Below are positions 1 to 64,000 of a stretch of 64,000 nucleotides of DNA, in pieces. Positions within the stretch are counted from its first letter, which is position 1; each line of letters begins with the position of its first letter. Location of the stretch: positions 496,001-560,000 of the forward strand of contig NZ_PVTF01000007.1 of assembly GCF_003002815.1 (NCBI RefSeq). Reading direction: 5' to 3'. A program made the translations under genes and the position numbers. Source of the stretch: Umezawaea tangerina. Lineage in GTDB: Bacteria; Actinomycetota; Actinomycetes; Mycobacteriales; Pseudonocardiaceae. The notes beneath the pieces were generated by a model, which saw only the letters and a program-made list of their open reading frames with translations, was not told the origin of the DNA and ran no database searches.

Positions 1-1
1 C

Positions 2-460
2 TACATCTCGCTCACCAGGCCGCTGGACTGGTTCGCCGACATCGACTTCACCGACGCCGACGCGGTGGCCGAGCGGGTCGTGGCGGAGTTCGACGGCTGG
101 GCGCCGGAGCTGACCGCGCTCATCACCGACAGCGACACGCCACCGGTGCACCGCCCCTTCCACGCCCTGCCGCCGGGCAGCACCTGGGACCGGGTGCCGG
201 GGGCGACCCTGGTTGGCGACGCGGCCCACCTCGCGGCGCCGAACGGCGAGGGCGCCAACCTGGCGATGCTCGACGGCGCCGAGCTGGGCGAGGCCATCGC
301 CGCGCACCCCGACGACGTCGAGACCGCGTTCGCGGAGTACGAGCGCGCCATGTTCCCGCGCAGTGCCGACACCAACGCGCGGTTCGCGGGCGAGGCCGCC
401 GTCGAGGACCTGATCGCCTTCTTCGGCACCGCGGAGGTCGCGGGCTGGGGCGGCCGGTGA
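2..460 (+). CDS. FAD-dependent monooxygenase, TetX-like, C-terminal part (cut by window edge)
   Basis: The frame is open from the first codon of the window and ends at TGA 458-460, so only the last ~152 residues are present. They contain the second FAD-binding motif of class A flavoprotein monooxygenases (TLVGDAAHLAAPNGEGANLA), where the GD pair contacts the FAD ribityl chain. The sequence is strikingly similar to the complete monooxygenase at 11188-12345: both share the segment FDGWAPELTALIT and the order IDFTDADA, then GDAAHL, then AAHPDDVE. The two are clearly paralogues. By analogy it hydroxylates a small aromatic or polyketide-like substrate with NAD(P)H and O2. The substrate cannot be read from the sequence. 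Confidence 0.85.
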   Translation, partial: YISLTRPLDWFADIDFTDADAVAERVVAEFDGWAPELTALITDSDTPPVHRPFHALPPGSTWDRVPGATLVGDAAHLAAPNGEGANLAMLDGAELGEAIAAHPDDVETAFAEYERAMFPRSADTNARFAGEAAVEDLIAFFGTAEVAGWGGR

Positions 461-652
461 CCGACCACGGCCCGAGGTGGGGCTTCACGACCCACCCGTC
501 CGAGCCGTCGCCGTCCTTCGTGGACACGACCCCGGCGCGTCAGCGGCGATCGAGGCCACCGGACCCCGGTGACTCCGCGGACCTGCCGCTGTCCGGGTGA
601 CGCGGCCTTCTCCACCGGCACATCGACGAACTTCGAAGAAGGGGGAACTCCC

Positions 653-2188
653 ATGCACGACGTACTGGTCGTGGGCGCGGGCCCGGTCGGCCTGTTCCTC
701 GCCTGCGAGCTGGGCCTCGCGGGCTGCTCCGTCCTGGTGCTCGAACGCGAGCCCGAGCCCACCACCCCGTGGAGGGCCTACCCGTTGGGGATGCGGGGCC
801 TGTCCGCCGGGTCGGTCGAGGCTTTCCACCGCCGCGGGATGCTGCCGCGGCTGCTGACGGCGTCGGGCGGCAACGCCGCTCCCGGCACCGACCTCGACGT
901 CGAGTCGGCCGCCGCCGAGGACGAGGCACCGCCGCCCCGCAGTGCGGGCCACTTCGGTGGGATGATGCTCGACCCGGCCGACGTCGACGTCGACAGCCTG
1001 CCGTTCCGGCTCCCCGGCCCCGCGCTGGAGGGCGTGATGACCAGCCTGGAGGCGGTCGAGTCCGTGCTGGCCGAGCGGGCCGCGAAGCTCGGCGTGGAGA
1101 TCAGGCGCGGCGTGGCCGTCTCGGCCGTCACCCAGGACGACGAGGGCGTCATCGCGCACGACGGTGAGCACGAGCACGCGGCGCGCTGGCTCGTCGGCTG
1201 CGACGGCGGGCGCAGCGCGGTGCGGGGTCTGGCGGGCTTCGACTTCGTCGGCACCGACCCGATGTTCACCGGCTACGTCATGCACGCCGACTCCCCCGAC
1301 GCCGAGCGGCTGCGCCAGGGGTTCACGCTGACCCCGAGGGGCATGTACCTGCGGATGCCATTCCCAGGGCACCTCGCCGTGCAGGACTTCGACGGCGGCG
1401 CCTACGACCGGTCGCGGCCGCCGACCCGCGAGCACCTCCAGGAGGTCATGCGCCGGGTGTCCGGTGTGGACGTGACGCTGGACGGGATCCGCCTCGCCTC
1501 GACGTTCACCGACCGGGCGATGCAGACCACCACCTACCGCAGGGGACGCGTGCTGCTCGCGGGCGACGCCGCCCACATCCACTCCCCGTTGGGAGGCCAG
1601 GGGCTCAACCTGGGCATCGGTGACGCCGTGAACCTCGGGTGGAAGCTCGCGGCCACCGTGCGAGGCGACGCCCCCGACGGCCTCCTGGACACCTACACCG
1701 CCGAACGCCACCCGGTCGGCGCGCGGGTGCTGGACTGGTCGCGCGCCCAGGTGGCCGCCATCGCGCCGGGTCCCCACACCCCGGCGCTGCTGGGCGTGCT
1801 GCGCGACCTGCTCGGGACCCGCGACGGGACGACCTACGTGCACGACCGGCTGTCCGGGCTGTCGATCCGCTACGACCTCGGCGAGGACGACCCGCTGGTC
1901 GGCCGCAACGCCCCGGAGTTCCGGCTCCGGGAGGGCACCCGCTTGGGCGACCTGCTCCAGGACGGCCGGGGCGTGGTGCTCGACTTCACCGCCGACCACC
2001 GCCTCCGCGACTCGGCGGCGGGCTGGGAGGACCGGATCCGGTACGTCGCCGGACCCGCCAGGAACGACCTCGGCCACGGCGCCGTGCTCGTCCGCCCCGA
2101 CGGCGTCGTCGCCTGGGCGGGTGACCGCGAGCCGGACCGGGAGGCGTTCGGGCGGGCCGCCCGCCGGTGGTTCGGCGAGCCGGTGTGA
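653..2188 (+). CDS. FAD-dependent aromatic hydroxylase (FAD_binding_3 family)
   Basis: This 511-residue protein has all hallmarks of class A flavin monooxygenases. It has an N-terminal dinucleotide fold (GAGPVG at residues ~8-13), the DG motif (VGCDGGRSAVR), and the GD motif in LLAGDAAHIHSPLGGQGLNLG. A C-terminal thioredoxin-like domain ends in VLVRPDGVVAWAGD, as in polyketide and pentachlorophenol-type hydroxylases. I chose ATG 653 because a purine-rich GAAGAAGGGGG lies just upstream and the Rossmann strand starts right after it; an in-frame start at 569 gives an implausible leader. A hairpin follows the stop. The paralogue at 14689 (minus strand) has the same layout. The substrate is unknown. 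Confidence 0.9.
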   Translation: MHDVLVVGAGPVGLFLACELGLAGCSVLVLEREPEPTTPWRAYPLGMRGLSAGSVEAFHRRGMLPRLLTASGGNAAPGTDLDVESAAAEDEAPPPRSAGHFGGMMLDPADVDVDSLPFRLPGPALEGVMTSLEAVESVLAERAAKLGVEIRRGVAVSAVTQDDEGVIAHDGEHEHAARWLVGCDGGRSAVRGLAGFDFVGTDPMFTGYVMHADSPDAERLRQGFTLTPRGMYLRMPFPGHLAVQDFDGGAYDRSRPPTREHLQEVMRRVSGVDVTLDGIRLASTFTDRAMQTTTYRRGRVLLAGDAAHIHSPLGGQGLNLGIGDAVNLGWKLAATVRGDAPDGLLDTYTAERHPVGARVLDWSRAQVAAIAPGPHTPALLGVLRDLLGTRDGTTYVHDRLSGLSIRYDLGEDDPLVGRNAPEFRLREGTRLGDLLQDGRGVVLDFTADHRLRDSAAGWEDRIRYVAGPARNDLGHGAVLVRPDGVVAWAGDREPDREAFGRAARRWFGEPV

Positions 2189-2192
2189 GCCA

Positions 2193-2225
2193 GGGGCCCG
2201 TCCGCGGACGACGTGGACGGGCCCC
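2193..2225. terminator. Bidirectional hairpin between convergent genes
   Basis: GGGGCCCGTCC at 2193-2203 pairs perfectly with GGACGGGCCCC at 2215-2225 across an 11-nt loop. It sits 4 nt after the monooxygenase stop and 6 nt before the end of the convergent reductase gene, the position expected of a shared terminator. There is no T-tract, which is normal in GC-rich actinomycetes. Confidence 0.6.
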
Positions 2226-2231
2226 GCCGCG

Positions 2232-2969
2232 CTACAGCCGGAACCCGGCGGGCCCGCGCACCGCGGCGGCGGCCAGGTCCTCCACCCGCGCCGCGGACAC
2301 GGGCACGCCGGGTGCTGCCTGGACCCACGCCACGAGCTCGGGCACGGAGAGGTCCGCGGGCGGCGTGCCGACGTAGGGCATGCAGTAGAGCGGGGTGTTG
2401 GGCTCGCCGCGCCAGCTGTCCGCGAGCCCGCCGAGGTCCACCGCGTCGAAGCCGAGGGCGTCCAGCAGCGCCGCCACCTCCGCCTTGGCGGCCGGGTCGT
2501 CGCCGGACAGCGGCAGCGCGGTCCGGTCCGGGGCGCCGGTCGGGAGGCGCAGGTCCAGCAGCTGCTTCGGGCCGATCGAGTGGAACGCCTTCACGACGCG
2601 CGAGTCCGCCAGATGGCGCTGCACCAGCCCGCTGGAGGTCAGCTCGTCGCCGTCCAGCTCCGCGGACCGCCACGCCGGGGTCGGCACGTAGTTCATCGGG
2701 TCGATGACGGTCTTGCCCGCCAGCTCCGCGCGGGGCAGCCGTTCGTGGACGGACAGCGGCACGGCGGCGAGGACGAGGTCGGCGGCGCGCGCCGCCTCGG
2801 CGGGGGTGGCCGCGCGGGCCTGGTCGCCGAGCCCGGCGATCAGGGCGGTCAGCGTCTCCGGGCCGCGCGAGTTGGCCAGGACGACCTCCAGGCCCGCGTC
2901 GACGGCGAGCCGGGCGACCCCTGCGCCGACCGAGCCGGTGCCGATGATGCCGACGGTTGTTGTACTCAC
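2232..2969 (-). CDS. NADPH-dependent F420 reductase-like protein
   Basis: The 245-residue product starts with a Rossmann fold (VGIIGTGSVGAGVARLAV) followed by LANSRGPETL, the NADP-phosphate-binding stretch typical of F420H2:NADP oxidoreductases and their relatives (F420_oxidored family). Such enzymes exchange hydride between F420 and NADP; some relatives act on other substrates. The start is GTG at 2969, with GGAG about 10 nt upstream; the longer frame to 3011 would add an unstructured leader. The gene diverges from the LysR regulator at 3082 and the two share a 112-bp promoter region with a LysR-type palindrome, so control by that regulator is likely. Confidence 0.8.
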   Translation of the reverse strand: MSTTTVGIIGTGSVGAGVARLAVDAGLEVVLANSRGPETLTALIAGLGDQARAATPAEAARAADLVLAAVPLSVHERLPRAELAGKTVIDPMNYVPTPAWRSAELDGDELTSSGLVQRHLADSRVVKAFHSIGPKQLLDLRLPTGAPDRTALPLSGDDPAAKAEVAALLDALGFDAVDLGGLADSWRGEPNTPLYCMPYVGTPPADLSVPELVAWVQAAPGVPVSAARVEDLAAAAVRGPAGFRL

Positions 2970-3055
2970 GTTCGGGTTCTCCGTTCGGGTGGGGCTTCCG
3001 CCCAATCCCATCCGGAGCGGTCCTAGCCGACAACGGCCGTTCCGGCTCGGCAGTG

Positions 3056-3070
3056 ATCACATCGTGTGAT
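3056..3070. promoter_or_regulatory. LysR-type operator (T-N11-A palindrome)
   Basis: ATCACA-TCG-TGTGAT is a perfect 6-3-6 inverted repeat with the T-N11-A spacing of LysR boxes (T3057, A3069). It ends 11 nt before the LysR start codon, in the intergenic region shared with the divergent reductase gene. Autorepression plus activation of the reductase is the usual logic of this layout. Confidence 0.55.
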
Positions 3071-3081
3071 AGATCAGAGGA

Positions 3082-3930
3082 GTGGAACTCAGGGCGCTGC
3101 ACTACTTCGTGACCGTGGCCGAGGAGCTGCACTTCGGCCGGGCCGCCGAGCGGCTGCGGATCGTGCAGCCCGCGGTGAGCCAGCAGATCACCCGGCTGGA
3201 GAGCGAGCTCGGCGCGCGCCTGTTCGACCGCACCTCACGCCGGGTGCGGCTCACCCCGGCCGGTGAACGGGTGCTCGTCACGGCCCGCGCGACCCTGGCC
3301 GCGGCGGCGCGCGTGCGGGTGGTCGCCAGGGAGTCGGCCGCGTCCCTGCGGATCGGGATGGCGACCTGCTTCACCCCGCGCGTCGACCGCGCGCTCACCC
3401 GCCTGCGCGAGGGCGGACAGCTCGCCGAGCCGACCCTGGTCGACCTGCCGGTGCCCGCGCGGCTGGACGCCGTCCGCGACGGCGAGCTGGACCTGGCACT
3501 GGTCCGCGGCACCCTCACGTCCACCGCGATGACGGTCGTGCGCGCCTGGTCCGAGCCCGTCCACGTGGTGCTGTCCCGCGAGCACCGCGCCGCGGGCAAG
3601 CCCGCCGTCGGGCTGCACGACCTCGACCCCGACGGCCTGCGGCTCCTCACCCGCGCGGCCGACCCGCCGATGCACGACGCGGTGCTGGCCGCCCTTCCGG
3701 AGGCACCGCGGCGCCCACCCGTCGTGGACACGCTCAACGTGCTGGTCGAGGTGGGCCAGGACCCGGAGGGCTGGACGCTGCTGCCCGTCGAGCAGACCAC
3801 CGGGTCCGACTCCGCGCGGCTGGTCCAGGTGCCGCTCGACCCGCCGCTGAGCGTCGACGGCTCCGTCGTGACGCCCCTCGCCACGCCCGCGGCGCGCGTG
3901 GCGTCCTACGTGGCGGCGTTCGGGGACTGA
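3082..3930 (+). CDS. LysR family transcriptional regulator
   Basis: The protein has 282 residues, the usual LysR size. The N-terminal winged helix-turn-helix reads LHYFVTVAEELHFGRAAERL, then QPAVSQQITRLE and a wing with LTPAGE. The rest is a periplasmic-binding-protein-like effector domain. The GTG start at 3082 follows CAGAGG. Its 3' end overlaps the convergent terpene synthase gene by 25 bp. A T-N11-A palindrome lies immediately upstream. The inducer is unknown; the likely target is the divergent F420-reductase-like gene. Confidence 0.9.
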   Translation: MELRALHYFVTVAEELHFGRAAERLRIVQPAVSQQITRLESELGARLFDRTSRRVRLTPAGERVLVTARATLAAAARVRVVARESAASLRIGMATCFTPRVDRALTRLREGGQLAEPTLVDLPVPARLDAVRDGELDLALVRGTLTSTAMTVVRAWSEPVHVVLSREHRAAGKPAVGLHDLDPDGLRLLTRAADPPMHDAVLAALPEAPRRPPVVDTLNVLVEVGQDPEGWTLLPVEQTTGSDSARLVQVPLDPPLSVDGSVVTPLATPAARVASYVAAFGD

Positions 3931-4994
3931 GCGCCCTCCTCGATCTCGTCCCACCACCAGGCGATACCGGGGATGGGCGGCGCGGTCGGGTCCGCGTCGG
4001 ACGGCACGTCGGCCCACGGCGAGGACGTCCGCTCGCCGTGCTCCGCGCGGCGGTAGCGCGGGACGCGGGCGCTCCACTCCAGGTTCCCGCGGACGAGGTG
4101 GTCGAGCTGGCTCAGGTGCCGCCGCACCGGGTCGCCGCCCCGTGCCCCGATCCGACGGCGCAGCCGCAGGTACCGGCACATGATCCGGTCGTGCAAGGCT
4201 ACGGCGCGCCGGACCGCCTCCGGCGCGTCGCAGCCGTCCTCGTGCCCGATCACGCCGACGATGTTGGACTCCAGCACGTCGTGCTCGGTCTCCTTCGACA
4301 GCGAGTACAGGTCGTTGCCGATCGTGACGAGCATGTTGGCCGCCTGCGTGGCGGCGCGGACCTCGGGCCGTTCACGGTCCTCGTCGGGCAGGTAAGTGCC
4401 CTCCGCGATCTCGATCAGCGACCCGGTCAGCCTCATCGCGCGGTCGCGGGGACCGAGGTTGACGTAGTCGGCGAGCGACGGCATCGACCCGGAGACCCGG
4501 TAGGAGGTCAGGCAGGCGACCGCGAAGAACCACTCCATGTTGCCCTCGACCCACCGGCGGACCACCGCGGCGGGCACGGCGGCCCGCGCGCGGGCGGACA
4601 GGTCGCGGAACCCGGCCGAGAACGGGTCGTCGGCGGCCACCTCCGGGTGGTCCAGGTTGGGCATCAGCCGCATCATCAGCGGGATCAGGACCCCCGGCCG
4701 CTCGACCAGCGCGCCCGCGTCGAACCTGCAGTCGTCGATGGCGAAACCCAGGTGCGTCCAGTCCGAGACGATCTGCAGCCGCTCCTCGCTGCCGAAGGGC
4801 GCGATCCGGCACGCCCACTCCGCGGCGCGGGTGCGGATCATGTGCTCCCGCAGGCCTTCCTGCTCGAACAGCCCCAGCCCGTCCAGCCAGGCGATGCTGC
4901 GCCGTCCGATGTCGGCGGCGAGCGGGTGCACGGCGGAGGGGAGCGGGCAGTAGAGGGGCGGCACCTCCGGCGCGGCCGTGCGCACGGCGGTCAT
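3906..4994 (-). CDS. Class I terpene synthase
   Basis: The 362-residue product has the size of bacterial sesquiterpene cyclases. The Mg-binding aspartate-rich motif reads DDCRFD at residues ~87-92 and the second metal site (NSE triad) reads NDLYSLSKE at ~227-235; both are in the expected places. It therefore ionises and cyclises a prenyl diphosphate, most likely farnesyl diphosphate. The product cannot be inferred. The ATG at 4994 overlaps the stop of the upstream P450 by 4 bp (ATGA), so the two are translationally coupled and the P450 probably oxidises the terpene. A C residue inside the Asp motif and its D-D-x-x-x-D spacing differ from the classic DDxxD. Confidence 0.92.
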   Translation of the reverse strand: MTAVRTAAPEVPPLYCPLPSAVHPLAADIGRRSIAWLDGLGLFEQEGLREHMIRTRAAEWACRIAPFGSEERLQIVSDWTHLGFAIDDCRFDAGALVERPGVLIPLMMRLMPNLDHPEVAADDPFSAGFRDLSARARAAVPAAVVRRWVEGNMEWFFAVACLTSYRVSGSMPSLADYVNLGPRDRAMRLTGSLIEIAEGTYLPDEDRERPEVRAATQAANMLVTIGNDLYSLSKETEHDVLESNIVGVIGHEDGCDAPEAVRRAVALHDRIMCRYLRLRRRIGARGGDPVRRHLSQLDHLVRGNLEWSARVPRYRRAEHGERTSSPWADVPSDADPTAPPIPGIAWWWDEIEEGAQSPNAAT

Positions 4995-6346
4995 CGGCCG
5001 GTCCCGCTCGGGGTCATGACCAGCCGGTGGGGGTGGATGGTCACCCGCGGCACCGGTCGGGGGACGACGGCGGGGTCGGGGACCATCCGCCACCTCCTGG
5101 TCGTCTCCGCCAGGATGATGACCATCTCGCTCCAGGCGAACGACTCGCCCACGCACTGCCGCGCCCCGCCGCCGAACGGCTGGAACGCCGTCCGCGGGAT
5201 CGACCGCGCCCGCTCCGGCGACCACCGGTCGGGGTCGAAGGCCGCGGGATCCGGGTACACCACGGGATCGCGGTGCAGGATGTACGGGCTGAACACGACG
5301 GTGGCGCCCTGCGGCAGGTCGAACCCGCCCAGGCTGGCGGGCGCCGTCACGGTCCTGGTCAGCAGCCACGCCGGGCCGTAGAGCCGCATCGCCTCGTGCA
5401 CCACCCGCCGGGTGTAGGTCAGCGACCCGAGGTCCGCGCCGACCAGCGGCCGTCCGGGCGCCACCTCGTCGAGCTCGGCGACGATCCGGTCGCGGACGGC
5501 GGGGTGACGGCCGATCTCGTGCAGTGCCCAGAGGACGGTCGCGGTCGACGCCTGGCCGTTGGTGGTCACGAACGTGATCACCTCGTCCTCCAGCTGGCGC
5601 CTGCTCATCGGCTGCCCCGTGTCCGGGTCGCGGGCGTCCAGCAGCAGGTCGAGCAACCCCTTGTCCCGCAAGGGGCGCCGGTGTTCGTCGACGAGGTCGC
5701 CGATGGCGTCGCGCAGCTCCGTGAAGCTGTCGCGCTGGCGGCGTTGCGTCGGTGTGGGGACCGAGCCGAGCCACGGCGGCAGGATGGTCGCCCGGATCGT
5801 CCCCGCCATCACGTCCGGCAGCACCCGCTGGATCCGGCGCCGGGTCGCCTCGGGCGGTTCGGTTCCCAGCAGCGCGGCCAGGAACACCGACAGCGTCAGC
5901 TCCTGCATGTCGTCGTGGAGCTCGCGCGGCTCGCCCGCCGCCCACCCGTCCACGACGGACCTGGCGACCTCGATCATGGTGTCGCCGCGGCCCGCGATGA
6001 AGGCCCGGCTGAACATCGGCTGCACCAGCCTGCGCTGGGTGCGGTGCAGGTCGCCGTCGGCCACGGTCGCCAAGCCGTTGCCCGCGAACCGGCTCAGCGC
6101 CTCGATCAGCCTGCCGCCCTTGCCGAAGGAGGACGCCTGCGCGGTCAGCATCTCGTGCGTGAGGCCCGCGTCGGTGACGACGAACACCGGGATGCGGCCG
6201 AGCATGATCCGCACGACGGGGCCGTGGCGGCGCAGCGAGTCCATGAACGCCAACGGGTGTCTCAACAGGGGCACGACGTGCCCGAGCAGCGGTGCGCCGC
6301 CCGGCGCGAGAGGAGGGGCACTGGTGGAGGTGGCGGTCGCCTTCAT
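4991..6346 (-). CDS. Cytochrome P450 coupled to terpene synthase
   Basis: This 451-residue P450 has the heme-binding signature FGGGARQCVG (Cys near residue 397) and the K-helix ExxR in HEAMRLYG. The I-helix, which normally reads (A/G)GxxTT with an acid before the Thr, instead reads TTNGQASTATVLW, so the acidic partner of proton delivery is replaced by Ala. ATG 6346 is preceded by GAGGAG at good spacing. The stop overlaps the terpene synthase start (ATGA), forming a two-gene operon with P450 first. The likely role is hydroxylation or multistep oxidation of the cyclised terpene with a ferredoxin partner not encoded here. Confidence 0.92.
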   Translation of the reverse strand: MKATATSTSAPPLAPGGAPLLGHVVPLLRHPLAFMDSLRRHGPVVRIMLGRIPVFVVTDAGLTHEMLTAQASSFGKGGRLIEALSRFAGNGLATVADGDLHRTQRRLVQPMFSRAFIAGRGDTMIEVARSVVDGWAAGEPRELHDDMQELTLSVFLAALLGTEPPEATRRRIQRVLPDVMAGTIRATILPPWLGSVPTPTQRRQRDSFTELRDAIGDLVDEHRRPLRDKGLLDLLLDARDPDTGQPMSRRQLEDEVITFVTTNGQASTATVLWALHEIGRHPAVRDRIVAELDEVAPGRPLVGADLGSLTYTRRVVHEAMRLYGPAWLLTRTVTAPASLGGFDLPQGATVVFSPYILHRDPVVYPDPAAFDPDRWSPERARSIPRTAFQPFGGGARQCVGESFAWSEMVIILAETTRRWRMVPDPAVVPRPVPRVTIHPHRLVMTPSGTGR

Positions 6347-6789
6347 GAACCGGGCTCCTCACTCGGCGCCGTCCACCCGGCCGTGGGGCGCGGGAGGTCA
6401 GAGCCGTGCTTCGGGGGGTGGTGCGAACGGGCCGCCGCGAACGTAAGCGAGGCCGTCGCGGGTCCGCAATGATCTGTCCGGCTGAGCAGGAATGCCCGTT
6501 TTCGCTGGTGGGACTGGGTTTTCGGCACGGCTTCCCGGTGCTGCGGGCGGCCTGGCGAGTTCCTGCCACGGATGTCGTTGCGCCACGGGGCTTTCCCTGC
6601 TCGGGCTGGTGTTGCGTCGAGGGCAAGACGGTGCGGTCAGGCCGAGGTAGACCGGGTGGCGGGCGCGACTCCCGGTCGGTCCGGGGTGGCGGTGGTGGGG
6701 CTCGGGGCCCGACGGGGTCCCGCAGCGTCCTGATCGACGTCCGGCGAACCTGAGTACAGTCGGATCGGAGATCACCAGCGGAGGTCGAC
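6347..6789. other. Intergenic region without a convincing gene
   Basis: This 443-bp stretch separates the P450 operon from the small DUF1059 gene. Open frames exist on both strands but lack ribosome sites, codon-position bias or recognisable motifs. It must hold the promoter of the P450/terpene synthase operon (leftward) and that of the small gene (rightward; TACAGT at 6755-6760 is a possible -10). Confidence 0.5.
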
Positions 6790-6936
6790 ATGAAGAAGAA
6801 CATCAGCTGCCCGTGCGGTGAGCGGATCACCGGCGACGACGAGGACGACCTCGTGGCGAAGACCCAGCAGCACCTCAAGGAGAACCACCCCGGCCACGAC
6901 TACTCGCGCGACGAGATCCTGTTCATGGCCTACTGA
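6790..6936 (+). CDS. Small DUF1059-like protein
   Basis: This 48-residue ORF starts MKKNISCPCGERITGDD and ends HPGHDYSRDEILFMAY. The CPCG pair near the N-terminus, the acidic patch and the NHPGHD segment fit the short DUF1059 family of actinobacteria, whose function is unknown. The ATG at 6790 has GGAGG seven nt upstream. It stands alone between the P450 promoter region and a convergent LysR gene 18 bp downstream. The two Cys and two His could bind a metal, but this is inference. Confidence 0.75.
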   Translation: MKKNISCPCGERITGDDEDDLVAKTQQHLKENHPGHDYSRDEILFMAY

Positions 6937-6954
6937 GCCGCGCCCGGCGCGGGC

Positions 6955-7791
6955 TCAGCGCTGCGTGGCGACGCGGACGAGGTCGGCCAGCGCCCGCGAG
7001 CGGCTGTGCGGCGGCCAGGCGATGACGGTCGTGACCGGCGGCGCGTCCAGCACCGGCACCGCGGTGAGGCCTTCGAGCAGGTTGGCGCGGCAGGAGTCGG
7101 GGAGCACCACGGTGGTGCGGCCCAGTGCGATCAGCTGGAACAGCTGCGTCTGGTTGTGCACCTCCGCGCCGGGGCCCTCCGGGTAGCTGCCGTCGGCGCG
7201 GGGCCAGCGGGCGAGCGGCAGGTCCGGCAGCGCGCTGACGTCGGCCGTCCGCAGATGCGACCTGCTCGCGAGCGGGTGCGAGGTCGGGAGCACCGCGACC
7301 TGGCTCTCGGTGGTCAGGATCTCGGTGTCCAGATCGGCCGTCGAGTCGAACGGCAGGTGCAGCAGCGCCACGTCGGCGCGCCCGTCGTGCAGCGGCCGCT
7401 GGGGTTGGGATTCGCACAGCAGCAGGTCGACGGCGACCGCGTCCGGTTCGGCGGCGTAGGCGTCGAGCAGCTTCGCCAGCAGCTCGCCGGAAGCGCCCGC
7501 CTTGGTGGCCAGGACCAACGACGGCCTGCTGGTCGCGGCCTGCTGGGTCCGCCGTTCGGTGGCGGCCAGCGCGCCGAGGATCGCGCGGCCCTCGGTCAGC
7601 AGCACGGACCCGGCCTCGGTCAACGAGACCTTGCGGCTGGTGCGTTCCAGCAGCGCGACCCCGAGCCGGTGTTCGAGCTGGGCGATCGTCCGCGACAACG
7701 GCGGCTGGGCGATGCCCAGCCGTTGGGCCGCCCGACCGAAGTGCAGCTCCTCGGCGACCGCGACGAAGTACCGCAACTCCCGCGTCTCCAC
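6955..7791 (-). CDS. LysR family transcriptional regulator
   Basis: The protein has 278 residues, with the N-terminal HTH ELRYFVAVAEELHFGRAAQ followed by QPPLSRTIAQLEHRLG, and a C-terminal substrate-binding-like domain. The start is GTG at 7791. It diverges from the SDR gene at 7887, and the 95-bp gap contains overlapping palindromes with T-N11-A geometry. By layout it probably controls that SDR and itself. The effector is unknown. Confidence 0.9.
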   Translation of the reverse strand: METRELRYFVAVAEELHFGRAAQRLGIAQPPLSRTIAQLEHRLGVALLERTSRKVSLTEAGSVLLTEGRAILGALAATERRTQQAATSRPSLVLATKAGASGELLAKLLDAYAAEPDAVAVDLLLCESQPQRPLHDGRADVALLHLPFDSTADLDTEILTTESQVAVLPTSHPLASRSHLRTADVSALPDLPLARWPRADGSYPEGPGAEVHNQTQLFQLIALGRTTVVLPDSCRANLLEGLTAVPVLDAPPVTTVIAWPPHSRSRALADLVRVATQR

Positions 7792-7807
7792 GGGTTTCAG
7801 CCTACCC

Positions 7808-7832
7808 GCGGATCGATATCCGCAGGGTATCG
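7808..7832. promoter_or_regulatory. LysR-type operator between LysR and SDR
   Basis: Two overlapping inverted repeats occur: GCGGAT-CGAT-ATCCGC (7808-7823) and CGATA-N9-TATCG (7814-7832). The second has T7817-N11-A7829, the LysR box. They lie 17-41 bp upstream of the LysR start, on the side shared with the divergent SDR. Confidence 0.5.
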
Positions 7833-7886
7833 TCGCACCACCCAGACGGTGTTGGTGTCCCGTCGGTGCGCGGTCACGATCGAGTC

Positions 7887-8606
7887 ATGAGTGAGCGGAC
7901 GATCGCGTTGGTCACCGGCGCGAACAAGGGGATCGGGTACGAGATCGCGGCGGGGCTGGGCGCGCTGGGGTGGAGCGTCGGGGTCGGGGCGCGGGACGGG
8001 CAGCGGCGCGATGACGCCGTGGAGAAGCTGCGCGCGGCGGGGGTGGACGCGTTCGGCGTGCCGCTGGACGTGACCGATGACGCGAGCGTGGCTGCCGCCG
8101 CGGCGTTGGTGGAGGAGCGTGCCGGGCGGTTGGACGTGCTGGTGAACAACGCGGGTGTCGCGGGGCCGTGGCCCGCTGTGCCGTCGACGATGTCGGTGGA
8201 CGCGGTGCGGGACGTGGTGGAGACGAACGTGCTCGGCGTGATCCGGGTGACCAACGCGATGTTGCCGCTGCTGCGGCGCTCCGGGAGCCCGCGGATTGTG
8301 AACCAGTCGAGCCATGTGGGGTCGTTGGCGTTGCAGACCGCGCCTGGTGTGGAGCTCGGTGGGGTGGACGGGGTGTATTCGCCGACGAAGACGTTCCTCA
8401 ACGCGGTGACCGTTCAGTACGCCAAGGAGCTGGTGGGGGTGAAGGTCAACTGTGCTTGTCCTGGGTATGTGGCGACGGAGTTGAACGGCTTTCGTGGGAC
8501 CAGTGCGGCGGAGGAGGGGGCTCGGGTGGCGATCCGGTTGGCGACTTTGCCGGATGACGGGCCGAGTGGGGGGTTGTTCGATGGTGCGGGGGTTGTGGCT
8601 TGGTAG
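7887..8606 (+). CDS. Short-chain dehydrogenase/reductase
   Basis: This 239-residue classical SDR has the cofactor motif TGANKGIG near residue 11, NNAG, a catalytic Ser in VNQSSHVGS, and the active-site pair YSPTK (Y-x-x-x-K). GANKGIG plus the short length resembles carbonyl-reductase-like SDRs. ATG 7887 is preferred over an upstream start at 7866 because the Rossmann strand begins just after it. The second half uses GGG, GTT and TTG codons heavily, unlike the C-rich codon ends of most neighbours. Control by the divergent LysR is likely. Confidence 0.9.
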   Translation: MSERTIALVTGANKGIGYEIAAGLGALGWSVGVGARDGQRRDDAVEKLRAAGVDAFGVPLDVTDDASVAAAAALVEERAGRLDVLVNNAGVAGPWPAVPSTMSVDAVRDVVETNVLGVIRVTNAMLPLLRRSGSPRIVNQSSHVGSLALQTAPGVELGGVDGVYSPTKTFLNAVTVQYAKELVGVKVNCACPGYVATELNGFRGTSAAEEGARVAIRLATLPDDGPSGGLFDGAGVVAW

Positions 8607-8680
8607 GGGGTGCTGGTGCCTCGGGCGGCTGTGGGGATTTGCTGTGTTGTCTCGCCCGGTGTCGCTACAGCGGACCTAGG

Positions 8681-8799
8681 TGCGGTCGGCTTGACTTGGG
8701 GCCCCTTTTTTGGGCTTCGTCGGGCGAAAAAGGGCAGGTGGTAGAGCCTGCCCGCCGCCGCAAGTCTAAGCCCAAAAACCCCAAGTCAAGCCGACCGCA
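8681..8799. repeat. Long interrupted inverted repeat (nested hairpin element)
   Basis: The outer arms of 21 bp are perfect complements (8681-8701 and 8779-8799; the left starts TGCGGTCGGCTTGACTTGGG). Directly inside them, TTTTTGGGCTT (8707-8717) pairs with AAGCCCAAAAA (8768-8778), leaving only a 5-nt bulge on the left. A third stem, GGGCAGG (8732-8738) with CCTGCCC (8747-8753), sits at the centre. Both strands have a run of 5-6 T in the inner stem. It lies downstream of an SDR stop and could be a strong terminator or a palindromic mobile element. There is no ORF inside. Confidence 0.75.
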
Positions 8800-8820
8800 C
8801 GAGCGGACGAGCGTGCTCGC

Positions 8821-8970
8821 TTCCAGCATCGCTGGGTGACTTGTCTGCTGCTTCCAGCATCGTTGGGTAGCTGGCTGGCTGTTTCGGCGTCACTGGCAGT
8901 CTGCTTGCTTCCGGCGTCGCTGGGTCAGCTTGTGATCGATACGCCGTGGTCATTTCCGGTGTCGTTGGGT
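8821..8970. repeat. Degenerate 17-bp repeats, five copies
   Basis: Variants of TTCCAGCATCGCTGGGT occur at 8821-8837, 8852-8868, 8882-8898 (diverged), 8909-8925 and 8954-8970, at spacings of 31, 30, 27 and 45 bp. Each unit is partly self-complementary (CCAGC/GCTGG). The remaining sequence of the 8607-9082 gap, outside this array and the preceding inverted repeat, shows no gene. Confidence 0.6.
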
Positions 8971-9082
8971 CATTCGCCTGCTGCTTCTGGCTTTGGTGGT
9001 GCTGCTTGTCCTGACGCTACTATGTTGGTCAGCACAGTGACGGCAGGCCAGCACAGAGGTGTGTTGGGGGAGAGGTGGGGTT

Positions 9083-9898
9083 GTGAGGGAGTGGGACGGG
9101 GCGGTTGCGTTCATCACCGGTGGGGCCCAGGGGATTGGGCTGGGGATTGCGCGTGCGTTGGGGAAGCGGGGGGTGCGGTTGGCGGTGGTTGACATCGACG
9201 AGGAGGCGTTGGGGCGGTGTGGGGATGAGCTGGGTGAGGTGGGGGAGGTTGAGGTTTATCGGTTGGACGTGCGTGATCGGGCGGCGTTCGCCTCGGTGGC
9301 CGACGAGGTCGAGGGGAGGTTCGGGGGTGTTGATCTGTTGTTCAACAACGCTGGGGTTGTGCCCTACTCGGCGGTGTCGGAGTTGGGGTACGAGAAGTGG
9401 GATCTGGCGTTGGGGATCAACGTCGTCGGGGTGGTGAACGGGATCCAGACGTTCCTGCCGCGCATGATCGGGCGGGGGCGGGGTGGGTACGTGGTGAACA
9501 CGGCGTCGGGGGCGGGGTTGGTCGCGGATGCGAACGTGTTGTACGTGACGACGAAGTTCGCGGTGGTGGGGTTGTCGGAGTCGCTGCGGTTGGCGTTGGA
9601 GGGGCACGGGATCGACGTCAGCGTGCTGTGCCCCGGTCCGGTCGACACCGGCATCGTGCGCAACACGCGGGCGTTGGACGAGAGTGCGTTCACGGGGTTG
9701 AGCGACAGTGCCGTGCAGGGTGTGGAGGCGTTCCTCAAGAGCGGTGTGAGCATCGACGAGGTGGGTGAGATGGTCGTCGCGGGCATGGAGGCGCGGTCGG
9801 CGTGGATCCACACCGACGCCGTGGTGCGAACCCACGTGGAGCAGCGGATGACGGCCATCCTGGACTCCATCCCGGTTCCGGCGGCCGGGACGCCCTAG
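9083..9898 (+). CDS. Short-chain dehydrogenase/reductase
   Basis: This 271-residue SDR has TGGAQGIGLGIA for cofactor binding, VDIDEEAL (an Asp after beta-2 suggests NAD preference), NNAG, TASGAG with the catalytic Ser, and YVTTK as the Y-x-x-x-K pair. The GTG at 9083 follows GGGGGAGAGG; an alternative GTG at 9059 lacks such a site. Codon usage is unusual up to about 9620 (GGG, GTT, TTG), then returns to C-ending codons. The stop overlaps the convergent TetR gene by 4 bp. The substrate is unknown. Confidence 0.88.
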   Translation: MREWDGAVAFITGGAQGIGLGIARALGKRGVRLAVVDIDEEALGRCGDELGEVGEVEVYRLDVRDRAAFASVADEVEGRFGGVDLLFNNAGVVPYSAVSELGYEKWDLALGINVVGVVNGIQTFLPRMIGRGRGGYVVNTASGAGLVADANVLYVTTKFAVVGLSESLRLALEGHGIDVSVLCPGPVDTGIVRNTRALDESAFTGLSDSAVQGVEAFLKSGVSIDEVGEMVVAGMEARSAWIHTDAVVRTHVEQRMTAILDSIPVPAAGTP

Positions 9899-10572
9899 TC
9901 GGCGCGCTTGCGGGCCTTCCGGTCGTTCGCGGTGCGGCGGTGCGGGGTGAGCGGGGTGGTCCACACGTCGGCCAGGTTCTTGTCGACCATGGCCGAGATC
10001 GACCTCAGGGCCGCGTCGAGGTCGAAGCCGTCGGGGTCGATGAGGGCCTGGAGGTGGATGCCGACGAGCGTCCCGTGGAGCGCGACGGCGAACGCGCGCT
10101 CCTGCTTCGCGGCGGTCTCGGGGTCCGCGCCCTCGGGCCGCTGCACGCGCAGCCACAGCTCGAGCCCGTCCCGCCGCCGGGCGAAGAAGTCCTGGTACTG
10201 CGCGTGGACGACACCCGTGGTGCCGATGGCCTCGGTCAGGATCATGAACGGCAGTCCCGCGTTGCCCTCGCGCACCAAGGTGGCGGAGTCCTCGAACACC
10301 TCGGTGAGCGGGGGCACGGACTTGTAGAGGCCCGGCGGCATGGCGCGGTCGATCGCGCGTTCCAGGACCGCCACCACGAGACCGGCCTTGTTCTTGAAGT
10401 GCCAGGGGATCGAGCCGCGGCTGATGCCCGAGCGCTCGGCGATGTCCACGAAGGACGTGCGGTCGAAGCCGCGCTCGGCGAACAGCTCCTCGGCCGCGTC
10501 GAGGATGCGACGGCGGCTCTCGTCGCCGATCTCGTCGATCCGGCGCTGACCTCGGGCACTCACGGTGGTCAT
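9895..10572 (-). CDS. TetR family transcriptional regulator
   Basis: The product has 225 residues when started at ATG 10572. The HTH reads RRRILDAAEELFAERGFDRTSFVDIAERSGISRGSIPWHF, split here by the reader into helix 1 and the recognition helix; the variable ligand domain follows. An upstream ATG at 10626 would overlap the MarR promoter, so 10572 is preferred, although its ribosome site is weak. It is convergent with the SDR at 9083 and divergent from MarR at 10662. Its targets could be either neighbour. Confidence 0.87.
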   Translation of the reverse strand: MTTVSARGQRRIDEIGDESRRRILDAAEELFAERGFDRTSFVDIAERSGISRGSIPWHFKNKAGLVVAVLERAIDRAMPPGLYKSVPPLTEVFEDSATLVREGNAGLPFMILTEAIGTTGVVHAQYQDFFARRRDGLELWLRVQRPEGADPETAAKQERAFAVALHGTLVGIHLQALIDPDGFDLDAALRSISAMVDKNLADVWTTPLTPHRRTANDRKARKRAD

Positions 10573-10625
10573 CCTAGATCGACGTCCGGCCGCCGCCCGG
10601 TCCGCACGGGCGAATAGTTCGAACA

Positions 10626-10661
10626 TTGACTGTTAGAGGCCTAACGGTTAGAGTTCTCATC
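10626..10661 (+). promoter_or_regulatory. MarR promoter with embedded operator; probably leaderless
   Basis: TTGACT (10626-10631) and TAGAGT (10649-10654) are separated by exactly 17 bp, a good sigma-70-type promoter. The spacer contains the interlocked palindromes GTTAG-AGGC-CTAAC (10632-10645) and CTAAC-G-GTTAG (10641-10651). Transcription would begin at about 10661, one base before ATG 10662, and no ribosome-binding site is seen, so the mRNA is probably leaderless. Binding to the palindrome would block the polymerase: classic MarR autorepression. Confidence 0.6.
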
Positions 10662-11102
10662 ATGGACGCACCCGAGCTCACCACCAGTCTCGACCTGGTC
10701 CGTTGGGTCGTGTGGGCCCAGCGCAAGGCGGGGGAGGACTGGATCCGCGAGCGCGGGCTCAGCCACGAGCAGAGCTTCGTGCTCGGATACCTGGTCCAGA
10801 GCCCCGGTGCGATCCAGCGCGACATCGCGGAGATGACGCGCACGAGCGCGGCGAGCGTCTCCAGCCTGGTGCAGGGACTCGAACGCCGCGGCCTGGTGGA
10901 GCGCCGGACGGAGGGCGGGGACGTGCGCAGCAAGCGCGTCTACGCCACCCCCGAGGGCGGTGAGCTCATCGCCGGGTTCAGCGCGGCGATGGCCGCCGTC
11001 GAGGAGACGATCCTGGCCCCGCTGGACCAGGACGAGCGGACCACCCTGCACGCCCTGCTCACGAAGATCACCGCGGAGCTGCCCCGGCCCACCCGGTCGT
11101 AA
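10662..11102 (+). CDS. MarR family transcriptional regulator
   Basis: This 146-residue protein has the MarR winged helix: SFVLGYLVQSPGAIQRDIAE, the recognition helix MTRTSAASVSSLVQGLERRG, and the wing RRTEGGDVRSKRVYATPEG. A palindrome lies in its own promoter. The TetX-like monooxygenase follows 85 bp downstream on the same strand, so the pair looks like a ligand-inducible detoxification unit in which a phenolic or antibiotic-like compound releases MarR. Confidence 0.9.
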   Translation: MDAPELTTSLDLVRWVVWAQRKAGEDWIRERGLSHEQSFVLGYLVQSPGAIQRDIAEMTRTSAASVSSLVQGLERRGLVERRTEGGDVRSKRVYATPEGGELIAGFSAAMAAVEETILAPLDQDERTTLHALLTKITAELPRPTRS

Positions 11103-11187
11103 CCGCCGGCCGCACGGACCGAACTCCCCTCAACGCCACGCCCGCCCCCCGCGGGCGTGCACTCGAACCTGCCCGAACGGAGTCACC

Positions 11188-12345
11188 ATGACCAGCCACG
11201 TCACGATCATCGGTGCCGGACTCGGCGGCCTCACCCTGGCCCGCGTCCTGCACGTCCACGGCATCCCGTCCACCGTCTACGAGGCCGAGGCCTCGCCCAC
11301 CGCCCGTGCGCAGGGCGGGATGCTCGACATCCACGACCACAACGGCCAACCCGCGTTGGAGGCGGCGGGCCTGTCCGAGGAGTTCCGCGCGCTCGTGCTG
11401 GAGGGCCGCCAGGCGATCCGGGTCCTCGACCGGGACGGGAACCTCCTGTTCGACAAGGCCGATGACGGCACAGGCGGGCGTCCCGAGGTGCAGCGCGGCG
11501 AGCTGCGCCGACTGCTGCTCGACTCGCTGCCGGAGGGCACCGTCCACTGGGGACGCAAGGTGGGCGGTGTCCGGGCGCTCGGGGACGGGCGGCACGAGGT
11601 GACCTTCGACGACGGCGACACCGTCGTCGCGGAGCTGCTGGTCGGCGCGGACGGCGCGTGGTCGCGGGTGCGGCCGCTGCTGTCCGACGCGGTGCCCGAG
11701 TACATCGGCAGGTCGTTCGTCGAGACCCACCTCCACGACGGCGACACCCGGCACCCCGCCGCGGCGAAGGCGGTCGGCGGCGGGTCGCTGTTCGCCCTGG
11801 CGCCGGGCAAGGGGATCCAGGCGCACCGGGAGAGCGGCGACACCCTGCACACCTACGTGGCGCTGTGCGAGTCGCAGGAGTGGTTCGCGGGCATCGACTT
11901 CACCGACGCCGACGCGGCCACCGCGCGGATCGCGGCGGAGTTCGACGGCTGGGCGCCCGAGCTGACCGCGCTCATCACCGAGAGCGACACGCCGCCGGTC
12001 CTGCGCCCGCTCCACTCGTTGCCGATCGGGCACAGGTGGGAACGGGTGCCCGGTGTCACCCTCGTCGGCGACGCCGCGCACCTGTCGGGTCCGAACGGCG
12101 AAGGCGCGAACCTGGCAATGTACGACGGCGCCGAGCTCGGCAAGGCCATCGCGGCCCACCCGGACGACGTCGAGGCGGCGCTCGCGGAGTACGAGCAGGA
12201 CCTGTTCCCCCGTGGTGCCGAAGCCGCGGCGGACGGCGTTCAGCTCCACGAGTTCCTGTTCGGCGCCAACGCACCGCACAGCCTCGTCGACGCCTTCCTG
12301 GCCGACGACGAGACCTCCGGAGGACGGCTGTCCTCAGTGGACTGA
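11188..12345 (+). CDS. FAD-dependent monooxygenase, TetX-like
   Basis: The 385-residue product has GAGLGGLTLARVL (dinucleotide fold, residues ~8-20), the acid at the end of beta-2 (YEAEAS), QRGELRRLLL with the TetX-type FAD-contacting Arg, LVGADGAWSRVR (DG motif) and TLVGDAAHLSGPNGEGANLA (GD motif). These match the tetracycline-destructase/TetX branch of class A flavin monooxygenases. ATG 11188 follows AACGGAGTCACC. It is a close paralogue of the truncated gene at 2-460. Placement behind a MarR gene supports a detoxification role; tetracycline itself is only one possible substrate. Confidence 0.9.
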   Translation: MTSHVTIIGAGLGGLTLARVLHVHGIPSTVYEAEASPTARAQGGMLDIHDHNGQPALEAAGLSEEFRALVLEGRQAIRVLDRDGNLLFDKADDGTGGRPEVQRGELRRLLLDSLPEGTVHWGRKVGGVRALGDGRHEVTFDDGDTVVAELLVGADGAWSRVRPLLSDAVPEYIGRSFVETHLHDGDTRHPAAAKAVGGGSLFALAPGKGIQAHRESGDTLHTYVALCESQEWFAGIDFTDADAATARIAAEFDGWAPELTALITESDTPPVLRPLHSLPIGHRWERVPGVTLVGDAAHLSGPNGEGANLAMYDGAELGKAIAAHPDDVEAALAEYEQDLFPRGAEAAADGVQLHEFLFGANAPHSLVDAFLADDETSGGRLSSVD

Positions 12346-13632
12346 CCGACTACCGCGCCGGATGTCGACGACCTCTCCCAAGAGCTTCGGCGGGCGGAGC
12401 GCGACCTTCCGGCCCCAGGCCTGGCACGGTACCTCGATGAAGCGGTGGGTCACCACGCACAGCGGCAGCAGCACGGCGTAGAAAGCCAGCTCCAGCACCA
12501 AGTTGTCCTGCCGCGACCGGCCGAAGGTGCCGTCGTGCACGGCCAGCAGCAGCGGGTGCACGAGGTAGACCGAGTAGCTGATCGCCCCCAACCCGGTGAG
12601 CCAGCGCGGAACCCGTCGGTGGCGGGACGCCAGACCGACCCCGAAGGTGAGCAGGGCCAGCAGGAACGCCACGATCCAGCCGCGGCGGGTGAAGTGCGGG
12701 TCGTCACCGTGCAGGTAGGCGCTGCCCACGGCGCAGACGACCACCACGGCGGCCGCGCAGGCCGCGTACCGCCAGGTGCTCCGACCGCTCTCGGCCCGGT
12801 GGACGGCCGTGCCGAGGAACATCACGGCGAGGATGACCAGCCCTTCCCACACCGGGACCGTTCCGTTGAGCAGCACCAGGGTCAGCCCGAGCACCCCGCC
12901 CAGCACACCCCCGAACACCCGCAGGGCGGACGACCCCGAGCACGCGCAGCCGATGGCCACCGCCATCGTGACCGAGGTCAGCGCGACCAGCGGGCCGGTG
13001 CCGACCACGTGGGAGAGCATGGACACCGGCAGCACGACCCCCGCCGCCACGCTCACGGCGGCGAGCACGGCCAACGTGATCGCGACGGCACCGGAACGCT
13101 GGTGCTGGCGGACGGTGAAGAGCGCCACCACCAAGAGGTAGAAGGCCATCTCGTAGGAGAGGGTCCACAGGACGAGCAGGAGGTTGTGCGTTCCCAGCAG
13201 TTCCTGGAACAGGGTGAGGTGGGCGACGGCCAAGGCGGCGTTGTCCTGCCCGCCGCGGATCTCCGTCAGCCCGGCCAGGCCCGCGACCACGACCGCGCCG
13301 ACGGCGACCGCGCACAGCGGGTAGATGCGGAACGCCCGGCCGATCCAGAACGCCCGGACGTCACCGCGGCGTTCCAGCGAGGCCGGGATGATGTAACCGC
13401 TCACCAGGAAGAACACCATGATGCCGAACCGGCCGATGTTGAACGTCGGCATCAGCTCCCGTTGCAGCTCGGGCTGGAACGAGGACGACGAGTGGGCGAA
13501 CGCCACGACGAGCGCCGCGATGCCGCGCAACGCGTCCAGCCACCCCAGCCGCGACGCGCGGTGCGGTGTCGCGGCGACCGGTGGTCGGGGGATGGTGGAG
13601 ATCGGGCGCAGGGTCGGGAGAACGGGCTCCAT
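12334..13632 (-). CDS. Acyltransferase family 3 membrane protein
   Basis: This is a 432-residue polytopic protein. The N-terminal motif LDALRGIAALVVAFAHS contains the RGIA and His of acyltransferase-3 proteins, and about ten hydrophobic segments follow. A cytoplasmic-side HxxR-like stretch (THRFIEVP) near the C-terminus is also typical. Such proteins move acyl groups (often acetyl) across the membrane onto sugars, antibiotics or peptidoglycan. The gene follows the PLP-dependent enzyme with a 67-bp gap and overlaps the TetX-like gene convergently by 12 bp. The start at ATG 13632 is uncertain; GTG 13644 is an alternative. Confidence 0.85.
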   Translation of the reverse strand: MEPVLPTLRPISTIPRPPVAATPHRASRLGWLDALRGIAALVVAFAHSSSSFQPELQRELMPTFNIGRFGIMVFFLVSGYIIPASLERRGDVRAFWIGRAFRIYPLCAVAVGAVVVAGLAGLTEIRGGQDNAALAVAHLTLFQELLGTHNLLLVLWTLSYEMAFYLLVVALFTVRQHQRSGAVAITLAVLAAVSVAAGVVLPVSMLSHVVGTGPLVALTSVTMAVAIGCACSGSSALRVFGGVLGGVLGLTLVLLNGTVPVWEGLVILAVMFLGTAVHRAESGRSTWRYAACAAAVVVVCAVGSAYLHGDDPHFTRRGWIVAFLLALLTFGVGLASRHRRVPRWLTGLGAISYSVYLVHPLLLAVHDGTFGRSRQDNLVLELAFYAVLLPLCVVTHRFIEVPCQAWGRKVALRPPKLLGEVVDIRRGSRSVH

Positions 13633-13699
13633 GCAGTTCGTCACGCGCCCGCCGCCGCCGAGGTTGCCTGGCGCTCCGGTCAGTCCTCCCGGCGCCCGG

Positions 13700-14662
13700 T
13701 CACGGGCGGACCCAGCGGTGGTAGGCGTCCAGGTCGACGTTGCCACCGCAGACGATCGTCACGACGTGGCGGCCCGCGAACCGCTCGCGGTCCTCCAGCA
13801 CCGCGGCCACGCCGAGCGCGGCCGACGGCTCGACGACCAGACCCGTGTGCTCCAGCAGCAGGCGCATGCCCTCGATGATCGACGACTCGCGGACGAGCAC
13901 GGCGTCGTCGGTCACCGCGAGGAGGTCGTCCAGCACCTCCGGGATGGGGAAGCGGCCCGCGACGCCGTCGGCGATGGTGTCGAGGGAGTCGGTGGTGACG
14001 ACGCGCCGCTCGTGCCACGACCGGGTCATCGCGGGCGCTCCCGCCGGCTGCACGCAGATCACCTCCACGCCCGGCGCCACGGTCTTGAGGACGTGGCCCA
14101 CGCCGCTGGCCATCGCGCCACCGCCGAGTGCGACCAGGACCGCGTCGAACGCGGGGCCCGCGCCCGCCAGTTCGAGTCCGATGGTCGCCGCGCCCTCGCA
14201 GGTCTCGACGTCCAGGCTGTCCTCCAGCAGTCGGATCCCGCGCTGTCGCGCGATGTCCGCCGCCCGAGCGCGGGCGACCTCGATGTCGCCGTCGACCAGT
14301 TCCAGCTCCGCGCCCAGCGCGCGGATCCGGTCGAGCTTGGTGGCGGGCGCCCGCTTCGACGCCACGACCGCGACGTCGAGGCCTCGGCGCAGGCCCGACC
14401 AGCTCAGCGCCTGGCCGAGGTTGCCCGCGCTGGCGCACACCACGGCGGTCCGGCCCTGCTCGACCAGCAGGCTCGTCACGAGCTCGGTGCCCCTGGCCTT
14501 GAAGCTGCGGACCGGGTTCGCCGTCTCCAGCTTCACGCTGACGGTGCACCCGAGCTGCCTGCCGAGCGCGTCGCACGGGTAGAGCGGGGTGTCGAGGAAC
14601 ATCGGGTCGACGACCCGGCGGGCCGCGTGGATCCGGTCGAGGTCGAGGCGCGTCTGGGGCAC
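13700..14662 (-). CDS. PLP-dependent threonine/serine dehydratase-like enzyme
   Basis: This 320-residue fold-type II PLP enzyme has the cofactor lysine in SFKARG (K55), the substrate loop ASAGNLGQAL, and the glycine-rich phosphate-binding ALGGGAMASG. The length fits catabolic threonine/serine dehydratases or racemases without a regulatory ACT domain. It would deaminate Ser/Thr, or a related hydroxy-amino acid, to a 2-oxo acid. It lies between a flavin monooxygenase (26 bp upstream) and an acyltransferase, all on the minus strand, so a three-gene operon is likely. Confidence 0.88.
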   Translation of the reverse strand: MPQTRLDLDRIHAARRVVDPMFLDTPLYPCDALGRQLGCTVSVKLETANPVRSFKARGTELVTSLLVEQGRTAVVCASAGNLGQALSWSGLRRGLDVAVVASKRAPATKLDRIRALGAELELVDGDIEVARARAADIARQRGIRLLEDSLDVETCEGAATIGLELAGAGPAFDAVLVALGGGAMASGVGHVLKTVAPGVEVICVQPAGAPAMTRSWHERRVVTTDSLDTIADGVAGRFPIPEVLDDLLAVTDDAVLVRESSIIEGMRLLLEHTGLVVEPSAALGVAAVLEDRERFAGRHVVTIVCGGNVDLDAYHRWVRP

Positions 14663-14688
14663 GCCGGGACCTTATCCGTCCTCGGTGG

Positions 14689-16230
14689 TCAGCCAACCGG
14701 CTCGCGCACGGGTGTGCCGGTCCACCGGTGCAGGGCGTCCGCGAGCCCCGCGCTGTCGGTGGTGTCGCAGGCCCAGGCGACCACGCCGTCCGGGCGCACC
14801 AGGACGCCGGTCGGCGTCGCGTGGTCGTCGGTCACGGTGGTCACCCGCCCGGCCCAGGCCGTGGCGAGGCGGGCGAACCCGCCGTCCGGGGTGCGGTCGA
14901 GCAGCAGGAACCCGCCGCCGTGGCCGTGGTCGGCCAGCCGGGAGCCGTCGGCGAGCCACAGGTCGGGGGCGTGCCTGCCGACCAGCGGGTGGTCGCCGGG
15001 CAGGTCGACGCGCTGGTCGACCCCGGAGATCTTGCGCACCGCGTAGGTCGTGCCGTCGCGGGTGCCCAGCAGGTCGGCCACGACACCCCGCAGCGCGGCG
15101 GACTTGAGGTCGCCGCGCAGCACCGCGATCTGGCCGCGCGTCCAGTCCATGACCCACGCGCCGACGGGACGGCGTTCGACGTCGTAGGTGTCGAGCAGCC
15201 CTTCGGGCGCCCATCCGGCGACGACGGCCCCGAGCTTCCAACCGAGGTTCATCGCGTCGCCGACGCCAAGGTTGAGCCCTTGGCCGCCGAACGGCGGGTG
15301 CACGTGCGCGGCGTCGCCCGCCAGCAGCACCCGTCCCGACCGGTAGGCCGCGGCCTGGCGGGTGTTGTCGGTCCAGCGGGTCGGGGTGGCGCGCAGCGCG
15401 GTCAGCGTGACGTCGGTGCCCGAGACGCGGCGCAGGCTGGCCTGCACGTCCTCGAGGGTGATCGGCGTCGAGCGGTCGGCGGGCGGGTCGTCGAACTCGA
15501 CGATGGCCACCCGGCCCGGCTGAGGCCCGCAGCGGTAGGCCCCCGCCGACGACCACGTCCACCCGTTGGCGAGCTTCTCCGGGTCGGCGATGTCGACGAC
15601 CGCCTGGTACCCGGTGAGCTCGGGGGCGGTGCCGGGGAAGGCGATGCCCGCGAGGCGGCGCACGGCGCTGTGCCCGCCGTCGCAGCCGACCAGCCAGCCG
15701 GTGCGCACCGGGCCGTCGGTGGTGTCGACCAGCACGCCGTCGCCGGTGTCGTGCAGCCCGGTGACCTCCACGCCGCGGTGCACCGGCACGCCGAGCCCGG
15801 CGACGTGCTCGGCGAGCAGGGCCTCCAGCTCGCGCTGCGGCACCATCCGCGCCCCGGCGGCCGCGGTGTGCGCGGCGATGTCGGGATCGGCCCAGTCCAC
15901 CAGGTCGGGGTCGAGCACCATCCCGGCGAAGTGCCCGGTGAACCGCGCGTCGGGCGCCCGCCGGTCGCCGGGCTCGGGCGCGCGGCCGTAGGTCCCGACC
16001 CGTTCCAGCACGTCGCGCTGCACCTGTTCGGCGGCGGGCAGCAGGCCGCGGCGGTCGAGCGCCTCGGCCGTCGGCATGTTGATGCCCTGCGCCTTCAGCG
16101 AGGTCTCCGGTTCGGCCAGTCGTTCGAGCACCCGCACCGACGCCCCGGAAAGCGCCAGCTCGGCGGCGAGCACCAGGCCCACCGGTCCTGCTCCGACCAC
16201 GGTCACGTCCACGTTCTCATCGTTAGACAC
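14689..16230 (-). CDS. FAD-dependent aromatic hydroxylase (FAD_binding_3 family)
   Basis: The protein has 513 residues from GTG 16230. It shows VVGAGPVGLVLAAELALSG, LVGCDGGHSAVRRLAG (DG) and LLAGDAAHVHPPFGGQGLNLG (GD), followed by a thioredoxin-like C-terminal domain ending VLVRPDGVVAWACD. It is a paralogue of the hydroxylase at 653. The divergent TetR gene at 16281 shares a promoter region with a perfect 7-1-7 palindrome, so substrate-induced derepression is likely. The TATATA at 16242-16247 may be part of its promoter. The exact start is uncertain because several GTG codons cluster there. Confidence 0.9.
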   Translation of the reverse strand: MSNDENVDVTVVGAGPVGLVLAAELALSGASVRVLERLAEPETSLKAQGINMPTAEALDRRGLLPAAEQVQRDVLERVGTYGRAPEPGDRRAPDARFTGHFAGMVLDPDLVDWADPDIAAHTAAAGARMVPQRELEALLAEHVAGLGVPVHRGVEVTGLHDTGDGVLVDTTDGPVRTGWLVGCDGGHSAVRRLAGIAFPGTAPELTGYQAVVDIADPEKLANGWTWSSAGAYRCGPQPGRVAIVEFDDPPADRSTPITLEDVQASLRRVSGTDVTLTALRATPTRWTDNTRQAAAYRSGRVLLAGDAAHVHPPFGGQGLNLGVGDAMNLGWKLGAVVAGWAPEGLLDTYDVERRPVGAWVMDWTRGQIAVLRGDLKSAALRGVVADLLGTRDGTTYAVRKISGVDQRVDLPGDHPLVGRHAPDLWLADGSRLADHGHGGGFLLLDRTPDGGFARLATAWAGRVTTVTDDHATPTGVLVRPDGVVAWACDTTDSAGLADALHRWTGTPVREPVG

Positions 16231-16264
16231 GAACACTGTTCTATATACGAACGACGTTCGTGTC
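16226..16264. promoter_or_regulatory. TetR operators between hydroxylase and TetR
   Basis: ACGAACG-A-CGTTCGT (16247-16261) is a perfect 7-1-7 palindrome. A second, wider repeat pairs GACACGAAC (16226-16234) with GTTCGTGTC (16256-16264). The cluster covers the start region of the hydroxylase and lies 17 bp upstream of the TetR start, so one regulator could shut off both promoters. Confidence 0.65.
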
Positions 16265-16280
16265 AAGCTAAGGTGGTGCG

Positions 16281-16997
16281 GTGAACCCGAGAGAGCGACG
16301 TGCGGCGCGTCACCAGCTGCCGCCCCCGGAGGCCGACGCCAAGCCGCGGCGGCGCAAGGTCCCGATCACCGTGGAGCAGGTCGTCGACACCGCGCTGGGG
16401 GTGATCGCCGCGGAGGGCTACGAGTCGCTGACCATGCGCAGGCTGGCGGCCGCGCTCGACACCGGGCCCGCCTCGCTCTACGCCCACGTGGTCAACAAGG
16501 CCGACCTGGACGAGCTGCTGATCGCCCGGCTGTGCGCGGGGATCCGGCTGCCCGACCCCGACCCGGCGGCCTGGCGCGAGCAGATCCGCTCCGTGTGCGC
16601 CGACCTGCGCGACCAGTTCCTGAAGTACCCCGGCGTCTCCCGCGCCGCGCTCGCGATGGTCCCCACCGACCTGGAGACCGTGCGGGTGAGCGAGGGGATG
16701 CTGGCCATCCTGCTGGCGGGCGGCGTCGCCCCGCGGGCGGCGGGGTGGGCGATCGACGCGATGCTGCTGTACGTGGCGGCCTACTGCCTGGAGATCTCCG
16801 TCATGGAGCAGCGCAGGGTCGACGACGACGCGGCCTGGGTCGTGGATCCCGACGAGCTCCGGCGGCGGCTGGCCGCACTGCCCGTCGCGACGTTCCCGCA
16901 CACCGCCCGCTACGCGGCCGAGCTGACCTCGGGGGCGGGGCACGACCGGTTCGACTTCACCCTCGGGCTGCTGGTCGACGGCGTCGCCTCCCGGTAG
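16281..16997 (+). CDS. TetR family regulator (TetR_C_1-like)
   Basis: The 238-residue protein has an extended basic N-terminus, then VEQVVDTALGVIAAEG and MRRLAAALDTGPASLYAHV as the HTH. The GPASLYxHVxNKxDL pattern and the length fit the subgroup with the tetracycline-repressor C-terminal domain. The GTG at 16281 follows AAGGTGG. It is divergent from the aromatic hydroxylase with palindromic operators between them, and it probably responds to that enzyme's substrate. Confidence 0.9.
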   Translation: MNPRERRAARHQLPPPEADAKPRRRKVPITVEQVVDTALGVIAAEGYESLTMRRLAAALDTGPASLYAHVVNKADLDELLIARLCAGIRLPDPDPAAWREQIRSVCADLRDQFLKYPGVSRAALAMVPTDLETVRVSEGMLAILLAGGVAPRAAGWAIDAMLLYVAAYCLEISVMEQRRVDDDAAWVVDPDELRRRLAALPVATFPHTARYAAELTSGAGHDRFDFTLGLLVDGVASR

Positions 16998-17032
16998 TCC
17001 GCCCGCGGACCCACGGGGTGGGTGCGAGGTAG

Positions 17033-17042
17033 CTATCGATAG
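17033..17042. promoter_or_regulatory. Palindrome upstream of SnoaL-like gene
   Basis: CTATCGATAG is a perfect 10-bp palindrome about 50 bp upstream of the start at 17091. It may be an operator; no cognate regulator can be assigned. Confidence 0.3.
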
Positions 17043-17090
17043 GACGGGACGGTATCGTCTCGACCAGAAAGTCATCTCCAGGAGGAACTG

Positions 17091-17531
17091 ATGCACGCTT
17101 TGTCCGACGAGGCACGCCGCGAGCGCGCGCGGGAGCGGTTCGACCGGGCGCTGGCCCTGCTCGTGGACCACGACATGGAGGCCTTCGCGCACCTGTGGGC
17201 GCCGGAGGGGACCATGGACTTCCCGTTCGCGGTCGACGGCCAGCCCGAACGGCTTGAGGGGCGGCAGGCCGTCGTGGACTACCTCGCGCACTACACCGAC
17301 ATGGTCGACGTCCGCGCCGTCGAGGTGCACGCCGTCCACCCGATGCTGGACCCCGACACGATCGTCGTCGAGTTCGAGGCGAGCGGTGTCGTCGTCGCCA
17401 CGGGCCTCGACTACGCCATGCCCTACATCGCCGTGATCACCGTCGGGGACGAGGGGATCACGAGCTACCGCGACTACTGGACGCTCGCGAGGATCGCGTC
17501 GTCGCTGCCCGCCGCGGCGGTGTCGGCGTGA
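17091..17531 (+). CDS. SnoaL/NTF2-like protein
   Basis: This 146-residue protein has the alpha+beta-barrel pattern of the SnoaL-like/NTF2 superfamily: ERFDRALALLVDHDMEAFAHLWAPEGTMDFPF is split between the first helices and the WAPEG turn, and the end reads ITSYRDYWTL, typical of the last strands. Members are isomerases, cyclases or small-molecule binding proteins. CCAGGAGG lies 7 nt before ATG 17091. The stop overlaps the next gene's GTG by 4 bp, so it is co-translated with the NmrA-like reductase. The substrate is unknown. Confidence 0.82.
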   Translation: MHALSDEARRERARERFDRALALLVDHDMEAFAHLWAPEGTMDFPFAVDGQPERLEGRQAVVDYLAHYTDMVDVRAVEVHAVHPMLDPDTIVVEFEASGVVVATGLDYAMPYIAVITVGDEGITSYRDYWTLARIASSLPAAAVSA

Positions 17532-18358
17532 GCGGTCCGGTCCTGGTCCTGGGTGCTACCGGCACCACCGGGTCGCGGGTGGCCGGGCGGCTGCGGGAGG
17601 CGGGCGCCGAGGTCCGGCCCGCCAGTCGCTCCGCGGCGGGCATGACCGCCTTCGACTGGCGCGACGACAGCACCTGGCCCGCGGCTCTGGACGGGGTGCG
17701 CGGCGTCTACCTCGTGTCGCCCACCGACGGTGGCGACCCGGTCCCGGTCGTGTCGCGGTTCCTGACCACGGTGGTCCGGCTCGGCGTGCGCCGGGTCGTG
17801 CTGCTCAGCTCGTCGGCGCTGCCCGAGGTCCCGACGGGCCCCGGAGCCCTGCCCGGTCTCGTCCGCTCGACCGCGCCCGAGTGGGCGGTCCTGCGGCCGT
17901 CGTGGTTCATGACCAACACGATCGGGTCGACGCCGCTGGCGGGCGGGCTGCGCGCGGGCGAGGTGCGCACCGCGACGGGGGACGGGAAGGTGGCGTTCGT
18001 CGACCCGGACGACATCGCCGCCGTCGCCGTCGAGGTCCTGCTCGCGCCCCGGCCCGTGAACGCCGACCTGGTCCTCACCGGCCCCTCGGCGCACAGCTAC
18101 GCCGAGCTGTGCGCGATGGTGGCGCGGACGACCGGCCGCGAGGTCCGCCACGTGTCGGTGAGCACCGGGGAGTACGCCGACCACCTGGCGGCGAACGGGA
18201 TCCCGGCGGCGTACGCGCCCCTGCTCGCCGGGCTGGACGAGGGCATCCGGCACGGCGGCGAGGACCGGGTCACCGACACCGTCCAGCGGCTCACCGGCCG
18301 GGCTCCCCGGTCCCTGCGGCGCTTCCTCGACGACCACGCCGCCGCGCTGTCGTCGTGA
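17528..18358 (+). CDS. NmrA-like atypical SDR / NAD(P)H-binding protein
   Basis: The 276-residue protein begins VLVLGATGTTGSRVAGRL, the GxxGxxG of atypical SDRs, followed by VYLVSP and VLLSSSA, and has PSWFMTN where extended SDRs place substrate-facing residues. This is the pattern of NmrA/SDR_a5 oxidoreductases annotated as 'NAD(P)H azoreductase' or 'ergot alkaloid biosynthesis' proteins. The GTGA overlap with the SnoaL-like gene indicates an operon. The role is probably reductase or sensor; the substrate is not predictable. Confidence 0.85.
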   Translation: MSGPVLVLGATGTTGSRVAGRLREAGAEVRPASRSAAGMTAFDWRDDSTWPAALDGVRGVYLVSPTDGGDPVPVVSRFLTTVVRLGVRRVVLLSSSALPEVPTGPGALPGLVRSTAPEWAVLRPSWFMTNTIGSTPLAGGLRAGEVRTATGDGKVAFVDPDDIAAVAVEVLLAPRPVNADLVLTGPSAHSYAELCAMVARTTGREVRHVSVSTGEYADHLAANGIPAAYAPLLAGLDEGIRHGGEDRVTDTVQRLTGRAPRSLRRFLDDHAAALSS

Positions 18359-18403
18359 CCGCCGGGGTCGTCGTGAGGGTGGCGGTCGTCGCGACGGCGG
18401 GGG

Positions 18404-19015
18404 TCAGAACCGGCCGGTGATCACGCCGACGACCAGGGTGGTGACCTCGTCGAGGTAGGCCGGTGAGACCTGCTCGCGCCGGGCGACCACCCGCCAGAAG
18501 ACCATGGCGGCGATCAGGTCGAGCACGACCTCGCGGTCGACCGGCGTGTTCAGCTCGCCCCGCTTCGCCGCCCGGTCGAGGATCGCCGTGCCGCGGGCCC
18601 GCCGCGGCACGCCGATCCTCGTGGTGAGCGGTTCGGCGAGGGCGGCGTTGCGCATGCCGTTGGCGAGGATGTCGACGTAGATGCGGCCGATCCGGTCGTC
18701 GGCCATCCAGGAGACGATCTCGTCGAGGGACTGGCGGACGTCGCCCCGCAGGCTCCCCGTGTCCCTCGGCTCGCCGTCGCCCACGACGATGAGGTCGCTC
18801 AGCACCTCGACCGTCATCGCGTCCTTCGACGTCCAGCGGCGGTAGATCGCGCTCTTGCCGACGCCCGCGCGGCGCGCGACGGAGTCCATCGACATCGCCG
18901 CGAAGCCCTTGTCCGCGAGCTCGTCGAGCACCGCCGCGCGGATCGCGCCCGTGACGTCCTGGCTCAACACGGCCGCACCGGTCGCGGCCCGCTTGGGCTT
19001 GGCGCTGCTGGGCAT
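18404..19015 (-). CDS. TetR family transcriptional regulator
   Basis: The 203-residue protein has the HTH IRAAVLDELADKGFAAMSMD and VARRAGVGKSAIYRRWTSKD. The IYRRWxSK form is typical of the TetR branch with the TetR_C_16-like ligand domain. It diverges from the P450 at 19227 across a 211-bp gap that carries two perfect palindromes. Control of that P450 is the simplest reading. Confidence 0.9.
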   Translation of the reverse strand: MPSSAKPKRAATGAAVLSQDVTGAIRAAVLDELADKGFAAMSMDSVARRAGVGKSAIYRRWTSKDAMTVEVLSDLIVVGDGEPRDTGSLRGDVRQSLDEIVSWMADDRIGRIYVDILANGMRNAALAEPLTTRIGVPRRARGTAILDRAAKRGELNTPVDREVVLDLIAAMVFWRVVARREQVSPAYLDEVTTLVVGVITGRF

Positions 19016-19136
19016 GGCGAGAAGTTATCAAAGCGGGTGGTCCGCACCGACTCCGGCGAGGCGTTGGTCCGCCGCGCGTCCGACTCGGCCGGCGCGGTCG
19101 CTTCCTGGCTGGCTCGGCGCCACGAGAAGCGCAGGT

Positions 19137-19187
19137 GAGCCAATATGGCTCGCAATGGCGCCAAAGTTGTGCCACTATGGCGCCATT
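19137..19187. promoter_or_regulatory. Tandem operators upstream of P450
   Basis: Two perfect inverted repeats lie side by side. GAGCCA-ATA-TGGCTC covers 19137-19151. AATGGCGCCA (19154-19163) pairs with TGGCGCCATT (19178-19187) over a 14-bp spacer, and each of those arms is itself an 8-bp palindrome. They sit 40-90 bp before the P450 start, opposite the TetR gene. Confidence 0.65.
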
Positions 19188-19226
19188 ACCGGTGCGGTAT
19201 GCGCCGACCGCCAGGAGAGGACTCCG

Positions 19227-20453
19227 ATGAACGACGTGGTTCCCGTCCCGCAGGGCCTGTTCACGCAGCGCGACGCGGGCCCCTTCGACCCGCCGAGCGG
19301 CATGACCCGGCTGCGCGAGACCCGCCCGGTGAGCCCGCTGCTCTTCCCCGACGGCCACGTGGGCTGGGTCGTCACCGGCTACGACGCGGTCCGGCGGCTC
19401 CTGGCCGACGGCAGGTTCAGCTCCCGCCAGGACATCGGCGTCCTGCACATGCCGTTCGAGGTCCCCGGCATGCCCGTGCCGACGGAGCCGTCCCCGCAGA
19501 TCCCCGGCGTGTTCATCGCCATGGACCCGCCGGACCACACCCGGTTGCGGCGCAAGCTCACCGGGGCGTTCACGGTGAAGCGGATGCGGGAGCTGGAGGA
19601 GCATGTCGTCGACGTGGTCGAACGGCAGCTCGACGCGATGGCCCGCCTGACGCCGCCGGTCGACCTCGTCGAGGAGTTCGCGCTGCCGGTGCCGTCCCTG
19701 GTGATCTGCGAGCTGCTCGGCGTCCCGTACGCCGACCGGGGCGGCTTCCAGGCCGACTCGGCCAAGTTCCTGGTCAAGGACCAGCCGTTGGAGGAGAAGA
19801 TGGCGGCCTACACGGGGTTGACCGGCTACCTGGCCGACCTGGTCACGCGCAAGCGCGCCGCACCCGACGACGACATCCTGTCCGACCTCGCCCGTGACGA
19901 GGACCTGAGCGTCGAGGAGCTGACCGGCATCGCGTTCCTGCTGCTGCTCGCGGGCCACGAGACCACCGCGAACATGCTGGCGCTGGGCACCTTCGCGCTC
20001 CTGGAGAACCCCGCGCAGGCGGCCGGGCTGCGCGCCGACCCGGACCTGCTGCCCGGTGCCGTCGAGGAGCTCATGCGCTACCTGTCCATCGCCGACATCT
20101 TCTACCGCTACGCCGTGGAGGACGTCGAGCTCGGCGGCGAGACGATCCCCGCCGGGTCGACCGTCATCGTCTCGCTGCTGGCCGCCAACCGCGACCCGCT
20201 GCGCTTCGACGACCCCGACACCCTGGACGTCCGCCGCACGGCCCGCGGCCACGTCTCCTTCGGCCACGGCGTGCACCAGTGCCTCGGCCAGCAGCTGGCC
20301 CGCGTCGAGATGCGCGCGGGCTTCCACGGGCTGCTGCGCCGGTTCCCGACGCTCGCGCTGGCGGTCCCCGCCGAGGAGGTGGAGGTCAAGGCGGACATGA
20401 ACATCTACGGCGTGCACGCGCTGCCGGTCACCTGGTCGGGGACCGCGGGCTGA
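19227..20453 (+). CDS. Cytochrome P450 (CYP105/107-like)
   Basis: The 408-residue soluble P450 has an intact I-helix LLLLAGHETTANM, the ExxR motif EELMRYL, and the heme loop FGHGVHQCLGQQLARVE. All catalytic positions are canonical, in contrast to the P450 at 4991. ATG 19227 follows CAGGAGAGGA. It is probably repressed by the divergent TetR through the tandem palindromes. Actinobacterial P450s of this type oxidise polyketides, terpenes or xenobiotics; no biosynthetic neighbour specifies the substrate. Confidence 0.93.
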   Translation: MNDVVPVPQGLFTQRDAGPFDPPSGMTRLRETRPVSPLLFPDGHVGWVVTGYDAVRRLLADGRFSSRQDIGVLHMPFEVPGMPVPTEPSPQIPGVFIAMDPPDHTRLRRKLTGAFTVKRMRELEEHVVDVVERQLDAMARLTPPVDLVEEFALPVPSLVICELLGVPYADRGGFQADSAKFLVKDQPLEEKMAAYTGLTGYLADLVTRKRAAPDDDILSDLARDEDLSVEELTGIAFLLLLAGHETTANMLALGTFALLENPAQAAGLRADPDLLPGAVEELMRYLSIADIFYRYAVEDVELGGETIPAGSTVIVSLLAANRDPLRFDDPDTLDVRRTARGHVSFGHGVHQCLGQQLARVEMRAGFHGLLRRFPTLALAVPAEEVEVKADMNIYGVHALPVTWSGTAG

Positions 20454-20537
20454 GCAGGCCGGACGGTGTCCGGTAGTAGGGTGGTCCGGCCGGGACGGCC
20501 GACCTCGTCCCACCCCTCCCGACCGCTGGAAGACACC

Positions 20538-20834
20538 GTGGACGAAGTCCTGCACGACCGCATCCGTGACGCCATCCTGGACGTCCCGCCCGGCAGGGTG
20601 ACCACCTACGGGGACATCGCGGCGCTGACCGGCGCGCCGTCGCCGCGCATGGTCGGGGCGCTGCTCTCCGAGGACGGCCACGACCTGCCGTGGCACCGGG
20701 TGCTGCGGGCCAACGGCACACCGGCGCCGCACCTCGCGCACGAGCAGCTGACCAGGCTGCGGGCGGAGGGCGTGCTGGCCAAGGGGCAGCGCGTCGACCT
20801 CGGCGAGTACCGCTGGCGTCCGTCCGAGGACTGA
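20538..20834 (+). CDS. Alkyltransferase-like protein (ATL), MGMT family
   Basis: This 98-residue protein matches the DNA-binding domain of O6-alkylguanine-DNA alkyltransferase: PPGRVTTYGDIAALTG, then MVGALLS and LPWHRVLRANG. The active-site PCHR of MGMT is replaced by PWHR, the defining feature of ATLs. These bind and flag bulky O6-alkylguanine for nucleotide excision repair instead of removing the alkyl group. The GTG at 20538 follows GGAAG; an upstream start at 20466 adds a leader with no homology. It lies 84 bp downstream of the P450. Confidence 0.88.
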   Translation: MDEVLHDRIRDAILDVPPGRVTTYGDIAALTGAPSPRMVGALLSEDGHDLPWHRVLRANGTPAPHLAHEQLTRLRAEGVLAKGQRVDLGEYRWRPSED

Positions 20835-20849
20835 GCCGTCGGGCCGGTC

Positions 20850-21217
20850 GGTGCGGCCCAGGTGCAGGGAGTGCCCCGCCTCCCACGTGCGCGACGACAA
20901 GCACCGCGCGGCGAAGCAGGTGACGAGCGGGGCGGGGATCGCCCGGTCGTCGGAGCCCGCTATGTAGTGCGTCGGGGTGTCGTGCCAGGTGACCCGGCTC
21001 GGTGTCGCCGCGATGATGGCGACGGGCTCCGGCCGGAGCAGGTCGGTCGCGCGGAGGCGGTGACGACCTCCTCGACCAGTGCGGTGCTGTCGTCGGGTGG
21101 CAGGCCGTGCAGGTCGGGTGCCTCCACGGTCAGGCCGCGCGAGCGCAGGAGCCCGGCGAGGTCGTCGTAGTGGGCGGGTCGGTGCCAGGCCCCGTGCAGG
21201 ATGATCACGTCGGTCAT
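20850..21217 (-). pseudogene. Decayed alpha/beta hydrolase
   Basis: From ATG 21217 leftward one frame reads MTDVIILHGAWHRPAHYDDL and continues to DLHGLPPDDSTALVEEVV, the N-terminus of a salicylate-esterase-like alpha/beta hydrolase. The matching C-terminal part (HYIAGSDDRAIP, then WEAGHSLHL) lies in another frame from about 21050 on. The central ~100 residues with the nucleophile Ser are missing, so there has been both an internal deletion and a frameshift. No function is expected. It fills most of the 667-bp gap before the DJ-1 gene. Confidence 0.7.
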
Positions 21218-21501
21218 GACCGGAGACTGCGGTCCGGCGGGAGTGGCGTGGAACGCTTGCGGGACAGGGGGAACGTCGCGGCGCGGGGAGGCCGGCGGCG
21301 GTCTCGGCGCCGCCCTCCCCGCTGTCCTGCCGCGATGGCGGATGTCGATCTCCGCTGCGGCGCAACGGAACTGGCGTGAAGTCGCCACCACGCGAGCCCG
21401 TGTCGCGGACTGGTCCGTTGTGGACGGCGCACGTACGAGGACCGGTCGCCCCTGGACCACATCGTTGTCCGGTAAGGGTTCCGGCCCGCCGGACCGGTGC
21501 G

Positions 21502-22197
21502 CTACCCCGCGAGCGCGGCGATCATGGCGTCGGCCAGCGGTCCGCTCGACGCCGGGTTCTGACCGGTGAACAGGGTCCCGTCGACCACGGTGTACTGCTG
21601 GTAGGCGGGGCCGCCGGAGTGCTCCGCCCCCATCTCGCGCAGCCTGCTCGCCAACAGCCAGGGAGCGCCCTCGGCGGTGCCGAACAGCTGCTCCTCCTCG
21701 TCGGTGAACGCCGCCATCCGACGCCCGGCGAACACCCACCTCCCGTCCTGGTCCACGGCCGAGAGCAGCGCCGCGGGCCCGTGGCAGACGGCTCCGATGA
21801 GCTTCCCGGACGAGTCCGCGGCGGTGAGCAGCCTGCCGAGGTCGGCGTCCCGGTAGAGGTCGACCACGGGTCCGTGGCCGCCGGGCAGCACGATCGCGGC
21901 GTAGTCGGCGACGTCGACCTCCTCCAGCTTGAGCAGCGGACCGAACTCGCGCAGGGCGCGCTCGGCGTGCTCGACGTAGTGCGCGCAGTCGGGACCCGCG
22001 ACCTCCGGGTCGGCGCTGTGCCGGTCGAGCGGCTGCGCCACACCGCCGGGGGAGGCGAAGTCGACGGTGTACCCGGCCCGGACGAACTTCTCGTGCGGGG
22101 CCGCCAGCTCCTCGGCCCAGTACCCGGTCGGGTAGGACGACCCGTCGGTGCGCTCCCAGGTGTCGGCGGCGGACATGACGATCAGGATCTTGCTCAT
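21502..22197 (-). CDS. DJ-1/PfpI family protein, Hsp31-like
   Basis: The 231-residue protein has IVLPGGHGPVVDL and the nucleophile-elbow Cys in GAVCHGPAAL, as in type 1 glutamine amidotransferase-like DJ-1/PfpI proteins. The early TGYWAEELAAPH provides the Glu of Hsp31-type glyoxalases/chaperones. The expected role is detoxification of reactive aldehydes such as methylglyoxal, or protein deglycation. GGAAGGACC lies before ATG 22197. It follows the SDR gene by 30 bp in the same operon. Confidence 0.88.
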   Translation of the reverse strand: MSKILIVMSAADTWERTDGSSYPTGYWAEELAAPHEKFVRAGYTVDFASPGGVAQPLDRHSADPEVAGPDCAHYVEHAERALREFGPLLKLEEVDVADYAAIVLPGGHGPVVDLYRDADLGRLLTAADSSGKLIGAVCHGPAALLSAVDQDGRWVFAGRRMAAFTDEEEQLFGTAEGAPWLLASRLREMGAEHSGGPAYQQYTVVDGTLFTGQNPASSGPLADAMIAALAG

Positions 22198-22227
22198 GAG
22201 CTGGTCCTTCCGGATGGTGGTGGGACT

Positions 22228-23091
22228 TCAGGAGGTCGGGAAGTCGGTGGCACCCGCGGTCGGCGCGGCGGCGTCGAGGTTCGCGCGCAGGGCGTCGACC
22301 TTGGCGGTGGCGTAGGCGTGGGCGTCCGACCCGAGCAGCAGGCGCAACGGGCCGTCACCGCCGTGGACGACCCGCTCGACGATCGCCCGCGCCCCCTTGA
22401 CCGGGTCGCCGAGCTGGGAGCCCTGCAGGGCGAGGTGGTCGGCGGTCATCGCGCGGACGGCCGGGTAGGCGTCCGTGGTGTCGGCGGGCAGCGCCAGCGA
22501 GTCGGCGGTGAGGAAGTCGGTGCGGAAGTAGCCGGGCTCGACGACGGTGACCCGGACGCCGAAGTCGGCGACCTCGGCGGCAAGGGCCTCGCTGAGCCCT
22601 TCCAACGCGAACTTGCCCGCGCAGTAGAGCGCCCAGCCGGGTACGGCGGTCAGCCCGAGGACCGACGACACGTTCACGACGTGGCCGCTCCCGCGGCCGC
22701 GCAGCACCGGCAGCGTCGCGCGCAGGACGTTCCACACGCCGACGACCTGGACGTCGAGCATGTCGCGGACCTCGCGGTCGCCGGTCTCCTCGACCGCGGC
22801 CAGGAAGCCGTAGCCCGCGTTGTTGACGACGACGTCGAGACCGCCGAAGCGCTCGGTCGTCCGCTGGACGGCCCGCGTGACGGCCTCGGCGTCGCGCAGG
22901 TCGACGGCCAGCGGCAGCAGTCGGGACGTGTCGACCCGGTCGCCGAGCGCGGCGAGCAGCCGCTCGGTCGACCGGGTGGTCGCGGCCACGTCGTCGCCCC
23001 GCTCCAGCAGGATCCGGACCAGTTCGAGGCCGAGGCCGCGGGAGGTGCCGGTCACGAACCAGGTCGCGGGTCGGGTCGTCGGGAAGCTCAT
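22228..23091 (-). CDS. Short-chain dehydrogenase/reductase
   Basis: This 287-residue classical SDR has TGTSRGLGLELV, NNAGYG, NVSSVLGL with the catalytic Ser, and YCAGKFALEGLSE as the Y-x-x-x-K pair. The TGTSRGLG form and the length resemble the oxidoreductases often annotated as ketoreductases with 17-beta-HSD-like sequence. It is the first gene of an operon with the DJ-1 protein. The divergent XRE regulator at 23281 shares the 189-bp promoter region and is the likely controller. Confidence 0.9.
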   Translation of the reverse strand: MSFPTTRPATWFVTGTSRGLGLELVRILLERGDDVAATTRSTERLLAALGDRVDTSRLLPLAVDLRDAEAVTRAVQRTTERFGGLDVVVNNAGYGFLAAVEETGDREVRDMLDVQVVGVWNVLRATLPVLRGRGSGHVVNVSSVLGLTAVPGWALYCAGKFALEGLSEALAAEVADFGVRVTVVEPGYFRTDFLTADSLALPADTTDAYPAVRAMTADHLALQGSQLGDPVKGARAIVERVVHGGDGPLRLLLGSDAHAYATAKVDALRANLDAAAPTAGATDFPTS

Positions 23092-23280
23092 CTTCGTCCT
23101 TCGCGGTCAGGAGTCCGGGATCGGCGCGGACCGGGTGGAGCCCGGTTCCGGCACGGCTCAAGCCTGGTCGAGCACAAGCCGCCGTGGACGCCCATCGCGT
23201 GCCCTGCGCGACCTCGGACCCGGCTGCCTAGGACTCGCAGGTCCACTCGCGATCGCGCGACGTGGTGGACAATCGACGCC

Positions 23281-24168
23281 GTGGCACGGACGAACCGCGA
23301 ACTCGCCGACTTCCTGCGCCGGGCGCGTGGCCAGGTCGACCCGGCACGGGCGGGCCTGCCCTCAGACGGGCGCGTGCGCCGGGTGCCCGGACTCCGGCGC
23401 GAGGAGGTCGCGCTGCTGGCCGGGGTGTCCACCGACTACTACGCCCGGCTCGAACAGGGCAGGCGCATCACGCCGTCGGCCGCCGTGGTCGAGGCGATCG
23501 GCCGGGCGCTCGGGCTCGACACGGCGGGCCGCGCCTACCTCGACGACCTCATCGGGCTGACCGCGGTGGCGGCGCCGCGGTCGTCCCGCGCCGTGCAGCG
23601 CGTGCGGCCCGGCCTCTACCAGCTCCTGGACTCCCTCGACGGCGAGCCCGCGCTCGTCCTCGGGCGCCGCACCGACGTGCTGGCCGCCAACCGGATGGCC
23701 AAGGCGCTGTTCGCCGACTTCGACGGGATGCCGCCGAGGCAGCGCAACTACGCGCGCTGGATGTTCCTCGACGAGCACGCGCGGGCGCTGTTCGCGGACT
23801 GGCGCGACCAGGCCCGCGCCGCGGTCGAGAGCCTGCGGTTCGAGATCGGCCGCGACCCCCACGACGACACCACGGTCGCCCTCGTCGCCGAGCTGCGCGA
23901 GCACAGCGCCGAGTTCGACCAGTGGTGGGAGCAGCACCGGGTCCACCAGCGCACCCACGGCACCAAGCGCCTGCGCCACCCGCTGGTCGGGGACCTGACC
24001 GTCGAGTACGAGTCCCTCACCCCGCCGGGTGACCCCGACACCACGCTGTTCGTCTACACTACCGAGGCCGGGTCTCCCTCGCGCCGGGCCATGGACCTCC
24101 TCGCGAGCTGGACCGGGTCCGGTCGGCCGGTCCCGGTGGAGCACCTGGGTTCCGCCGCGGACCAGTGA
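23281..24168 (+). CDS. XRE family regulator with MmyB-like ligand domain
   Basis: The 295-residue protein starts with the HTH LRREEVALLAGVSTDYYARL, followed by EQGRRITPSAAVVEAIGRAL. The C-terminal domain (YARWMFLD, then WREH-like and HPLVGDLTVEYESL) is the MmyB-like ligand-binding domain found throughout actinobacteria. The GTG at 23281 begins a classic MARTNRELADFLRRAR start. By divergent position it probably regulates the SDR/DJ-1 operon. A hairpin terminator follows. Confidence 0.92.
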   Translation: MARTNRELADFLRRARGQVDPARAGLPSDGRVRRVPGLRREEVALLAGVSTDYYARLEQGRRITPSAAVVEAIGRALGLDTAGRAYLDDLIGLTAVAAPRSSRAVQRVRPGLYQLLDSLDGEPALVLGRRTDVLAANRMAKALFADFDGMPPRQRNYARWMFLDEHARALFADWRDQARAAVESLRFEIGRDPHDDTTVALVAELREHSAEFDQWWEQHRVHQRTHGTKRLRHPLVGDLTVEYESLTPPGDPDTTLFVYTTEAGSPSRRAMDLLASWTGSGRPVPVEHLGSAADQ

Positions 24169-24208
24169 GCATCCGTTCATCCTTTTCGGACAGTCCATTG
24201 CGGACGCA

Positions 24209-24234
24209 CCCGCCCGCTTCCCGGAGCGGGCGGG
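24209..24234. terminator. Hairpin between convergent XRE and aldehyde dehydrogenase genes
   Basis: CCCGCCCGCT (24209-24218) pairs with AGCGGGCGGG (24225-24234) over a 6-nt loop, 12 bp before the end of the convergent gene. Confidence 0.6.
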
Positions 24235-24246
24235 CGCCGGCTCGGC

Positions 24247-25710
24247 TCAGAGGCCCAGTGCCACGTACTTGACCTCCAGGTACTCGTCGATGCCACCGGT
24301 GCCGCCCTCGCGGCCGAGACCGGACTGCTTCACCCCGCCGAACGGGGCGGCGGCGTCCGACACCAGCCCCCGGTTCAGCCCGACCATGCCCGTCTCGAGC
24401 AGCTCGGCCAGCCGGACCGCCCGACCGACGTCACGGGTGTAGAGGTAGCCCACGAGGCCGAACTCGGTGTCGTTGGCGGCGCGGACGGCCTCCTGCTCGT
24501 CGGTGAACGTCGTGATCGGCGCCACCGGCCCGAAGATCTCCTCGCTGCCCAGCCGGGCGCCCGCCGGGACGTCGGTGAGCACGGTCGGCGGGTAGAAGTA
24601 CCCGGCGCGCTCCGGCACCCGCCCGCCCGTCGCGATCCGCGCGCCGCGCCTCACCGCGTCGTCGACCAGGCCCGCGACCCGGTCGCGCTGGACGGCGTCG
24701 ATCAGCGGCCCGACCCGCACGCCGTCGTCGACGCCGCGCCCGACGGTCAGCGCGGCCATCCGCGCGGTCAGCCCCGCGACGAACTCGTCGGCGACGTCGG
24801 CGTGCACGAGGAACCGGTTCGCCGCGACGCACGCCTCGCCGACGTTGCGCATCTTCGCGGTCATCGCGCCGTCCACGGCGGCGGCCACGTCGGCGTCCGC
24901 GCACACGATGAACGGCGCGTTGCCGCCCAGCTCCATCGACGTGCGCAGGACGTTGCCCGCCGCGGCTCCCAGCAGGGTCCGGCCCACGGCGGTCGACCCG
25001 GTGAACGACACCTTCCGCAGCCGCCGGTCGCGCAGCAGGGGAGCGGTGACCGGGCCGGGCGCGGTCGTGGGCACCACGTTGAGCACGCCGTCCGGCAGTC
25101 CGGCCTCGGCCAGCGCCGCGGCGAGCGCCAGAGTGGTCAACGGCGTCTGCTCGGCGGGCTTCACGACCATCGTGCACCCGGCCGCGATCGCGGGCCCGAC
25201 CTTGCGCGCGGGCATCGCCAGCGGCGCGTTCCACGGCGTGATCAGCAGGCACGGGCCGACGGGCTGCCGCAGGGTGACGATCCGGCCGTCCCCGGCGCTG
25301 TTGACCCGCCACTCGCCGGAGATCCGCGGTGCCTCCTCGGAGAACCAGCGCAGGTATTCGGCGGCGTAGGCGACCTCCGCGCGCGACTCGGCCAGCGACT
25401 TGCCCATCTCCAGCGTGATCAGCAGGGCGATCTCCTCGGTGCGCCCGACGAGGAGGTCGTGGGCGCGGCGGAGGACCTCGCCGCGGTCGCGCGGTGCCGT
25501 GGCGGCCCACCCCGGCTGGGCGGCCGCGGCGGCGTCGAGCGCGGCCAGGCCGTCCTCGGGTGACGCGTCGGCCACCTCGCACAGCACCGCCTCGGTGGCG
25601 GGGTCCTCCACCGCGAAGGTCCGGCCCCCGGTGGCGGCGCGCCACCGCCCGCCGATGAACAGCAACTTGGGGACGCGGTCGACCGGTCCGGGGTCGGAGG
25701 TGGATGTCAT
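24247..25710 (-). CDS. NAD(P)-dependent aldehyde dehydrogenase, succinate-semialdehyde type
   Basis: The protein has 487 residues. It carries the catalytic Glu in MELGGNAPFIV, the catalytic Cys in VGEACVAANRF, the N/K pair in LITPWNAPL and VVKPAEQTP, and the cofactor loop FTGSTAVGR. The GEACVAANR segment and the KQSGLGREGG end place it near succinate-semialdehyde/glutarate-semialdehyde dehydrogenases. ATG 25710 is taken as start. It is divergent from a PcaB-like lyase, so it may oxidise a semialdehyde in the same catabolic route. Confidence 0.9.
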   Translation of the reverse strand: MTSTSDPGPVDRVPKLLFIGGRWRAATGGRTFAVEDPATEAVLCEVADASPEDGLAALDAAAAAQPGWAATAPRDRGEVLRRAHDLLVGRTEEIALLITLEMGKSLAESRAEVAYAAEYLRWFSEEAPRISGEWRVNSAGDGRIVTLRQPVGPCLLITPWNAPLAMPARKVGPAIAAGCTMVVKPAEQTPLTTLALAAALAEAGLPDGVLNVVPTTAPGPVTAPLLRDRRLRKVSFTGSTAVGRTLLGAAAGNVLRTSMELGGNAPFIVCADADVAAAVDGAMTAKMRNVGEACVAANRFLVHADVADEFVAGLTARMAALTVGRGVDDGVRVGPLIDAVQRDRVAGLVDDAVRRGARIATGGRVPERAGYFYPPTVLTDVPAGARLGSEEIFGPVAPITTFTDEQEAVRAANDTEFGLVGYLYTRDVGRAVRLAELLETGMVGLNRGLVSDAAAPFGGVKQSGLGREGGTGGIDEYLEVKYVALGL

Positions 25711-25906
25711 CGTGCTCAAGGGGGTTCCCTCCTCGCAGGCGCGGTCCGTCCGCTGTGGCCGGTCACCGCCACCGTCGATGCAACCAGTCCCCGGAGCACT
25801 CCGGGAGCGCACAACGGGGTCTGCGGGTCCCGGGTCCGGCAGTCCTCGTCCCGGTAGGGCCACGTCCACCGGGCGGCGACCGCGTTCCGCGCCGCACACT
25901 GGTGAC

Positions 25907-27331
25907 ATGGAACGGAACGCGAGGCCACCGGCGACCCTCCACTCGGGACGGTCGCCGTTCTCCCTGCTCACCCACCTCGCGGGCGACGACGAGCAGCTGG
26001 CGCTCTTCTCCGCGGGCAGCGCGGTGGAGAGCTGGCTCGCCGCCGAGCGCGCCCTGGCCCGCGCCCAGGCCGAGCACGGCGTGATCGACCAGGCCGACGC
26101 CGACGCGATCGCGCGCGCCGCCGTGGTCGGCACGGTCGACGCCGACGCGTTGTGGGCGACCGCCCGCACCGTCGGCTACCCGATCCTCGGGCTGGTCCGG
26201 CAGATCAGCGCCGCGCTGCCCGAGGGCCCGGACGGTCGGGTGCACTACGGCGCCACCACCCAGGACGTGATGGACACCGGGCTGGCCCTGCAGCTGGCGC
26301 GGTCGCTGGCCGCGCTGGACCGGCGGCTCGGCGAGGTCGGCGACGCGCTCGCCGTCCGGGTCGCCGAGCACGCCGGCACCGTGATGGCCGCCAGGACGCA
26401 CGCCCAGCAGGCGGTGCCCACCACGTTCGGCGCCACCCTCGCGGGCCTGCTCGCGCAGCTCACCCGGCAGCGCCACCGGCTGGCCCAGGCGGTGCCGAGG
26501 GTCGCCGTGGTGTCGTTGTTCGGCGCGGGCGGCACGGCGGCCGCGCTCGGACCCCGGTCCGCGGCGGTCCGGGCGAGCATGGCGCGTGGGCTCGACCTGT
26601 TCCCCGCCGACGTGCCGTGGCACGCCGACCGCGACGGCGTGGCCGAGTTCGGCTGGCTCTGCACCACGATCACCGCCACCTGCGCCCGGCTGGCCCGCAA
26701 CGTCGTCGACCTGTCGCGCACCGAGATCGCCGAGGTCTTCGAGCCGTCCGGGGACCACCGCGGCGCGTCCTCGACCATGCCGCAGAAGGCCAACCCGATC
26801 TCGTCGGAGGTCGTCATCGGGCTGTCCGGCGCCGCGGGCGCGCTCGCGTCCTCGTTGGCGCGGATCCAGGAGGCGGGCCACGAGCGGTCCGCGGGGGAGT
26901 GGCAGGTCGAGTGGCAGGTGGTGCCGCAGCTCGCCGTGCTGGCCGGGTCCGCGCTCGCCGGGACGCTGGCCGTCGTGCGCGGGATGCGGGTCGACGCAGA
27001 CCGGATGCGCGCCAACCTGGAGCTGGACGGCGGGCTGGTCATGGCCGAGGCCCGGATGATGTCGCTGGCCGCCGCGATGGGCCGCGAGCACGCGCACGAC
27101 CTGGTCCACGAGGCGGCCACCAGGGCCCGTCGCACCGGTCGCGCGCTGGCCGAGGTGCTGGTCGAGGTGGCGGGCGAGCAGGGGAGGGCCGAGCTGCTGC
27201 CCGACCCGCCGGTCGCCGCCGCCGACTACCTCGGGGAGGCCGCGCTGATCGCCGAGGCCGCCGTCCGCGGCTGGACGGCCACCCCCGCCCTCGACCTGGT
27301 TCTCCGGCCGCTGTCGGACCTGGCGGTGTAG
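25907..27331 (+). CDS. PcaB-like lyase (3-carboxy-muconate cycloisomerase / adenylosuccinate lyase family)
   Basis: The 474-residue fumarase/aspartase-superfamily protein has HYGATTQDVMDT, a second conserved region with the His of ARTHAQQAVP, and the signature loop SSTMPQKANPISSE. These three regions build the shared active site. In this family GATTQD with SSTMPQKxNP is typical of 3-carboxy-cis,cis-muconate cycloisomerases. The nearby dienelactone hydrolase and semialdehyde dehydrogenase support an aromatic-acid (beta-ketoadipate-like) route, although no ring-cleavage dioxygenase is present here. Confidence 0.82.
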   Translation: MERNARPPATLHSGRSPFSLLTHLAGDDEQLALFSAGSAVESWLAAERALARAQAEHGVIDQADADAIARAAVVGTVDADALWATARTVGYPILGLVRQISAALPEGPDGRVHYGATTQDVMDTGLALQLARSLAALDRRLGEVGDALAVRVAEHAGTVMAARTHAQQAVPTTFGATLAGLLAQLTRQRHRLAQAVPRVAVVSLFGAGGTAAALGPRSAAVRASMARGLDLFPADVPWHADRDGVAEFGWLCTTITATCARLARNVVDLSRTEIAEVFEPSGDHRGASSTMPQKANPISSEVVIGLSGAAGALASSLARIQEAGHERSAGEWQVEWQVVPQLAVLAGSALAGTLAVVRGMRVDADRMRANLELDGGLVMAEARMMSLAAAMGREHAHDLVHEAATRARRTGRALAEVLVEVAGEQGRAELLPDPPVAAADYLGEAALIAEAAVRGWTATPALDLVLRPLSDLAV

Positions 27332-27342
27332 CCGCCCGCGGG

Positions 27343-27371
27343 GGCGGCGTGCGGTGGTCGCACGCCGCCCG
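27343..27371. terminator. Hairpin between convergent lyase and dienelactone hydrolase
   Basis: GGGCGGCGTGCG (27343-27354) pairs perfectly with CGCACGCCGCCC (27360-27371) over a 5-nt loop. It lies between the two stop codons at 27331 and 27379. Confidence 0.7.
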
Positions 27372-27378
27372 GTGGACC

Positions 27379-28128
27379 TCAGCCCCGCGGCAGGGCGCGG
27401 CCCAGCAGTGCCAGCAGCCGGTCCCAGTGCAGGCGCAGCCCGTCGGCGTCGAACGCGTCGGTGTCGGCCATCGTGAAGCCGTGCACGGTGTCCGGGTAGA
27501 CCTCGCAGGAGTAGGTGACGCCCGTTTCGTCGAACGCCTGCTCGAGCTCCTTGAGGGCCTCGGGCGCCAGGTCGGTCACGGCCAGGCCGAGGTGGACCTC
27601 GGCGGTCAGCGGCCCGACCAGGCGGTGCGGGCTGTCGGGCGCGTCGGTCACCAGGGGGCCGGGGTGGAACCCGCCGACGGCGGCGACCCGGTCGGGGTGC
27701 GCCGCCGCGGTGCGCACCGCGAGGACGGCGCCCATGCAGTAACCGGTCACGGCGACCGGTCCGGGGCTGACCTCCGGCTGGCTGGTGAGGAACCCGAGGT
27801 AGGCCTCCGCGTCGACCAGCGCCCGCTCGGGGGTGTGCTCCTGCATCAACGGGATCAGCTCGGCGAAGAGCGCGGGCCGCAGCTCGGCGGTGATGTGCTC
27901 GGGCAGCTCGACCACGGGCGGCGGGCCGTGCCGGTAGTAGACGTTCGGGACGAGCACGTAGTACCCGTGCCCGGCCAGTTCGCGGGCCATGTCCTCGATC
28001 ACGGGGCGCAGGCCGAAGGCGTCGGAGTACATCAGCACGCCGGGGTGCGTCCCGCCGCCGTCGGGGAAGGCGACGAAGGCGTCGGCCAGGCCGTCGGCGG
28101 TGGGGATGGTGGCGGTCTTGGTGGGGAT
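27379..28128 (-). CDS. Dienelactone hydrolase family protein with no normal start codon
   Basis: The protein is about 250 residues, the usual DLH length. It has the nucleophile Cys in GYCMGAVLAV and the catalytic His in DTVHGFTMAD. The alignment-competent N-terminus reads IPTKTATIPTADGLADAF, but no ATG, GTG or TTG lies there; the only candidate is ATC at 28128. A good AGGAAGGAAG sits about 8 nt upstream of that ATC, suggesting an original ATG (one base change), now either a rare ATC start or a dead gene. The frame is also open upstream, continuous with the broken amidohydrolase. Expected role: hydrolysis of lactones in ring-cleavage pathways. Confidence 0.7.
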   Translation of the reverse strand: MPTKTATIPTADGLADAFVAFPDGGGTHPGVLMYSDAFGLRPVIEDMARELAGHGYYVLVPNVYYRHGPPPVVELPEHITAELRPALFAELIPLMQEHTPERALVDAEAYLGFLTSQPEVSPGPVAVTGYCMGAVLAVRTAAAHPDRVAAVGGFHPGPLVTDAPDSPHRLVGPLTAEVHLGLAVTDLAPEALKELEQAFDETGVTYSCEVYPDTVHGFTMADTDAFDADGLRLHWDRLLALLGRALPRG

Positions 28129-28244
28129 GGCGGATCTTCCTTCCTGGGTGGGTGCGGCGACCGCGGGGAGATCCGCGGGCCGCGCCACCGCAGGACACTG
28201 CCCCGTGGGGCGGTCGACGGCAACTCCGGGGTGGGCCGGTCCCG

Positions 28245-29643
28245 CTACCGCCCGACGGCCCGCTCCTTCAAGGCGGCCAGCGCCGCCGCGTCGTGGTGCC
28301 CGCCCGCGCGGACGACACCGCTGACCGCGTGCAGGTTGGCGACCTCCGCGGTGGGGTCGGCGTCGAGCAGGACGAGGTCGGCCTCCTTGCCGACCTCGAC
28401 GGTGCCCGCGTCCGCCTCCCGCCCCAGGAACCGGGCCGGGTCGGTGGTGGCGCTCCGCAGGATCCGCAGCGGGCCGAGCCCGGCCTGGGCGAGCAGGTCG
28501 AACTCGTCGTGCAGGGAGGCGCCCGCGACCACCCAGGCCGCGCCGACCGCGTCGGTGCCCGCCAGGAGAGGGGCGCCCTTCCTCGTCGAGGATCCGCACC
28601 ACGCGCAGCAGGAGCGCGAACTGGTCGGCGAAGACGGCGTGCTGGGCCTCGTCGAACTTCTTGCCGAACGCGGCGGCCGCGGCGGTCCAGGCCTTGCGCT
28701 CCTTCGCGGTGGCGTAGCGCAGGTCGGGGTCCGCGGCGAACGCCGGGTCGTCGCAGGAGTACTGGGCCTTGACCCGGATCAGCGTGGGGCAGTTCCAGGT
28801 GCCGTTCGCGGCGAACCGCCGGGCGAGCTCGCGGGCCTTCTCCTCGTCGAAGCTGTCGACCGCGTCACGGGCGGCGCGCAGGGTGTCGGGGCCCGCCAGC
28901 TGGGAGGGGTTGACCACGATCCGGCCCAGCACCCTCGCGGCGACCTTGTCGGCGAACGGGATCCGGAACGGCGGCGTCCTGATCGGACCGCGGGCGCCGG
29001 CGGCGCGCAGGTGCTCCTCGTGGCACGAGCAGCCGGTCAGCAGGCCGATCCCCGGTCCGACGTGCTCGATCGACCGGAAGCCCGCGTCGGACGCCGCGCG
29101 CACGTCGATGCCCGCGGGCAGGTGGCCGACGACCGGGACGCCCAGCCGGTCGGCCTCGACCTGGACGGCCGCGTAGACCTCGGGGGTGACCAGGCCCGCC
29201 TTGATGAAGTCCGCGCCGTCCTCGGCCTGGCGCCGCACCTCCGCGACCGCGGCGTCCGGCTTGCCCGCGTTGAGCGGCGTGAGCACCGTGCCGGGCGTGG
29301 CGAGCAGCCTCGGCGCTGAGGCGCCGTCGCCGGGGACCCGGTCCTGGCGGCGCAGGCGCAGCAGCTCGGGGGTGCCGCTCATCTGCCGGTAGCCGGTGAC
29401 GCCGAAGGCGAGCATGAGCCCCAGCTCGGCGGAGGGGTCGGCGAGGTTGAGCGGGTGGGCGTGCATGTCCACGAACCCCGGCACGACGAAGCGGTCCCGG
29501 CCGTCGACCGTCGTCGGGTCGCCGTCTGGCCCCTCGGTGGCGCCGATCCCGGCGATCCGCCCGTCCGCGATCCGCACGTCCTGGTGAGGGGTGACCGCGC
29601 CGTCGCGCGGATCGACGACGGAGACGTTGGCGATGCGGTACAT
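28245..29643 (-). pseudogene. Amidohydrolase with a single frameshift
   Basis: From ATG 29643 (GGGAGGACC upstream) the frame reads MYRIANVSVVDPRDG, then HAHPLNLAD with the first metal His pair and VVGHLPAGI, as in imidazolonepropionase-like amidohydrolases. Near 28574-28578 a run of C (GGG on the coding strand) shifts the frame. The correct continuation (LLAGTDAVGAAWVVAGASLH, then GKEADLVLLDADP) is one base out and ends at TAG 28245. One extra G explains it. It may be a real pseudogene or a sequencing error; promoter, TetR and operator are intact. Confidence 0.8.
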
Positions 29644-29662
29644 CGTGGTCCTCCCGGACGTC

Positions 29663-29686
29663 ATAGTGAACAGATTTGTTCACTAT
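29663..29686. promoter_or_regulatory. TetR operator, perfect 10-4-10 palindrome
   Basis: ATAGTGAACA (29663-29672) and TGTTCACTAT (29677-29686) are perfect complements around GATT. The site is 20 bp upstream of the amidohydrolase start and 26 bp upstream of the TetR start, and is AT-rich in a very GC-rich setting. It very probably covers both promoters. Confidence 0.75.
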
Positions 29687-29711
29687 ATCCACGGGCGGTC
29701 ATCATGGGGTC

Positions 29712-30299
29712 GTGACCCCGCCACCCGCGACCCGTCGTCGAGGCAGCGCGCTGACCGCGGCGATCCACCTCGCCACCCTGGAGGAGCTGGCCCGCACCAG
29801 CTTCGCCGAGCTGTCGTTCGACCGGATCGCGACGGCGGCGGGCACCGGCAAGGCGGCCCTGTACCGGCGCTGGTCCAGCCCCGAGGAGCTGGTGCTGGCC
29901 GCGCTCACCGACCCCGCGACCGGCTTCGGGCGGCCGCCCGTCCCACCCGCCACCGGTTCCCTGCGAGCCGATCTGATCGCGCTGCTCACCGGCTTCGTGC
30001 ACGCGCTCGACGAGCCGCGCGGCCGGGCCCTGCGGCCGTTGCTGGCCTACCGCCACCAGAGTCCGGGGCTGTTCGACCGGGTGTGGGAGTCGGTGACCCG
30101 GCCCGCGCAGGAGGTGCTGATGCGGGTGCTGGGCGACGCGGTGGAACGGGGTGAGGCGGACCCGGCGCGGGTCACCGAGCGGACGGCCTCGATCGGCCCC
30201 CGGCTGCTCCTGGTGGAGGCGTGGCGCTCGGACGCCGTCGGCGACGACGAGGTGGTCCGGGTCGTGGACGAGGTGCTGCTCCCGCTGCTGTCCGGCTGA
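29712..30299 (+). CDS. TetR family transcriptional regulator
   Basis: The 195-residue protein has LATLEELARTSFAELSFDR and IATAAGTGKAALYRRWSSPE as the N-terminal HTH, and a TetR_C_16-like C-terminal region. The start is taken as GTG 29712. The perfect palindrome at 29663-29686 lies between it and the frameshifted amidohydrolase, so it is the repressor of that gene. It ends 9 bp before a convergent alpha/beta hydrolase. Confidence 0.88.
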   Translation: MTPPPATRRRGSALTAAIHLATLEELARTSFAELSFDRIATAAGTGKAALYRRWSSPEELVLAALTDPATGFGRPPVPPATGSLRADLIALLTGFVHALDEPRGRALRPLLAYRHQSPGLFDRVWESVTRPAQEVLMRVLGDAVERGEADPARVTERTASIGPRLLLVEAWRSDAVGDDEVVRVVDEVLLPLLSG

Positions 30300-30308
30300 C
30301 GCCCGGTG

Positions 30309-31175
30309 TCAGCGGTCCTCGGCGGTGTGCCGGACGAGGGCCGGGACGAGCACGTCCCACAGCGCCTTCGGCAGGTCGTGCCCGGCACCCTCGAGCACCA
30401 GCAGCTCCGCGCCGGGGACCGCGTCGCGCAGCGCCTCGCCGTGCGGGAGGGGGAAGACCGGGTCCAGGCCGCCGTGCACCACGAGCGTCGGCGCGGTGAT
30501 GTCGCCGAACCCGCCGCTGGCCGGGCCGTCGAAGTCGGCGGCGTAGTGGTTGGCCAGGGTCGACGCGATGTCGTTCGCGCGGGCCACGTCCCGTTCGACC
30601 AGCGCGCGCACGGCGGTCTCGTCGAAGTGCGGAGAGCCGCCCGAGTACGCCTTCGCCGACGCGACGACGTAGTCCACCACCGCCGCGTGGTCGGCCGGGT
30701 CCGGCTGGGCGGGGGAGTGCGCGGCCAGGTCCGCCGAGGGTGGCGGGAGGTCGGGCCCTCCGGTGGAGGTGCTGACGAACACCAGGGAGGCCACCCGCTC
30801 CGGGTGGTCCACCCCGGCGATGAGCCCGATCCCGCCGAACATCGACTGGCAGACCAGGTGCCCGCGCTCGACGCCGACCGCGGACAGGACGCCGAGCGCG
30901 TCCGCGGTCAGGTCGGTGAACGCGTACCCCGGCCGCCCCGGCGGGTAGCTCGTCGACCGGCCGGTGTCCCGGTGGTCGTAGCGGACCACGAACCGGCCGT
31001 GGGCGGCGATCCGCTCGCACAGCTCGGCCTCCCACCACAGCATCGACGCCGCGGCGCCCGCGACGAGCAGCACCGCCGGGTCGCCCGGCCTGCCGAAGGT
31101 CTCGACGCACAGCTCCACGCCGTTGATCCCGTGCAGCCGCTCACCGCTCGACAGCGCCTCGTCCACGTGCGTCAC
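30309..31175 (-). CDS. Alpha/beta hydrolase
   Basis: The ~288-residue protein has the oxyanion-side motif LLVAGAAASMLWW, the nucleophile elbow VCQSMFGGIG (Ser), the acid in HGGLDPVFPL and the His in EGAGHDLPKAL. VRYDHRDTGRS is typical of the family that includes aclacinomycin methylesterase-like RdmC and proline-iminopeptidase relatives. The start is uncertain: GTG 31175 lies just before recognisable sequence, while an ATG at 31307 would add ~44 residues without homology features. The substrate is unknown. Confidence 0.82.
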   Translation of the reverse strand: MTHVDEALSSGERLHGINGVELCVETFGRPGDPAVLLVAGAAASMLWWEAELCERIAAHGRFVVRYDHRDTGRSTSYPPGRPGYAFTDLTADALGVLSAVGVERGHLVCQSMFGGIGLIAGVDHPERVASLVFVSTSTGGPDLPPPSADLAAHSPAQPDPADHAAVVDYVVASAKAYSGGSPHFDETAVRALVERDVARANDIASTLANHYAADFDGPASGGFGDITAPTLVVHGGLDPVFPLPHGEALRDAVPGAELLVLEGAGHDLPKALWDVLVPALVRHTAEDR

Positions 31176-31351
31176 GGTAGGTCGCCGAGCCTGCTGGCGG
31201 AAGTGGACACCGGGCCGATGAAAGGCCGCCGCGCTGCGGACGCGCGTCGAGGAGCTGCCCGCGCGGCGGGCGGCGCTCCCGGAGCTCGCCGACGTGATCT
31301 CGGCCATGCGGGGTCGACCTTCCCACCGGTGTGAACCCGGAGGCCGGCCGC

Positions 31352-31696
31352 ATGACGACAGGAAAGCGGTTCGCCGCGGTGCACGCGGCGCTGGAGCGCA
31401 ACCTCGCGAGTGGTGCGGAGCTCGGCGCGTCCATCGCGGTCGAGGTCGACGGGGAGCTCGTGCTGGACGTGTGGGGCGGGTACCGGGACGTCGCCCGGTC
31501 GCTGCCGTGGGAACGCGACACGATCACCACCGTCTTCTCGATCTGGGGCGGCTGGGGCGGGTCGATGGCGATCGTGGACTCCGAACGGCGGATGACCGTC
31601 GCGTACGTGATGAACCGGATGGGCCCGGACGTCCTCGGGTCCGCGCGGGCCGCGGAGTACGTCACCGAGGTCTACCGGGCGGTCGGAGTCCGGTAG
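31352..31696 (+). pseudogene. Serine beta-lactamase/esterase-like remnant with internal deletion
   Basis: The 114-residue frame begins like class C beta-lactamase-type serine hydrolases ([20 protein letters not shown], then [12 protein letters not shown] and [11 protein letters not shown]). It stops exactly where the SxxK catalytic motif should follow and jumps to the family's C-terminal part ([17 protein letters not shown], then [12 protein letters not shown]). About 250 residues, including Ser and Lys of SxxK, are missing, yet the reading frame is kept. A GGAGG precedes ATG 31352. It cannot be a hydrolase; expression is possible. Confidence 0.78.
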
Positions 31697-31755
31697 ACCG
31701 GAAAGTCCGCAAAAATAGGGGTAACGGAAGTCCGCGGATGCGCGACAATCGCCTA

Positions 31756-31776
31756 GGCGGCTACCCCCCAGCCGCC
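31756..31776. terminator. Small hairpin downstream of beta-lactamase remnant
   Basis: GGCGGCT (31756-31762) pairs with AGCCGCC (31770-31776) around a C-rich 7-nt loop, about 60 bp after the remnant's stop. The stem is short and the function uncertain. Confidence 0.35.
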
Positions 31777-31903
31777 GGATCGCCGGTCGGGGTTCTCCAC
31801 CCCCCTGAGGGCCCCGACCGGGCACAGCCCCCGCTGCACTACGGTCGTGGCGGGCGGCGGGAACCCGACCGCGCCGTCGCAGGCCCTTCTACCGGGAAGC
31901 CAC

Positions 31904-32353
31904 GTGAAGAGCGTCGAGTTCAGCACCACGACCACCCTGCCCGCCCCACCCGACGAGGTCTTCGACCACCTCGCCGACCCGGACAACCATGTGGGCCTCT
32001 CGCCGTTGGTCGTCGAGGTGCGCGATATCCGCCGCGAGCCGGACGCGGTCCGCTTCACCGCCGTCGAGCGCTTCGCCCTCGGCCCTCTGCACCACGACAA
32101 CGTCATCGAGGTCACCCTGAACCTCGGCGACGGCACCATCTCCGGCGACGTCGTCAGCCCCGGCGGCGTGCGGGTGGCCTACGCCTACCGCGTCGAACCG
32201 GTCCCCGGCGGGACCAGGGTGACCGACCACTACCGGCTGTCGGCGCCGTTCGGGCTGCTGCGGTTCGCGGTGGGGCAGGCGAAGAAGGTGCAGGAGGCGC
32301 GCGGACGCGAGCTGGTGCGCCGGTTCGAGGCGAAGCGCTCCCCGCGGTCCTGA
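31904..32353 (+). CDS. SRPBCC (START-like) family protein
   Basis: The 149-residue protein begins KSVEFSTTTTLPAPPDEVFD with HLADPDNHVGLSPLV, the opening strand and helix of SRPBCC/polyketide-cyclase-like proteins. It ends with a long C-terminal helix (FAVGQAKKVQEARGRELVRR), which closes the hydrophobic ligand pocket. The GTG at 31904 follows CGGGAAG. Such proteins bind or isomerise hydrophobic molecules. No operon partner is evident, as the next gene is 90 bp downstream with its own start region. Confidence 0.78.
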   Translation: MKSVEFSTTTTLPAPPDEVFDHLADPDNHVGLSPLVVEVRDIRREPDAVRFTAVERFALGPLHHDNVIEVTLNLGDGTISGDVVSPGGVRVAYAYRVEPVPGGTRVTDHYRLSAPFGLLRFAVGQAKKVQEARGRELVRRFEAKRSPRS

Positions 32354-32443
32354 TCGGACGGTCGCGAAGGCTACCCGGACGGACCAGTGCCGGCACACGA
32401 TCCGGGACTGTCCGGGCGGTGCGGGCCGGTCGACAATCGGACC

Positions 32444-34360
32444 ATGGCCGAAAACGCTGGCGAGGGCGGGTTGTCCGAGGTTCTGGTCGTGGGGGCCGGG
32501 ATGGCGGGGTTGGCGGCGGCGCGGGTGCTGGGGGAGCTCGGGCACCCCGTCGTGGTGCTGGAGGCGCGGGACCGGGTCGGCGGTCGGATCTGGACCGACG
32601 AGCACGGGGTCGACCTGGGGGCGCACTGGATCCACGGGACGGACGGCAACCCGATCACGGAGCTGGTGGAGGACCTGGGGATCCCGTACAGCTACGTCGG
32701 CGGGGACAGCGCGTACACCGGCGGCTTCGACAGCATGGACCTGGTCGGCGCGGACAACCGGGTGGCGGGCCACCGGCGCAAGAGCCGGACGCTGGCGCTG
32801 GCCGACGACGTGCTGCACGAGCTGGAGCAGCGCGCGGCGGCGGCCCGGAAGGCCGGGCACCCGGACATGCCGCTCGGCGAGGCCGTGCGGCGGATCATGG
32901 CCGAACGGCGAATGTCCACAGAGGACGAACAGGCGGTCAGGTTCCACCTCAACGTGATCCTGCGCGAGGACGTGGGCGAGGACGCGGACAAGCTGTCGCT
33001 GAAGTACTGGGAGGACGGCTACCTGGTCTACGGCTACGGTGACAGCACCCTGCACCAGGGCTACCAGTCCGTGGTGGACGCGCTGGCCGAGGGGCTGGAC
33101 GTCCGGCTGGGGCACGTGGTCACGGGCGTCGACACCGGCGGCGATCGGGTCCGGGTCGTGACCGACCGGGGCGTGTTCGAGGCGGACAAGGTGCTGGTGA
33201 CCCTTCCGCTGGGCGTGCTCAAGGCCGACGCGGTGCGGTTCGAGCCGCCGCTGCCGGAGGCGAAGCGGTCGGCGATCGCGCGGCTCGGCTTCGGCACGCT
33301 CAACAAGATCGCCCTGCACTTCCGGGAACCGTTCTGGCCCAAGGACCAGTACGTCTTCGGCTACCTGTGCCGGGACACCGACCGCTACCCCACGGTCGTG
33401 ATCAGCATGTGGAGGTCCCACGGCAAACCGGTCCTGGTGATGCTGCTCGGCGCCTCGCTCGGCCGCGGGATGGAGTCCTGGTCGGACGACGACGTCACCG
33501 CCTACGCCACCACGGTCGTCGAGGACGTCTTCGGCGCCGACGCCCCCGCGCCCGAGCACGTCTCGCGGACCGCGTGGTCCACCGACCCGTTCGCGCTCGG
33601 CTCCTACACGTGCATCGGTGTCGACGCCTCGTCGAAGGACATCGCCACGCTCGCCGAACCCGTGGGGGACCGGCTGTTCTTCGCCGGCGAGGGCACGAAC
33701 CCCTACCACTGGGGCTGCGTGCACAGCGCGTACGAGACCGGCAGGCGCGAGGCCGCGCGGATCAGCGGCGACTCCGGCGTCTACACCCCGCCGAGCGCCG
33801 GGACGTCCCGCCGCCAGTCGCGCAACACCGACCGGATGCTGCGGTTCGTGCGGATGCGGATGGCGCACATCACCGACCGCGAGCTGACCGAACGCGTGGC
33901 CTGCCTGCGGGAGAGCGCGGACCCGCACGGCGTCCGGCTGTTCACGTCGCTGGTCGACTCCGAGCTGGAGACGCTCGCGTCGATGTTCGACGAGATCCCG
34001 TTCGCCGCGGGCGACGCGATCTGCCGGGAGGACGAGGCCGCGCACGGCGTGTTCCTGGTCGCGAGCGGTCAGGTCGAGGTCGACTTCGGCGGCATCTACG
34101 ACCGCGCCGTCCTCGGCCGCGGCGCCCTGCTCGGCCACCACGACCTGTTCTTCGACGCCCGCACCACCTCCGTCACGGCGCTGGGCGATGACGTGGTCGT
34201 GTTCTACCTGGACCACTACCGCTACCAGAGCTTCCTCTACGCCTTCCCGGACGTCCTGATGCTGATGATGAAGGACCTGGTGGTCCGGTGGGAACAACTG
34301 GAAACCGCCCTCGGCTCCACACCGCTTCCCGCCGCCCGCCGGGAGACGGGGGTGGTCTAG
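32444..34360 (+). CDS. Flavin monoamine oxidase fused to a cyclic-nucleotide-binding-like domain
   Basis: The 638-residue protein has two parts. Residues ~10-450 form a flavin amine oxidase of the MAO/polyamine oxidase type: GAGMAGLAAARVL, ARDRVGGRIWT, and the C-terminal FAD motif FFAGEGTNPYHWG with HSAYETGRREA. Residues ~500-620 resemble a Crp-type cNMP-binding beta barrel: LFTSLVDSELETLASMF, AAGDAICREDEAAHGVFLV, VLGRGALLGHHDLFFDARTT. In the phosphate-binding cassette the usual Gly-Glu is Gly-His and only the Arg is kept, so canonical cAMP binding is doubtful. It is probably a nucleotide- or ligand-gated amine oxidase. The stop lies inside a direct repeat. Confidence 0.85.
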   Translation: MAENAGEGGLSEVLVVGAGMAGLAAARVLGELGHPVVVLEARDRVGGRIWTDEHGVDLGAHWIHGTDGNPITELVEDLGIPYSYVGGDSAYTGGFDSMDLVGADNRVAGHRRKSRTLALADDVLHELEQRAAAARKAGHPDMPLGEAVRRIMAERRMSTEDEQAVRFHLNVILREDVGEDADKLSLKYWEDGYLVYGYGDSTLHQGYQSVVDALAEGLDVRLGHVVTGVDTGGDRVRVVTDRGVFEADKVLVTLPLGVLKADAVRFEPPLPEAKRSAIARLGFGTLNKIALHFREPFWPKDQYVFGYLCRDTDRYPTVVISMWRSHGKPVLVMLLGASLGRGMESWSDDDVTAYATTVVEDVFGADAPAPEHVSRTAWSTDPFALGSYTCIGVDASSKDIATLAEPVGDRLFFAGEGTNPYHWGCVHSAYETGRREAARISGDSGVYTPPSAGTSRRQSRNTDRMLRFVRMRMAHITDRELTERVACLRESADPHGVRLFTSLVDSELETLASMFDEIPFAAGDAICREDEAAHGVFLVASGQVEVDFGGIYDRAVLGRGALLGHHDLFFDARTTSVTALGDDVVVFYLDHYRYQSFLYAFPDVLMLMMKDLVVRWEQLETALGSTPLPAARRETGVV

Positions 34361-34397
34361 CCGCGCCGACCGATGGCGGACCGCCCTGGTGGTCTAG
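34354..34397. repeat. Left copy of 44/45-bp direct repeat flanking transposase remnant
   Basis: It begins GGTCTAGCCGCGCCGACCG and ends GGTCTAG. The right copy is at 34670-34714, identical over the first 19 bp and similar after that. It includes the stop codon of the amine oxidase. Confidence 0.7.
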
Positions 34398-34669
34398 GTG
34401 GCCGGGTGGTTTCGACGAGTAATGCGCGTAGGCAGACCGCCGAAGCTCGCCGACGCGGAACCGGTCACCCTGGCGGTGGCCCGAGCACTGCTGGGCTTCA
34501 CCTTCGAGGCGAGGTGGCCGCGATTCCCGCCGTCCGGATGTCCGGAGCGCTTCCGCACCTACCCGGCCAGTCCGATCCCGCTCCACCGCAGAGCTCCGAG
34601 TTCGGGCTGGCTGGGCGGACTACGGCTACTGCCGATCACCTGGGTCTTGGCCGCGAGTTGCGCATCACC
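34398..34669 (+). pseudogene. IS982-like transposase remnant
   Basis: Pieces of a transposase can be read in order in all three forward frames: VGRPPKLADAEPVTLAVARA with LLGFTFEARW (34428-34530), PHLPGQS (34547-34573), and AGWADYGYC (34606-34632). In IS982-family transposases the order is RxGRPPxLxDAEL...ALLG...EARWLR, then PYLPxQxGYNKRLR, then AGWxGYGYC, so large parts are deleted and frameshifted. The catalytic residues are lost. Direct repeats of ~44 bp flank it. It is a fossil insertion and cannot move. Confidence 0.68.
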
Positions 34670-34714
34670 GGTCTAGCCGCGCCGACCGGTGGCGGCCCAA
34701 CCGGGCTGGTCTAG
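34670..34714. repeat. Right copy of 44/45-bp direct repeat
   Basis: It begins GGTCTAGCCGCGCCGACCG and ends GGTCTAG. It overlaps the stop codon (34711-34713) of the uridine-kinase-like gene on the minus strand, as the left copy overlaps the amine oxidase stop. Confidence 0.7.
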
Positions 34715-35355
34715 CTGTCGACCGGGGGAGCGGTGACGAGTTCGGTGGTGGGGTCGTGGGGGAGGTCGGGCGTGCCCGCGACAACGATCGTGGCCTTGCG
34801 CCACGGTTGTTCGCGCAGCAGGAGCGGCAGCTCCTCGGCCAGCCACGCGGTGATGTGCCGCCGCTGCTCCTCGGAGTCGCCGTCGCGCGCGACCAGGCGG
34901 CGTTCCTGATCGTCGAGGTCGCCCTGGACCCAGATCGAGGCGTCGAACCACGGGGCGAGGGCGGTGCGGATGACGCCGGTGCCCTCGACCCACACGACGT
35001 CAGCCCCGGCGGGGACGTCGATGGTGCCGGGGCGGTCGTGCGCGACCCAGGCGGGTGGGCGGAAGCGCACCGGTGCGCCGCGGTGCAGGGGGCGCAGGAC
35101 GTGCTCGGTGAGCAGGTCCGCCCAGTCGAAGTAGGCCTGGTTCCAGGCGATGTCGTCGGTGTGCACGACGCCGGACACCGGGACCGCCGCGCGGAGCCGG
35201 TCGACGAGCGTGGACTTGCCCGCGCCGCCGCGACCGTCGACCGCGACCAGCGACGGGCGTCCGGTGACCGGCGCCGACCGGAGTCGTCGCACGACCTCGG
35301 CCAGTGCTTCGACCCGCCACCCCGTCGCCTGGACCTCACCCGGATGCAACCGCAC
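34711..35355 (-). CDS. Uridine kinase-like P-loop NTPase
   Basis: The 214-residue protein has the Walker A loop VDGRGGAGKSTLVDRL at residues ~40-55 and the acid/base segment GVVHTDDIAWNQAYFDW, in which the Asp pair corresponds to the DxxYxxDW of uridine/phosphoribulokinase-like kinases. GADVVWVEGTGVIR is the Walker B strand. The start is GTG 35355. Proteins of this type phosphorylate nucleosides or related small molecules; the exact substrate is unknown. Its stop lies inside the right direct repeat. Confidence 0.82.
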   Translation of the reverse strand: MRLHPGEVQATGWRVEALAEVVRRLRSAPVTGRPSLVAVDGRGGAGKSTLVDRLRAAVPVSGVVHTDDIAWNQAYFDWADLLTEHVLRPLHRGAPVRFRPPAWVAHDRPGTIDVPAGADVVWVEGTGVIRTALAPWFDASIWVQGDLDDQERRLVARDGDSEEQRRHITAWLAEELPLLLREQPWRKATIVVAGTPDLPHDPTTELVTAPPVDS

Positions 35356-35572
35356 GCGCGGACCTCCTCGGTCTACCGGGGTCCGACCCTAGGCCACCGC
35401 GCGGGTCGACGGCACCGCCGACCTAGCCGAGCCTCGATGTTACCTCTTGGGCAACTTCGGGATGCCGTTCCGTTCCACCGCGGAACCATGCGCCGCCGTG
35501 CTAATCTCCCGCCCTCCCAATGATTTCCGGGTGCAGGTCGGTCGGGACGACCCTTGACGTGGAGGTAGGACC

Positions 35573-36049
35573 GTGGCGGGACCCCTGTCGATCCGGGACA
35601 TGCGGGAGGACGACCTCCCCGTGCTGTTCGAGATCCAGCTCGACGACACCGCCCACCACATGGCGGCGTTCGTCGGCGAGGCCGCCCGTGAACGCGAGTC
35701 CTACCTGGTCAAGGCGCGGCGGAACCTGGCGGCCGAGGCCACCGTGAACAAGGTGGTCGAGCGCGACGGCGAGGTCGTCGGCAGCGTGTCCGCCTTCCCG
35801 CTGGAGGGTCGCACCGAGGTCACCTACTGGATCCGCAAGGACTGCTGGGGTCAGGGCGTGGCGACCGGGGCGTTGGCGCTGCTGCTCGCCGAGCTGGCGG
35901 TGCGGCCGGTGCACGCGAGCGCCGCGCACGACAACGAAGGGTCGATCCGGGTGTTGGAGCGCAACGGGTTCGTCCGGATCGGCACCGCGGAGGGGTTCGC
36001 CGAGGCGCGGCAGCAGACCATCACCGAAGTGGTCTACCGGCTCGACTGA
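35573..36049 (+). CDS. GNAT family N-acetyltransferase
   Basis: The 158-residue protein has a GNAT fold with the acetyl-CoA pyrophosphate loop WIRKDCWGQGVATGALAL (Q/R-x-x-G-x-G/A form) and HDNEGSIRVLERNGFVRIG at the C-terminus, as in RimJ/RimL-like and ribosomal-protein N-acetyltransferases. The GTG at 35573 follows GGAGGTAGGA. The acceptor is unknown. It converges with the kinase gene at 36054 with only 4 bp between stops. Confidence 0.88.
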   Translation: MAGPLSIRDMREDDLPVLFEIQLDDTAHHMAAFVGEAARERESYLVKARRNLAAEATVNKVVERDGEVVGSVSAFPLEGRTEVTYWIRKDCWGQGVATGALALLLAELAVRPVHASAAHDNEGSIRVLERNGFVRIGTAEGFAEARQQTITEVVYRLD

Positions 36050-36053
36050 CCGG

Positions 36054-37748
36054 TCACGGGGCCGGGTAGACGAAACCCTCGTCGCGCACGTAGGTGTAGC
36101 CGACCTCGGTCTGGTCCGCCGCGCACTTGTCCGACACGCAGGTCGCGTTGTCCTCGCGCCCGGAGTGCCAGAACAGCCGCAGCGGGACCGTGCCGGGACG
36201 CTGGGTGGGGTACACGAAACCCTCGTCCCGCACGAAGACGTACCCGACGAGCTCCTGCTCGTGGACGCACGCGTCGGTGGCGCAGCTCGCGATGTCGCCG
36301 CGGGCCTCGTTCCAGTACGTCTTCAGCGGCACGGCGCCGTCCTGCCGCGAGGACAGCAGCCGCCCCTCGGCGGTGGCCACGCCGTACTCGGCGCGGTGCT
36401 TGCCGAGACAGCCCTCGTCGAAGCAGGTCGCGTTGTCCTGGAGGGTGCCGTTCCAGTAGAGCCGCAGCTCCTTCTGGGCGGGCGCGTTGGAGGCGGACGT
36501 CGGCGTGGGCTTCGACGAGGACGACGGTGGCGCCGAGGACGACGCCGACGACGCGGACGACTTGGTCGTGCTGGAGGAGGTCGTGCTCTGCGACGTCGGG
36601 GCGGGGCCGCCGCTGGCGGTGGCCGACCACGGCCAGGTCTGCCACACGACGGCGGCCGCGCCCACCACGGCGACGACGGCGACGGCCGAGACCGTGGGCA
36701 CCACCCAGCCGGGGCGGCGGCGGGCCGGCGGTGGCGGCGTGGCGGGGGCGCCGGTGCGCAGCTGCTCGCCGGGGGCGAAGATCGACGTGGGGTTCGGGCG
36801 GGGCGGGGGCGGCACGGCGATGCGGTCCGTCCGCTCCGCGATCGGCACGTTGTGCGGGCCGGGCGGCAGGAACCGGGCCACGGCGGCGCGCTGGTCGTCG
36901 ATCATCCGGTGCACGGCGGGCAGCCACGGCTGCACCGACGGCGGGACCGGGTGGGCGAGGTCGAGGACCTGGTCCGGTGTGGGGCGCCTGCTCGCGTCCT
37001 TCTGCAGGCAGCGTTCCACGATCAGGCGCACCCGCGGCGGCAGCGCCGAGAGGTCGTGTCGCACGCCGACCACGTTGTTCAGCGTCTGCAACGTGGACGC
37101 GCCGGTGAACGGGCTCCGCCCGGTGCAGGCGGCGGCGAGCACGGCGCCCAGGGCGAACACGTCGCTCGCCGGGCCGACCACGCCCTCCTCGACCTGCTCC
37201 GGGGACATGAACCCCGGCGAGCCGACCATCGAGCCGGTGTGGGTGAGGTTGTTGCCGGGGTCGTCCACGGCCTTGGCGATGCCGAAGTCGATCACCCGCA
37301 GGCCGTCGTCGGTCAGCAGCACGTTCGACGGCTTGAGGTCGCGGTGGACCAGCCCGACCCGGTGGATCTCCTGCAACGCCGTCGCCAGCCCGGCCGCCAG
37401 GCGCAGCGCCGACGCCTCCGGCAGCCGGCCGGCCACCGCGACGGCGTCGTGCAGCGACGGGCCGGGCACGAACACCGACGCCAGCCACGGCACGTCCGCG
37501 TCCGCGTCGGCCTCGACGACGGCCGCGGTGTAGGCCCCGGAGACCTTCCGGGACGCCTCCACCTCGCGGCTGAACCGGACCCGGAACCCCTCGTCGGCGA
37601 CGAGCGCGCCGTGGATCAGCTTGACCGCGACCAGCCGCCCGTCCGGGCCGGACCCCAGCAGCACGCGGCCCATCCCGCCCCGGCCGAGCTCGGCCAGGAT
37701 CCGGTACCGCCCGATCGTGGTCGGGTCGGACGCTCCGAGCGGCTTCAC
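36054..37748 (-). CDS. Membrane Ser/Thr protein kinase with triple Cys-pair extracellular repeats
   Basis: The 564-residue kinase has a Hanks-type domain at residues ~12-280: LGRGGMGRVLLG (G-loop), VAVKLI (Lys), VHRDLKPSN (catalytic loop), VIDFGIAKA (DFG) and FMSPEQ. A Pro-rich linker, one transmembrane helix (GWVVPTVSAVAVVAVVGAAA, ~345-367) and a Ser/Thr/Pro-rich stalk follow. The outside part (~426-564) is three tandem ~45-residue repeats, each with a C-x4-C pair (ATCFDEGC, ASCATDAC, ATCVSDKC); repeats 2 and 3 end in VRDEGFVYP. The Cys pairs probably form disulfides. The ligand of this sensor is unknown. Confidence 0.93.
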   Translation of the reverse strand: MKPLGASDPTTIGRYRILAELGRGGMGRVLLGSGPDGRLVAVKLIHGALVADEGFRVRFSREVEASRKVSGAYTAAVVEADADADVPWLASVFVPGPSLHDAVAVAGRLPEASALRLAAGLATALQEIHRVGLVHRDLKPSNVLLTDDGLRVIDFGIAKAVDDPGNNLTHTGSMVGSPGFMSPEQVEEGVVGPASDVFALGAVLAAACTGRSPFTGASTLQTLNNVVGVRHDLSALPPRVRLIVERCLQKDASRRPTPDQVLDLAHPVPPSVQPWLPAVHRMIDDQRAAVARFLPPGPHNVPIAERTDRIAVPPPPRPNPTSIFAPGEQLRTGAPATPPPPARRRPGWVVPTVSAVAVVAVVGAAAVVWQTWPWSATASGGPAPTSQSTTSSSTTKSSASSASSSAPPSSSSKPTPTSASNAPAQKELRLYWNGTLQDNATCFDEGCLGKHRAEYGVATAEGRLLSSRQDGAVPLKTYWNEARGDIASCATDACVHEQELVGYVFVRDEGFVYPTQRPGTVPLRLFWHSGREDNATCVSDKCAADQTEVGYTYVRDEGFVYPAP

Positions 37749-37930
37749 GCTTAACCCCTTCGAGCAGGTCGGCTGGTGCCCCGGTCCCGGTGCTCCGGCG
37801 TCCGTCGTGCGGAACGCGCCCCGGTGAGGCCGCCTCCATCCTACGGATGATCAACTCCGGCACGGCGTCGGGAACGCCTGGTGAGCCGCGCCACGTCCAT
37901 CGCCCACACAGGACGCGCGGGCCGGCTCCC

Positions 37931-37972
37931 GGTCGGTGCGCGGCCTTCCGGTCGCGCACCGACCGATCGGTC
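37931..37972. promoter_or_regulatory. Inverted repeats in the kinase/ROK intergenic region
   Basis: GGTCGGTGCGCG (37931-37942) pairs with CGCGCACCGACC (37953-37964) over 10 nt. It overlaps the perfect 12-bp palindrome GACCGATCGGTC (37961-37972). The 467-bp gap 37749-38215 otherwise shows no gene and must hold the divergent promoters of the kinase and the ROK regulator. Confidence 0.45.
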
Positions 37973-38215
37973 CTCTGTGGACGGGCGGCCCCGGTGGTGT
38001 CACCCGACCGGGTGACCTGCGCCGACCCGGTGGCGGCGGACCGGTGGCCACGGCCACGCGGCCGCGCCGCCGAGCGGTGCGGGACCGGGGTCGCGAGGGC
38101 CCCGGCCGTGCTCTGTTCGGGTCGTCCTGGCGGCGTGGCGAGGGCCGTGTCGTCGCGGACGGGCGGGGAACCTGCACACTGGACGGTGATCAGCAGCACT
38201 CGGGAGGGCGGCGCG

Positions 38216-39418
38216 ATGGGCGCAGCGGGCACGGCGCGGCAGCCGCGGGTCGGGTCGCGCCAGCAGGCGGACCTGCTCGCACTGCTGCGCGACGAGGGCG
38301 CCACCTCCAGGGTCGCGCTCGGTGAACGGGTCGGTCTGCCGCGCGCGAAGCTGACCGCGGAGCTGGGCAAGCTGGTGGACACGGGCCTGGTGGAGGTCGG
38401 CGGCCCGGCGGCCAGCCGGGGCGGGCGGCGCTCGAACTTCGTGCACCTCGCCGACGACCTGCGCCTGCTCGGCGTGGACGTCGGGGCGACCTCGATCACC
38501 GTGGCGGTCACCGACGGGCGCTGCGAGGTGCTGGCCCACCTGAGCGAGGAGTGCGCGGTCCGCGAAGGGCCGGTGGCCGTGCTGGGCCGGGTGACCGCGC
38601 TGGCCGAGCAGGTGCTCGCGCAGGCGCCGGGGCGGCTGATCGGGGCCGGGATAGGGCTTCCGGGGCCGGTGAGCTTCCGGGACGGCATGCCCGTGGCGCC
38701 GCCGATCATGCCGGGCTGGGACCGCTACCCGGTGCGCGACGAGCTGGCGGGCAAGTGGGGCTGCCCGGTGACCGTCGACAACGACGTCAACGTGATGGCG
38801 CTGGGGGAGCGGCACGCCGGGGTCGCGCGGTCCCTCGACGACCTGATCTTCGTGAAGGTCGGCACGGGCATCGGCTGCGGCATCGTGCTCGGCGGCCGGG
38901 TCTACCGGGGCGTCGCGGGCACGGCCGGGGACATCGGCCACATCAGGCTGGACGACTTCGGCCCCGCGTGCGTGTGCGGCGAGGTCGGCTGCCTGGAGGC
39001 GTACTTCGGCGGTGCCGCGCTGGCCCGCGAAGGGCTCACGCTGGCCCGCAGCGGCCGGTCGACGCTGCTCGCCGCCGTGCTGGAGGAGCGCGGCCAGCTG
39101 ACGGCGGAGGACGTGGGCATGGCGGCCAGGTCCGGCGACTTCGCCGCGGCCAGCCTCGTGCGCGAGGGCGGCAGGCGGCTCGGCCACGTCGTGGCGTCGC
39201 TGGTCAGCTTCCTCAACCCCGGCATGGTCGTGATCGGCGGCGGCGTGTCCCGGCTCGGGCACTCGCTGCTCGCCGAGGTCCGCGGCGCCGTCTACCGCCG
39301 CTCGTTGCCGCTGGCCACGGGCAACCTGCCGATCGTGCTGTCCGAGCTGGGCGACCTGGCGGGCGTGACGGGCGCGGCCTGGTCCGCGACCGACCGGGCG
39401 TTCAGCACCGTCACCTGA
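38216..39418 (+). CDS. ROK family transcriptional regulator
   Basis: The 400-residue protein has an N-terminal winged HTH (QQADLLALLRDEGATSRVAL, then LPRAKLTAELGKL) and a ROK sugar-kinase-like domain. That domain contains GVDVGATSITVAVTD (phosphate-1), the NDVN segment of the active site (VDNDVNVMALGE), GTGIGCGIVLGG, and the zinc motif DIGHIRLDDFGPACVCGEVGCLEAYF (Cys3 plus His). Such proteins repress carbohydrate genes and release DNA on sugar binding. GGGAGG precedes ATG 38216. It stands alone, 256 bp before the second ROK gene. Confidence 0.9.
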   Translation: MGAAGTARQPRVGSRQQADLLALLRDEGATSRVALGERVGLPRAKLTAELGKLVDTGLVEVGGPAASRGGRRSNFVHLADDLRLLGVDVGATSITVAVTDGRCEVLAHLSEECAVREGPVAVLGRVTALAEQVLAQAPGRLIGAGIGLPGPVSFRDGMPVAPPIMPGWDRYPVRDELAGKWGCPVTVDNDVNVMALGERHAGVARSLDDLIFVKVGTGIGCGIVLGGRVYRGVAGTAGDIGHIRLDDFGPACVCGEVGCLEAYFGGAALAREGLTLARSGRSTLLAAVLEERGQLTAEDVGMAARSGDFAAASLVREGGRRLGHVVASLVSFLNPGMVVIGGGVSRLGHSLLAEVRGAVYRRSLPLATGNLPIVLSELGDLAGVTGAAWSATDRAFSTVT

Positions 39419-39458
39419 TTCCCCTCCCGGTGGACTCCCGGCGTGCGGGCCTGGATCT

Positions 39459-39472
39459 TGACAACGTTGTCA
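39459..39472. promoter_or_regulatory. ROK/LacI-type operator upstream of the sugar operon
   Basis: TGACAACGTTGTCA is a perfect 14-bp palindrome centred on CG, the classic form of LacI/ROK sugar-repressor operators. It overlaps TTGACA (39458-39463), a possible -35 box. It lies 203 bp before the second ROK gene, in a gap of 256 bp that also has an A-rich patch near 39545. Confidence 0.6.
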
Positions 39473-39674
39473 TCGCCAGGGCGGTCGACGGGGTGTTCCC
39501 GGCATCGGTGAGAAGTTTCGCGCCTTTCCGACCGGCTTTCGTCTAAAAAAAGCGAAAGTACCCCCTACTTCTTGCTCTGGATGGCCTATTGCGTCCGATA
39601 TGGGCAGTAGGTCAGGCTCCTTTGTGAGCTGAAACACCCAAGTTCGATCGGCTCCTCAACGAAGTGGAGCGTCC

Positions 39675-40946
39675 GTGCCGCACACCCCGGGCCCGGCGGA
39701 CCGCGCAGGTCTGCGCAGGGCGAACCTGGACCTCCTCGTGCGAATGCTGCGCGAGCGCGGTCAGGTCTCCCGCGCGCAGCTCGCGGTGCACTCCGGGCTC
39801 TCCAAGGCGACGGTCTCCTCCCTGGTCGGCGACCTGGCCCGGCGCGGCGTCGTCCGGCCCGCGGGCATCACCGCGGGCGGGCAGGGCAGGCCCGGTGAGC
39901 TGGTCGAGCTGCGACCGGCCGCGGCCTGCGGCGTCGGTCTCGACCTCCAGGTCGACCACGTCGGCGCGACCGTCGTGGACCTCACCGGCGAGGTGCTGCT
40001 GCGCAGGCGGATCGCCTGCGACGTCCCCTCCTCCGGCCACGAGCGCGTGCTGGACCTGCTCGCGGACGTGCTGACCGGCGTGCTGGACGACGTGCGGGCG
40101 CGCGGCGGCTGGGTCGTCGGGGCCACGGCCGCCGTGCCGGGTCTGGTCGACACCGACGGCGCCGTGGTGCGGTTCGCCTCCCGGCTGCGGTGGCGCGAGG
40201 TCGCCCTGCGCGACGGGCTGGCCGCCCGCACCGGGCTCGCCCTCGACTTCTTCGGCGCCGACAACGACGCCAACCTGGCTGCCGTCGCCGAGCACGACGC
40301 GGGCGCGGCGGCGGGCCTCGACGACTTCGTGCACCTCGCGGGCGGCCACGGCGTCGGCGCGGGGGTCTTCTCGCGCGGCGAGCTCGTGCGCGGCCACCTC
40401 GGCTACGCGGGCGAGGTCGGCCACATGATGCTCGACCCGCTGGGCCCGTGGTGCTCGTGCGGACGGCGCGGCTGCTGGGAGACGCAGGTCGGCCTCGGCG
40501 CGCTGCTGCACGCCTGCGCCACCCCCGACGACCCGGTCCACGACCCGGCGCTCGACCCGGACGCCCGGATGGTGCTGGTCAGGGCGCGGGCCGAGACCGG
40601 CGACCGGCGCACCCTCGACGCCCTGCACCAGATCGGCGCGGCGCTCGGCGCGGGCGCCGCGGTGCTGGTCAACCTGCTCAACCCGGCCGCCGTGGTGCTG
40701 GGCGGCTACTTCGCCGCCCTGCCCGAGTGGCTGGTGGAACCGGTCCGCTCCGAGGTCGCCGCGCGCGTCCTCGCCGAGGGCGCCGGGGGCGCGACGGTCG
40801 TCGCGTCCCGGCTGGGGTTCCGGGGCCCGTCCACCGGTGGCGCCGTGCACGCGCTGCGCCGGGTGCTGGACGAGCCGGCCGTGGTCCCGGTCGACGAACA
40901 CGCTGAGAACACGGCGAACGTGCCGGAAGGGATGGTGGCCCCGTGA
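39675..40946 (+). CDS. ROK family regulator of the ABC sugar operon
   Basis: The 423-residue protein has the HTH LRRANLDLLVRMLRERGQVS with LAVHSGLSKATVSSLVGDLA, and a ROK domain with GLDLQVDHVGATVVDL, ADNDANLAAVAEHD, GGHGVGAGVFSRG and the zinc cluster GHMMLDPLGPWCSCGRRGCWE. The GTG at 39675 has GGAG upstream. Its stop overlaps the ABC ATPase GTG by 4 bp, so it is the first gene of the transport operon and probably its specific repressor. Confidence 0.92.
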   Translation: MPHTPGPADRAGLRRANLDLLVRMLRERGQVSRAQLAVHSGLSKATVSSLVGDLARRGVVRPAGITAGGQGRPGELVELRPAAACGVGLDLQVDHVGATVVDLTGEVLLRRRIACDVPSSGHERVLDLLADVLTGVLDDVRARGGWVVGATAAVPGLVDTDGAVVRFASRLRWREVALRDGLAARTGLALDFFGADNDANLAAVAEHDAGAAAGLDDFVHLAGGHGVGAGVFSRGELVRGHLGYAGEVGHMMLDPLGPWCSCGRRGCWETQVGLGALLHACATPDDPVHDPALDPDARMVLVRARAETGDRRTLDALHQIGAALGAGAAVLVNLLNPAAVVLGGYFAALPEWLVEPVRSEVAARVLAEGAGGATVVASRLGFRGPSTGGAVHALRRVLDEPAVVPVDEHAENTANVPEGMVAP

Positions 40947-42547
40947 CCGCTGGCGCGGACGACCCCGTACTGGCCCACCCAGGGCAGGACGTCGGACCGG
41001 ACGACCTCGGGCAGCCGCTGCTGAGGATGACCGGCATCGTGAAGGAGTTCCCCGGTGTCCGGGCGCTCGACGGCGTGGAGCTGAGCGTGCTGCCGGGCGA
41101 GGTGCACTGCCTGCTGGGCCAGAACGGCGCGGGCAAGTCGACGCTGATCAAGGTCCTCGCCGGGGCGCACCGGCCCGACCACGGCGAGATCCTGTGGCGG
41201 GGCGAGCCCGCGGTGCTGGCGTCGCCGGTCGCGGCCCTGCGCCTGGGGATCGCGACGATGTACCAGGAGCTCGACCTCGTGCCGGGGCTCTCCGTCGCGG
41301 AGAACGTGTTCCTCGGGCACGAGAGGTCCCGGTTCGGGTTCAGCCGCCGGGGCGCCGCGCGCGCCGAGGCCGCCGCGCTGATGCGCAGGCTCGGGCACGC
41401 CGAGATCCCGCCGGAGCGCGAGGTCGGCCTGCTGTCCGCCGCCGGGCAGCAGCTCGTGTCGATGGCGCGGGCGCTGGCCCACGACGCGCGGCTCATCGTC
41501 ATGGACGAGCCGACCGCCGCGCTGGCCTCCGACGAGGTGGACAACCTGTTCCGCATCGTCGGCGAGCTGGCGGCCGACGGGGTGTCCGTCGTCTACATCT
41601 CGCACCGGCTGGAGGAGATCCGCCGCATCGGCAGCCGCGTGACCGTCCTCAAGGACGGCCGCACCGTCGCTTCCGGACTCCCGGCGGGCACGCCGACCGG
41701 GGAGCTGGTGAACCTCATGTCGGGCCGCCAGGTCAGCACGGTGTTTCCGGTCCGCGAGGAGTCCGCGGCCGACGAGCGGGTCGAGGTGCTCAAGGTCGAG
41801 GGGCTGACCAGGGCGGGCGAGTTCGCCGACGTCAGCTTCACCGTGCACGCGGGGGAGGTGCTCGGCATCGCCGGGCTCGTCGGCGCCGGGCGCAGCGAGA
41901 TCCTGGAGACCGTGTTCGGGGCCCGCAGGCCCGACGCGGGCACGGTGAGCGTCGACGGGGTCCGGCTCAAACCGGGCAGCGTCTCCGCCGCCGTCAAGGC
42001 CGGGATCGGGCTGGCCCCCGAGGAGCGCAAGAGCCAGGGCCTGCTGCTGGACCTGCCGGTCGCGCACAACGTGACGCTGGCCAGCCTGGGCACCTACAGC
42101 ACGGCCGGGTTCACCGACCGGGCGCGGGAGATGGCGGACTCGCGCGCGGTGCTGGAGAAGCTGGAGCTGCGGCCCGCCGACCCGCGTCGGCTGGTGGGCA
42201 CGTTCTCCGGCGGCAACCAGCAGAAGGCCGTCGTCGCGCGCTGGCTGGTGCGCGGCTGCCGGGTCCTGCTGCTCGACGAGCCCACCCGCGGTGTCGACGT
42301 CGGCGCGCGGGCGGAGCTGTACCGGCTCGTGCACGAGCTGGCCGCCGACGGGGTGGCCGTGGTCCTGGTGTCCAGCGAGGTGCCCGAGGTGCTCGGCCTC
42401 GCCGACCGGGTCCTGGTGCTGCGCGAGGGCGAGGTGCTCGCCGACCGACCGGCCGCCGAGCTGACCGAGGCGGACGTGCTCGACATCGTGATGGAAGGCA
42501 GCGCCGCGACCGAGCTCGCGGGCGTCGCAGAGGAGGCTTCGTCGTGA
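40943..42547 (+). CDS. Sugar ABC transporter ATP-binding protein (RbsA/MglA type)
   Basis: The 534-residue protein has two fused ABC cassettes. The first has Walker A GQNGAGKST (residues 59-67), Walker B LIVMDEPTAAL and a degenerate signature LLSAAGQQ. The second has the degenerate Walker A GLVGAGRSE and the canonical signature FSGGNQQKAV with LLLDEPTRGVD. This asymmetry is typical of ribose/galactose/xylose (CUT2) importers. GTGA overlaps link it to the ROK gene before and the permease after it. Confidence 0.95.
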   Translation: MTAGADDPVLAHPGQDVGPDDLGQPLLRMTGIVKEFPGVRALDGVELSVLPGEVHCLLGQNGAGKSTLIKVLAGAHRPDHGEILWRGEPAVLASPVAALRLGIATMYQELDLVPGLSVAENVFLGHERSRFGFSRRGAARAEAAALMRRLGHAEIPPEREVGLLSAAGQQLVSMARALAHDARLIVMDEPTAALASDEVDNLFRIVGELAADGVSVVYISHRLEEIRRIGSRVTVLKDGRTVASGLPAGTPTGELVNLMSGRQVSTVFPVREESAADERVEVLKVEGLTRAGEFADVSFTVHAGEVLGIAGLVGAGRSEILETVFGARRPDAGTVSVDGVRLKPGSVSAAVKAGIGLAPEERKSQGLLLDLPVAHNVTLASLGTYSTAGFTDRAREMADSRAVLEKLELRPADPRRLVGTFSGGNQQKAVVARWLVRGCRVLLLDEPTRGVDVGARAELYRLVHELAADGVAVVLVSSEVPEVLGLADRVLVLREGEVLADRPAAELTEADVLDIVMEGSAATELAGVAEEASS

Positions 42548-43578
42548 CCAGCAAGTCCTCGACCCCGGTGCTGGCCACCGGCACCGACGACCCGACACCA
42601 CCACCGCGGCAGCGGGAACGCCCGCGCCGCGGCGGCTTCCCCGTGGACGTGCGCCTCGCGGGCCTGGTGGGCGTGCTGCTCCTGCTGTGCCTGGTCGGCT
42701 ACATCACCCGCCCGGACGGCTTCCTGACCGAGGCCAACATCTCCACGATGCTGCGCCTCGCCGCGGCCATCGGCGTGGTGAGCGTCGGCATGACGTTCGT
42801 GATCATCAGCGGCGGCATCGACCTGTCCGTCGGGTCGATCGTGGCGCTGAGCAGCGTGTGGATGACCACGCTCGCGACCCAGTCCTACGGGCCCGTGGTG
42901 ATGGTGCTCTGCGGGCTGCTCGTGGGCCTGGCCTGCGGTCTGGTCAACGGGCTGCTGATCTCCTACGGCAAGATCGTGCCGTTCATCGCCACCCTCGCCA
43001 TGTACGCCTCGGCGCGCGGCCTGGCCGAACGGCTGTCCGGGCGGCGCACGCAGGTCGTGTCCGAGACGGGCTTCACCACCTTCTTCCGCGGCGCCTTCCT
43101 CGGCATCCCGGTGCTCATCTGGATGCTGGCGCTGGTGTTCGCGGTCGGCTGGGTCCTGCTCAACCGCACCAACTTCGGCCGCCGCACGCTCGCGGTCGGC
43201 GGCAACGCCGAGGCCGCCCGCCTGGCGGGCATCGACGTCAAGCGGCACACCGCGCTCGTCTACGGCATCGCGGGCCTGTGCTGCGGCATCGCCGCGATCA
43301 TGGTCGTGGCCCGCACCACCTCCGGTGCCTCCACCAACGGCCTGTTCTACGAGCTGGACGCCATCGCGGCCGTCGTCATCGGCGGCACCCTGCTCACCGG
43401 CGGCCGGGGCAGCCTCATCGGCACCCTGGTCGGCGTCCTGATCTTCACGGTGCTCAACAGCATCTTCACCCAGAACAACCTGGACACCGACATCCAGAAC
43501 ATCGCCAAGGGCGTGATCATCGTCGCCGCCGTGCTGCTGCAGAGCACGAAGCTGCGCCGCCGGATCCGCAAGACCTGA
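42544..43578 (+). CDS. Sugar ABC transporter permease (RbsC type, CUT2)
   Basis: This is a 344-residue polytopic protein of the BPD_transp_2 family. It has a charged Pro/Arg-rich N-terminus and 8-10 hydrophobic segments. The family motif ISGGIDLSVGSIVALSSV, then AVGGNAEAARLAGI, and LDAIAAVVIGGTLLTGGRGS are diagnostic of CUT2 permeases. The GTG start at 42544 overlaps the ATPase stop. It should form a dimer with the double-cassette ATPase. Confidence 0.95.
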   Translation: MTSKSSTPVLATGTDDPTPPPRQRERPRRGGFPVDVRLAGLVGVLLLLCLVGYITRPDGFLTEANISTMLRLAAAIGVVSVGMTFVIISGGIDLSVGSIVALSSVWMTTLATQSYGPVVMVLCGLLVGLACGLVNGLLISYGKIVPFIATLAMYASARGLAERLSGRRTQVVSETGFTTFFRGAFLGIPVLIWMLALVFAVGWVLLNRTNFGRRTLAVGGNAEAARLAGIDVKRHTALVYGIAGLCCGIAAIMVVARTTSGASTNGLFYELDAIAAVVIGGTLLTGGRGSLIGTLVGVLIFTVLNSIFTQNNLDTDIQNIAKGVIIVAAVLLQSTKLRRRIRKT

Positions 43579-43663
43579 CCCGCGCGACCCCGGCCCGCCC
43601 ACCGGGCACGGCCCGCACCCGCCCGACCGCTCCGCTCACCACCTCACACCGCTGGAGTTCGCC

Positions 43664-44716
43664 ATGCCATCACTCGACCGCCGCCGCTTCCTGTGGGGCA
43701 CCACGGCGCTCGGCGCCACCGCCGTCCTGGCCGGCTGCACGTCCAACGAGGCGCCGCAGGCGGGCGCCTCCAACGCCGCCGTGGCCGGGGCGTCGGGGGC
43801 GAACAGCCAGCCCGGCAAGGCCGTCACCATCGGCTTCTCCGCGCCCGCCGCCGACCACGGCTGGATGGCGGCCATGACGAAGAACGCCAAGGCGCAGGCG
43901 GGGCAGTTCTCCGACGTGACGCTGAAGGCCACCGAGGGCACCAACGACGTCAACCAGCAGATCGCCCAGGTCGAGACGCTGATCAACGACAAGGTCGACG
44001 TGCTGGTGATCCTGCCGTTCGACGGCAAGGCGCTCACCGAGGTCGGCAGGCAGGCCACCGACGCGGGCATCCAGGTCGTCAACGTGGACCGGATCTTCGA
44101 CACGCCGCTGGCCTACCGGGCGTGGATCGGCGGTGACAACTACCGGATGGGCGTCAACGCGGGCAACTACATCGCCGCGCAGATGAAGGCGAAGAACATC
44201 TCCAGCCCGGTGATCGGCGAGGTCGCGGGCATCGACTCGCTGCCGCTGACCCAGGAGCGCAGCAAGGGCTTCAAGGACGCGCTGGCCCGCGCGGGCTTCT
44301 CCGTCGGCCCGCGGGTGTCCGCCCAGTTCACCCCGGAGTCCGGCGAGCAGCAGACCGCGAACCTGCTCCAGGGCGCGAGCAAGCTCGACGCGCTGTGGAA
44401 CCACGACGACGACCAGGGCATCGGCGTCCTGGCGGCGATCGACGGCGCGGGCCGCAAGGACTTCATCATGGTGGGCGGCGCCGGGTCGCGGAACATGATG
44501 AACCTGATCAAGGCCGACAGCGGCGTGGTCAAGGCGACGGTGCTCTACAGCCCGTCGATGGCCTCCTCCGCGATCGCGCTGGCCCGGATGCTGGGCCAGG
44601 CCAAGGGGATCGGCGACCTCGCCGAGCACGAGATCCCGGCGCTCATCACGACCTACTCCGCCGTCGTGAGCAAGGAGAACGTGGACTCCTACCTCGACGT
44701 CGGCTTCGACTCCTGA
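43664..44716 (+). CDS. Sugar ABC transporter substrate-binding lipoprotein (Tat)
   Basis: The 350-residue protein has a twin-arginine signal (LDRRRFLWGTTALGATAVLAG) ending in a lipobox with Cys about residue 20, so it is Tat-exported and lipidated. The mature part is a periplasmic-binding-protein-like fold (VTIGFSAPAADHGWMAAM, INDKVDVLVILPFDG, VNVDRIFDT) of the ribose/galactose class. GGAG precedes ATG 43664. It completes the CUT2 importer. Confidence 0.94.
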   Translation: MPSLDRRRFLWGTTALGATAVLAGCTSNEAPQAGASNAAVAGASGANSQPGKAVTIGFSAPAADHGWMAAMTKNAKAQAGQFSDVTLKATEGTNDVNQQIAQVETLINDKVDVLVILPFDGKALTEVGRQATDAGIQVVNVDRIFDTPLAYRAWIGGDNYRMGVNAGNYIAAQMKAKNISSPVIGEVAGIDSLPLTQERSKGFKDALARAGFSVGPRVSAQFTPESGEQQTANLLQGASKLDALWNHDDDQGIGVLAAIDGAGRKDFIMVGGAGSRNMMNLIKADSGVVKATVLYSPSMASSAIALARMLGQAKGIGDLAEHEIPALITTYSAVVSKENVDSYLDVGFDS

Positions 44717-44796
44717 CCGGGTCCCGGCGTCGCAGCGCGGCGGCGCCGGGGCCTTCCGGGCCGTGGTGGGAACACACGATCGACGAAGGGCCAGGG

Positions 44797-45933
44797 ATGA
44801 ACGAGCAGATCGGCGTCGGGATGGTGGGGCACGCGTTCATGGGCGCGGTGCACTCCCAGGCCTGGCGCAACGCGCACCGCTTCTTCGACCTTCCGCTGGT
44901 GCCGAGGCTCTCGGTGCTCGGCGGACGGGACGAGGCCCGCACGCGGGCCGCGGCGGACAAGTACGGCTGGGCCGACGTGGAGACGGACTGGGCCGCGCTG
45001 GTCCGCCGCGACGACGTGCAGGTGGTCGACATCTGCACGCCCGGCGACACGCACTGCGACATCGCGGTGGCGGCGCTGGAGGCGGGCAAGCACGTGCTGT
45101 GCGAGAAGCCGCTGGCGAACTCGGTCGCGGAGGCCGAGAAGATGGCCGCGGCCGCGGAGGCCGCCGCCGCGCGCGGTGTGCGGTCGATGGTGGCGTTCAA
45201 CTACCGCCGGGTGCCCGCGCTGGCGCTGGCCCGCAGGCTGGTGGCCGACGGCCGGATCGGCGAGGTGCGGCACGTCCGGGCCGTGTACCTCCAGGACTGG
45301 CTGTCCGACCCGGCCTCGCCGCTGACGTGGCGGCTGGACAGGGAGAAGGCGGGCTCCGGCGCGCTGGGCGACCTCGGCGCGCACATCGTGGACGCCGCGC
45401 AGTTCGTCACCGGCCTGACCATCACCGGGGTGTCGGCGCTGACCGAGACGTTCACGACCACGCGCCCGGACGGCGCGGGCGGCACCGGCGAGGTCACCGT
45501 GGACGACGCGGCGCTGTTCCTGGCCCGCTTCGACGGCGGCGCGGTCGGCAGCTTCGAGGCCACCCGCTACGCGCTGGGCCGCAAGAACGCGATGCGGCTG
45601 GAGGTCAACGGGTCGCGCGGCAGCCTGGCCTTCGACTTCGAGTCCATGAACGAGCTCCAGTTCTTCGACGGCGACGCCCCCGGCGCGGAGGCGGGGTTCC
45701 GCCGGGTGCTGGTCACCGAGGGCGACCACCCCTACGTCGGCGCGTGGTGGCCGCCCGGCCACCTGCTCGGCTACGAGCACACGTTCGTCCACGAGGTCGT
45801 GGACCTGGTGGGCGCCATCGCCGCCGGGACCGACCCGGCGCCGAGCTTCGCCGACGGGCTCCGGGTGCAGCGGGTGCTCGCCGCGGTCGAGGACAGCGCG
45901 GCGGCGGGGAGCTGGCAGTCGGTCCCCGCCTGA
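44797..45933 (+). CDS. Gfo/Idh/MocA family oxidoreductase
   Basis: The 378-residue protein has an N-terminal Rossmann domain (GVGMVGHAFMGAVHSQAW), the family's EKP motif (HVLCEKPLANSVAEA), and a C-terminal substrate domain with GDLGAHIVDAAQFVTG, where the Asp/His are catalytic candidates. Members oxidise sugars, often at C3, with tightly bound NAD; ThuB, which makes 3-keto-trehalose, is in this family. Its position between a sugar importer and a ThuA/keto-hydrolase protein supports a C3 dehydrogenase role. CAGGG lies just upstream of ATG 44797. A strong hairpin follows. Confidence 0.92.
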   Translation: MNEQIGVGMVGHAFMGAVHSQAWRNAHRFFDLPLVPRLSVLGGRDEARTRAAADKYGWADVETDWAALVRRDDVQVVDICTPGDTHCDIAVAALEAGKHVLCEKPLANSVAEAEKMAAAAEAAAARGVRSMVAFNYRRVPALALARRLVADGRIGEVRHVRAVYLQDWLSDPASPLTWRLDREKAGSGALGDLGAHIVDAAQFVTGLTITGVSALTETFTTTRPDGAGGTGEVTVDDAALFLARFDGGAVGSFEATRYALGRKNAMRLEVNGSRGSLAFDFESMNELQFFDGDAPGAEAGFRRVLVTEGDHPYVGAWWPPGHLLGYEHTFVHEVVDLVGAIAAGTDPAPSFADGLRVQRVLAAVEDSAAAGSWQSVPA

Positions 45934-45963
45934 GACGACGGAATCGCACGCCCTGCTGAGAAG

Positions 45964-46001
45964 GCGGTACCGACCCGGCGGACGGGCCGGGTCGGTACCG
46001 C
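45964..46001. terminator. Strong 16-bp hairpin after the ABC/dehydrogenase operon
   Basis: GCGGTACCGACCCGGC (45964-45979) pairs perfectly with GCCGGGTCGGTACCGC (45986-46001) over a 6-nt loop. It separates the importer/dehydrogenase operon from the secreted protein at 46081, which then has its own GAGGAGAG ribosome site. Confidence 0.75.
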
Positions 46002-46080
46002 GACACGAGAGGAGGTCTCCCCGAAGGAAAGCCCTGCCTTCCGCGGTCCCCAGTTCCGTGAGAACGAGGAGAGAGTACCC

Positions 46081-49000
46081 GTGCGTGGTAACCGAAGCGT
46101 CCATCACGAACCGCAGTTGCGACCTCCACCCCCGAACCCAACCCGATCGGTGCGGCGGCTCGGCGTCGCCGCTCTCGCCCTGCTGACCGGAGTGGGCACC
46201 GCTCTCGTCGGCGCCGCCGCGCCCGCCGCGGCCCACCCGGACGGCGAGCACGTCCTGGTGTTCTCCAAGACCGCGGGCTTCCGGCACGACTCCATCCCGG
46301 ACGGCATCGCCGCCATCCAGGCGCTCGGGGCGGCCAACGAGTTCTCGGTGGAGGCCACCGAGGACGCGGGCGCGTTCACCGACGCCAACCTGGACCGGTT
46401 CGACGCGGTCGTGTGGCTGTCCACGACCGGTGACGTGCTCGACGACCAGCAGCAGGCCGCGTTCGAGCGGTTCGTGCAGGACGGCGGCGGCTACGCCGGG
46501 GTGCACGCCGCGGCGGACACCGAGTACTCGTGGCCCTGGTACGGCGACCTCGTGGGCGCCTACTTCAAGTCCCACCCGGCCATCCAGCAGGCCGACGTCG
46601 TGGTCGAGGACCACGACCACCCGTCCACGGCGCACCTGCCGGACAAGTGGACCCGCACCGACGAGTGGTACAGCTACCGCAGCAACCCGCGCACCGACGT
46701 GCACGTGCTGGCGGCGCTGGACGAGCACAGCTACACGCCCACCGACCCCGCGGGCGACCACCCCATCGCGTGGTGCCACCCGCAGGGCTCGGGCCGGTCC
46801 TGGTACACGGGGATGGGGCACACCAAGGAGTCCTACTCGGACCCCGCGTTCCGGCAGCACCTGCTGGGCGGCATCAGGTACGCCGCGGGGGCCGTCGCGG
46901 CCGACTGCGCGCCGGACGGCACGACGCCGAACCAGCCGCCGACCGACGCCGACTTCGACCAGATCACCCTGGCGCTGGGCGAGGAGAAGACCGGTGAGCC
47001 GATCGCGCTCGCCGTCCTGCCCGACCGCCGGGTGCTGCACACCTCCCGCGACGGTCGCGTGTGGCTGACGACGCCGGAGGCGACGACGTCGCTGGCCGGG
47101 ACGCTGGCGGTCTACAACCACGACGAGGACGGCCTGCAGGGCATCGCCGTCGACCCGGACTTCGCCACGAACAAGTGGGTCTACCTGTACTACGCGCCAC
47201 CGCTGGACACCCCGGCCGGTGACGCGCCGGAGAACGGCACCGCGGCGGACTTCGCGCCGTTCAAGGGCCACAACCAGCTGTCGAGGTTCAAGCTGGCCGA
47301 CAACGGCACCCTCGACCTGGGCAGCGAGCAGCGGATCATCCAGATCCCGGCCGACCGCGGCCTGTGCTGCCACGCAGGCGGCGAGATCGACTTCGACGCG
47401 CAGGGCAACCTGCTGCTGTCCACCGGCGACGACACCAACCCGTTCGCCTCGGACGGCTACAACCCGATCGACGAGCGCGCCGACCGCAACCCCGCGTTCG
47501 ACGCCCGCCGCTCCTCGGCCAACACCAACGACCTGCGCGGCAAGATCGTCCGGATCGCGGTGGCCGCGGACGGCTCGTACTCGGTGCCCGCGGGCAACCT
47601 GTTCGCGCCGGGCACGGACAAGACCCGTCCCGAGATCTACGCGATGGGCTTCCGCAACCCGTTCCGGTTCTCCGTGGACAGGCAGACCGGCTGGATCCAC
47701 CTCGGCGACTACGGTCCCGACGCCGGTGCGGCGAACCCCGACCGCGGTCCCGGTGGGACGGTCGAGTTCAACCTGATCAAGGAGCCCGGCAACTACGGCT
47801 GGCCGCTGTGCGTCGGGGACAACCTGGCCTACAACGACTACGACTTCGCCACCGGCACGTCGGGCCCGAAGTTCGACTGCGCCCACCCGCGCAACGACAG
47901 CCCGCACAACACCGGGCTGGTGGACCTGCCGCCCGCCAAGGCCGCGTGGATCCCCTACGACGGCGGGTCCGTGCCGGAGTTCGGCACCGGCGGCGAGTCG
48001 CCGATGGGCGGCCCGACCTACCACTTCGACCCCGGCCTGAACAAGGTCACGAAGTTCCCGGAGTACTTCGACGGCAAGAACTTCGCCTACGAGTGGGACC
48101 GCGGCTGGATCAAGACCATCGACGTCGGCCCGGACGGCGAGCGCGGCGACATCACCCCGTTCTTCGACTCGATGACGCTGACCAGGCCGATGAACCTGGA
48201 GTTCGGGCCGGACGGCTCGCTCTACGTCCTGGACTACGGCAGCGGCTACTTCGGCGGGGCCGCGGACTCGGCGGTCTACCGGATCGACTACACCCAGGGC
48301 AACCACACGCCCGTGGCGAAGCTGGCGGCCGACAAGACGTCGGGCCCGGCGCCGCTGACGGTCAACTTCGACCCCGCCGGCACGACCGACGAGGACGGCC
48401 CCGACCTCACCTGGGCGTGGGACTTCGACGGTGACGGCACCACCGACTCCACGCAGGCCGGACCGGTGAGCCACACCTACACCACGGTGGGCCAGTACAG
48501 CGCGAAGCTGTCGGTGACCGACCCGACCGGGCTGACCGGCTCGGCCAGCGTGGTGGTCAACGTCGGCAACACCGCGCCGGTGGTCACGCTCAACACCCCG
48601 CTCGACGGCTCGGTGTTCAGCTTCGGCGACCAGGTGCCGTTCTCGGTCACGGTCGTCGACCCCGAGGACCAGCCGGTCGACTGCTCCAAGGTGGTCGTGG
48701 AGTACATCCTCGGCCACGACAGCCACGGCCACCCGCTCAGCCGGGCCACCGGCTGCGAGGGCACCATCCCGACCCCGGCCGACGGCGGTCACGGCGCGGA
48801 CGCCAACGTCTTCGGCGTCATCAACGCCACCTACACCGACAACGGCGCGCCGGGCGCCCCGGCGCTGACCGGGTCCGACGAGGCCGTGCTGCAGCCCAAG
48901 CACAAGCAGGCCGAGTTCTACACCGGCGCGCAGGGCGCGCGGGCGCTGGAACGCGACACCGCGGAGGGCCGCAAGCGGGTCGGCGAGATCGAGAACGGCG

Positions 49001-50928
49001 ACTGGATCAAGTTCGGCCCGGTCAACCTCGTCGGTGTCACCGGCATCGGCTACCGGGTCTCCTCGGACGGTTCCGGCGGCACGCTCGAGGTGCGCCTCGA
49101 CGCGCCGGACGGCCCGCTGGTGCAGTCCACGTACGTGGCCAACACCGGGGGCTGGGACAACTACGTCGACCTCGCGCCGACACCGGTCAGCGACCCCGGT
49201 GGCACGCACGAGATGTACTTCGTGTTCAAGGGCGGCTCGGGCGCGCTGTTCGACGTGGACTCGTTCACCTTCAGCACGGACCCGCCCGCCAGCTGCACGC
49301 CGGTGGTGCCCGAGGAGGGCTACCGCAGCCTCTACGACGGCACGCCCGGCAGCCTGGAGGCGTGGAACCAGGCCGGTCCCGGTCGTTTCGTGCACCAGCC
49401 GGACTGCTCCATCCGCTCCGAGGGCGGGATGGGCCTGCTGTGGCACGAGGCCGAGCTGGGCTCCTACAGCCTCAAGCTCGACTGGATGCTCGCCGGTGAC
49501 GACAACTCCGGCGTGTTCATCGGGTTCCCCGACCCCGGCGACGACCCGTGGGTGGCGGTGGACCACGGCTACGAGATCCAGATCGACCCGACCGACGCCG
49601 ACGACCGCACCACCGGGTCGGTCTACACCTTCAAGGCCGCCGACCTGGCCGCCCGCGACGCCGCGCTCAAGCCCGCGGGGCAGTGGAACGCCTACGAGAT
49701 CGTGGTCACCGGCCAGCGCATCGAGGTGCTGCTCAACGGGGTGAAGATCAACGACTACACGAGCACGGATCCGGCCCGCGACCTGACGAAGGGCTTCATC
49801 GGGCTGCAGAACCACGGCGCCTCCGACGACGTGAAGTTCCGCAACGTGCGGGTCAAGGACCTCGACGTGGTGGCCCCGGTGACCACCGCCACGACCGGCA
49901 CCGCCCCCGGCGGCTCCGGCTGGTACACGGCGGCTCCGGTCTCGGTGGAGCTGTCGGCCACCGACGCCGGCGGCGCGGTCGCCCGCACCGAGTACCGGGT
50001 CGACGGCGGTGCCTGGACCACCTACACCGAGGCGGTCGTGCTGACCGGCGACGGCGTGCACAAGGTGGAGTACCGCTCGACCGACACGTCGGGCAACGTC
50101 GAGCAGGTCAAGTCCCTGGAGGTCAAGCTCGACGGCACGGCCCCGGTCACCACCGCCACATTCGCCGCGCCCGGCGAGAGCGGCTGGCACACCGGCGCGG
50201 TGTCCGTGGTGCTGACCGCCGCCGACCCGACCTCCGGGGTGGCGCGGACCGAGTGGAGCCTGGACGGCGGGCCGTGGACGGGCTACCTGCGCCCGGTCCC
50301 GGTGTCCGGCGACGGCTCGCACACCCTGCTGCACCGGTCCGTGGACACCGCGGGCAACGCCGAGGTCGACCGGGCCGCGACGATCGAGATCGACGGCACG
50401 GCACCCACGCTGCTCCTCACGGGCGTGGCCGACGGCCGGGTGTACGGGGACGCGACCGACGTGGTGGTGTCGTGGGAGGCCGGTGACGCCACCTCCGGCG
50501 TCGGCGCGGTCACCGCGACCCTCGCCGGGCGGACGCTGACCTCCGGGTACGCGGTGGCGCTGCACGAGCTGCCGCTGGGCGTGCACGAGCTGCGGGTGAC
50601 CGCGGCCGACGTCGCGGGCAACACCACCACCAGGACGGTGCCGTTCGCGGTCACCACGTCGCTGCGGGACGTGTCCCAGCTGCTCGACCGGTTCAAGGCC
50701 ACCAACAGGCTGCCGAAGGCCTCCTACGACCAGCTGACCAAGCAGCTGGCGAAGGCGCGCAAGGCCGAGGCGGAGGGCAAGGACAACAAGGCGCTCCAGG
50801 AGCTGCGGGCGTTCCGCACCCTGGCCGTCGGCGTCGCGGACACGGGCGTGCGCTCCGTGCTGGTCCGCGACACCGACGCGGTGATCGCCCTGATCAACGG
50901 CGACCCTGCGCCGTTGCGACGGGAGTAG
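46081..50928 (+). CDS. Secreted multidomain ThuA / sugar dehydrogenase / 3-keto-disaccharide hydrolase-like protein
   Basis: The 1615-residue protein has a signal peptide ending near residue 51 (ALVGAAAPAAA). Domains in order: ThuA-like (~53-275; VFSKTAGFRHDSIP, GGYAGVHAA); soluble aldose/PQQ-type sugar dehydrogenase beta-propeller (~291-741; EDGLQGIAVDPDF, MGFRNPFRFS); PKD (~743-831; WAWDFDGDGTTDS); Ig-like; CBM6-like (~940-1065; NGDWIKFGPVNL); DUF1080/3-keto-disaccharide hydrolase-like (~1078-1261; SLYDGTPGSLEAW, YEIQIDPTDA); two OmpL47-like repeats and a third Ig-like domain (~1264-1530); and a helical FIMAH-like tail (~1530-1590; QLLDRFKATNRLPK). It probably binds, oxidises and cleaves glycosides outside the cell. 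Confidence 0.9.
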   Translation: MRGNRSVHHEPQLRPPPPNPTRSVRRLGVAALALLTGVGTALVGAAAPAAAHPDGEHVLVFSKTAGFRHDSIPDGIAAIQALGAANEFSVEATEDAGAFTDANLDRFDAVVWLSTTGDVLDDQQQAAFERFVQDGGGYAGVHAAADTEYSWPWYGDLVGAYFKSHPAIQQADVVVEDHDHPSTAHLPDKWTRTDEWYSYRSNPRTDVHVLAALDEHSYTPTDPAGDHPIAWCHPQGSGRSWYTGMGHTKESYSDPAFRQHLLGGIRYAAGAVAADCAPDGTTPNQPPTDADFDQITLALGEEKTGEPIALAVLPDRRVLHTSRDGRVWLTTPEATTSLAGTLAVYNHDEDGLQGIAVDPDFATNKWVYLYYAPPLDTPAGDAPENGTAADFAPFKGHNQLSRFKLADNGTLDLGSEQRIIQIPADRGLCCHAGGEIDFDAQGNLLLSTGDDTNPFASDGYNPIDERADRNPAFDARRSSANTNDLRGKIVRIAVAADGSYSVPAGNLFAPGTDKTRPEIYAMGFRNPFRFSVDRQTGWIHLGDYGPDAGAANPDRGPGGTVEFNLIKEPGNYGWPLCVGDNLAYNDYDFATGTSGPKFDCAHPRNDSPHNTGLVDLPPAKAAWIPYDGGSVPEFGTGGESPMGGPTYHFDPGLNKVTKFPEYFDGKNFAYEWDRGWIKTIDVGPDGERGDITPFFDSMTLTRPMNLEFGPDGSLYVLDYGSGYFGGAADSAVYRIDYTQGNHTPVAKLAADKTSGPAPLTVNFDPAGTTDEDGPDLTWAWDFDGDGTTDSTQAGPVSHTYTTVGQYSAKLSVTDPTGLTGSASVVVNVGNTAPVVTLNTPLDGSVFSFGDQVPFSVTVVDPEDQPVDCSKVVVEYILGHDSHGHPLSRATGCEGTIPTPADGGHGADANVFGVINATYTDNGAPGAPALTGSDEAVLQPKHKQAEFYTGAQGARALERDTAEGRKRVGEIENGDWIKFGPVNLVGVTGIGYRVSSDGSGGTLEVRLDAPDGPLVQSTYVANTGGWDNYVDLAPTPVSDPGGTHEMYFVFKGGSGALFDVDSFTFSTDPPASCTPVVPEEGYRSLYDGTPGSLEAWNQAGPGRFVHQPDCSIRSEGGMGLLWHEAELGSYSLKLDWMLAGDDNSGVFIGFPDPGDDPWVAVDHGYEIQIDPTDADDRTTGSVYTFKAADLAARDAALKPAGQWNAYEIVVTGQRIEVLLNGVKINDYTSTDPARDLTKGFIGLQNHGASDDVKFRNVRVKDLDVVAPVTTATTGTAPGGSGWYTAAPVSVELSATDAGGAVARTEYRVDGGAWTTYTEAVVLTGDGVHKVEYRSTDTSGNVEQVKSLEVKLDGTAPVTTATFAAPGESGWHTGAVSVVLTAADPTSGVARTEWSLDGGPWTGYLRPVPVSGDGSHTLLHRSVDTAGNAEVDRAATIEIDGTAPTLLLTGVADGRVYGDATDVVVSWEAGDATSGVGAVTATLAGRTLTSGYAVALHELPLGVHELRVTAADVAGNTTTRTVPFAVTTSLRDVSQLLDRFKATNRLPKASYDQLTKQLAKARKAEAEGKDNKALQELRAFRTLAVGVADTGVRSVLVRDTDAVIALINGDPAPLRRE

Positions 50929-50938
50929 GTCGCACACA

Positions 50939-50977
50939 GGGTCGGGCGGGCGCGGTCACCCCGCGTCCGCCCGACCC
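50939..50977. terminator. 17-bp hairpin after the secreted multidomain gene
   Basis: 50939-50955 (starting GGGTCGGGCGG) pairs with 50961-50977 (ending CCGCCCGACCC) with a single G/T mismatch and a 5-nt loop. It separates the big gene from the ebo-like operon. Confidence 0.7.
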
Positions 50978-51016
50978 GGCACCACCCAGCTTTCCCCTGC
51001 GAGAAGGGCGGTCGTG

Positions 51017-52186
51017 ATGTCGGACCAACGGACCGGGCTGTGGCTGATCGGGGCGCGCGGATCGGTGGCGACCACCGCCGTGAGCGGGCTGCTCGCGCTG
51101 CGGGCCGGGCTCGCGCCGCCCACGGGGTGCGTCACCGCGAGACCGGAGCTGGCCGAGGTGGACCTGCCGTCGTGGGACGACATCGTTGTCGGCGGCCACG
51201 ACGTCGTGACCACCTCGCTGGACAAGCGCGCCGAGCAGCTCGCGCACGCGGGCGTGCTGCCGCACCACCTGCTGCCGTCGCTGGCCGAGGGCCTGCGCGC
51301 GGCCGACGCGGAGATCCGCGACGGCTACCACCCGGCCACCCACCGCGGCGCCCAGGCGACCGCGGCCGACCGGCTCACCGCCGACCTCGTGTCCTTCCGG
51401 GAGCGGCACGGCCTGGCGCGCGTCGTCGTGGTCAACGTGTCCTCCACCGAACCGCCCGTGCCGCACGTGCCAGAGCACGACGACCTCGCGCTGCTGGAGG
51501 CCGCGCTGGCCGACCCGGAGCGGGCCGTCCTGCCGCCCAGCTCGCTGGCCGCCTACGCGGCGCTGCGCGCGGGCTGCCCGTTCGTCGACTTCACCCCGTC
51601 CGCCGGCGTCGCGCTGCCCGCGCTGGACCGGCTGGCCGTGGACCTCGGTCTGCCTTATGCGGGCCGCGACGGCAAGACCGGCGAGACGCTGCTGCGCACC
51701 GTCCTCGCGCCCATGTTCACCGCGCGCGGCCTGCGCGTGCGCTCGTGGTCGGGCACCAACCTGCTCGGCGGCGGCGACGGCGCGACGTTGCAGGACGCGG
51801 AGCACGCCGCGAGCAAGCTGGAGTCCAAGGCGCGCGGCCTGGCCGCGCTGCTCGGCGAGCCGGTGACCGCGCCGCTGCACATCGACAACGTGCCCGACCT
51901 CGGCGAGCAGAAGACCGCGTGGGACCACGTGTCGTTCGAGGGGTTCCTCGGCGCGCGGATGAGCCTCCAGTTCACCTGGACCGGCCTGGACTCCTCGCTG
52001 GCCGCGCCGCTCGTGCTCGACCTGGCCCGGCTGGTGGCCGCCGCGCACGCCGACGGGCAGTCCGGCGCGCTGGGCGCGCTGGCGTTCTTCTTCAAGGACC
52101 CGCTCGGCCACGACGAGCACCGCTTCGCCGAGCAGACCCGCGAGCTGCACGCGTGGGCCCGCGGGCTGGGGAGGTACGGCGCGTGA
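51017..52186 (+). CDS. Inositol-3-phosphate synthase-like protein
   Basis: The 389-residue protein has the myo-inositol-phosphate synthase fold: WLIGARGSVATTAVSG (NAD-binding), VNVSSTEPP, VDFTPSAGVALPAL, GRDGKTGETLLRTVLAP and SWSGTNLLGGGDG. These correspond to the NAD and glucose-6-phosphate contacts of MIPS. ATG 51017 (or GTG 51014) follows GAAGGG. It opens the ebo-like operon, overlapping UbiA by 4 bp. A dehydroquinate-synthase-like sugar-phosphate cyclase (EboD) occupies this slot in cyanobacterial ebo clusters, so a different cyclase may fill the same role here. Confidence 0.85.
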   Translation: MSDQRTGLWLIGARGSVATTAVSGLLALRAGLAPPTGCVTARPELAEVDLPSWDDIVVGGHDVVTTSLDKRAEQLAHAGVLPHHLLPSLAEGLRAADAEIRDGYHPATHRGAQATAADRLTADLVSFRERHGLARVVVVNVSSTEPPVPHVPEHDDLALLEAALADPERAVLPPSSLAAYAALRAGCPFVDFTPSAGVALPALDRLAVDLGLPYAGRDGKTGETLLRTVLAPMFTARGLRVRSWSGTNLLGGGDGATLQDAEHAASKLESKARGLAALLGEPVTAPLHIDNVPDLGEQKTAWDHVSFEGFLGARMSLQFTWTGLDSSLAAPLVLDLARLVAAAHADGQSGALGALAFFFKDPLGHDEHRFAEQTRELHAWARGLGRYGA

Positions 52187-53031
52187 GGGCCTACGTCGAG
52201 CTCGTCCGCGCGCCCGCCGCGCTCACCGTCCTGGGCGACACCGTCGCCGGGGCCGCCGCGTCCGGGAACCCGTTGCGCGGCAGGCGGGTGCTGCTGCCGC
52301 TGGCGTCGGTGGCGCTGTACTGGTCGGGCATGGCCCTCAACGACTGGGCCGACCGCGACCTGGACGCCGTGGAACGCCCGGAGCGGCCGGTGCCGTCCGG
52401 GCGGATCACGCCGAACCGCGCACTGGCCGTGGCCGCCGGGCTCAGCGCCACCGGTCTCGGGATCGCGGCGTGGGCGGGCGGCCGGGACTCGCTGAGCGTC
52501 GCCGTGCCGCTCGCGCTGGCCATCTGGTCCTACGACACCGTGCTGAAGTCCACTCCGGCCGGACCGCTCGGCATGGCCGCGTGCCGGGGACTGGACGTCC
52601 TGCTCGGCGCGAGCGGGGCAGGGGGAGCGCTGCCCGCCGCGGCGGCCGTGGCCGGGCACACCCTCGGCGTGACGGCGCTGTCGCGCGGCGAGGTGCACGG
52701 CGCGTCCGCGTCGGTGGCCCGCGCGGTGCTCGGCGGCACGGCGCTCAGCGCGGTCGCCGCCGTCGTCGGGCCGTCGGCGTCCTGGCGGCACCGCCTCGCC
52801 GGGCTCACCGCCGCCACCGGCTACGCCGTCACCGTCGGCCGCGCCCAGCTCGCCGCCGCGCGCACGCCCGACGCGGCGTCCGTGCGGACCGCCACCAAGG
52901 CGGGCATCCACGGCATGGTCCCGCTCCAGTCCGCGCTCGCGGCGCGCGCCGGGTCGGTCGTGGCGGCCGCCGCCGTGGCGCTGGCGCTGCCGCTGGCCCG
53001 GCGGCTGAGCCGGAAGGTGAGCCCGACATGA
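52183..53031 (+). CDS. eboC: UbiA family prenyltransferase, EboC-like (SCO3242 family)
   Basis: The 282-residue polytopic membrane protein has the first Asp-rich motif NDWADRDLD (residues 53-61; NDxxDxxxD), which binds the Mg-diphosphate of the prenyl donor. A cytoplasmic loop YDTVLKSTPAGPLGMAACRG follows, with DVLLGASG, typical of the EboC/SCO3242 branch. It is linked by GTGA at the start and ATGA at the end to its neighbours. It should transfer a prenyl group to a small polar acceptor, perhaps the product of the MIPS-like enzyme. Confidence 0.87.
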   Translation: MRAYVELVRAPAALTVLGDTVAGAAASGNPLRGRRVLLPLASVALYWSGMALNDWADRDLDAVERPERPVPSGRITPNRALAVAAGLSATGLGIAAWAGGRDSLSVAVPLALAIWSYDTVLKSTPAGPLGMAACRGLDVLLGASGAGGALPAAAAVAGHTLGVTALSRGEVHGASASVARAVLGGTALSAVAAVVGPSASWRHRLAGLTAATGYAVTVGRAQLAAARTPDAASVRTATKAGIHGMVPLQSALAARAGSVVAAAAVALALPLARRLSRKVSPT

Positions 53032-54461
53032 CCTTCCACCTCGGCTACGGCACCAACGGCTTCGCCAACCACCGCCTCGACGACGCCCTCGACATCATCG
53101 CCGGCCTCGGCTGCACGTCGGTTGCCCTGACGCTGGACCACCACCACCTCGACCCGTTCGCCGACGACCTGCCCGCGCGGGTGGCCCACGTCGCCGCGAA
53201 GCTCGACCGGCTCGGGCTGCGCTGCGTCGTGGAGACCGGCGCCCGGTTCCTGCTCGACCCGCTGCGCAAGCACCACCCGACGCTGGTCAGCGAGGCGCAG
53301 GAGGTCCGGGTGGACTTCCTGCTGCGCGCGGTGCGGATCGCCGCCGAGCTCAACGCCGACTGCGTGTCGTTCTGGTCCGGCATCAAACCCTCCGACGTGC
53401 CCGCCGACGAGGCGTGGCGGCGGATGCGCTCCGGCGTCGCCGCCGTCCTGGAGGGCGCCGAACCGCTCGGCGTCACCCTCGGCCTGGAACCCGAGCCGGG
53501 GATGTTCGTGCAGCACCTCACCCAGGCGCTGCGGCTGCGCGAGGAGCTGGGCGCGCCGCCGCTGTTCGGCGTCACCCTCGACGTGGGGCACTGCGTGGCC
53601 GTGGAACCCGACGACGCGGCCACCTGCGTGCGCCGCGCCGGCGGGCTGCTGGTCAACGTGCAGCTCGACGACATGCTGCCCGGCGTGCACGAGCACCTGG
53701 AGTTCGGCGAGGGCGAGCTGGACCTGCGCGGCACCCTCGCCGCGCTGGCCTCCGTCGGCTACGTCGGCGTGGCCGCGGTGGAGCTGCCCCGGCACAGCCA
53801 CGCCGCGCCCGACGTGGCGCGGCGGGCGGTGGAGGCGTTGCGCGCGGCCATGCCCGACGAGCCCGCCCGGCCCCGGCACCCGTGGCTGGCCGACGCCCAG
53901 CGCGCGGTGCGCCGCGACCCCGCCGTGGTCGGCAGGCTGTTCCCGGCGGTGGGCCGCCGGGTCGGCCGCGGTCCCGCCCGGCCCGACGACGACCCGCAGG
54001 GCCTGGTGCACGGCGGCGTGGAGGACGCCGCCCGCGCCGAGCTGCTCGGCGCGCTGGCCACCGTGCTGGACGACGCCGCGCTGTCCGCCGAGCTGCTCTC
54101 GCTCTACCGGCAGGGCGACGACGCGGAGAAGCGCGGCGTGCTGCGGGGGCTCGCCCTGGTCGGCGACCGGGCCGTGGCCGCGGGCCTGGAGATCGTCCGG
54201 GACGCGTTGCGCGCCAACGACACCCGGCTGGTCGCCGCCGCGCTCGGCCCGTTCGCCGCCGGGCACCTCGACGACCACGGCTGGCGGCACGGCGTGCTCA
54301 AGTGCCTGTTCACCGGTGTGCCGCTGACCGCGGTGGCCGGGCTGGACCGGCGCACCGACGACGAGCTGCTGCGCATGGTCTCCGACTACGCCGCCGAACG
54401 CACCGCCGCGGGGCGCGACGTGCCCGCCGACGCGGCCCGCCTGCTCGGGAGGGGTGAGTGA
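53028..54461 (+). CDS. TIM-barrel sugar isomerase/epimerase fused to EboA domain
   Basis: The 477-residue protein has two parts. Residues ~1-275 form an AP-endonuclease-2-like TIM barrel: FHLGYGTNGFANHRLDD, GLEPEPGMFVQH (metal Glu), TLDVGHCVAVE (Asp/His) and VELPRHSH. Residues ~280-475 match EboA: ELLSLYRQGDDAEKRGVLRG, LKCLFTGVPLTAVAGLDRR and MVSDYAAERTAAGRDVPAD. In many genomes EboA is a separate protein, so this is a fusion. The ATGA overlap with UbiA and the immediate start of the next gene keep it inside the operon. Confidence 0.87.
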   Translation: MTFHLGYGTNGFANHRLDDALDIIAGLGCTSVALTLDHHHLDPFADDLPARVAHVAAKLDRLGLRCVVETGARFLLDPLRKHHPTLVSEAQEVRVDFLLRAVRIAAELNADCVSFWSGIKPSDVPADEAWRRMRSGVAAVLEGAEPLGVTLGLEPEPGMFVQHLTQALRLREELGAPPLFGVTLDVGHCVAVEPDDAATCVRRAGGLLVNVQLDDMLPGVHEHLEFGEGELDLRGTLAALASVGYVGVAAVELPRHSHAAPDVARRAVEALRAAMPDEPARPRHPWLADAQRAVRRDPAVVGRLFPAVGRRVGRGPARPDDDPQGLVHGGVEDAARAELLGALATVLDDAALSAELLSLYRQGDDAEKRGVLRGLALVGDRAVAAGLEIVRDALRANDTRLVAAALGPFAAGHLDDHGWRHGVLKCLFTGVPLTAVAGLDRRTDDELLRMVSDYAAERTAAGRDVPADAARLLGRGE

Positions 54462-54462
54462 G

Positions 54463-54645
54463 ATGTGCCATGCCGACCTGCCCGTGACGGCACCGGCGGA
54501 CGGCCTCGTCCAGTCCGAAGTGGACGGCGCGCCGCGACCCGATCCCGCCGGCTTCCCGGGGTGGAGCGGCAGGCCGGTGCCGGACGACCTGCCCGGCGCC
54601 GCGGCCCTGTTCCCCGGTTTCGCGCCGCGCGGGGGTGACCGGTGA
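54463..54645 (+). CDS. Uncharacterised 60-residue protein in the ebo-like operon
   Basis: A short frame starts at ATG 54463 (GGGAGGGG upstream), one base after the previous stop, and its own TGA overlaps the EboE ATG, the same coupling used by all neighbours. It reads MCHADLPVTAPADGL, is Pro/Asp/Gly-rich, has one Cys-His pair at the N-terminus and ends ALFPGFAPRGGDR. I recognise no family. In many ebo clusters a TatD-like hydrolase (EboB) gene lies in the cluster; none is present here. It is probably a real gene, judging from spacing and codon use. Confidence 0.6.
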   Translation: MCHADLPVTAPADGLVQSEVDGAPRPDPAGFPGWSGRPVPDDLPGAAALFPGFAPRGGDR

Positions 54646-55793
54646 TGGACCTGTCCTACTGCACCAACGTCCACCCCGCCGAGGACCTGCGCGGCGTCCT
54701 CGCCCAGCTCGACCGGTTCGCCCTGCCGGTGCGCCGCCTGCTCGGCACCGACCACCTCGGCCTCGGCCTGTGGCTGTCCGCCGACGTCGCCGGGGGCCTC
54801 GCCGGGGACCCGGCGTCGCGGCGGCGGCTGCGCGCCGAGCTGGACGCGCGCGGACTGGAGGTCCGCACCCTCAACGCCTTCCCCTACGGCGGTTTCCACG
54901 ACGCCGTGGTGAAGCACTCGGTGTACCGGCCGCGCTGGACCGACCCGGAACGGCTGCGCTACACCACCGACTGCGCCACCGTGCTCGCCGACCTGCTGCC
55001 CGACACCGCCGTGGACGGCACGATCTCCACGCTGCCGCTGGGCTGGCGCACCCCGTGGACCTCCGCCGACGACGCCGCCGCGTTCGCCGCGCTCGACGAG
55101 CTGACGCGGGTGCTGCGCGCGCAGGCGGCGTGGACAGGCAAGCCGATCGCGCTGGCCGTGGAACCCGAACCGGGGTGCGTGCTGGACACCGTGCACGACG
55201 CGGTGACCCGGCTCGCCGGACGGGTGGACCCCGACCACATCGGGATCTGCCTGGACACCTGCCACCTCGCTGTGTCCTTCGCCGACCCGGCCGCCGCCGT
55301 GGCCGAGATCGCCGCCGCCGGGCTGCGCGTGGTCAAGGTGCAGGCGTCCGCGGCGCTGGAGGTCACCCGGCCCGGCACGCCGGAGGGCCGCCGCGCGCTG
55401 GCCGCGTTCACCGAACCGCGCTACCTGCACCAGGTCCGCGAACTCAGCGGGGGAGTGGTACTGGCCTCCGACGACCTGCCGCAGGCCCGCCGCGAGCTGC
55501 CCGGCCGCGACCCGTGGCGGGTGCACTTCCACGTGCCGCTGCACGCCCGCCCCGCCGCGCCCCTGTCGGCGACCACCGACGTGCTGCGCGAGGCCGTGCG
55601 GGCGCTGGCCGCCACCGGGCCGCTGCCGCACGTGGAGGTCGAGACCTACACGTGGAGCGTCCTGCCCGGTGCCGTCGGGCAGGACGACACCGGGCTGGTG
55701 CGCGGCATCGCCGCCGAGCTGCGCTGGGCGCGCGAGCACCTCGGCGCACTGGAGACCGTCCCGTCGACAGCAGGAGAAGGAGCGCGCCCGTGA
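54645..55793 (+). CDS. eboE: EboE-like metabolite traffic protein (TIM barrel)
   Basis: The 382-residue protein begins [20 protein letters not shown] and has [48 protein letters not shown] (metal Glu) and [13 protein letters not shown] (Asp/His), a diagnostic set for EboE. The late [15 protein letters not shown] and [13 protein letters not shown] segments are also typical. EboE is a xylose-isomerase-like TIM barrel required in ebo-dependent metabolite export in cyanobacteria. ATG 54645 or GTG 54642 may start. It overlaps the small ORF and the phosphodiesterase gene. Confidence 0.9.
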
Positions 55794-57184
55794 AACCGCT
55801 GGTCGTGATCGACGTCGTCGGGATGACCCCGGCGCTGCTGCCGCACATGCCCAACCTCGCCGGACTGGGCTGGCGGGCGGAGCTGGGCACCGTGCTGCCC
55901 GCCGTCACGTGCAGCGCCCAGTCCACGTTCCTCACCGGCCTCACGCCCGCCGAGCACGGGATCGTCGGCAACGGCTGGTACTTCCGCGACGTCGGCGAGG
56001 TGCACCTGTGGCGGCAGCACAACCGCCTGGTGGGCGGGGAGAAGCTGTGGGAGACCGCGCGCCGCGCGCACCCCGGCTACACCGCCGCCAACGTCTGCTG
56101 GTGGTACGCGATGGGCGCGACCACCGACGTGACGATCACCCCGAGGCCGATCTACCACGCCGACGGCCGCAAGTCGCCCGACGCCTACGTCCGGCCGCCC
56201 GAGCTGCACGACCGGCTCGTGGCGGACCTCGGCGAGTTCCCGCTGTTCCAGTACTGGGGGCCGACGGCGTCGATCGCCTCCAGCCGCTGGATCGTCGGCG
56301 CGGCCCGCAAGATCCTCGCCGAGCAGCACCCCGACCTGCTCCTGGTCTACGTGCCGCACCTGGACTACGACCTCCAGCGCTTCGGCCCCGACTCGCCGGA
56401 GGCGGTGGCCGCCGCGAGGGCCGTGGACGCGGAGGTCACGCCCCTGCTGGTCGACGCGCTCGGCGCGGGCGCCACCGTGGTCGCCCTGTCCGAGTACGGC
56501 ATCACCGCGGCGCGCCGGTCGGTGGACGTGAACCGGGCGCTGCGCGCGGAGGGCCTGCTGGAGGTCTACACCCAGGCGGGCATGGAGTACCTGGACCCGT
56601 GGACGTCGCGGGCCTTCGCCGTCGCCGACCACCAGGTCGCGCACGTCTACGTCGCCGACCCCGCCGACCTGCCCAGGACCAAGGCGGTCGTCGAGGCGCT
56701 GCCCGGCGTCGACCGCGTCCTGGACCGCGCCGGGCAAGCCGCGGAGGGGCTCGACCACGATCGCTCCGGCGAGCTCGTCGCCATCGCCGAGCCCGACGCG
56801 TGGTTCACCTACTACTACTGGCTCGACGACGACCGCGCGCCGGACTTCGCGCGCGGCGTGGAGATCCACCGCAAACCCGGCTACGACCCGGCCGAGCTGT
56901 TCTTCGACCCCGCCGACCCGTTGGCCAAGGCCAAGGCGGGGCTGAACCTCGTGCGCAAGAAGGTCGGGCTGCGGTACGCGATGAACGTCGTGCCGCTCGA
57001 CCCCGCACCCGTGCGCGGCACCCACGGCCGCCTCCCGGACAGCGCCGCCGACGGACCTGTGCTGCTGTGTTCGGACACCACCGTCGGGCCGCGCGAGAGG
57101 ATCGCCGCGACCGAGGTCAAGGACTTCCTGCTGGAACTGCAGGGACTGCGGGCACCCGCGGTGCACACGAGAGGAGAGCTGTGA
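55790..57184 (+). CDS. EboF-like alkaline phosphatase superfamily phosphodiesterase
   Basis: The 464-residue nucleotide pyrophosphatase/phosphodiesterase has the metal Asp ([14 protein letters not shown]8), the nucleophile region [19 protein letters not shown] (T40), [28 protein letters not shown] and the metal His in [11 protein letters not shown]. No signal peptide is seen, so it is cytosolic. In ebo clusters this enzyme (EboF) ends the operon and may release a phospho- or nucleotidyl-carrier. GTGA links it to EboE; its TGA shares one base with the next ATG. Confidence 0.87.
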
Positions 57185-58194
57185 TGAGCCGACCCGTCAC
57201 CCTGTTCACGGGCCAGTGGGCCGACCTGCCGTTCGAGGAGGTCTGCCGTCTCGCCGCCGGGTGGGGCTACGACGGGCTGGAGATCGCCTGCTCCGGCGAC
57301 CACTTCGAGGTCGACCGGGCGCTGGCCGAGCCCGACTACGTGCCCGCCAAGCTGGCGCAGCTGGAGTCGCACGGGCTCAAGGTGTTCGCGATCTCCAACC
57401 ACCTCGTCGGCCAGGCCGTGTGCGACGACCCGATCGACGAGCGGCACCGCAACATCCTGCCCGCCCGCATCTGGGGCGACGGCGAGCCCGAGGGCGTGCG
57501 CAAGCGCGCCGCCGCCGAGATCGCCGACACCGCCCGCGCGGCGGCGAAGCTGGGCGTGGACACCGTCGTCGGCTTCACCGGGTCGAAGATCTGGAAGTAC
57601 GTGGCGATGTTCCCGCCGGTGTCGCAGGCCGTGATCGACGACGGCTACACCGACTTCGCCAACCGGTGGAACCCGATCCTCGACGTGTTCGACGAGGTGG
57701 GCGTCCGCTTCGCCCACGAGGTCCACCCGTCCGAGATCGCCTACGACTACTGGACGACCCGCAAGTCGCTGGACGCGCTGGGCAACCGCCCGGCCTTCGG
57801 CCTGAACTGGGACCCGTCGCACTTCGTGTGGCAGGACCTCGACCCGGTCGGCTTCATCCTCGACTTCGCCGACCGGATCTACCACGTCGACTGCAAGGAC
57901 ACGAAGAAGCGGTTCGACGGCCGCAACGGCCGCCTCGGTTCCCACCTCGCCTGGGCGGACCCGCGGCGCGGCTGGGACTTCGTGTCGACCGGCCACGGCG
58001 ACGTCCCGTGGGAGCAGTCGTTCCGCGCGCTCAACGCCATCGGCTACACCGGACCCATCTCGGTCGAGTGGGAGGACGCCGGGATGGACCGGCTGCGCGG
58101 CGCCGAGGAGGCCGTGAAGTTCATCAGGGGGCTCGTGTTCGACCCGCCCGCCGCGGCGTTCGACGCCGCGTTCGCCACCCGCGAAGAATCCTGA
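57184..58194 (+). CDS. Cytosolic sugar phosphate isomerase/epimerase (TIM barrel)
   Basis: The 336-residue AP-endonuclease-2/xylose-isomerase-like barrel has [31 protein letters not shown] (metal Glu and His), [11 protein letters not shown] (Asp/His), YHVDCKDT and [12 protein letters not shown] (last Glu). The set of two Glu, Asp and His matches the metal site of 3-keto-glucoside epimerases and hydroxypyruvate isomerase-like enzymes. It starts on the last base of the phosphodiesterase stop (TGATG). Given the Gfo dehydrogenase and DUF1080-like domain nearby, it may epimerise or isomerise 3-keto sugars. Confidence 0.88.
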
Positions 58195-58208
58195 GAGGAC
58201 AGCCTGCA

Positions 58209-59045
58209 ATGACGCACAGCCCGTCCAGAAGAGCAGTTCTCGGCGCACTGGGGGCGGCCGCGGCCGTCGCGGCGCTCCCCGGCGCCGCCGCCGCGACCGG
58301 CGGCGGCCACCACCGCGTGCCCCGCGAGTCGATCAGCATCCAGCTCTACACGCTGCGCGGGATCATCGGCGACAACCCGGCGCCGGTCTTCGAGGCGCTG
58401 GCCGACATCGGCTACCGCAAGGTGGAGCTGGCCGGGACCTACGGCCGCACCGCGGAGGAGCTGGCGAAGCTGCTGCGCCGCTACCACCTGGCGTCGACGT
58501 CCGCGCACGTGGGCATCGACGGTGACCTGGACAAGGTCGTCGCCGACGCGAAGGCGCTGCGCAACACCTACGTCGTGGTGCCCTACGTGAACTACCCGAC
58601 GCTGGCCGAGTGGGTGTCGTTCACCCAGCGGCTGGACGCGGCGTCGAAGGTGCTGCGCAAGGCCGGGCTGAAGCTGGGGTACCACAACCACGCACACGAG
58701 TTCGCGCTCCTGGAGGGCAAGCGCCCCTACGACGTGATCACCAAGGGCACGTCCCGCCGGGACGTCCACCTCGAGATCGACCTGTACTGGGCGATCACGG
58801 CCGGGGTCGACCCGGTGGAGGTGTTCCGGCAGAACCTGCCGCGCGTGCGCCAGTTCCACGTCAAGGACCGCAAGCCCGACGGGAGCTTCGCCGACCTGGG
58901 CAAGGGCACGATCGACTTCGCCCGCATCTTCCGCGGCACCTGGCACCAGCACGTGGACGAGTACATCGTCGAGAACGACGAGCCGGTAGACGCGCTCGTG
59001 ACGGCCGAGGTCGGGTACAAGTACCTGCGCGACATCAGGTTCTGA
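58209..59045 (+). CDS. Tat-exported sugar phosphate isomerase/epimerase (TIM barrel)
   Basis: The 278-residue protein has a twin-arginine signal (SPSRRAVLGALGAAAAVAAL) with AAA near residue 29 as a likely cleavage site, and no lipobox Cys. The mature TIM barrel has ISIQLYTLRGIIGDN, YRKVELAGTYGRTAEEL, GYHNHAHEFALLEG (His/Glu), LEIDLYWAITAGVDP and FHVKDRKPDG. It is the exported counterpart of the preceding cytosolic barrel, with 14 bp between genes and GAGAGGAC before ATG 58209. A strong terminator follows. Acting outside the cell fits the secreted dehydrogenase/hydrolase at 46081. Confidence 0.9.
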   Translation: MTHSPSRRAVLGALGAAAAVAALPGAAAATGGGHHRVPRESISIQLYTLRGIIGDNPAPVFEALADIGYRKVELAGTYGRTAEELAKLLRRYHLASTSAHVGIDGDLDKVVADAKALRNTYVVVPYVNYPTLAEWVSFTQRLDAASKVLRKAGLKLGYHNHAHEFALLEGKRPYDVITKGTSRRDVHLEIDLYWAITAGVDPVEVFRQNLPRVRQFHVKDRKPDGSFADLGKGTIDFARIFRGTWHQHVDEYIVENDEPVDALVTAEVGYKYLRDIRF

Positions 59046-59080
59046 CCGGGCCGCGCGCTCCCGGTCGGGGCGCGTGGTGG

Positions 59081-59113
59081 ACGGGGTGGCGCGGGCGGTC
59101 CGCGCCACCCCGT
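59081..59113. terminator. 14-bp hairpin ending the operon, shared with convergent gene
   Basis: ACGGGGTGGCGCGG (59081-59094) pairs perfectly with CCGCGCCACCCCGT (59100-59113) over GCGGT. It lies between stops at 59045 (plus) and 59119 (minus). Confidence 0.75.
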
Positions 59114-59118
59114 CGCCG

Positions 59119-59559
59119 TCAGCGCTCCCGGTTCATGATCGGACGGCGGAAGCTGCCGTAGGTGTACTTCCCGGTGATCCGCAGCTGTTCGTCGAAGTGG
59201 AAAAGGTCCGTGCCCTCCCAGCTCATCCGCCTGCCGTAGCCCGCGCGGAGGAACCAGCGCAGCACCGCACCGGAACCGCGGGTGTGCTCGGGCGCGAGGT
59301 CGATCCTGCACGTCCAGCGGATGGCCGCCCGCCGGGCGGGCTCGTCGATGAGCCGGTCGTGCTCGTCGAACGTGATCAGGCCGAACCGCCCCGAGAACAG
59401 CGGCTCGAACGCCGCCCTGATCTCACCGCGCCCGCGGTGGGTCTTCCCGTCGCCGGGCAGGTACTCGGCGTCCTCGGCGAAGAACTCCATGGCCCGGTCG
59501 AGGTCCTGCACGTTGAAGCTCTCGACGAACCGGTCGATGGTGCTCGCTGTCGTGGTCAT
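59119..59559 (-). CDS. SnoaL-like/NTF2 superfamily protein
   Basis: The 146-residue protein begins IDRFVESFNVQDLDRAMEFF with AEDAEYLPGDGKTHRGRGEI, and ends WEGTDLFHFDEQLRITGKY, the typical SnoaL-like helix-then-sheet pattern. In this subfamily the pocket binds a small hydrophobic ligand or acts as an isomerase. GGGAGAAC precedes ATG 59559. No operon partner is present; the divergent neighbour is a lipoprotein hydrolase. Confidence 0.82.
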   Translation of the reverse strand: MTTTASTIDRFVESFNVQDLDRAMEFFAEDAEYLPGDGKTHRGRGEIRAAFEPLFSGRFGLITFDEHDRLIDEPARRAAIRWTCRIDLAPEHTRGSGAVLRWFLRAGYGRRMSWEGTDLFHFDEQLRITGKYTYGSFRRPIMNRER

Positions 59560-59890
59560 CTGGGCGTTCTCCCGCTCGGCGCTCGTCTTCCGCGGCACAG
59601 TCTGCCTCCCCACCACTTGCCGGTAGTCACCCCCGCGGGTGAGACGGGGCCACCGCGCGGTGTGAGGACGGGAGCGCGCCGCCGGGGAGGCCCGCACCGG
59701 GATCTGGCCGGCGCGGCTGGTCGTCCGCGCACAACCCGGCCGCGCGGGTTTGCGCCCGAGCCCAAACCGCCGCGGTGATCGGCTCGATAGGTTCGGAGGA
59801 GCCGGCGAGCCCTGGTGCCGCCGTGCGATCACCCGGCGCGGACCCAGCGGGGTCCGACGCTGTCCGACGAACGACCACAAGGGATTCCCC
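59560..59890. other. Divergent intergenic region
   Basis: This 331-bp gap separates the SnoaL-like and lipoprotein genes. It holds GGTTTG (59747-59752) paired with CAAACC (59763-59768) over 10 nt as the only clear inverted repeat. No gene is seen; it should contain both promoters. Confidence 0.45.
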
Positions 59891-61372
59891 ATGAGCAGAA
59901 GAGTCGCGGCTGTCCTCGGCGCCGTCGTCCTGGTGGTGGCGGGCTGCGGTGAGGACGCGGTGTCGCCCGCCGCCCCGGTGTCCTCGGCCGCGCCCGTCGA
60001 GCTGTCCCCGTGCGAGGTCCCGGAGATCCCCACGGCGAGGTGCGGCAGCATCGCGGTCCCGCTCGGCCGCGCCCATCCGGACGTGGGGACCACGGAGGTG
60101 GGGTTCGCCCTGGTCCCGCGCACCGACCAGTCCCGCCCCTCGCTGGGCACCGTCGTGATCAACCCCGGAGGGCCCGGCACCGCGACCGTCGACCTCGTCG
60201 GCCACCGCTACGCGGAAGGCCTCAAGCCGATCCTGGACCGGCGTGACCTGCTGCTGGTGGACACCCGCGGTGTGGGGAGGTCCGATCCGCTCTCCTGTCC
60301 GGCACTGTCCACACCGGACTTCTTCTTCGGCCCGGTGGACGCGCAGCGCGCGGCGATCGGGGAGTGCGGGAAGCAGTTGGGGGACAAGGCCCGCTACTAC
60401 GGGACCGCGGCCGTCGCCGACGACTTCGACGACGTGCGCGCTTCGCTGGGGCTGGACCGGGTCGACCTCCTCGGCGACTCCTACGGGACGTACCTGATGG
60501 CGACCTACGCCGCGCGGCACCCGGAGCACGTGCGGTCCGTCGTGCTGTCCGGAGCGTACCCGGTGAACACCGACAACAACCCCTCCGGCCCGTTCGCCCT
60601 GGCGGCGTTGAAGCGCGCGGTCGGGCTGGTGTGCGAGAGGTCCGGCTCGTGTTCCGGCGCCGCGGTGCTCGACGACCTCGGCGCACTGGCGGCCGCGCTC
60701 CGCACCGCACCGGTGACCGTGGACGTGACCCACGGTGGGAAGAGCCACCCGGTGCTCCTGGACGAGGCGCGGCTGGCCGGGGTGGTCGGCAAGATCCACT
60801 CGGGACCCGCCGATCCGGCGAAGCAGCAGGAGCTGGTCGAGGCACTGGCCGTGGCCAGGACCGGTGACCTCGGACCCGTGCGGGCGCTGGTGACCGCGCA
60901 CCTGGTCGAGATCGCGGACATCTTCGCCCTGGGGCCGGGGGCGCTGTCGGTGGCGCAGCTGTGGGCCACCTCGTGCCACGACTACCCGCGCGACTTCGCC
61001 TACTCCGACGGCGCCGAGGACCGCAAGCGGGACCTCGCGGAGTCGTTGGGGCGGCAGGGTTCCCAGGACTTCGCGCCCTTCTCGGCCACGGCCTGGCTGA
61101 CGAGGGACCTCTACGACGTCGGCGCCTGCCTGGAGTGGCCCGACGACCCGACGGCGACGGCTCCGGTCGCCAAGGGGACGAAGCTGCCGGACGTGCCCGT
61201 GCTGGTGCTGTCCGGGGATCTGGACGCGAACACGTCCACCGCGTCGTCGAAGGAGGCGGCAGGGCAGTTCCCGCACGCGGAGTTCGCGGAGGTGCGGGAC
61301 GCCGGGCACACGCCCACGTCGACTCCGGACGGGGCGAAGCTCGTGATGGAGTTCATCACGCGGGACCGCTGA
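59891..61372 (+). CDS. Exported alpha/beta hydrolase lipoprotein (tripeptidyl aminopeptidase-like)
   Basis: The 493-residue protein has a Sec-type lipoprotein signal MSRRVAAVLGAVVLVVAGC with Cys 19. The catalytic domain has VVINPGGPGTATVDLV (oxyanion), LLLVDTRGVGRSDPLSC, the nucleophile elbow LLGDSYGTYLMATYAARH (GxSxG), VLVLSGDLDANTSTA (acid) and RDAGHTPTST (His). A C-terminal TAP-like region completes the fold. It probably trims N-terminal residues or hydrolyses esters at the cell surface. Confidence 0.9.
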   Translation: MSRRVAAVLGAVVLVVAGCGEDAVSPAAPVSSAAPVELSPCEVPEIPTARCGSIAVPLGRAHPDVGTTEVGFALVPRTDQSRPSLGTVVINPGGPGTATVDLVGHRYAEGLKPILDRRDLLLVDTRGVGRSDPLSCPALSTPDFFFGPVDAQRAAIGECGKQLGDKARYYGTAAVADDFDDVRASLGLDRVDLLGDSYGTYLMATYAARHPEHVRSVVLSGAYPVNTDNNPSGPFALAALKRAVGLVCERSGSCSGAAVLDDLGALAAALRTAPVTVDVTHGGKSHPVLLDEARLAGVVGKIHSGPADPAKQQELVEALAVARTGDLGPVRALVTAHLVEIADIFALGPGALSVAQLWATSCHDYPRDFAYSDGAEDRKRDLAESLGRQGSQDFAPFSATAWLTRDLYDVGACLEWPDDPTATAPVAKGTKLPDVPVLVLSGDLDANTSTASSKEAAGQFPHAEFAEVRDAGHTPTSTPDGAKLVMEFITRDR

Positions 61373-61499
61373 GGCGGCTTCCGACCTGACGGGTCCACAG
61401 TGGACCACGGGGGTGGTTCTGCCGCGGCCTGTTCGGCGGGGGACGGGCGGGCGGGTCGCTTGTGGATGTTGGGCTGACCGTACGTCGACCGGACTGGAA

Positions 61500-61530
61500 C
61501 CCTTGCCCGGCAGGCGATGCCGGGCAAGGG
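61500..61530. terminator. 13-bp hairpin terminator of the oxidoreductase gene
   Basis: 61500-61512 (CCCTTGCCCGGCA) pairs perfectly with 61518-61530 (TGCCGGGCAAGGG) over GGCGA. It lies 6 nt beyond the stop of the leftward gene and 127 bp past the lipoprotein stop, so it probably terminates both. Confidence 0.75.
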
Positions 61531-61536
61531 GAACCG

Positions 61537-64000
61537 CTAGTGGAGGACGGCGTCGAGCTCGTGGCGGGCTGCGGCGAGCTCGCGCCGGTAGGTCTCGACG
61601 TTGGCGAGCTTGATCCCCTCGTAGCCGCGCACGCCGTCCGGCAGGTTCGCGATCCGGACGACCCGGTCGACGTTCTCCGGGCTCAGCGTCGCCGACAACG
61701 CCTCGACGACCTCCCGGTACTCGGTGACGAGCGCGCGCTCGACCTTCCTGACCCCGGCGTAGCCGAAGAGGTCGAACCGCGTGCCCCGGACGCGCCGCAT
61801 GGCGGCCAGCAGCCGGAAGACGGGGCGGAACCACGGGCCGAGGGTGATCTTGCCGCGCAGGCCCATCGCCCGCAGCACCGGTGGGTGCAGGCGGTAGGAG
61901 ATCCGGGCGTCGGGACCGAACTGGGCGCGCACGGAGTCGAGCACGTCGGGCAGCAACGAGAGCCGCGCCACCTCGTACTCGTCCTTGTACGCCATCAGCC
62001 GGTGCAGGTGGTGGGCGACGGCCTCGGTGAAGGCGGTGGATCCGGGGACCCGCTGGGCCTCGACGCCGCGAACCCGTTCGACGAGGCGGGCGTACTCCTC
62101 GGCGTAGCGGGCGTCCTGGTAGCCGACGAGGTCGGGGACGCGGATCGCGACCAGCCTGGCCAGCTCGGAGTCCGGCGGCGCGGCCACGAGGTCGACCACC
62201 CGCCGCACCTCCGGCGGGACGGCGGGGGCGGGGAGCGCGCCTCCCGGCAGCGGGCCGACCGCGGCGTGGAAGGCGGCGGGGTCGCTCACGAGCTGCCTGC
62301 CCCGGCGGAACGCCTGCACGTTGGTCGCGACCTGCACGCCGTTGAGCCCGATGGCGTGCTCGATCGACTCCGCCGGGATCGGCAGCGCGCCGGACTGGTG
62401 GGCGGCGCCGACCAGCAGCAGCGTGGCGTACTGGTCGTGGCCGAACAACGCGCTCGACACCGCGCGGGCGTCGAGGAACACGCCCCGCTCGCCGTCGGTC
62501 GACTCGCGGACCCGGTCGACGAGCGCCGCCACGTCCGGGAACGTCCTGCTGGGGTCGGAGACCATGCCGCCGGTCGCGACCTTCCCGGTGGAGACGACGG
62601 CGGCGGTGCGGCCGGGGTCCGCCGCGCCCAGGTGGGCAGGGTCGGCCGCGACGAGCAGGTCGGCGCCGAGGTAGAGGTCCACCTCGCGGGCCGCGGCCTT
62701 GTTGGCGCCGTCGGGTGCGCTGCGACCGATCTTCACGTCGGACACGACCGCGCCGCCCTTCTGCGCCAGACCGGTCTGGTCGAGCGCCTGGACGTGCAGA
62801 CCGGCGTGGGTGGCGGCGGTGCCGAGGATCTGGGCGACCGTGACGACCCCGGTCCCGCCGATGCCGAGCACGCGGGTGGTGTGATGGCCGGTCCGGGGCA
62901 GGGTCGTCGGCGGCTGCGGCAGCGAAGAACTGTCCACAGTGGACGCGGCCGGTCGCGCGGACCCGTTCTTCGCCGGGGTGACGGTGAGGAACGACGGGCA
63001 GTCGCCCTTGAGGCAGGAGTAGTCCTTGTTGCACGAGGACTGGTCGATCCGGGTCTTGCGGCCGAACTCGGTGTCGACCGGCTGCACGGACAGGCAGTTC
63101 GACTGGACGCCGCAGTCCCCGCAGCCCTCGCACACGCGCTCGTTGACCACGACCCGCTCGGCCGGATCCGGTGCCAGGCCGCGCTTGCGCTTGCGGCGCA
63201 GCTCGGTCGCGCACTCCTGGTCGTGGATGAGCATGGTCACGCCCTCGACCGCGGCCAGGGCCTCCTGCGCCTCGACGAGCCGGTCGCGGTGCCACACCTC
63301 CACCCCGCGCGCGAGCCGCTGACGCCGGTAGGCCCTGGTGTCCTCGGTGGTGACGATGATCCTCCTGACCCCCTCGGCGGTCATCGCCCTGGTGATCTCG
63401 GCGACGGTCATCTGCCCCTCGGCCCGCTGCCCGCCGGTCATGGCGACGGCGGAGTTGTAGAGCAGCTTGTAGGTGATGTTCGCGCCGCCCGCCACGGCCG
63501 CGCGCACGGCCAGGCTGCCGGAGTGGTGGAACGTGCCGTCGCCGAGGTTCTGCAGCAGGTGGTCGCGGGACAGGAACGGCGCCATCCCGAGCCACTGCGC
63601 GCCCTCGCCGCCCATCTGGGTCAGCCCGGTGACGTCGCCGACCAGGTCGGGGCTCATCACCAGGGTCAGCGCGTGGCAGCCGATCCCGGCGCCCACCATC
63701 GACCCGGCGGGCGTCTTGGTGGAGCTGTTGTGCGGGCACCCCGAGCAGAAGTACGGGGTGCGGACCGCGAGGGGGAGGGGGAAGCGGGGGGTGAGCGGGC
63801 GGCGGTTCTCCCGCCAGGCCGTGACGGTCGGCGCGTCCACGGTGGCCAGGATCCGCGCCGCGAGCGCGGTGGCGATGGCGTCCGGGCCCAGCTCTCCTTG
63901 CGCTGCCAGGAGTTCACCGCCGTCGGGGGTCCTCTTGCCGGTCACGACCGGGGCGTCGGGACGGCCGTAGAGCAGGTCCTTGACCGCGGCCTCGATGAAC
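61537..64000 (-). CDS. Indolepyruvate ferredoxin oxidoreductase-like protein, C-terminal part (cut by window edge)
   Basis: About 820 residues are visible; the frame is open to the right edge, so the N-terminus is missing. It has the TPP-binding segment YFCSGCPHNSSTKTPAGS, a 4Fe-4S ferredoxin-like cluster region (CEGCGDCGVQSNCLSVQ, then SSCNKDYSCLKGDCPSF), and a gamma-subunit-like domain (VLGIGGTGVVTVAQILG with DQTGLAQKGGAVVSDVKIG). The order and single-chain fusion match actinobacterial indolepyruvate (2-oxoacid) ferredoxin oxidoreductases. The enzyme decarboxylates aryl-pyruvates to acyl-CoA with reduction of ferredoxin. A hairpin follows the TAG at 61537. Confidence 0.92.
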   Translation of the reverse strand, partial: FIEAAVKDLLYGRPDAPVVTGKRTPDGGELLAAQGELGPDAIATALAARILATVDAPTVTAWRENRRPLTPRFPLPLAVRTPYFCSGCPHNSSTKTPAGSMVGAGIGCHALTLVMSPDLVGDVTGLTQMGGEGAQWLGMAPFLSRDHLLQNLGDGTFHHSGSLAVRAAVAGGANITYKLLYNSAVAMTGGQRAEGQMTVAEITRAMTAEGVRRIIVTTEDTRAYRRQRLARGVEVWHRDRLVEAQEALAAVEGVTMLIHDQECATELRRKRKRGLAPDPAERVVVNERVCEGCGDCGVQSNCLSVQPVDTEFGRKTRIDQSSCNKDYSCLKGDCPSFLTVTPAKNGSARPAASTVDSSSLPQPPTTLPRTGHHTTRVLGIGGTGVVTVAQILGTAATHAGLHVQALDQTGLAQKGGAVVSDVKIGRSAPDGANKAAAREVDLYLGADLLVAADPAHLGAADPGRTAAVVSTGKVATGGMVSDPSRTFPDVAALVDRVRESTDGERGVFLDARAVSSALFGHDQYATLLLVGAAHQSGALPIPAESIEHAIGLNGVQVATNVQAFRRGRQLVSDPAAFHAAVGPLPGGALPAPAVPPEVRRVVDLVAAPPDSELARLVAIRVPDLVGYQDARYAEEYARLVERVRGVEAQRVPGSTAFTEAVAHHLHRLMAYKDEYEVARLSLLPDVLDSVRAQFGPDARISYRLHPPVLRAMGLRGKITLGPWFRPVFRLLAAMRRVRGTRFDLFGYAGVRKVERALVTEYREVVEALSATLSPENVDRVVRIANLPDGVRGYEGIKLANVETYRRELAAARHELDAVLH

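Follow-up and report, generated by a model that had tools for sequence, protein, structure and literature searches.

A TIM Barrel–EboA Fusion Protein and an Inositol-Phosphate-Synthase-Like Gene in the ebo Operon of Actinobacteria

Introduction

In cyanobacteria the ebo operon is needed for the export of a scytonemin precursor, and it has been reported to protect a Pseudomonas from nematodes. Based on structural prediction, EboA was proposed to be a TPR-like scaffold within a complex of EboC, EboA, and EboB (Klicki et al., 2018; PMC6282210). The stand-alone EboA proteins of cyanobacteria, Bacteroidota, and Pseudomonadota are encoded next to eboB and carry no attached barrel, and in the loci read their operons contain eboD and lack the inositol-phosphate-synthase-like gene (MIPS) discussed below. 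Actinobacteria differ in that hybrids of a xylose isomerase-like domain and EboA have already been reported from them (Yurchenko et al., 2016; PMC5133447, section 3.4.4), albeit in one sentence with data not shown and without counts, structure, neighborhood, or an account of the separate genes.

Here we describe such a protein from Umezawaea tangerina, encoded in a stretch of 64,000 nucleotides (the window). It has the EboA domain profile in common with the stand-alone proteins and matches the published hybrids in domain order and phylum. The fusion is thus not new, and the window protein joins a previously described hybrid family. In the original prediction, made from the letters of the window alone, EboA was regarded as normally a short stand-alone protein; the same hybrid was described by Yurchenko et al. 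(2016), and the NCBI model itself is named EboA_domain.

Results and Discussion

The Fusion Protein

The fusion gene occupies 53028..54461 on the forward strand and runs from an ATG at 53028 to a TGA ending at 54461, encoding 477 amino acids with zero internal stops. No stop codon parts the two halves, and codon comparison showed that the joined frame across the junction is retained in three close relatives (L052, L057, and L055), which rules out a frameshift or missed stop at this site. Synonymous changes exceed non-synonymous ones relative to these relatives in the barrel and the main EboA domain. The linker comprises 16 codons, too few to judge this balance, and against the general trend amino acid changes outnumber silent changes in the N-terminal part of the L055 EboA domain.

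Residues 1–274 (53028..53850, forward strand) form an AP2-type TIM barrel with the fold of ketose 3-epimerases and a conserved active site; residues 22–273 match the Pfam family AP_endonuc_2 (PF01261) with 121.9 bits (E = 4.6e-35; gathering cut-off 31.1). The C-terminal EboA domain spans residues 283–477 (53874..54458, forward strand). Its residues 333–472 cover positions 2–139 of the 140 positions of the NCBIfam profile NF035938 (EboA_domain) with 155.2 bits (E = 1.2e-45), three times the curated threshold of 50 bits. When the half is aligned with EboA proteins that stand alone, the true start of the domain falls near residue 285 (HPWLADAQ..LFPAVGRRVGR), ahead of the profile match at 333, and the EboA half is therefore complete. 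The score against the narrower stand-alone EboA family NF035937 was 57.9 bits and fell below the cut-off of 320; the fusion is an EboA-domain protein outside this subfamily. AlphaFold2 modeled the whole chain with a mean pLDDT of 95.7, confirming the barrel, and with a pTM of 0.74, a value at which the orientation of the two domains is uncertain. The assignment of both halves in the original prediction, and the reality of their fusion, are thus borne out.

The Active Site of the Barrel

By Foldseek, the best structural match of the barrel model is the L-xylulose-5-phosphate 3-epimerase UlaE (target TM 0.80–0.83), and the model superimposes on a D-tagatose 3-epimerase-like structure (3wqo) with a Z-score of 32 and an rmsd of 2.1 Å over 259 residues. 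The N-terminal half is a sugar isomerase/epimerase-type barrel, and its active-site acids are among the residues that are invariant in 146 barrel homologs: Glu154, Glu156, Asp185, His188, Asp215, His221, His223, and Glu252. The metal ligands of UlaE-type enzymes, which we take to be Glu, Asp, His, and Glu, align with Glu154, Asp185, Gln212, and Glu252, so that three of the four ligands of the UlaE/D-tagatose 3-epimerase set were found in the barrel. The third ligand, His, is replaced by Gln212, and this position is Gln in 143 of the 146 homologs and His in the remaining 3. The full set of metal ligands originally claimed for this half thus holds for the acidic residues and not for the third ligand. 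Beyond this replacement, the fusion differs from the UlaE/D-tagatose 3-epimerase family in its low identity (~20%) and in its additional C-terminal EboA domain, and it scored at most 46.9 bits against the curated epimerase equivalogs TIGR00542, TIGR03234, and NF007360, whose cut-offs are at least 272. The model thus predicts an enzyme that works like a ketose 3-epimerase, yet it is not to be filed as one. In this metal-dependent enzyme, Glu154 and Glu252 are predicted to serve as acid/base residues, and the metal to be bound by Glu154, Asp185, Gln212, and Glu252.

The EboA Domain

Modeled alone, the EboA half reached a pLDDT of 97.2 and was nearly all helix. Sequence searches retrieved neither a solved EboA structure nor a clear fold relative, and Foldseek detected no fold relative at E ≤ 0.001, its best match being weak (E = 0.33). 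The nearest solved shapes were SF3B1, alphaRep binders, the phycocyanin lyase CpcE/F, and the PP2A scaffold, which are HEAT-like, with Z-scores of 8–11, a range in which helical repeats match each other without kinship. The same caution applies to the superposition on the SF3B1 HEAT repeats (Z 11.4, rmsd 3.7 Å over 174 residues; labeled VIA), which lies in the chance range for helical repeats. EboA is predicted from the model to be a HEAT-like helical solenoid. In an alignment of 25 EboA sequences from Actinomycetota, Pseudomonadota, and Bacteroidota, R310, R336, E367, R395, K425, R442, E457, R458, and R463 (fusion numbering) are invariant, at 24–30% identity to the non-actinobacterial sequences. 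These charged residues suggest that EboA does more than dock passively.

The Operon and Its Lost eboB

Across the Actinomycetota the gene order MIPS–UbiA–barrel–EboA–EboB–EboE–EboF is near-constant. Among 134 well-flanked loci, EboB was present in 134, the barrel and EboE in 131 each, UbiA and EboF in 130 each, and MIPS in 113. The window, whose EboA, UbiA, EboE, and EboF genes are clustered, belongs to this operon type. The operon genes described here all lie on the forward strand: the ebo-type MIPS gene (51014..52186), a SCO3242-family, EboC-like UbiA prenyltransferase (52183..53031; NF045897, E = 4.2e-111), the fusion gene, the EboE TIM barrel (54642..55793, with an ATG at 54645; NF035939, E = 1.6e-128), and an EboF-like phosphodiesterase/pyrophosphatase (55790..57184; PF01663, E = 1.8e-59). 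Two further AP2-type barrels follow eboF, so that the window cluster (57184–59045 included) encodes four such barrels together with the fusion and EboE. One is a sugar isomerase-type protein that is a conserved neighbor in many relatives (57184..58194; PF01261, E = 1.4e-38). The other (58209..59045; PF01261, E = 9.3e-12) weakly resembles the inosose dehydratase IolE, its match to TIGR04379 (E = 1.4e-15) being far under the cut-off.

On the other side of the operon, 46081–50928 encodes a large protein, predicted to be secreted, that combines ThuA, glucose/sorbosone dehydrogenase (GSDH), PKD, CBM6, and 3-keto-disaccharide hydrolase domains; in 78 of the 134 loci, homologous sequence, sometimes divided into several genes, occurs in the vicinity of the ebo operon. 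Two Streptomyces loci deserve mention. One contains two copies each of EboA, EboB, EboE, and EboF in interleaved order (L162, 4163–13857), and on a plasmid of Streptomyces camelliae a gene annotated as a member of the ScyD/ScyE family lies just upstream of the ebo MIPS (L182, 4093–5295), an echo of the cyanobacterial scytonemin link.

Of ~135 operons, that of the window alone lacks an intact eboB. A degenerate relic of the 3′ end of this gene is found at 54512..54642 (forward strand), where blastn detected 72–76% identity to the eboB 3′ end of three close relatives; it lies within a 60-amino-acid ORF (54463–54642) that tblastn aligned to the EboB C-terminus with 43% identity. Survival of this relic indicates that the window eboB was mostly deleted. 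A replacement of EboB by the barrel–EboA protein, which the missing eboB between EboA and EboE had at first suggested, was considered and rejected, since all other fused operons keep eboB and the window still holds its remains. Elsewhere in the genome, an intact eboB was found only in a second ebo locus (G000:C10; L018, 7658–11532), which encodes MIPS, a stand-alone EboA, EboB, and EboE, and lacks the barrel, UbiA, and EboF. Jointly, the two loci carry the full ebo gene set. The second locus resembles one in Herbidospora (L129) and is followed by ThuA/GSDH-like sequence, which also adjoins the window operon.

Distribution and History of the Fusion

The EboA domain was present in 102 of 200 sampled genomes of the family to which the window belongs and in 18 of 396 genomes sampled across the phylum. 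Loci were compiled from the flanking DNA of the EboA-positive genomes and from 80 named actinobacterial loci found via EboB. This set comprises 150 distinct actinobacterial ebo loci, 55 of which are fused, while 90 encode the barrel and EboA as separate, neighboring, and co-directional genes and 5 have no detected barrel (one of these, L172, ends at a contig end). Most fused loci belong to the Pseudonocardiaceae (Saccharothrix, Lentzea, Amycolatopsis, Kibdelosporangium, and Saccharomonospora), and a second fused group consists of Glycomyces, Catellatospora, and Rhizocola.

On the barrel tree the fusion label changes six times, and well-supported branches require five of these changes; branches with 100/96 support separate the two fused groups from each other. 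The junctions of the two groups differ as well: in the Pseudonocardiaceae the domains are joined by a linker whose length varies, whereas in the second group the last barrel helix leads straight into EboA. Grouping all fused barrels in one clade was rejected by the AU test (p = 4e-7). Since splits nested among the fused barrels contribute to this rejection, it is by itself no proof of two origins. The simplest reading of the sequences is that fusion occurred at least twice and fission several times; one ancient fusion followed by many fissions would be less parsimonious. An apparently recent fission of a fused gene is seen at L050 9355, where barrel and EboA share one frame and are separated by one stop.

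At least two inferred fusions, together with the co-occurrence of both parts in 131 of 134 well-flanked loci, strengthen the case that EboA acts beside the barrel in actinobacteria. The original prediction had drawn this conclusion for EboA as such. It stands for the actinobacterial pathway, to which it is limited because the barrel was not found in five non-actinobacterial loci; for the same reason the barrel does not appear to be essential to ebo in general.

A Proposed Swap of EboD for MIPS

EboD is a sugar phosphate cyclase encoded by ebo operons outside this phylum. A tblastn search of the 150 actinobacterial loci with four EboD queries (E ≤ 1e-5) detected EboD in none of them. With the same queries EboD was recovered from each of the five non-actinobacterial loci; the queries themselves came from four of these. 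These five plasmid-borne loci, complemented by the literature, constitute the non-actinobacterial comparison. EboD, annotated as 3-dehydroquinate synthase, is among the ebo genes of Azospirillum, Aureibacter, Salipiger, and Mycetohabitans; in the ebo loci of all four, no MIPS and no barrel were detected. The window MIPS aligns over nearly its whole length with the myo-inositol-1-phosphate synthase of Archaeoglobus (PDB 1u1i; E = 8.7e-62) and, in the conserved segments covered by the alignment, retains the lysines. It differs from the latter in its location in an ebo operon and is distinct from the other, housekeeping-like Ino1 genes of its genome, to which it has partial matches of 28–34% identity. 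Whole-genome searches of 20 genomes without MIPS in the examined ebo locus revealed an ebo-type copy elsewhere in 17 (51–76% identity) and none in the other three (G595, G600, and G607); either MIPS is not always needed or a copy was missed in these. In the part of the literature covered, we found no paper linking ebo with inositol or describing a swap of EboD for MIPS.

A Proposed Pathway

The most likely reading of the fusion is a metal-dependent epimerase or isomerase joined to the docking subunit EboA. In the pathway that we infer, the MIPS-like enzyme would convert a sugar phosphate to a cyclitol phosphate, the task that EboD is thought to perform elsewhere, and the barrel would epimerize or isomerize this cyclitol in its keto form or, alternatively, a sugar leading to it. 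EboA may dock the barrel to EboB, EboE, and the membrane-bound UbiA, and a prenylated cyclitol compound would be the end of the pathway. This explanation, in which one chain unites the barrel enzyme with the EboA subunit of an actinobacterial ebo operon in such a cyclitol-prenyl pathway, has, as a whole, a probability of roughly 0.5. What the sequences contribute is that both domains are complete and conserved, that their genes are otherwise neighbors, and that at least two fusions are indicated by parsimony. A homolog of EboC farnesylates quinolines in vitro, which fits poorly with a cyclitol as acceptor and counts against the proposal. More tentatively, and with odds somewhat short of even, Actinobacteria may have rebuilt ebo around inositol: MIPS would have replaced the unrelated EboD, the barrel–EboA pair would have been added to convert the new cyclitol, and two cyclases would feed one conserved prenylated-cyclitol pathway.

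The fusion might instead be a neutral by-product of adjacent, co-directional genes that repeatedly lose and regain a stop, with the halves working independently. The two genes abut in many loci, fissions are frequent on the tree, and the L050 halves remain in one frame with one stop between them. This explanation nevertheless appears unlikely, as barrel and EboA stay together in nearly all well-flanked loci across the phylum and as fusions with different linkers arose, by parsimony, at least twice and have persisted in most of one large family. That the barrel is a degenerate, non-enzymatic family member is highly improbable. The near-universal Gln at the third metal position speaks for a lost ligand, but in decayed sites one would not expect Glu154, Asp185, His188, Asp215, His221, His223, and Glu252 to be invariant, and EboE apparently, from its motif, also has Gln at the same position. 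Glutamine is able to coordinate metal.

A different division of labor would make EboA itself catalytic or ligand-binding, holding a cyclitol phosphate or prenylated intermediate handed on by the barrel. Its Arg, Glu, and Lys residues, invariant over three phyla despite the low overall identity, would be explained in this way. Yet the predicted fold resembles protein-binding HEAT repeats, and in some operons the unrelated EboG substitutes for EboA (PMC5133447), pointing to an auxiliary role; we therefore consider a catalytic or ligand-binding EboA unlikely and favor the epimerase- or isomerase-type barrel with EboA as its docking subunit.

Conclusions

The fusion, already known, ties EboA to a specific type of enzyme across a whole phylum. 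The fresher observation is the probable swap of EboD for MIPS, which provides an independent argument for a cyclitol as the start of the pathway and names a starting compound that can be fed and traced.
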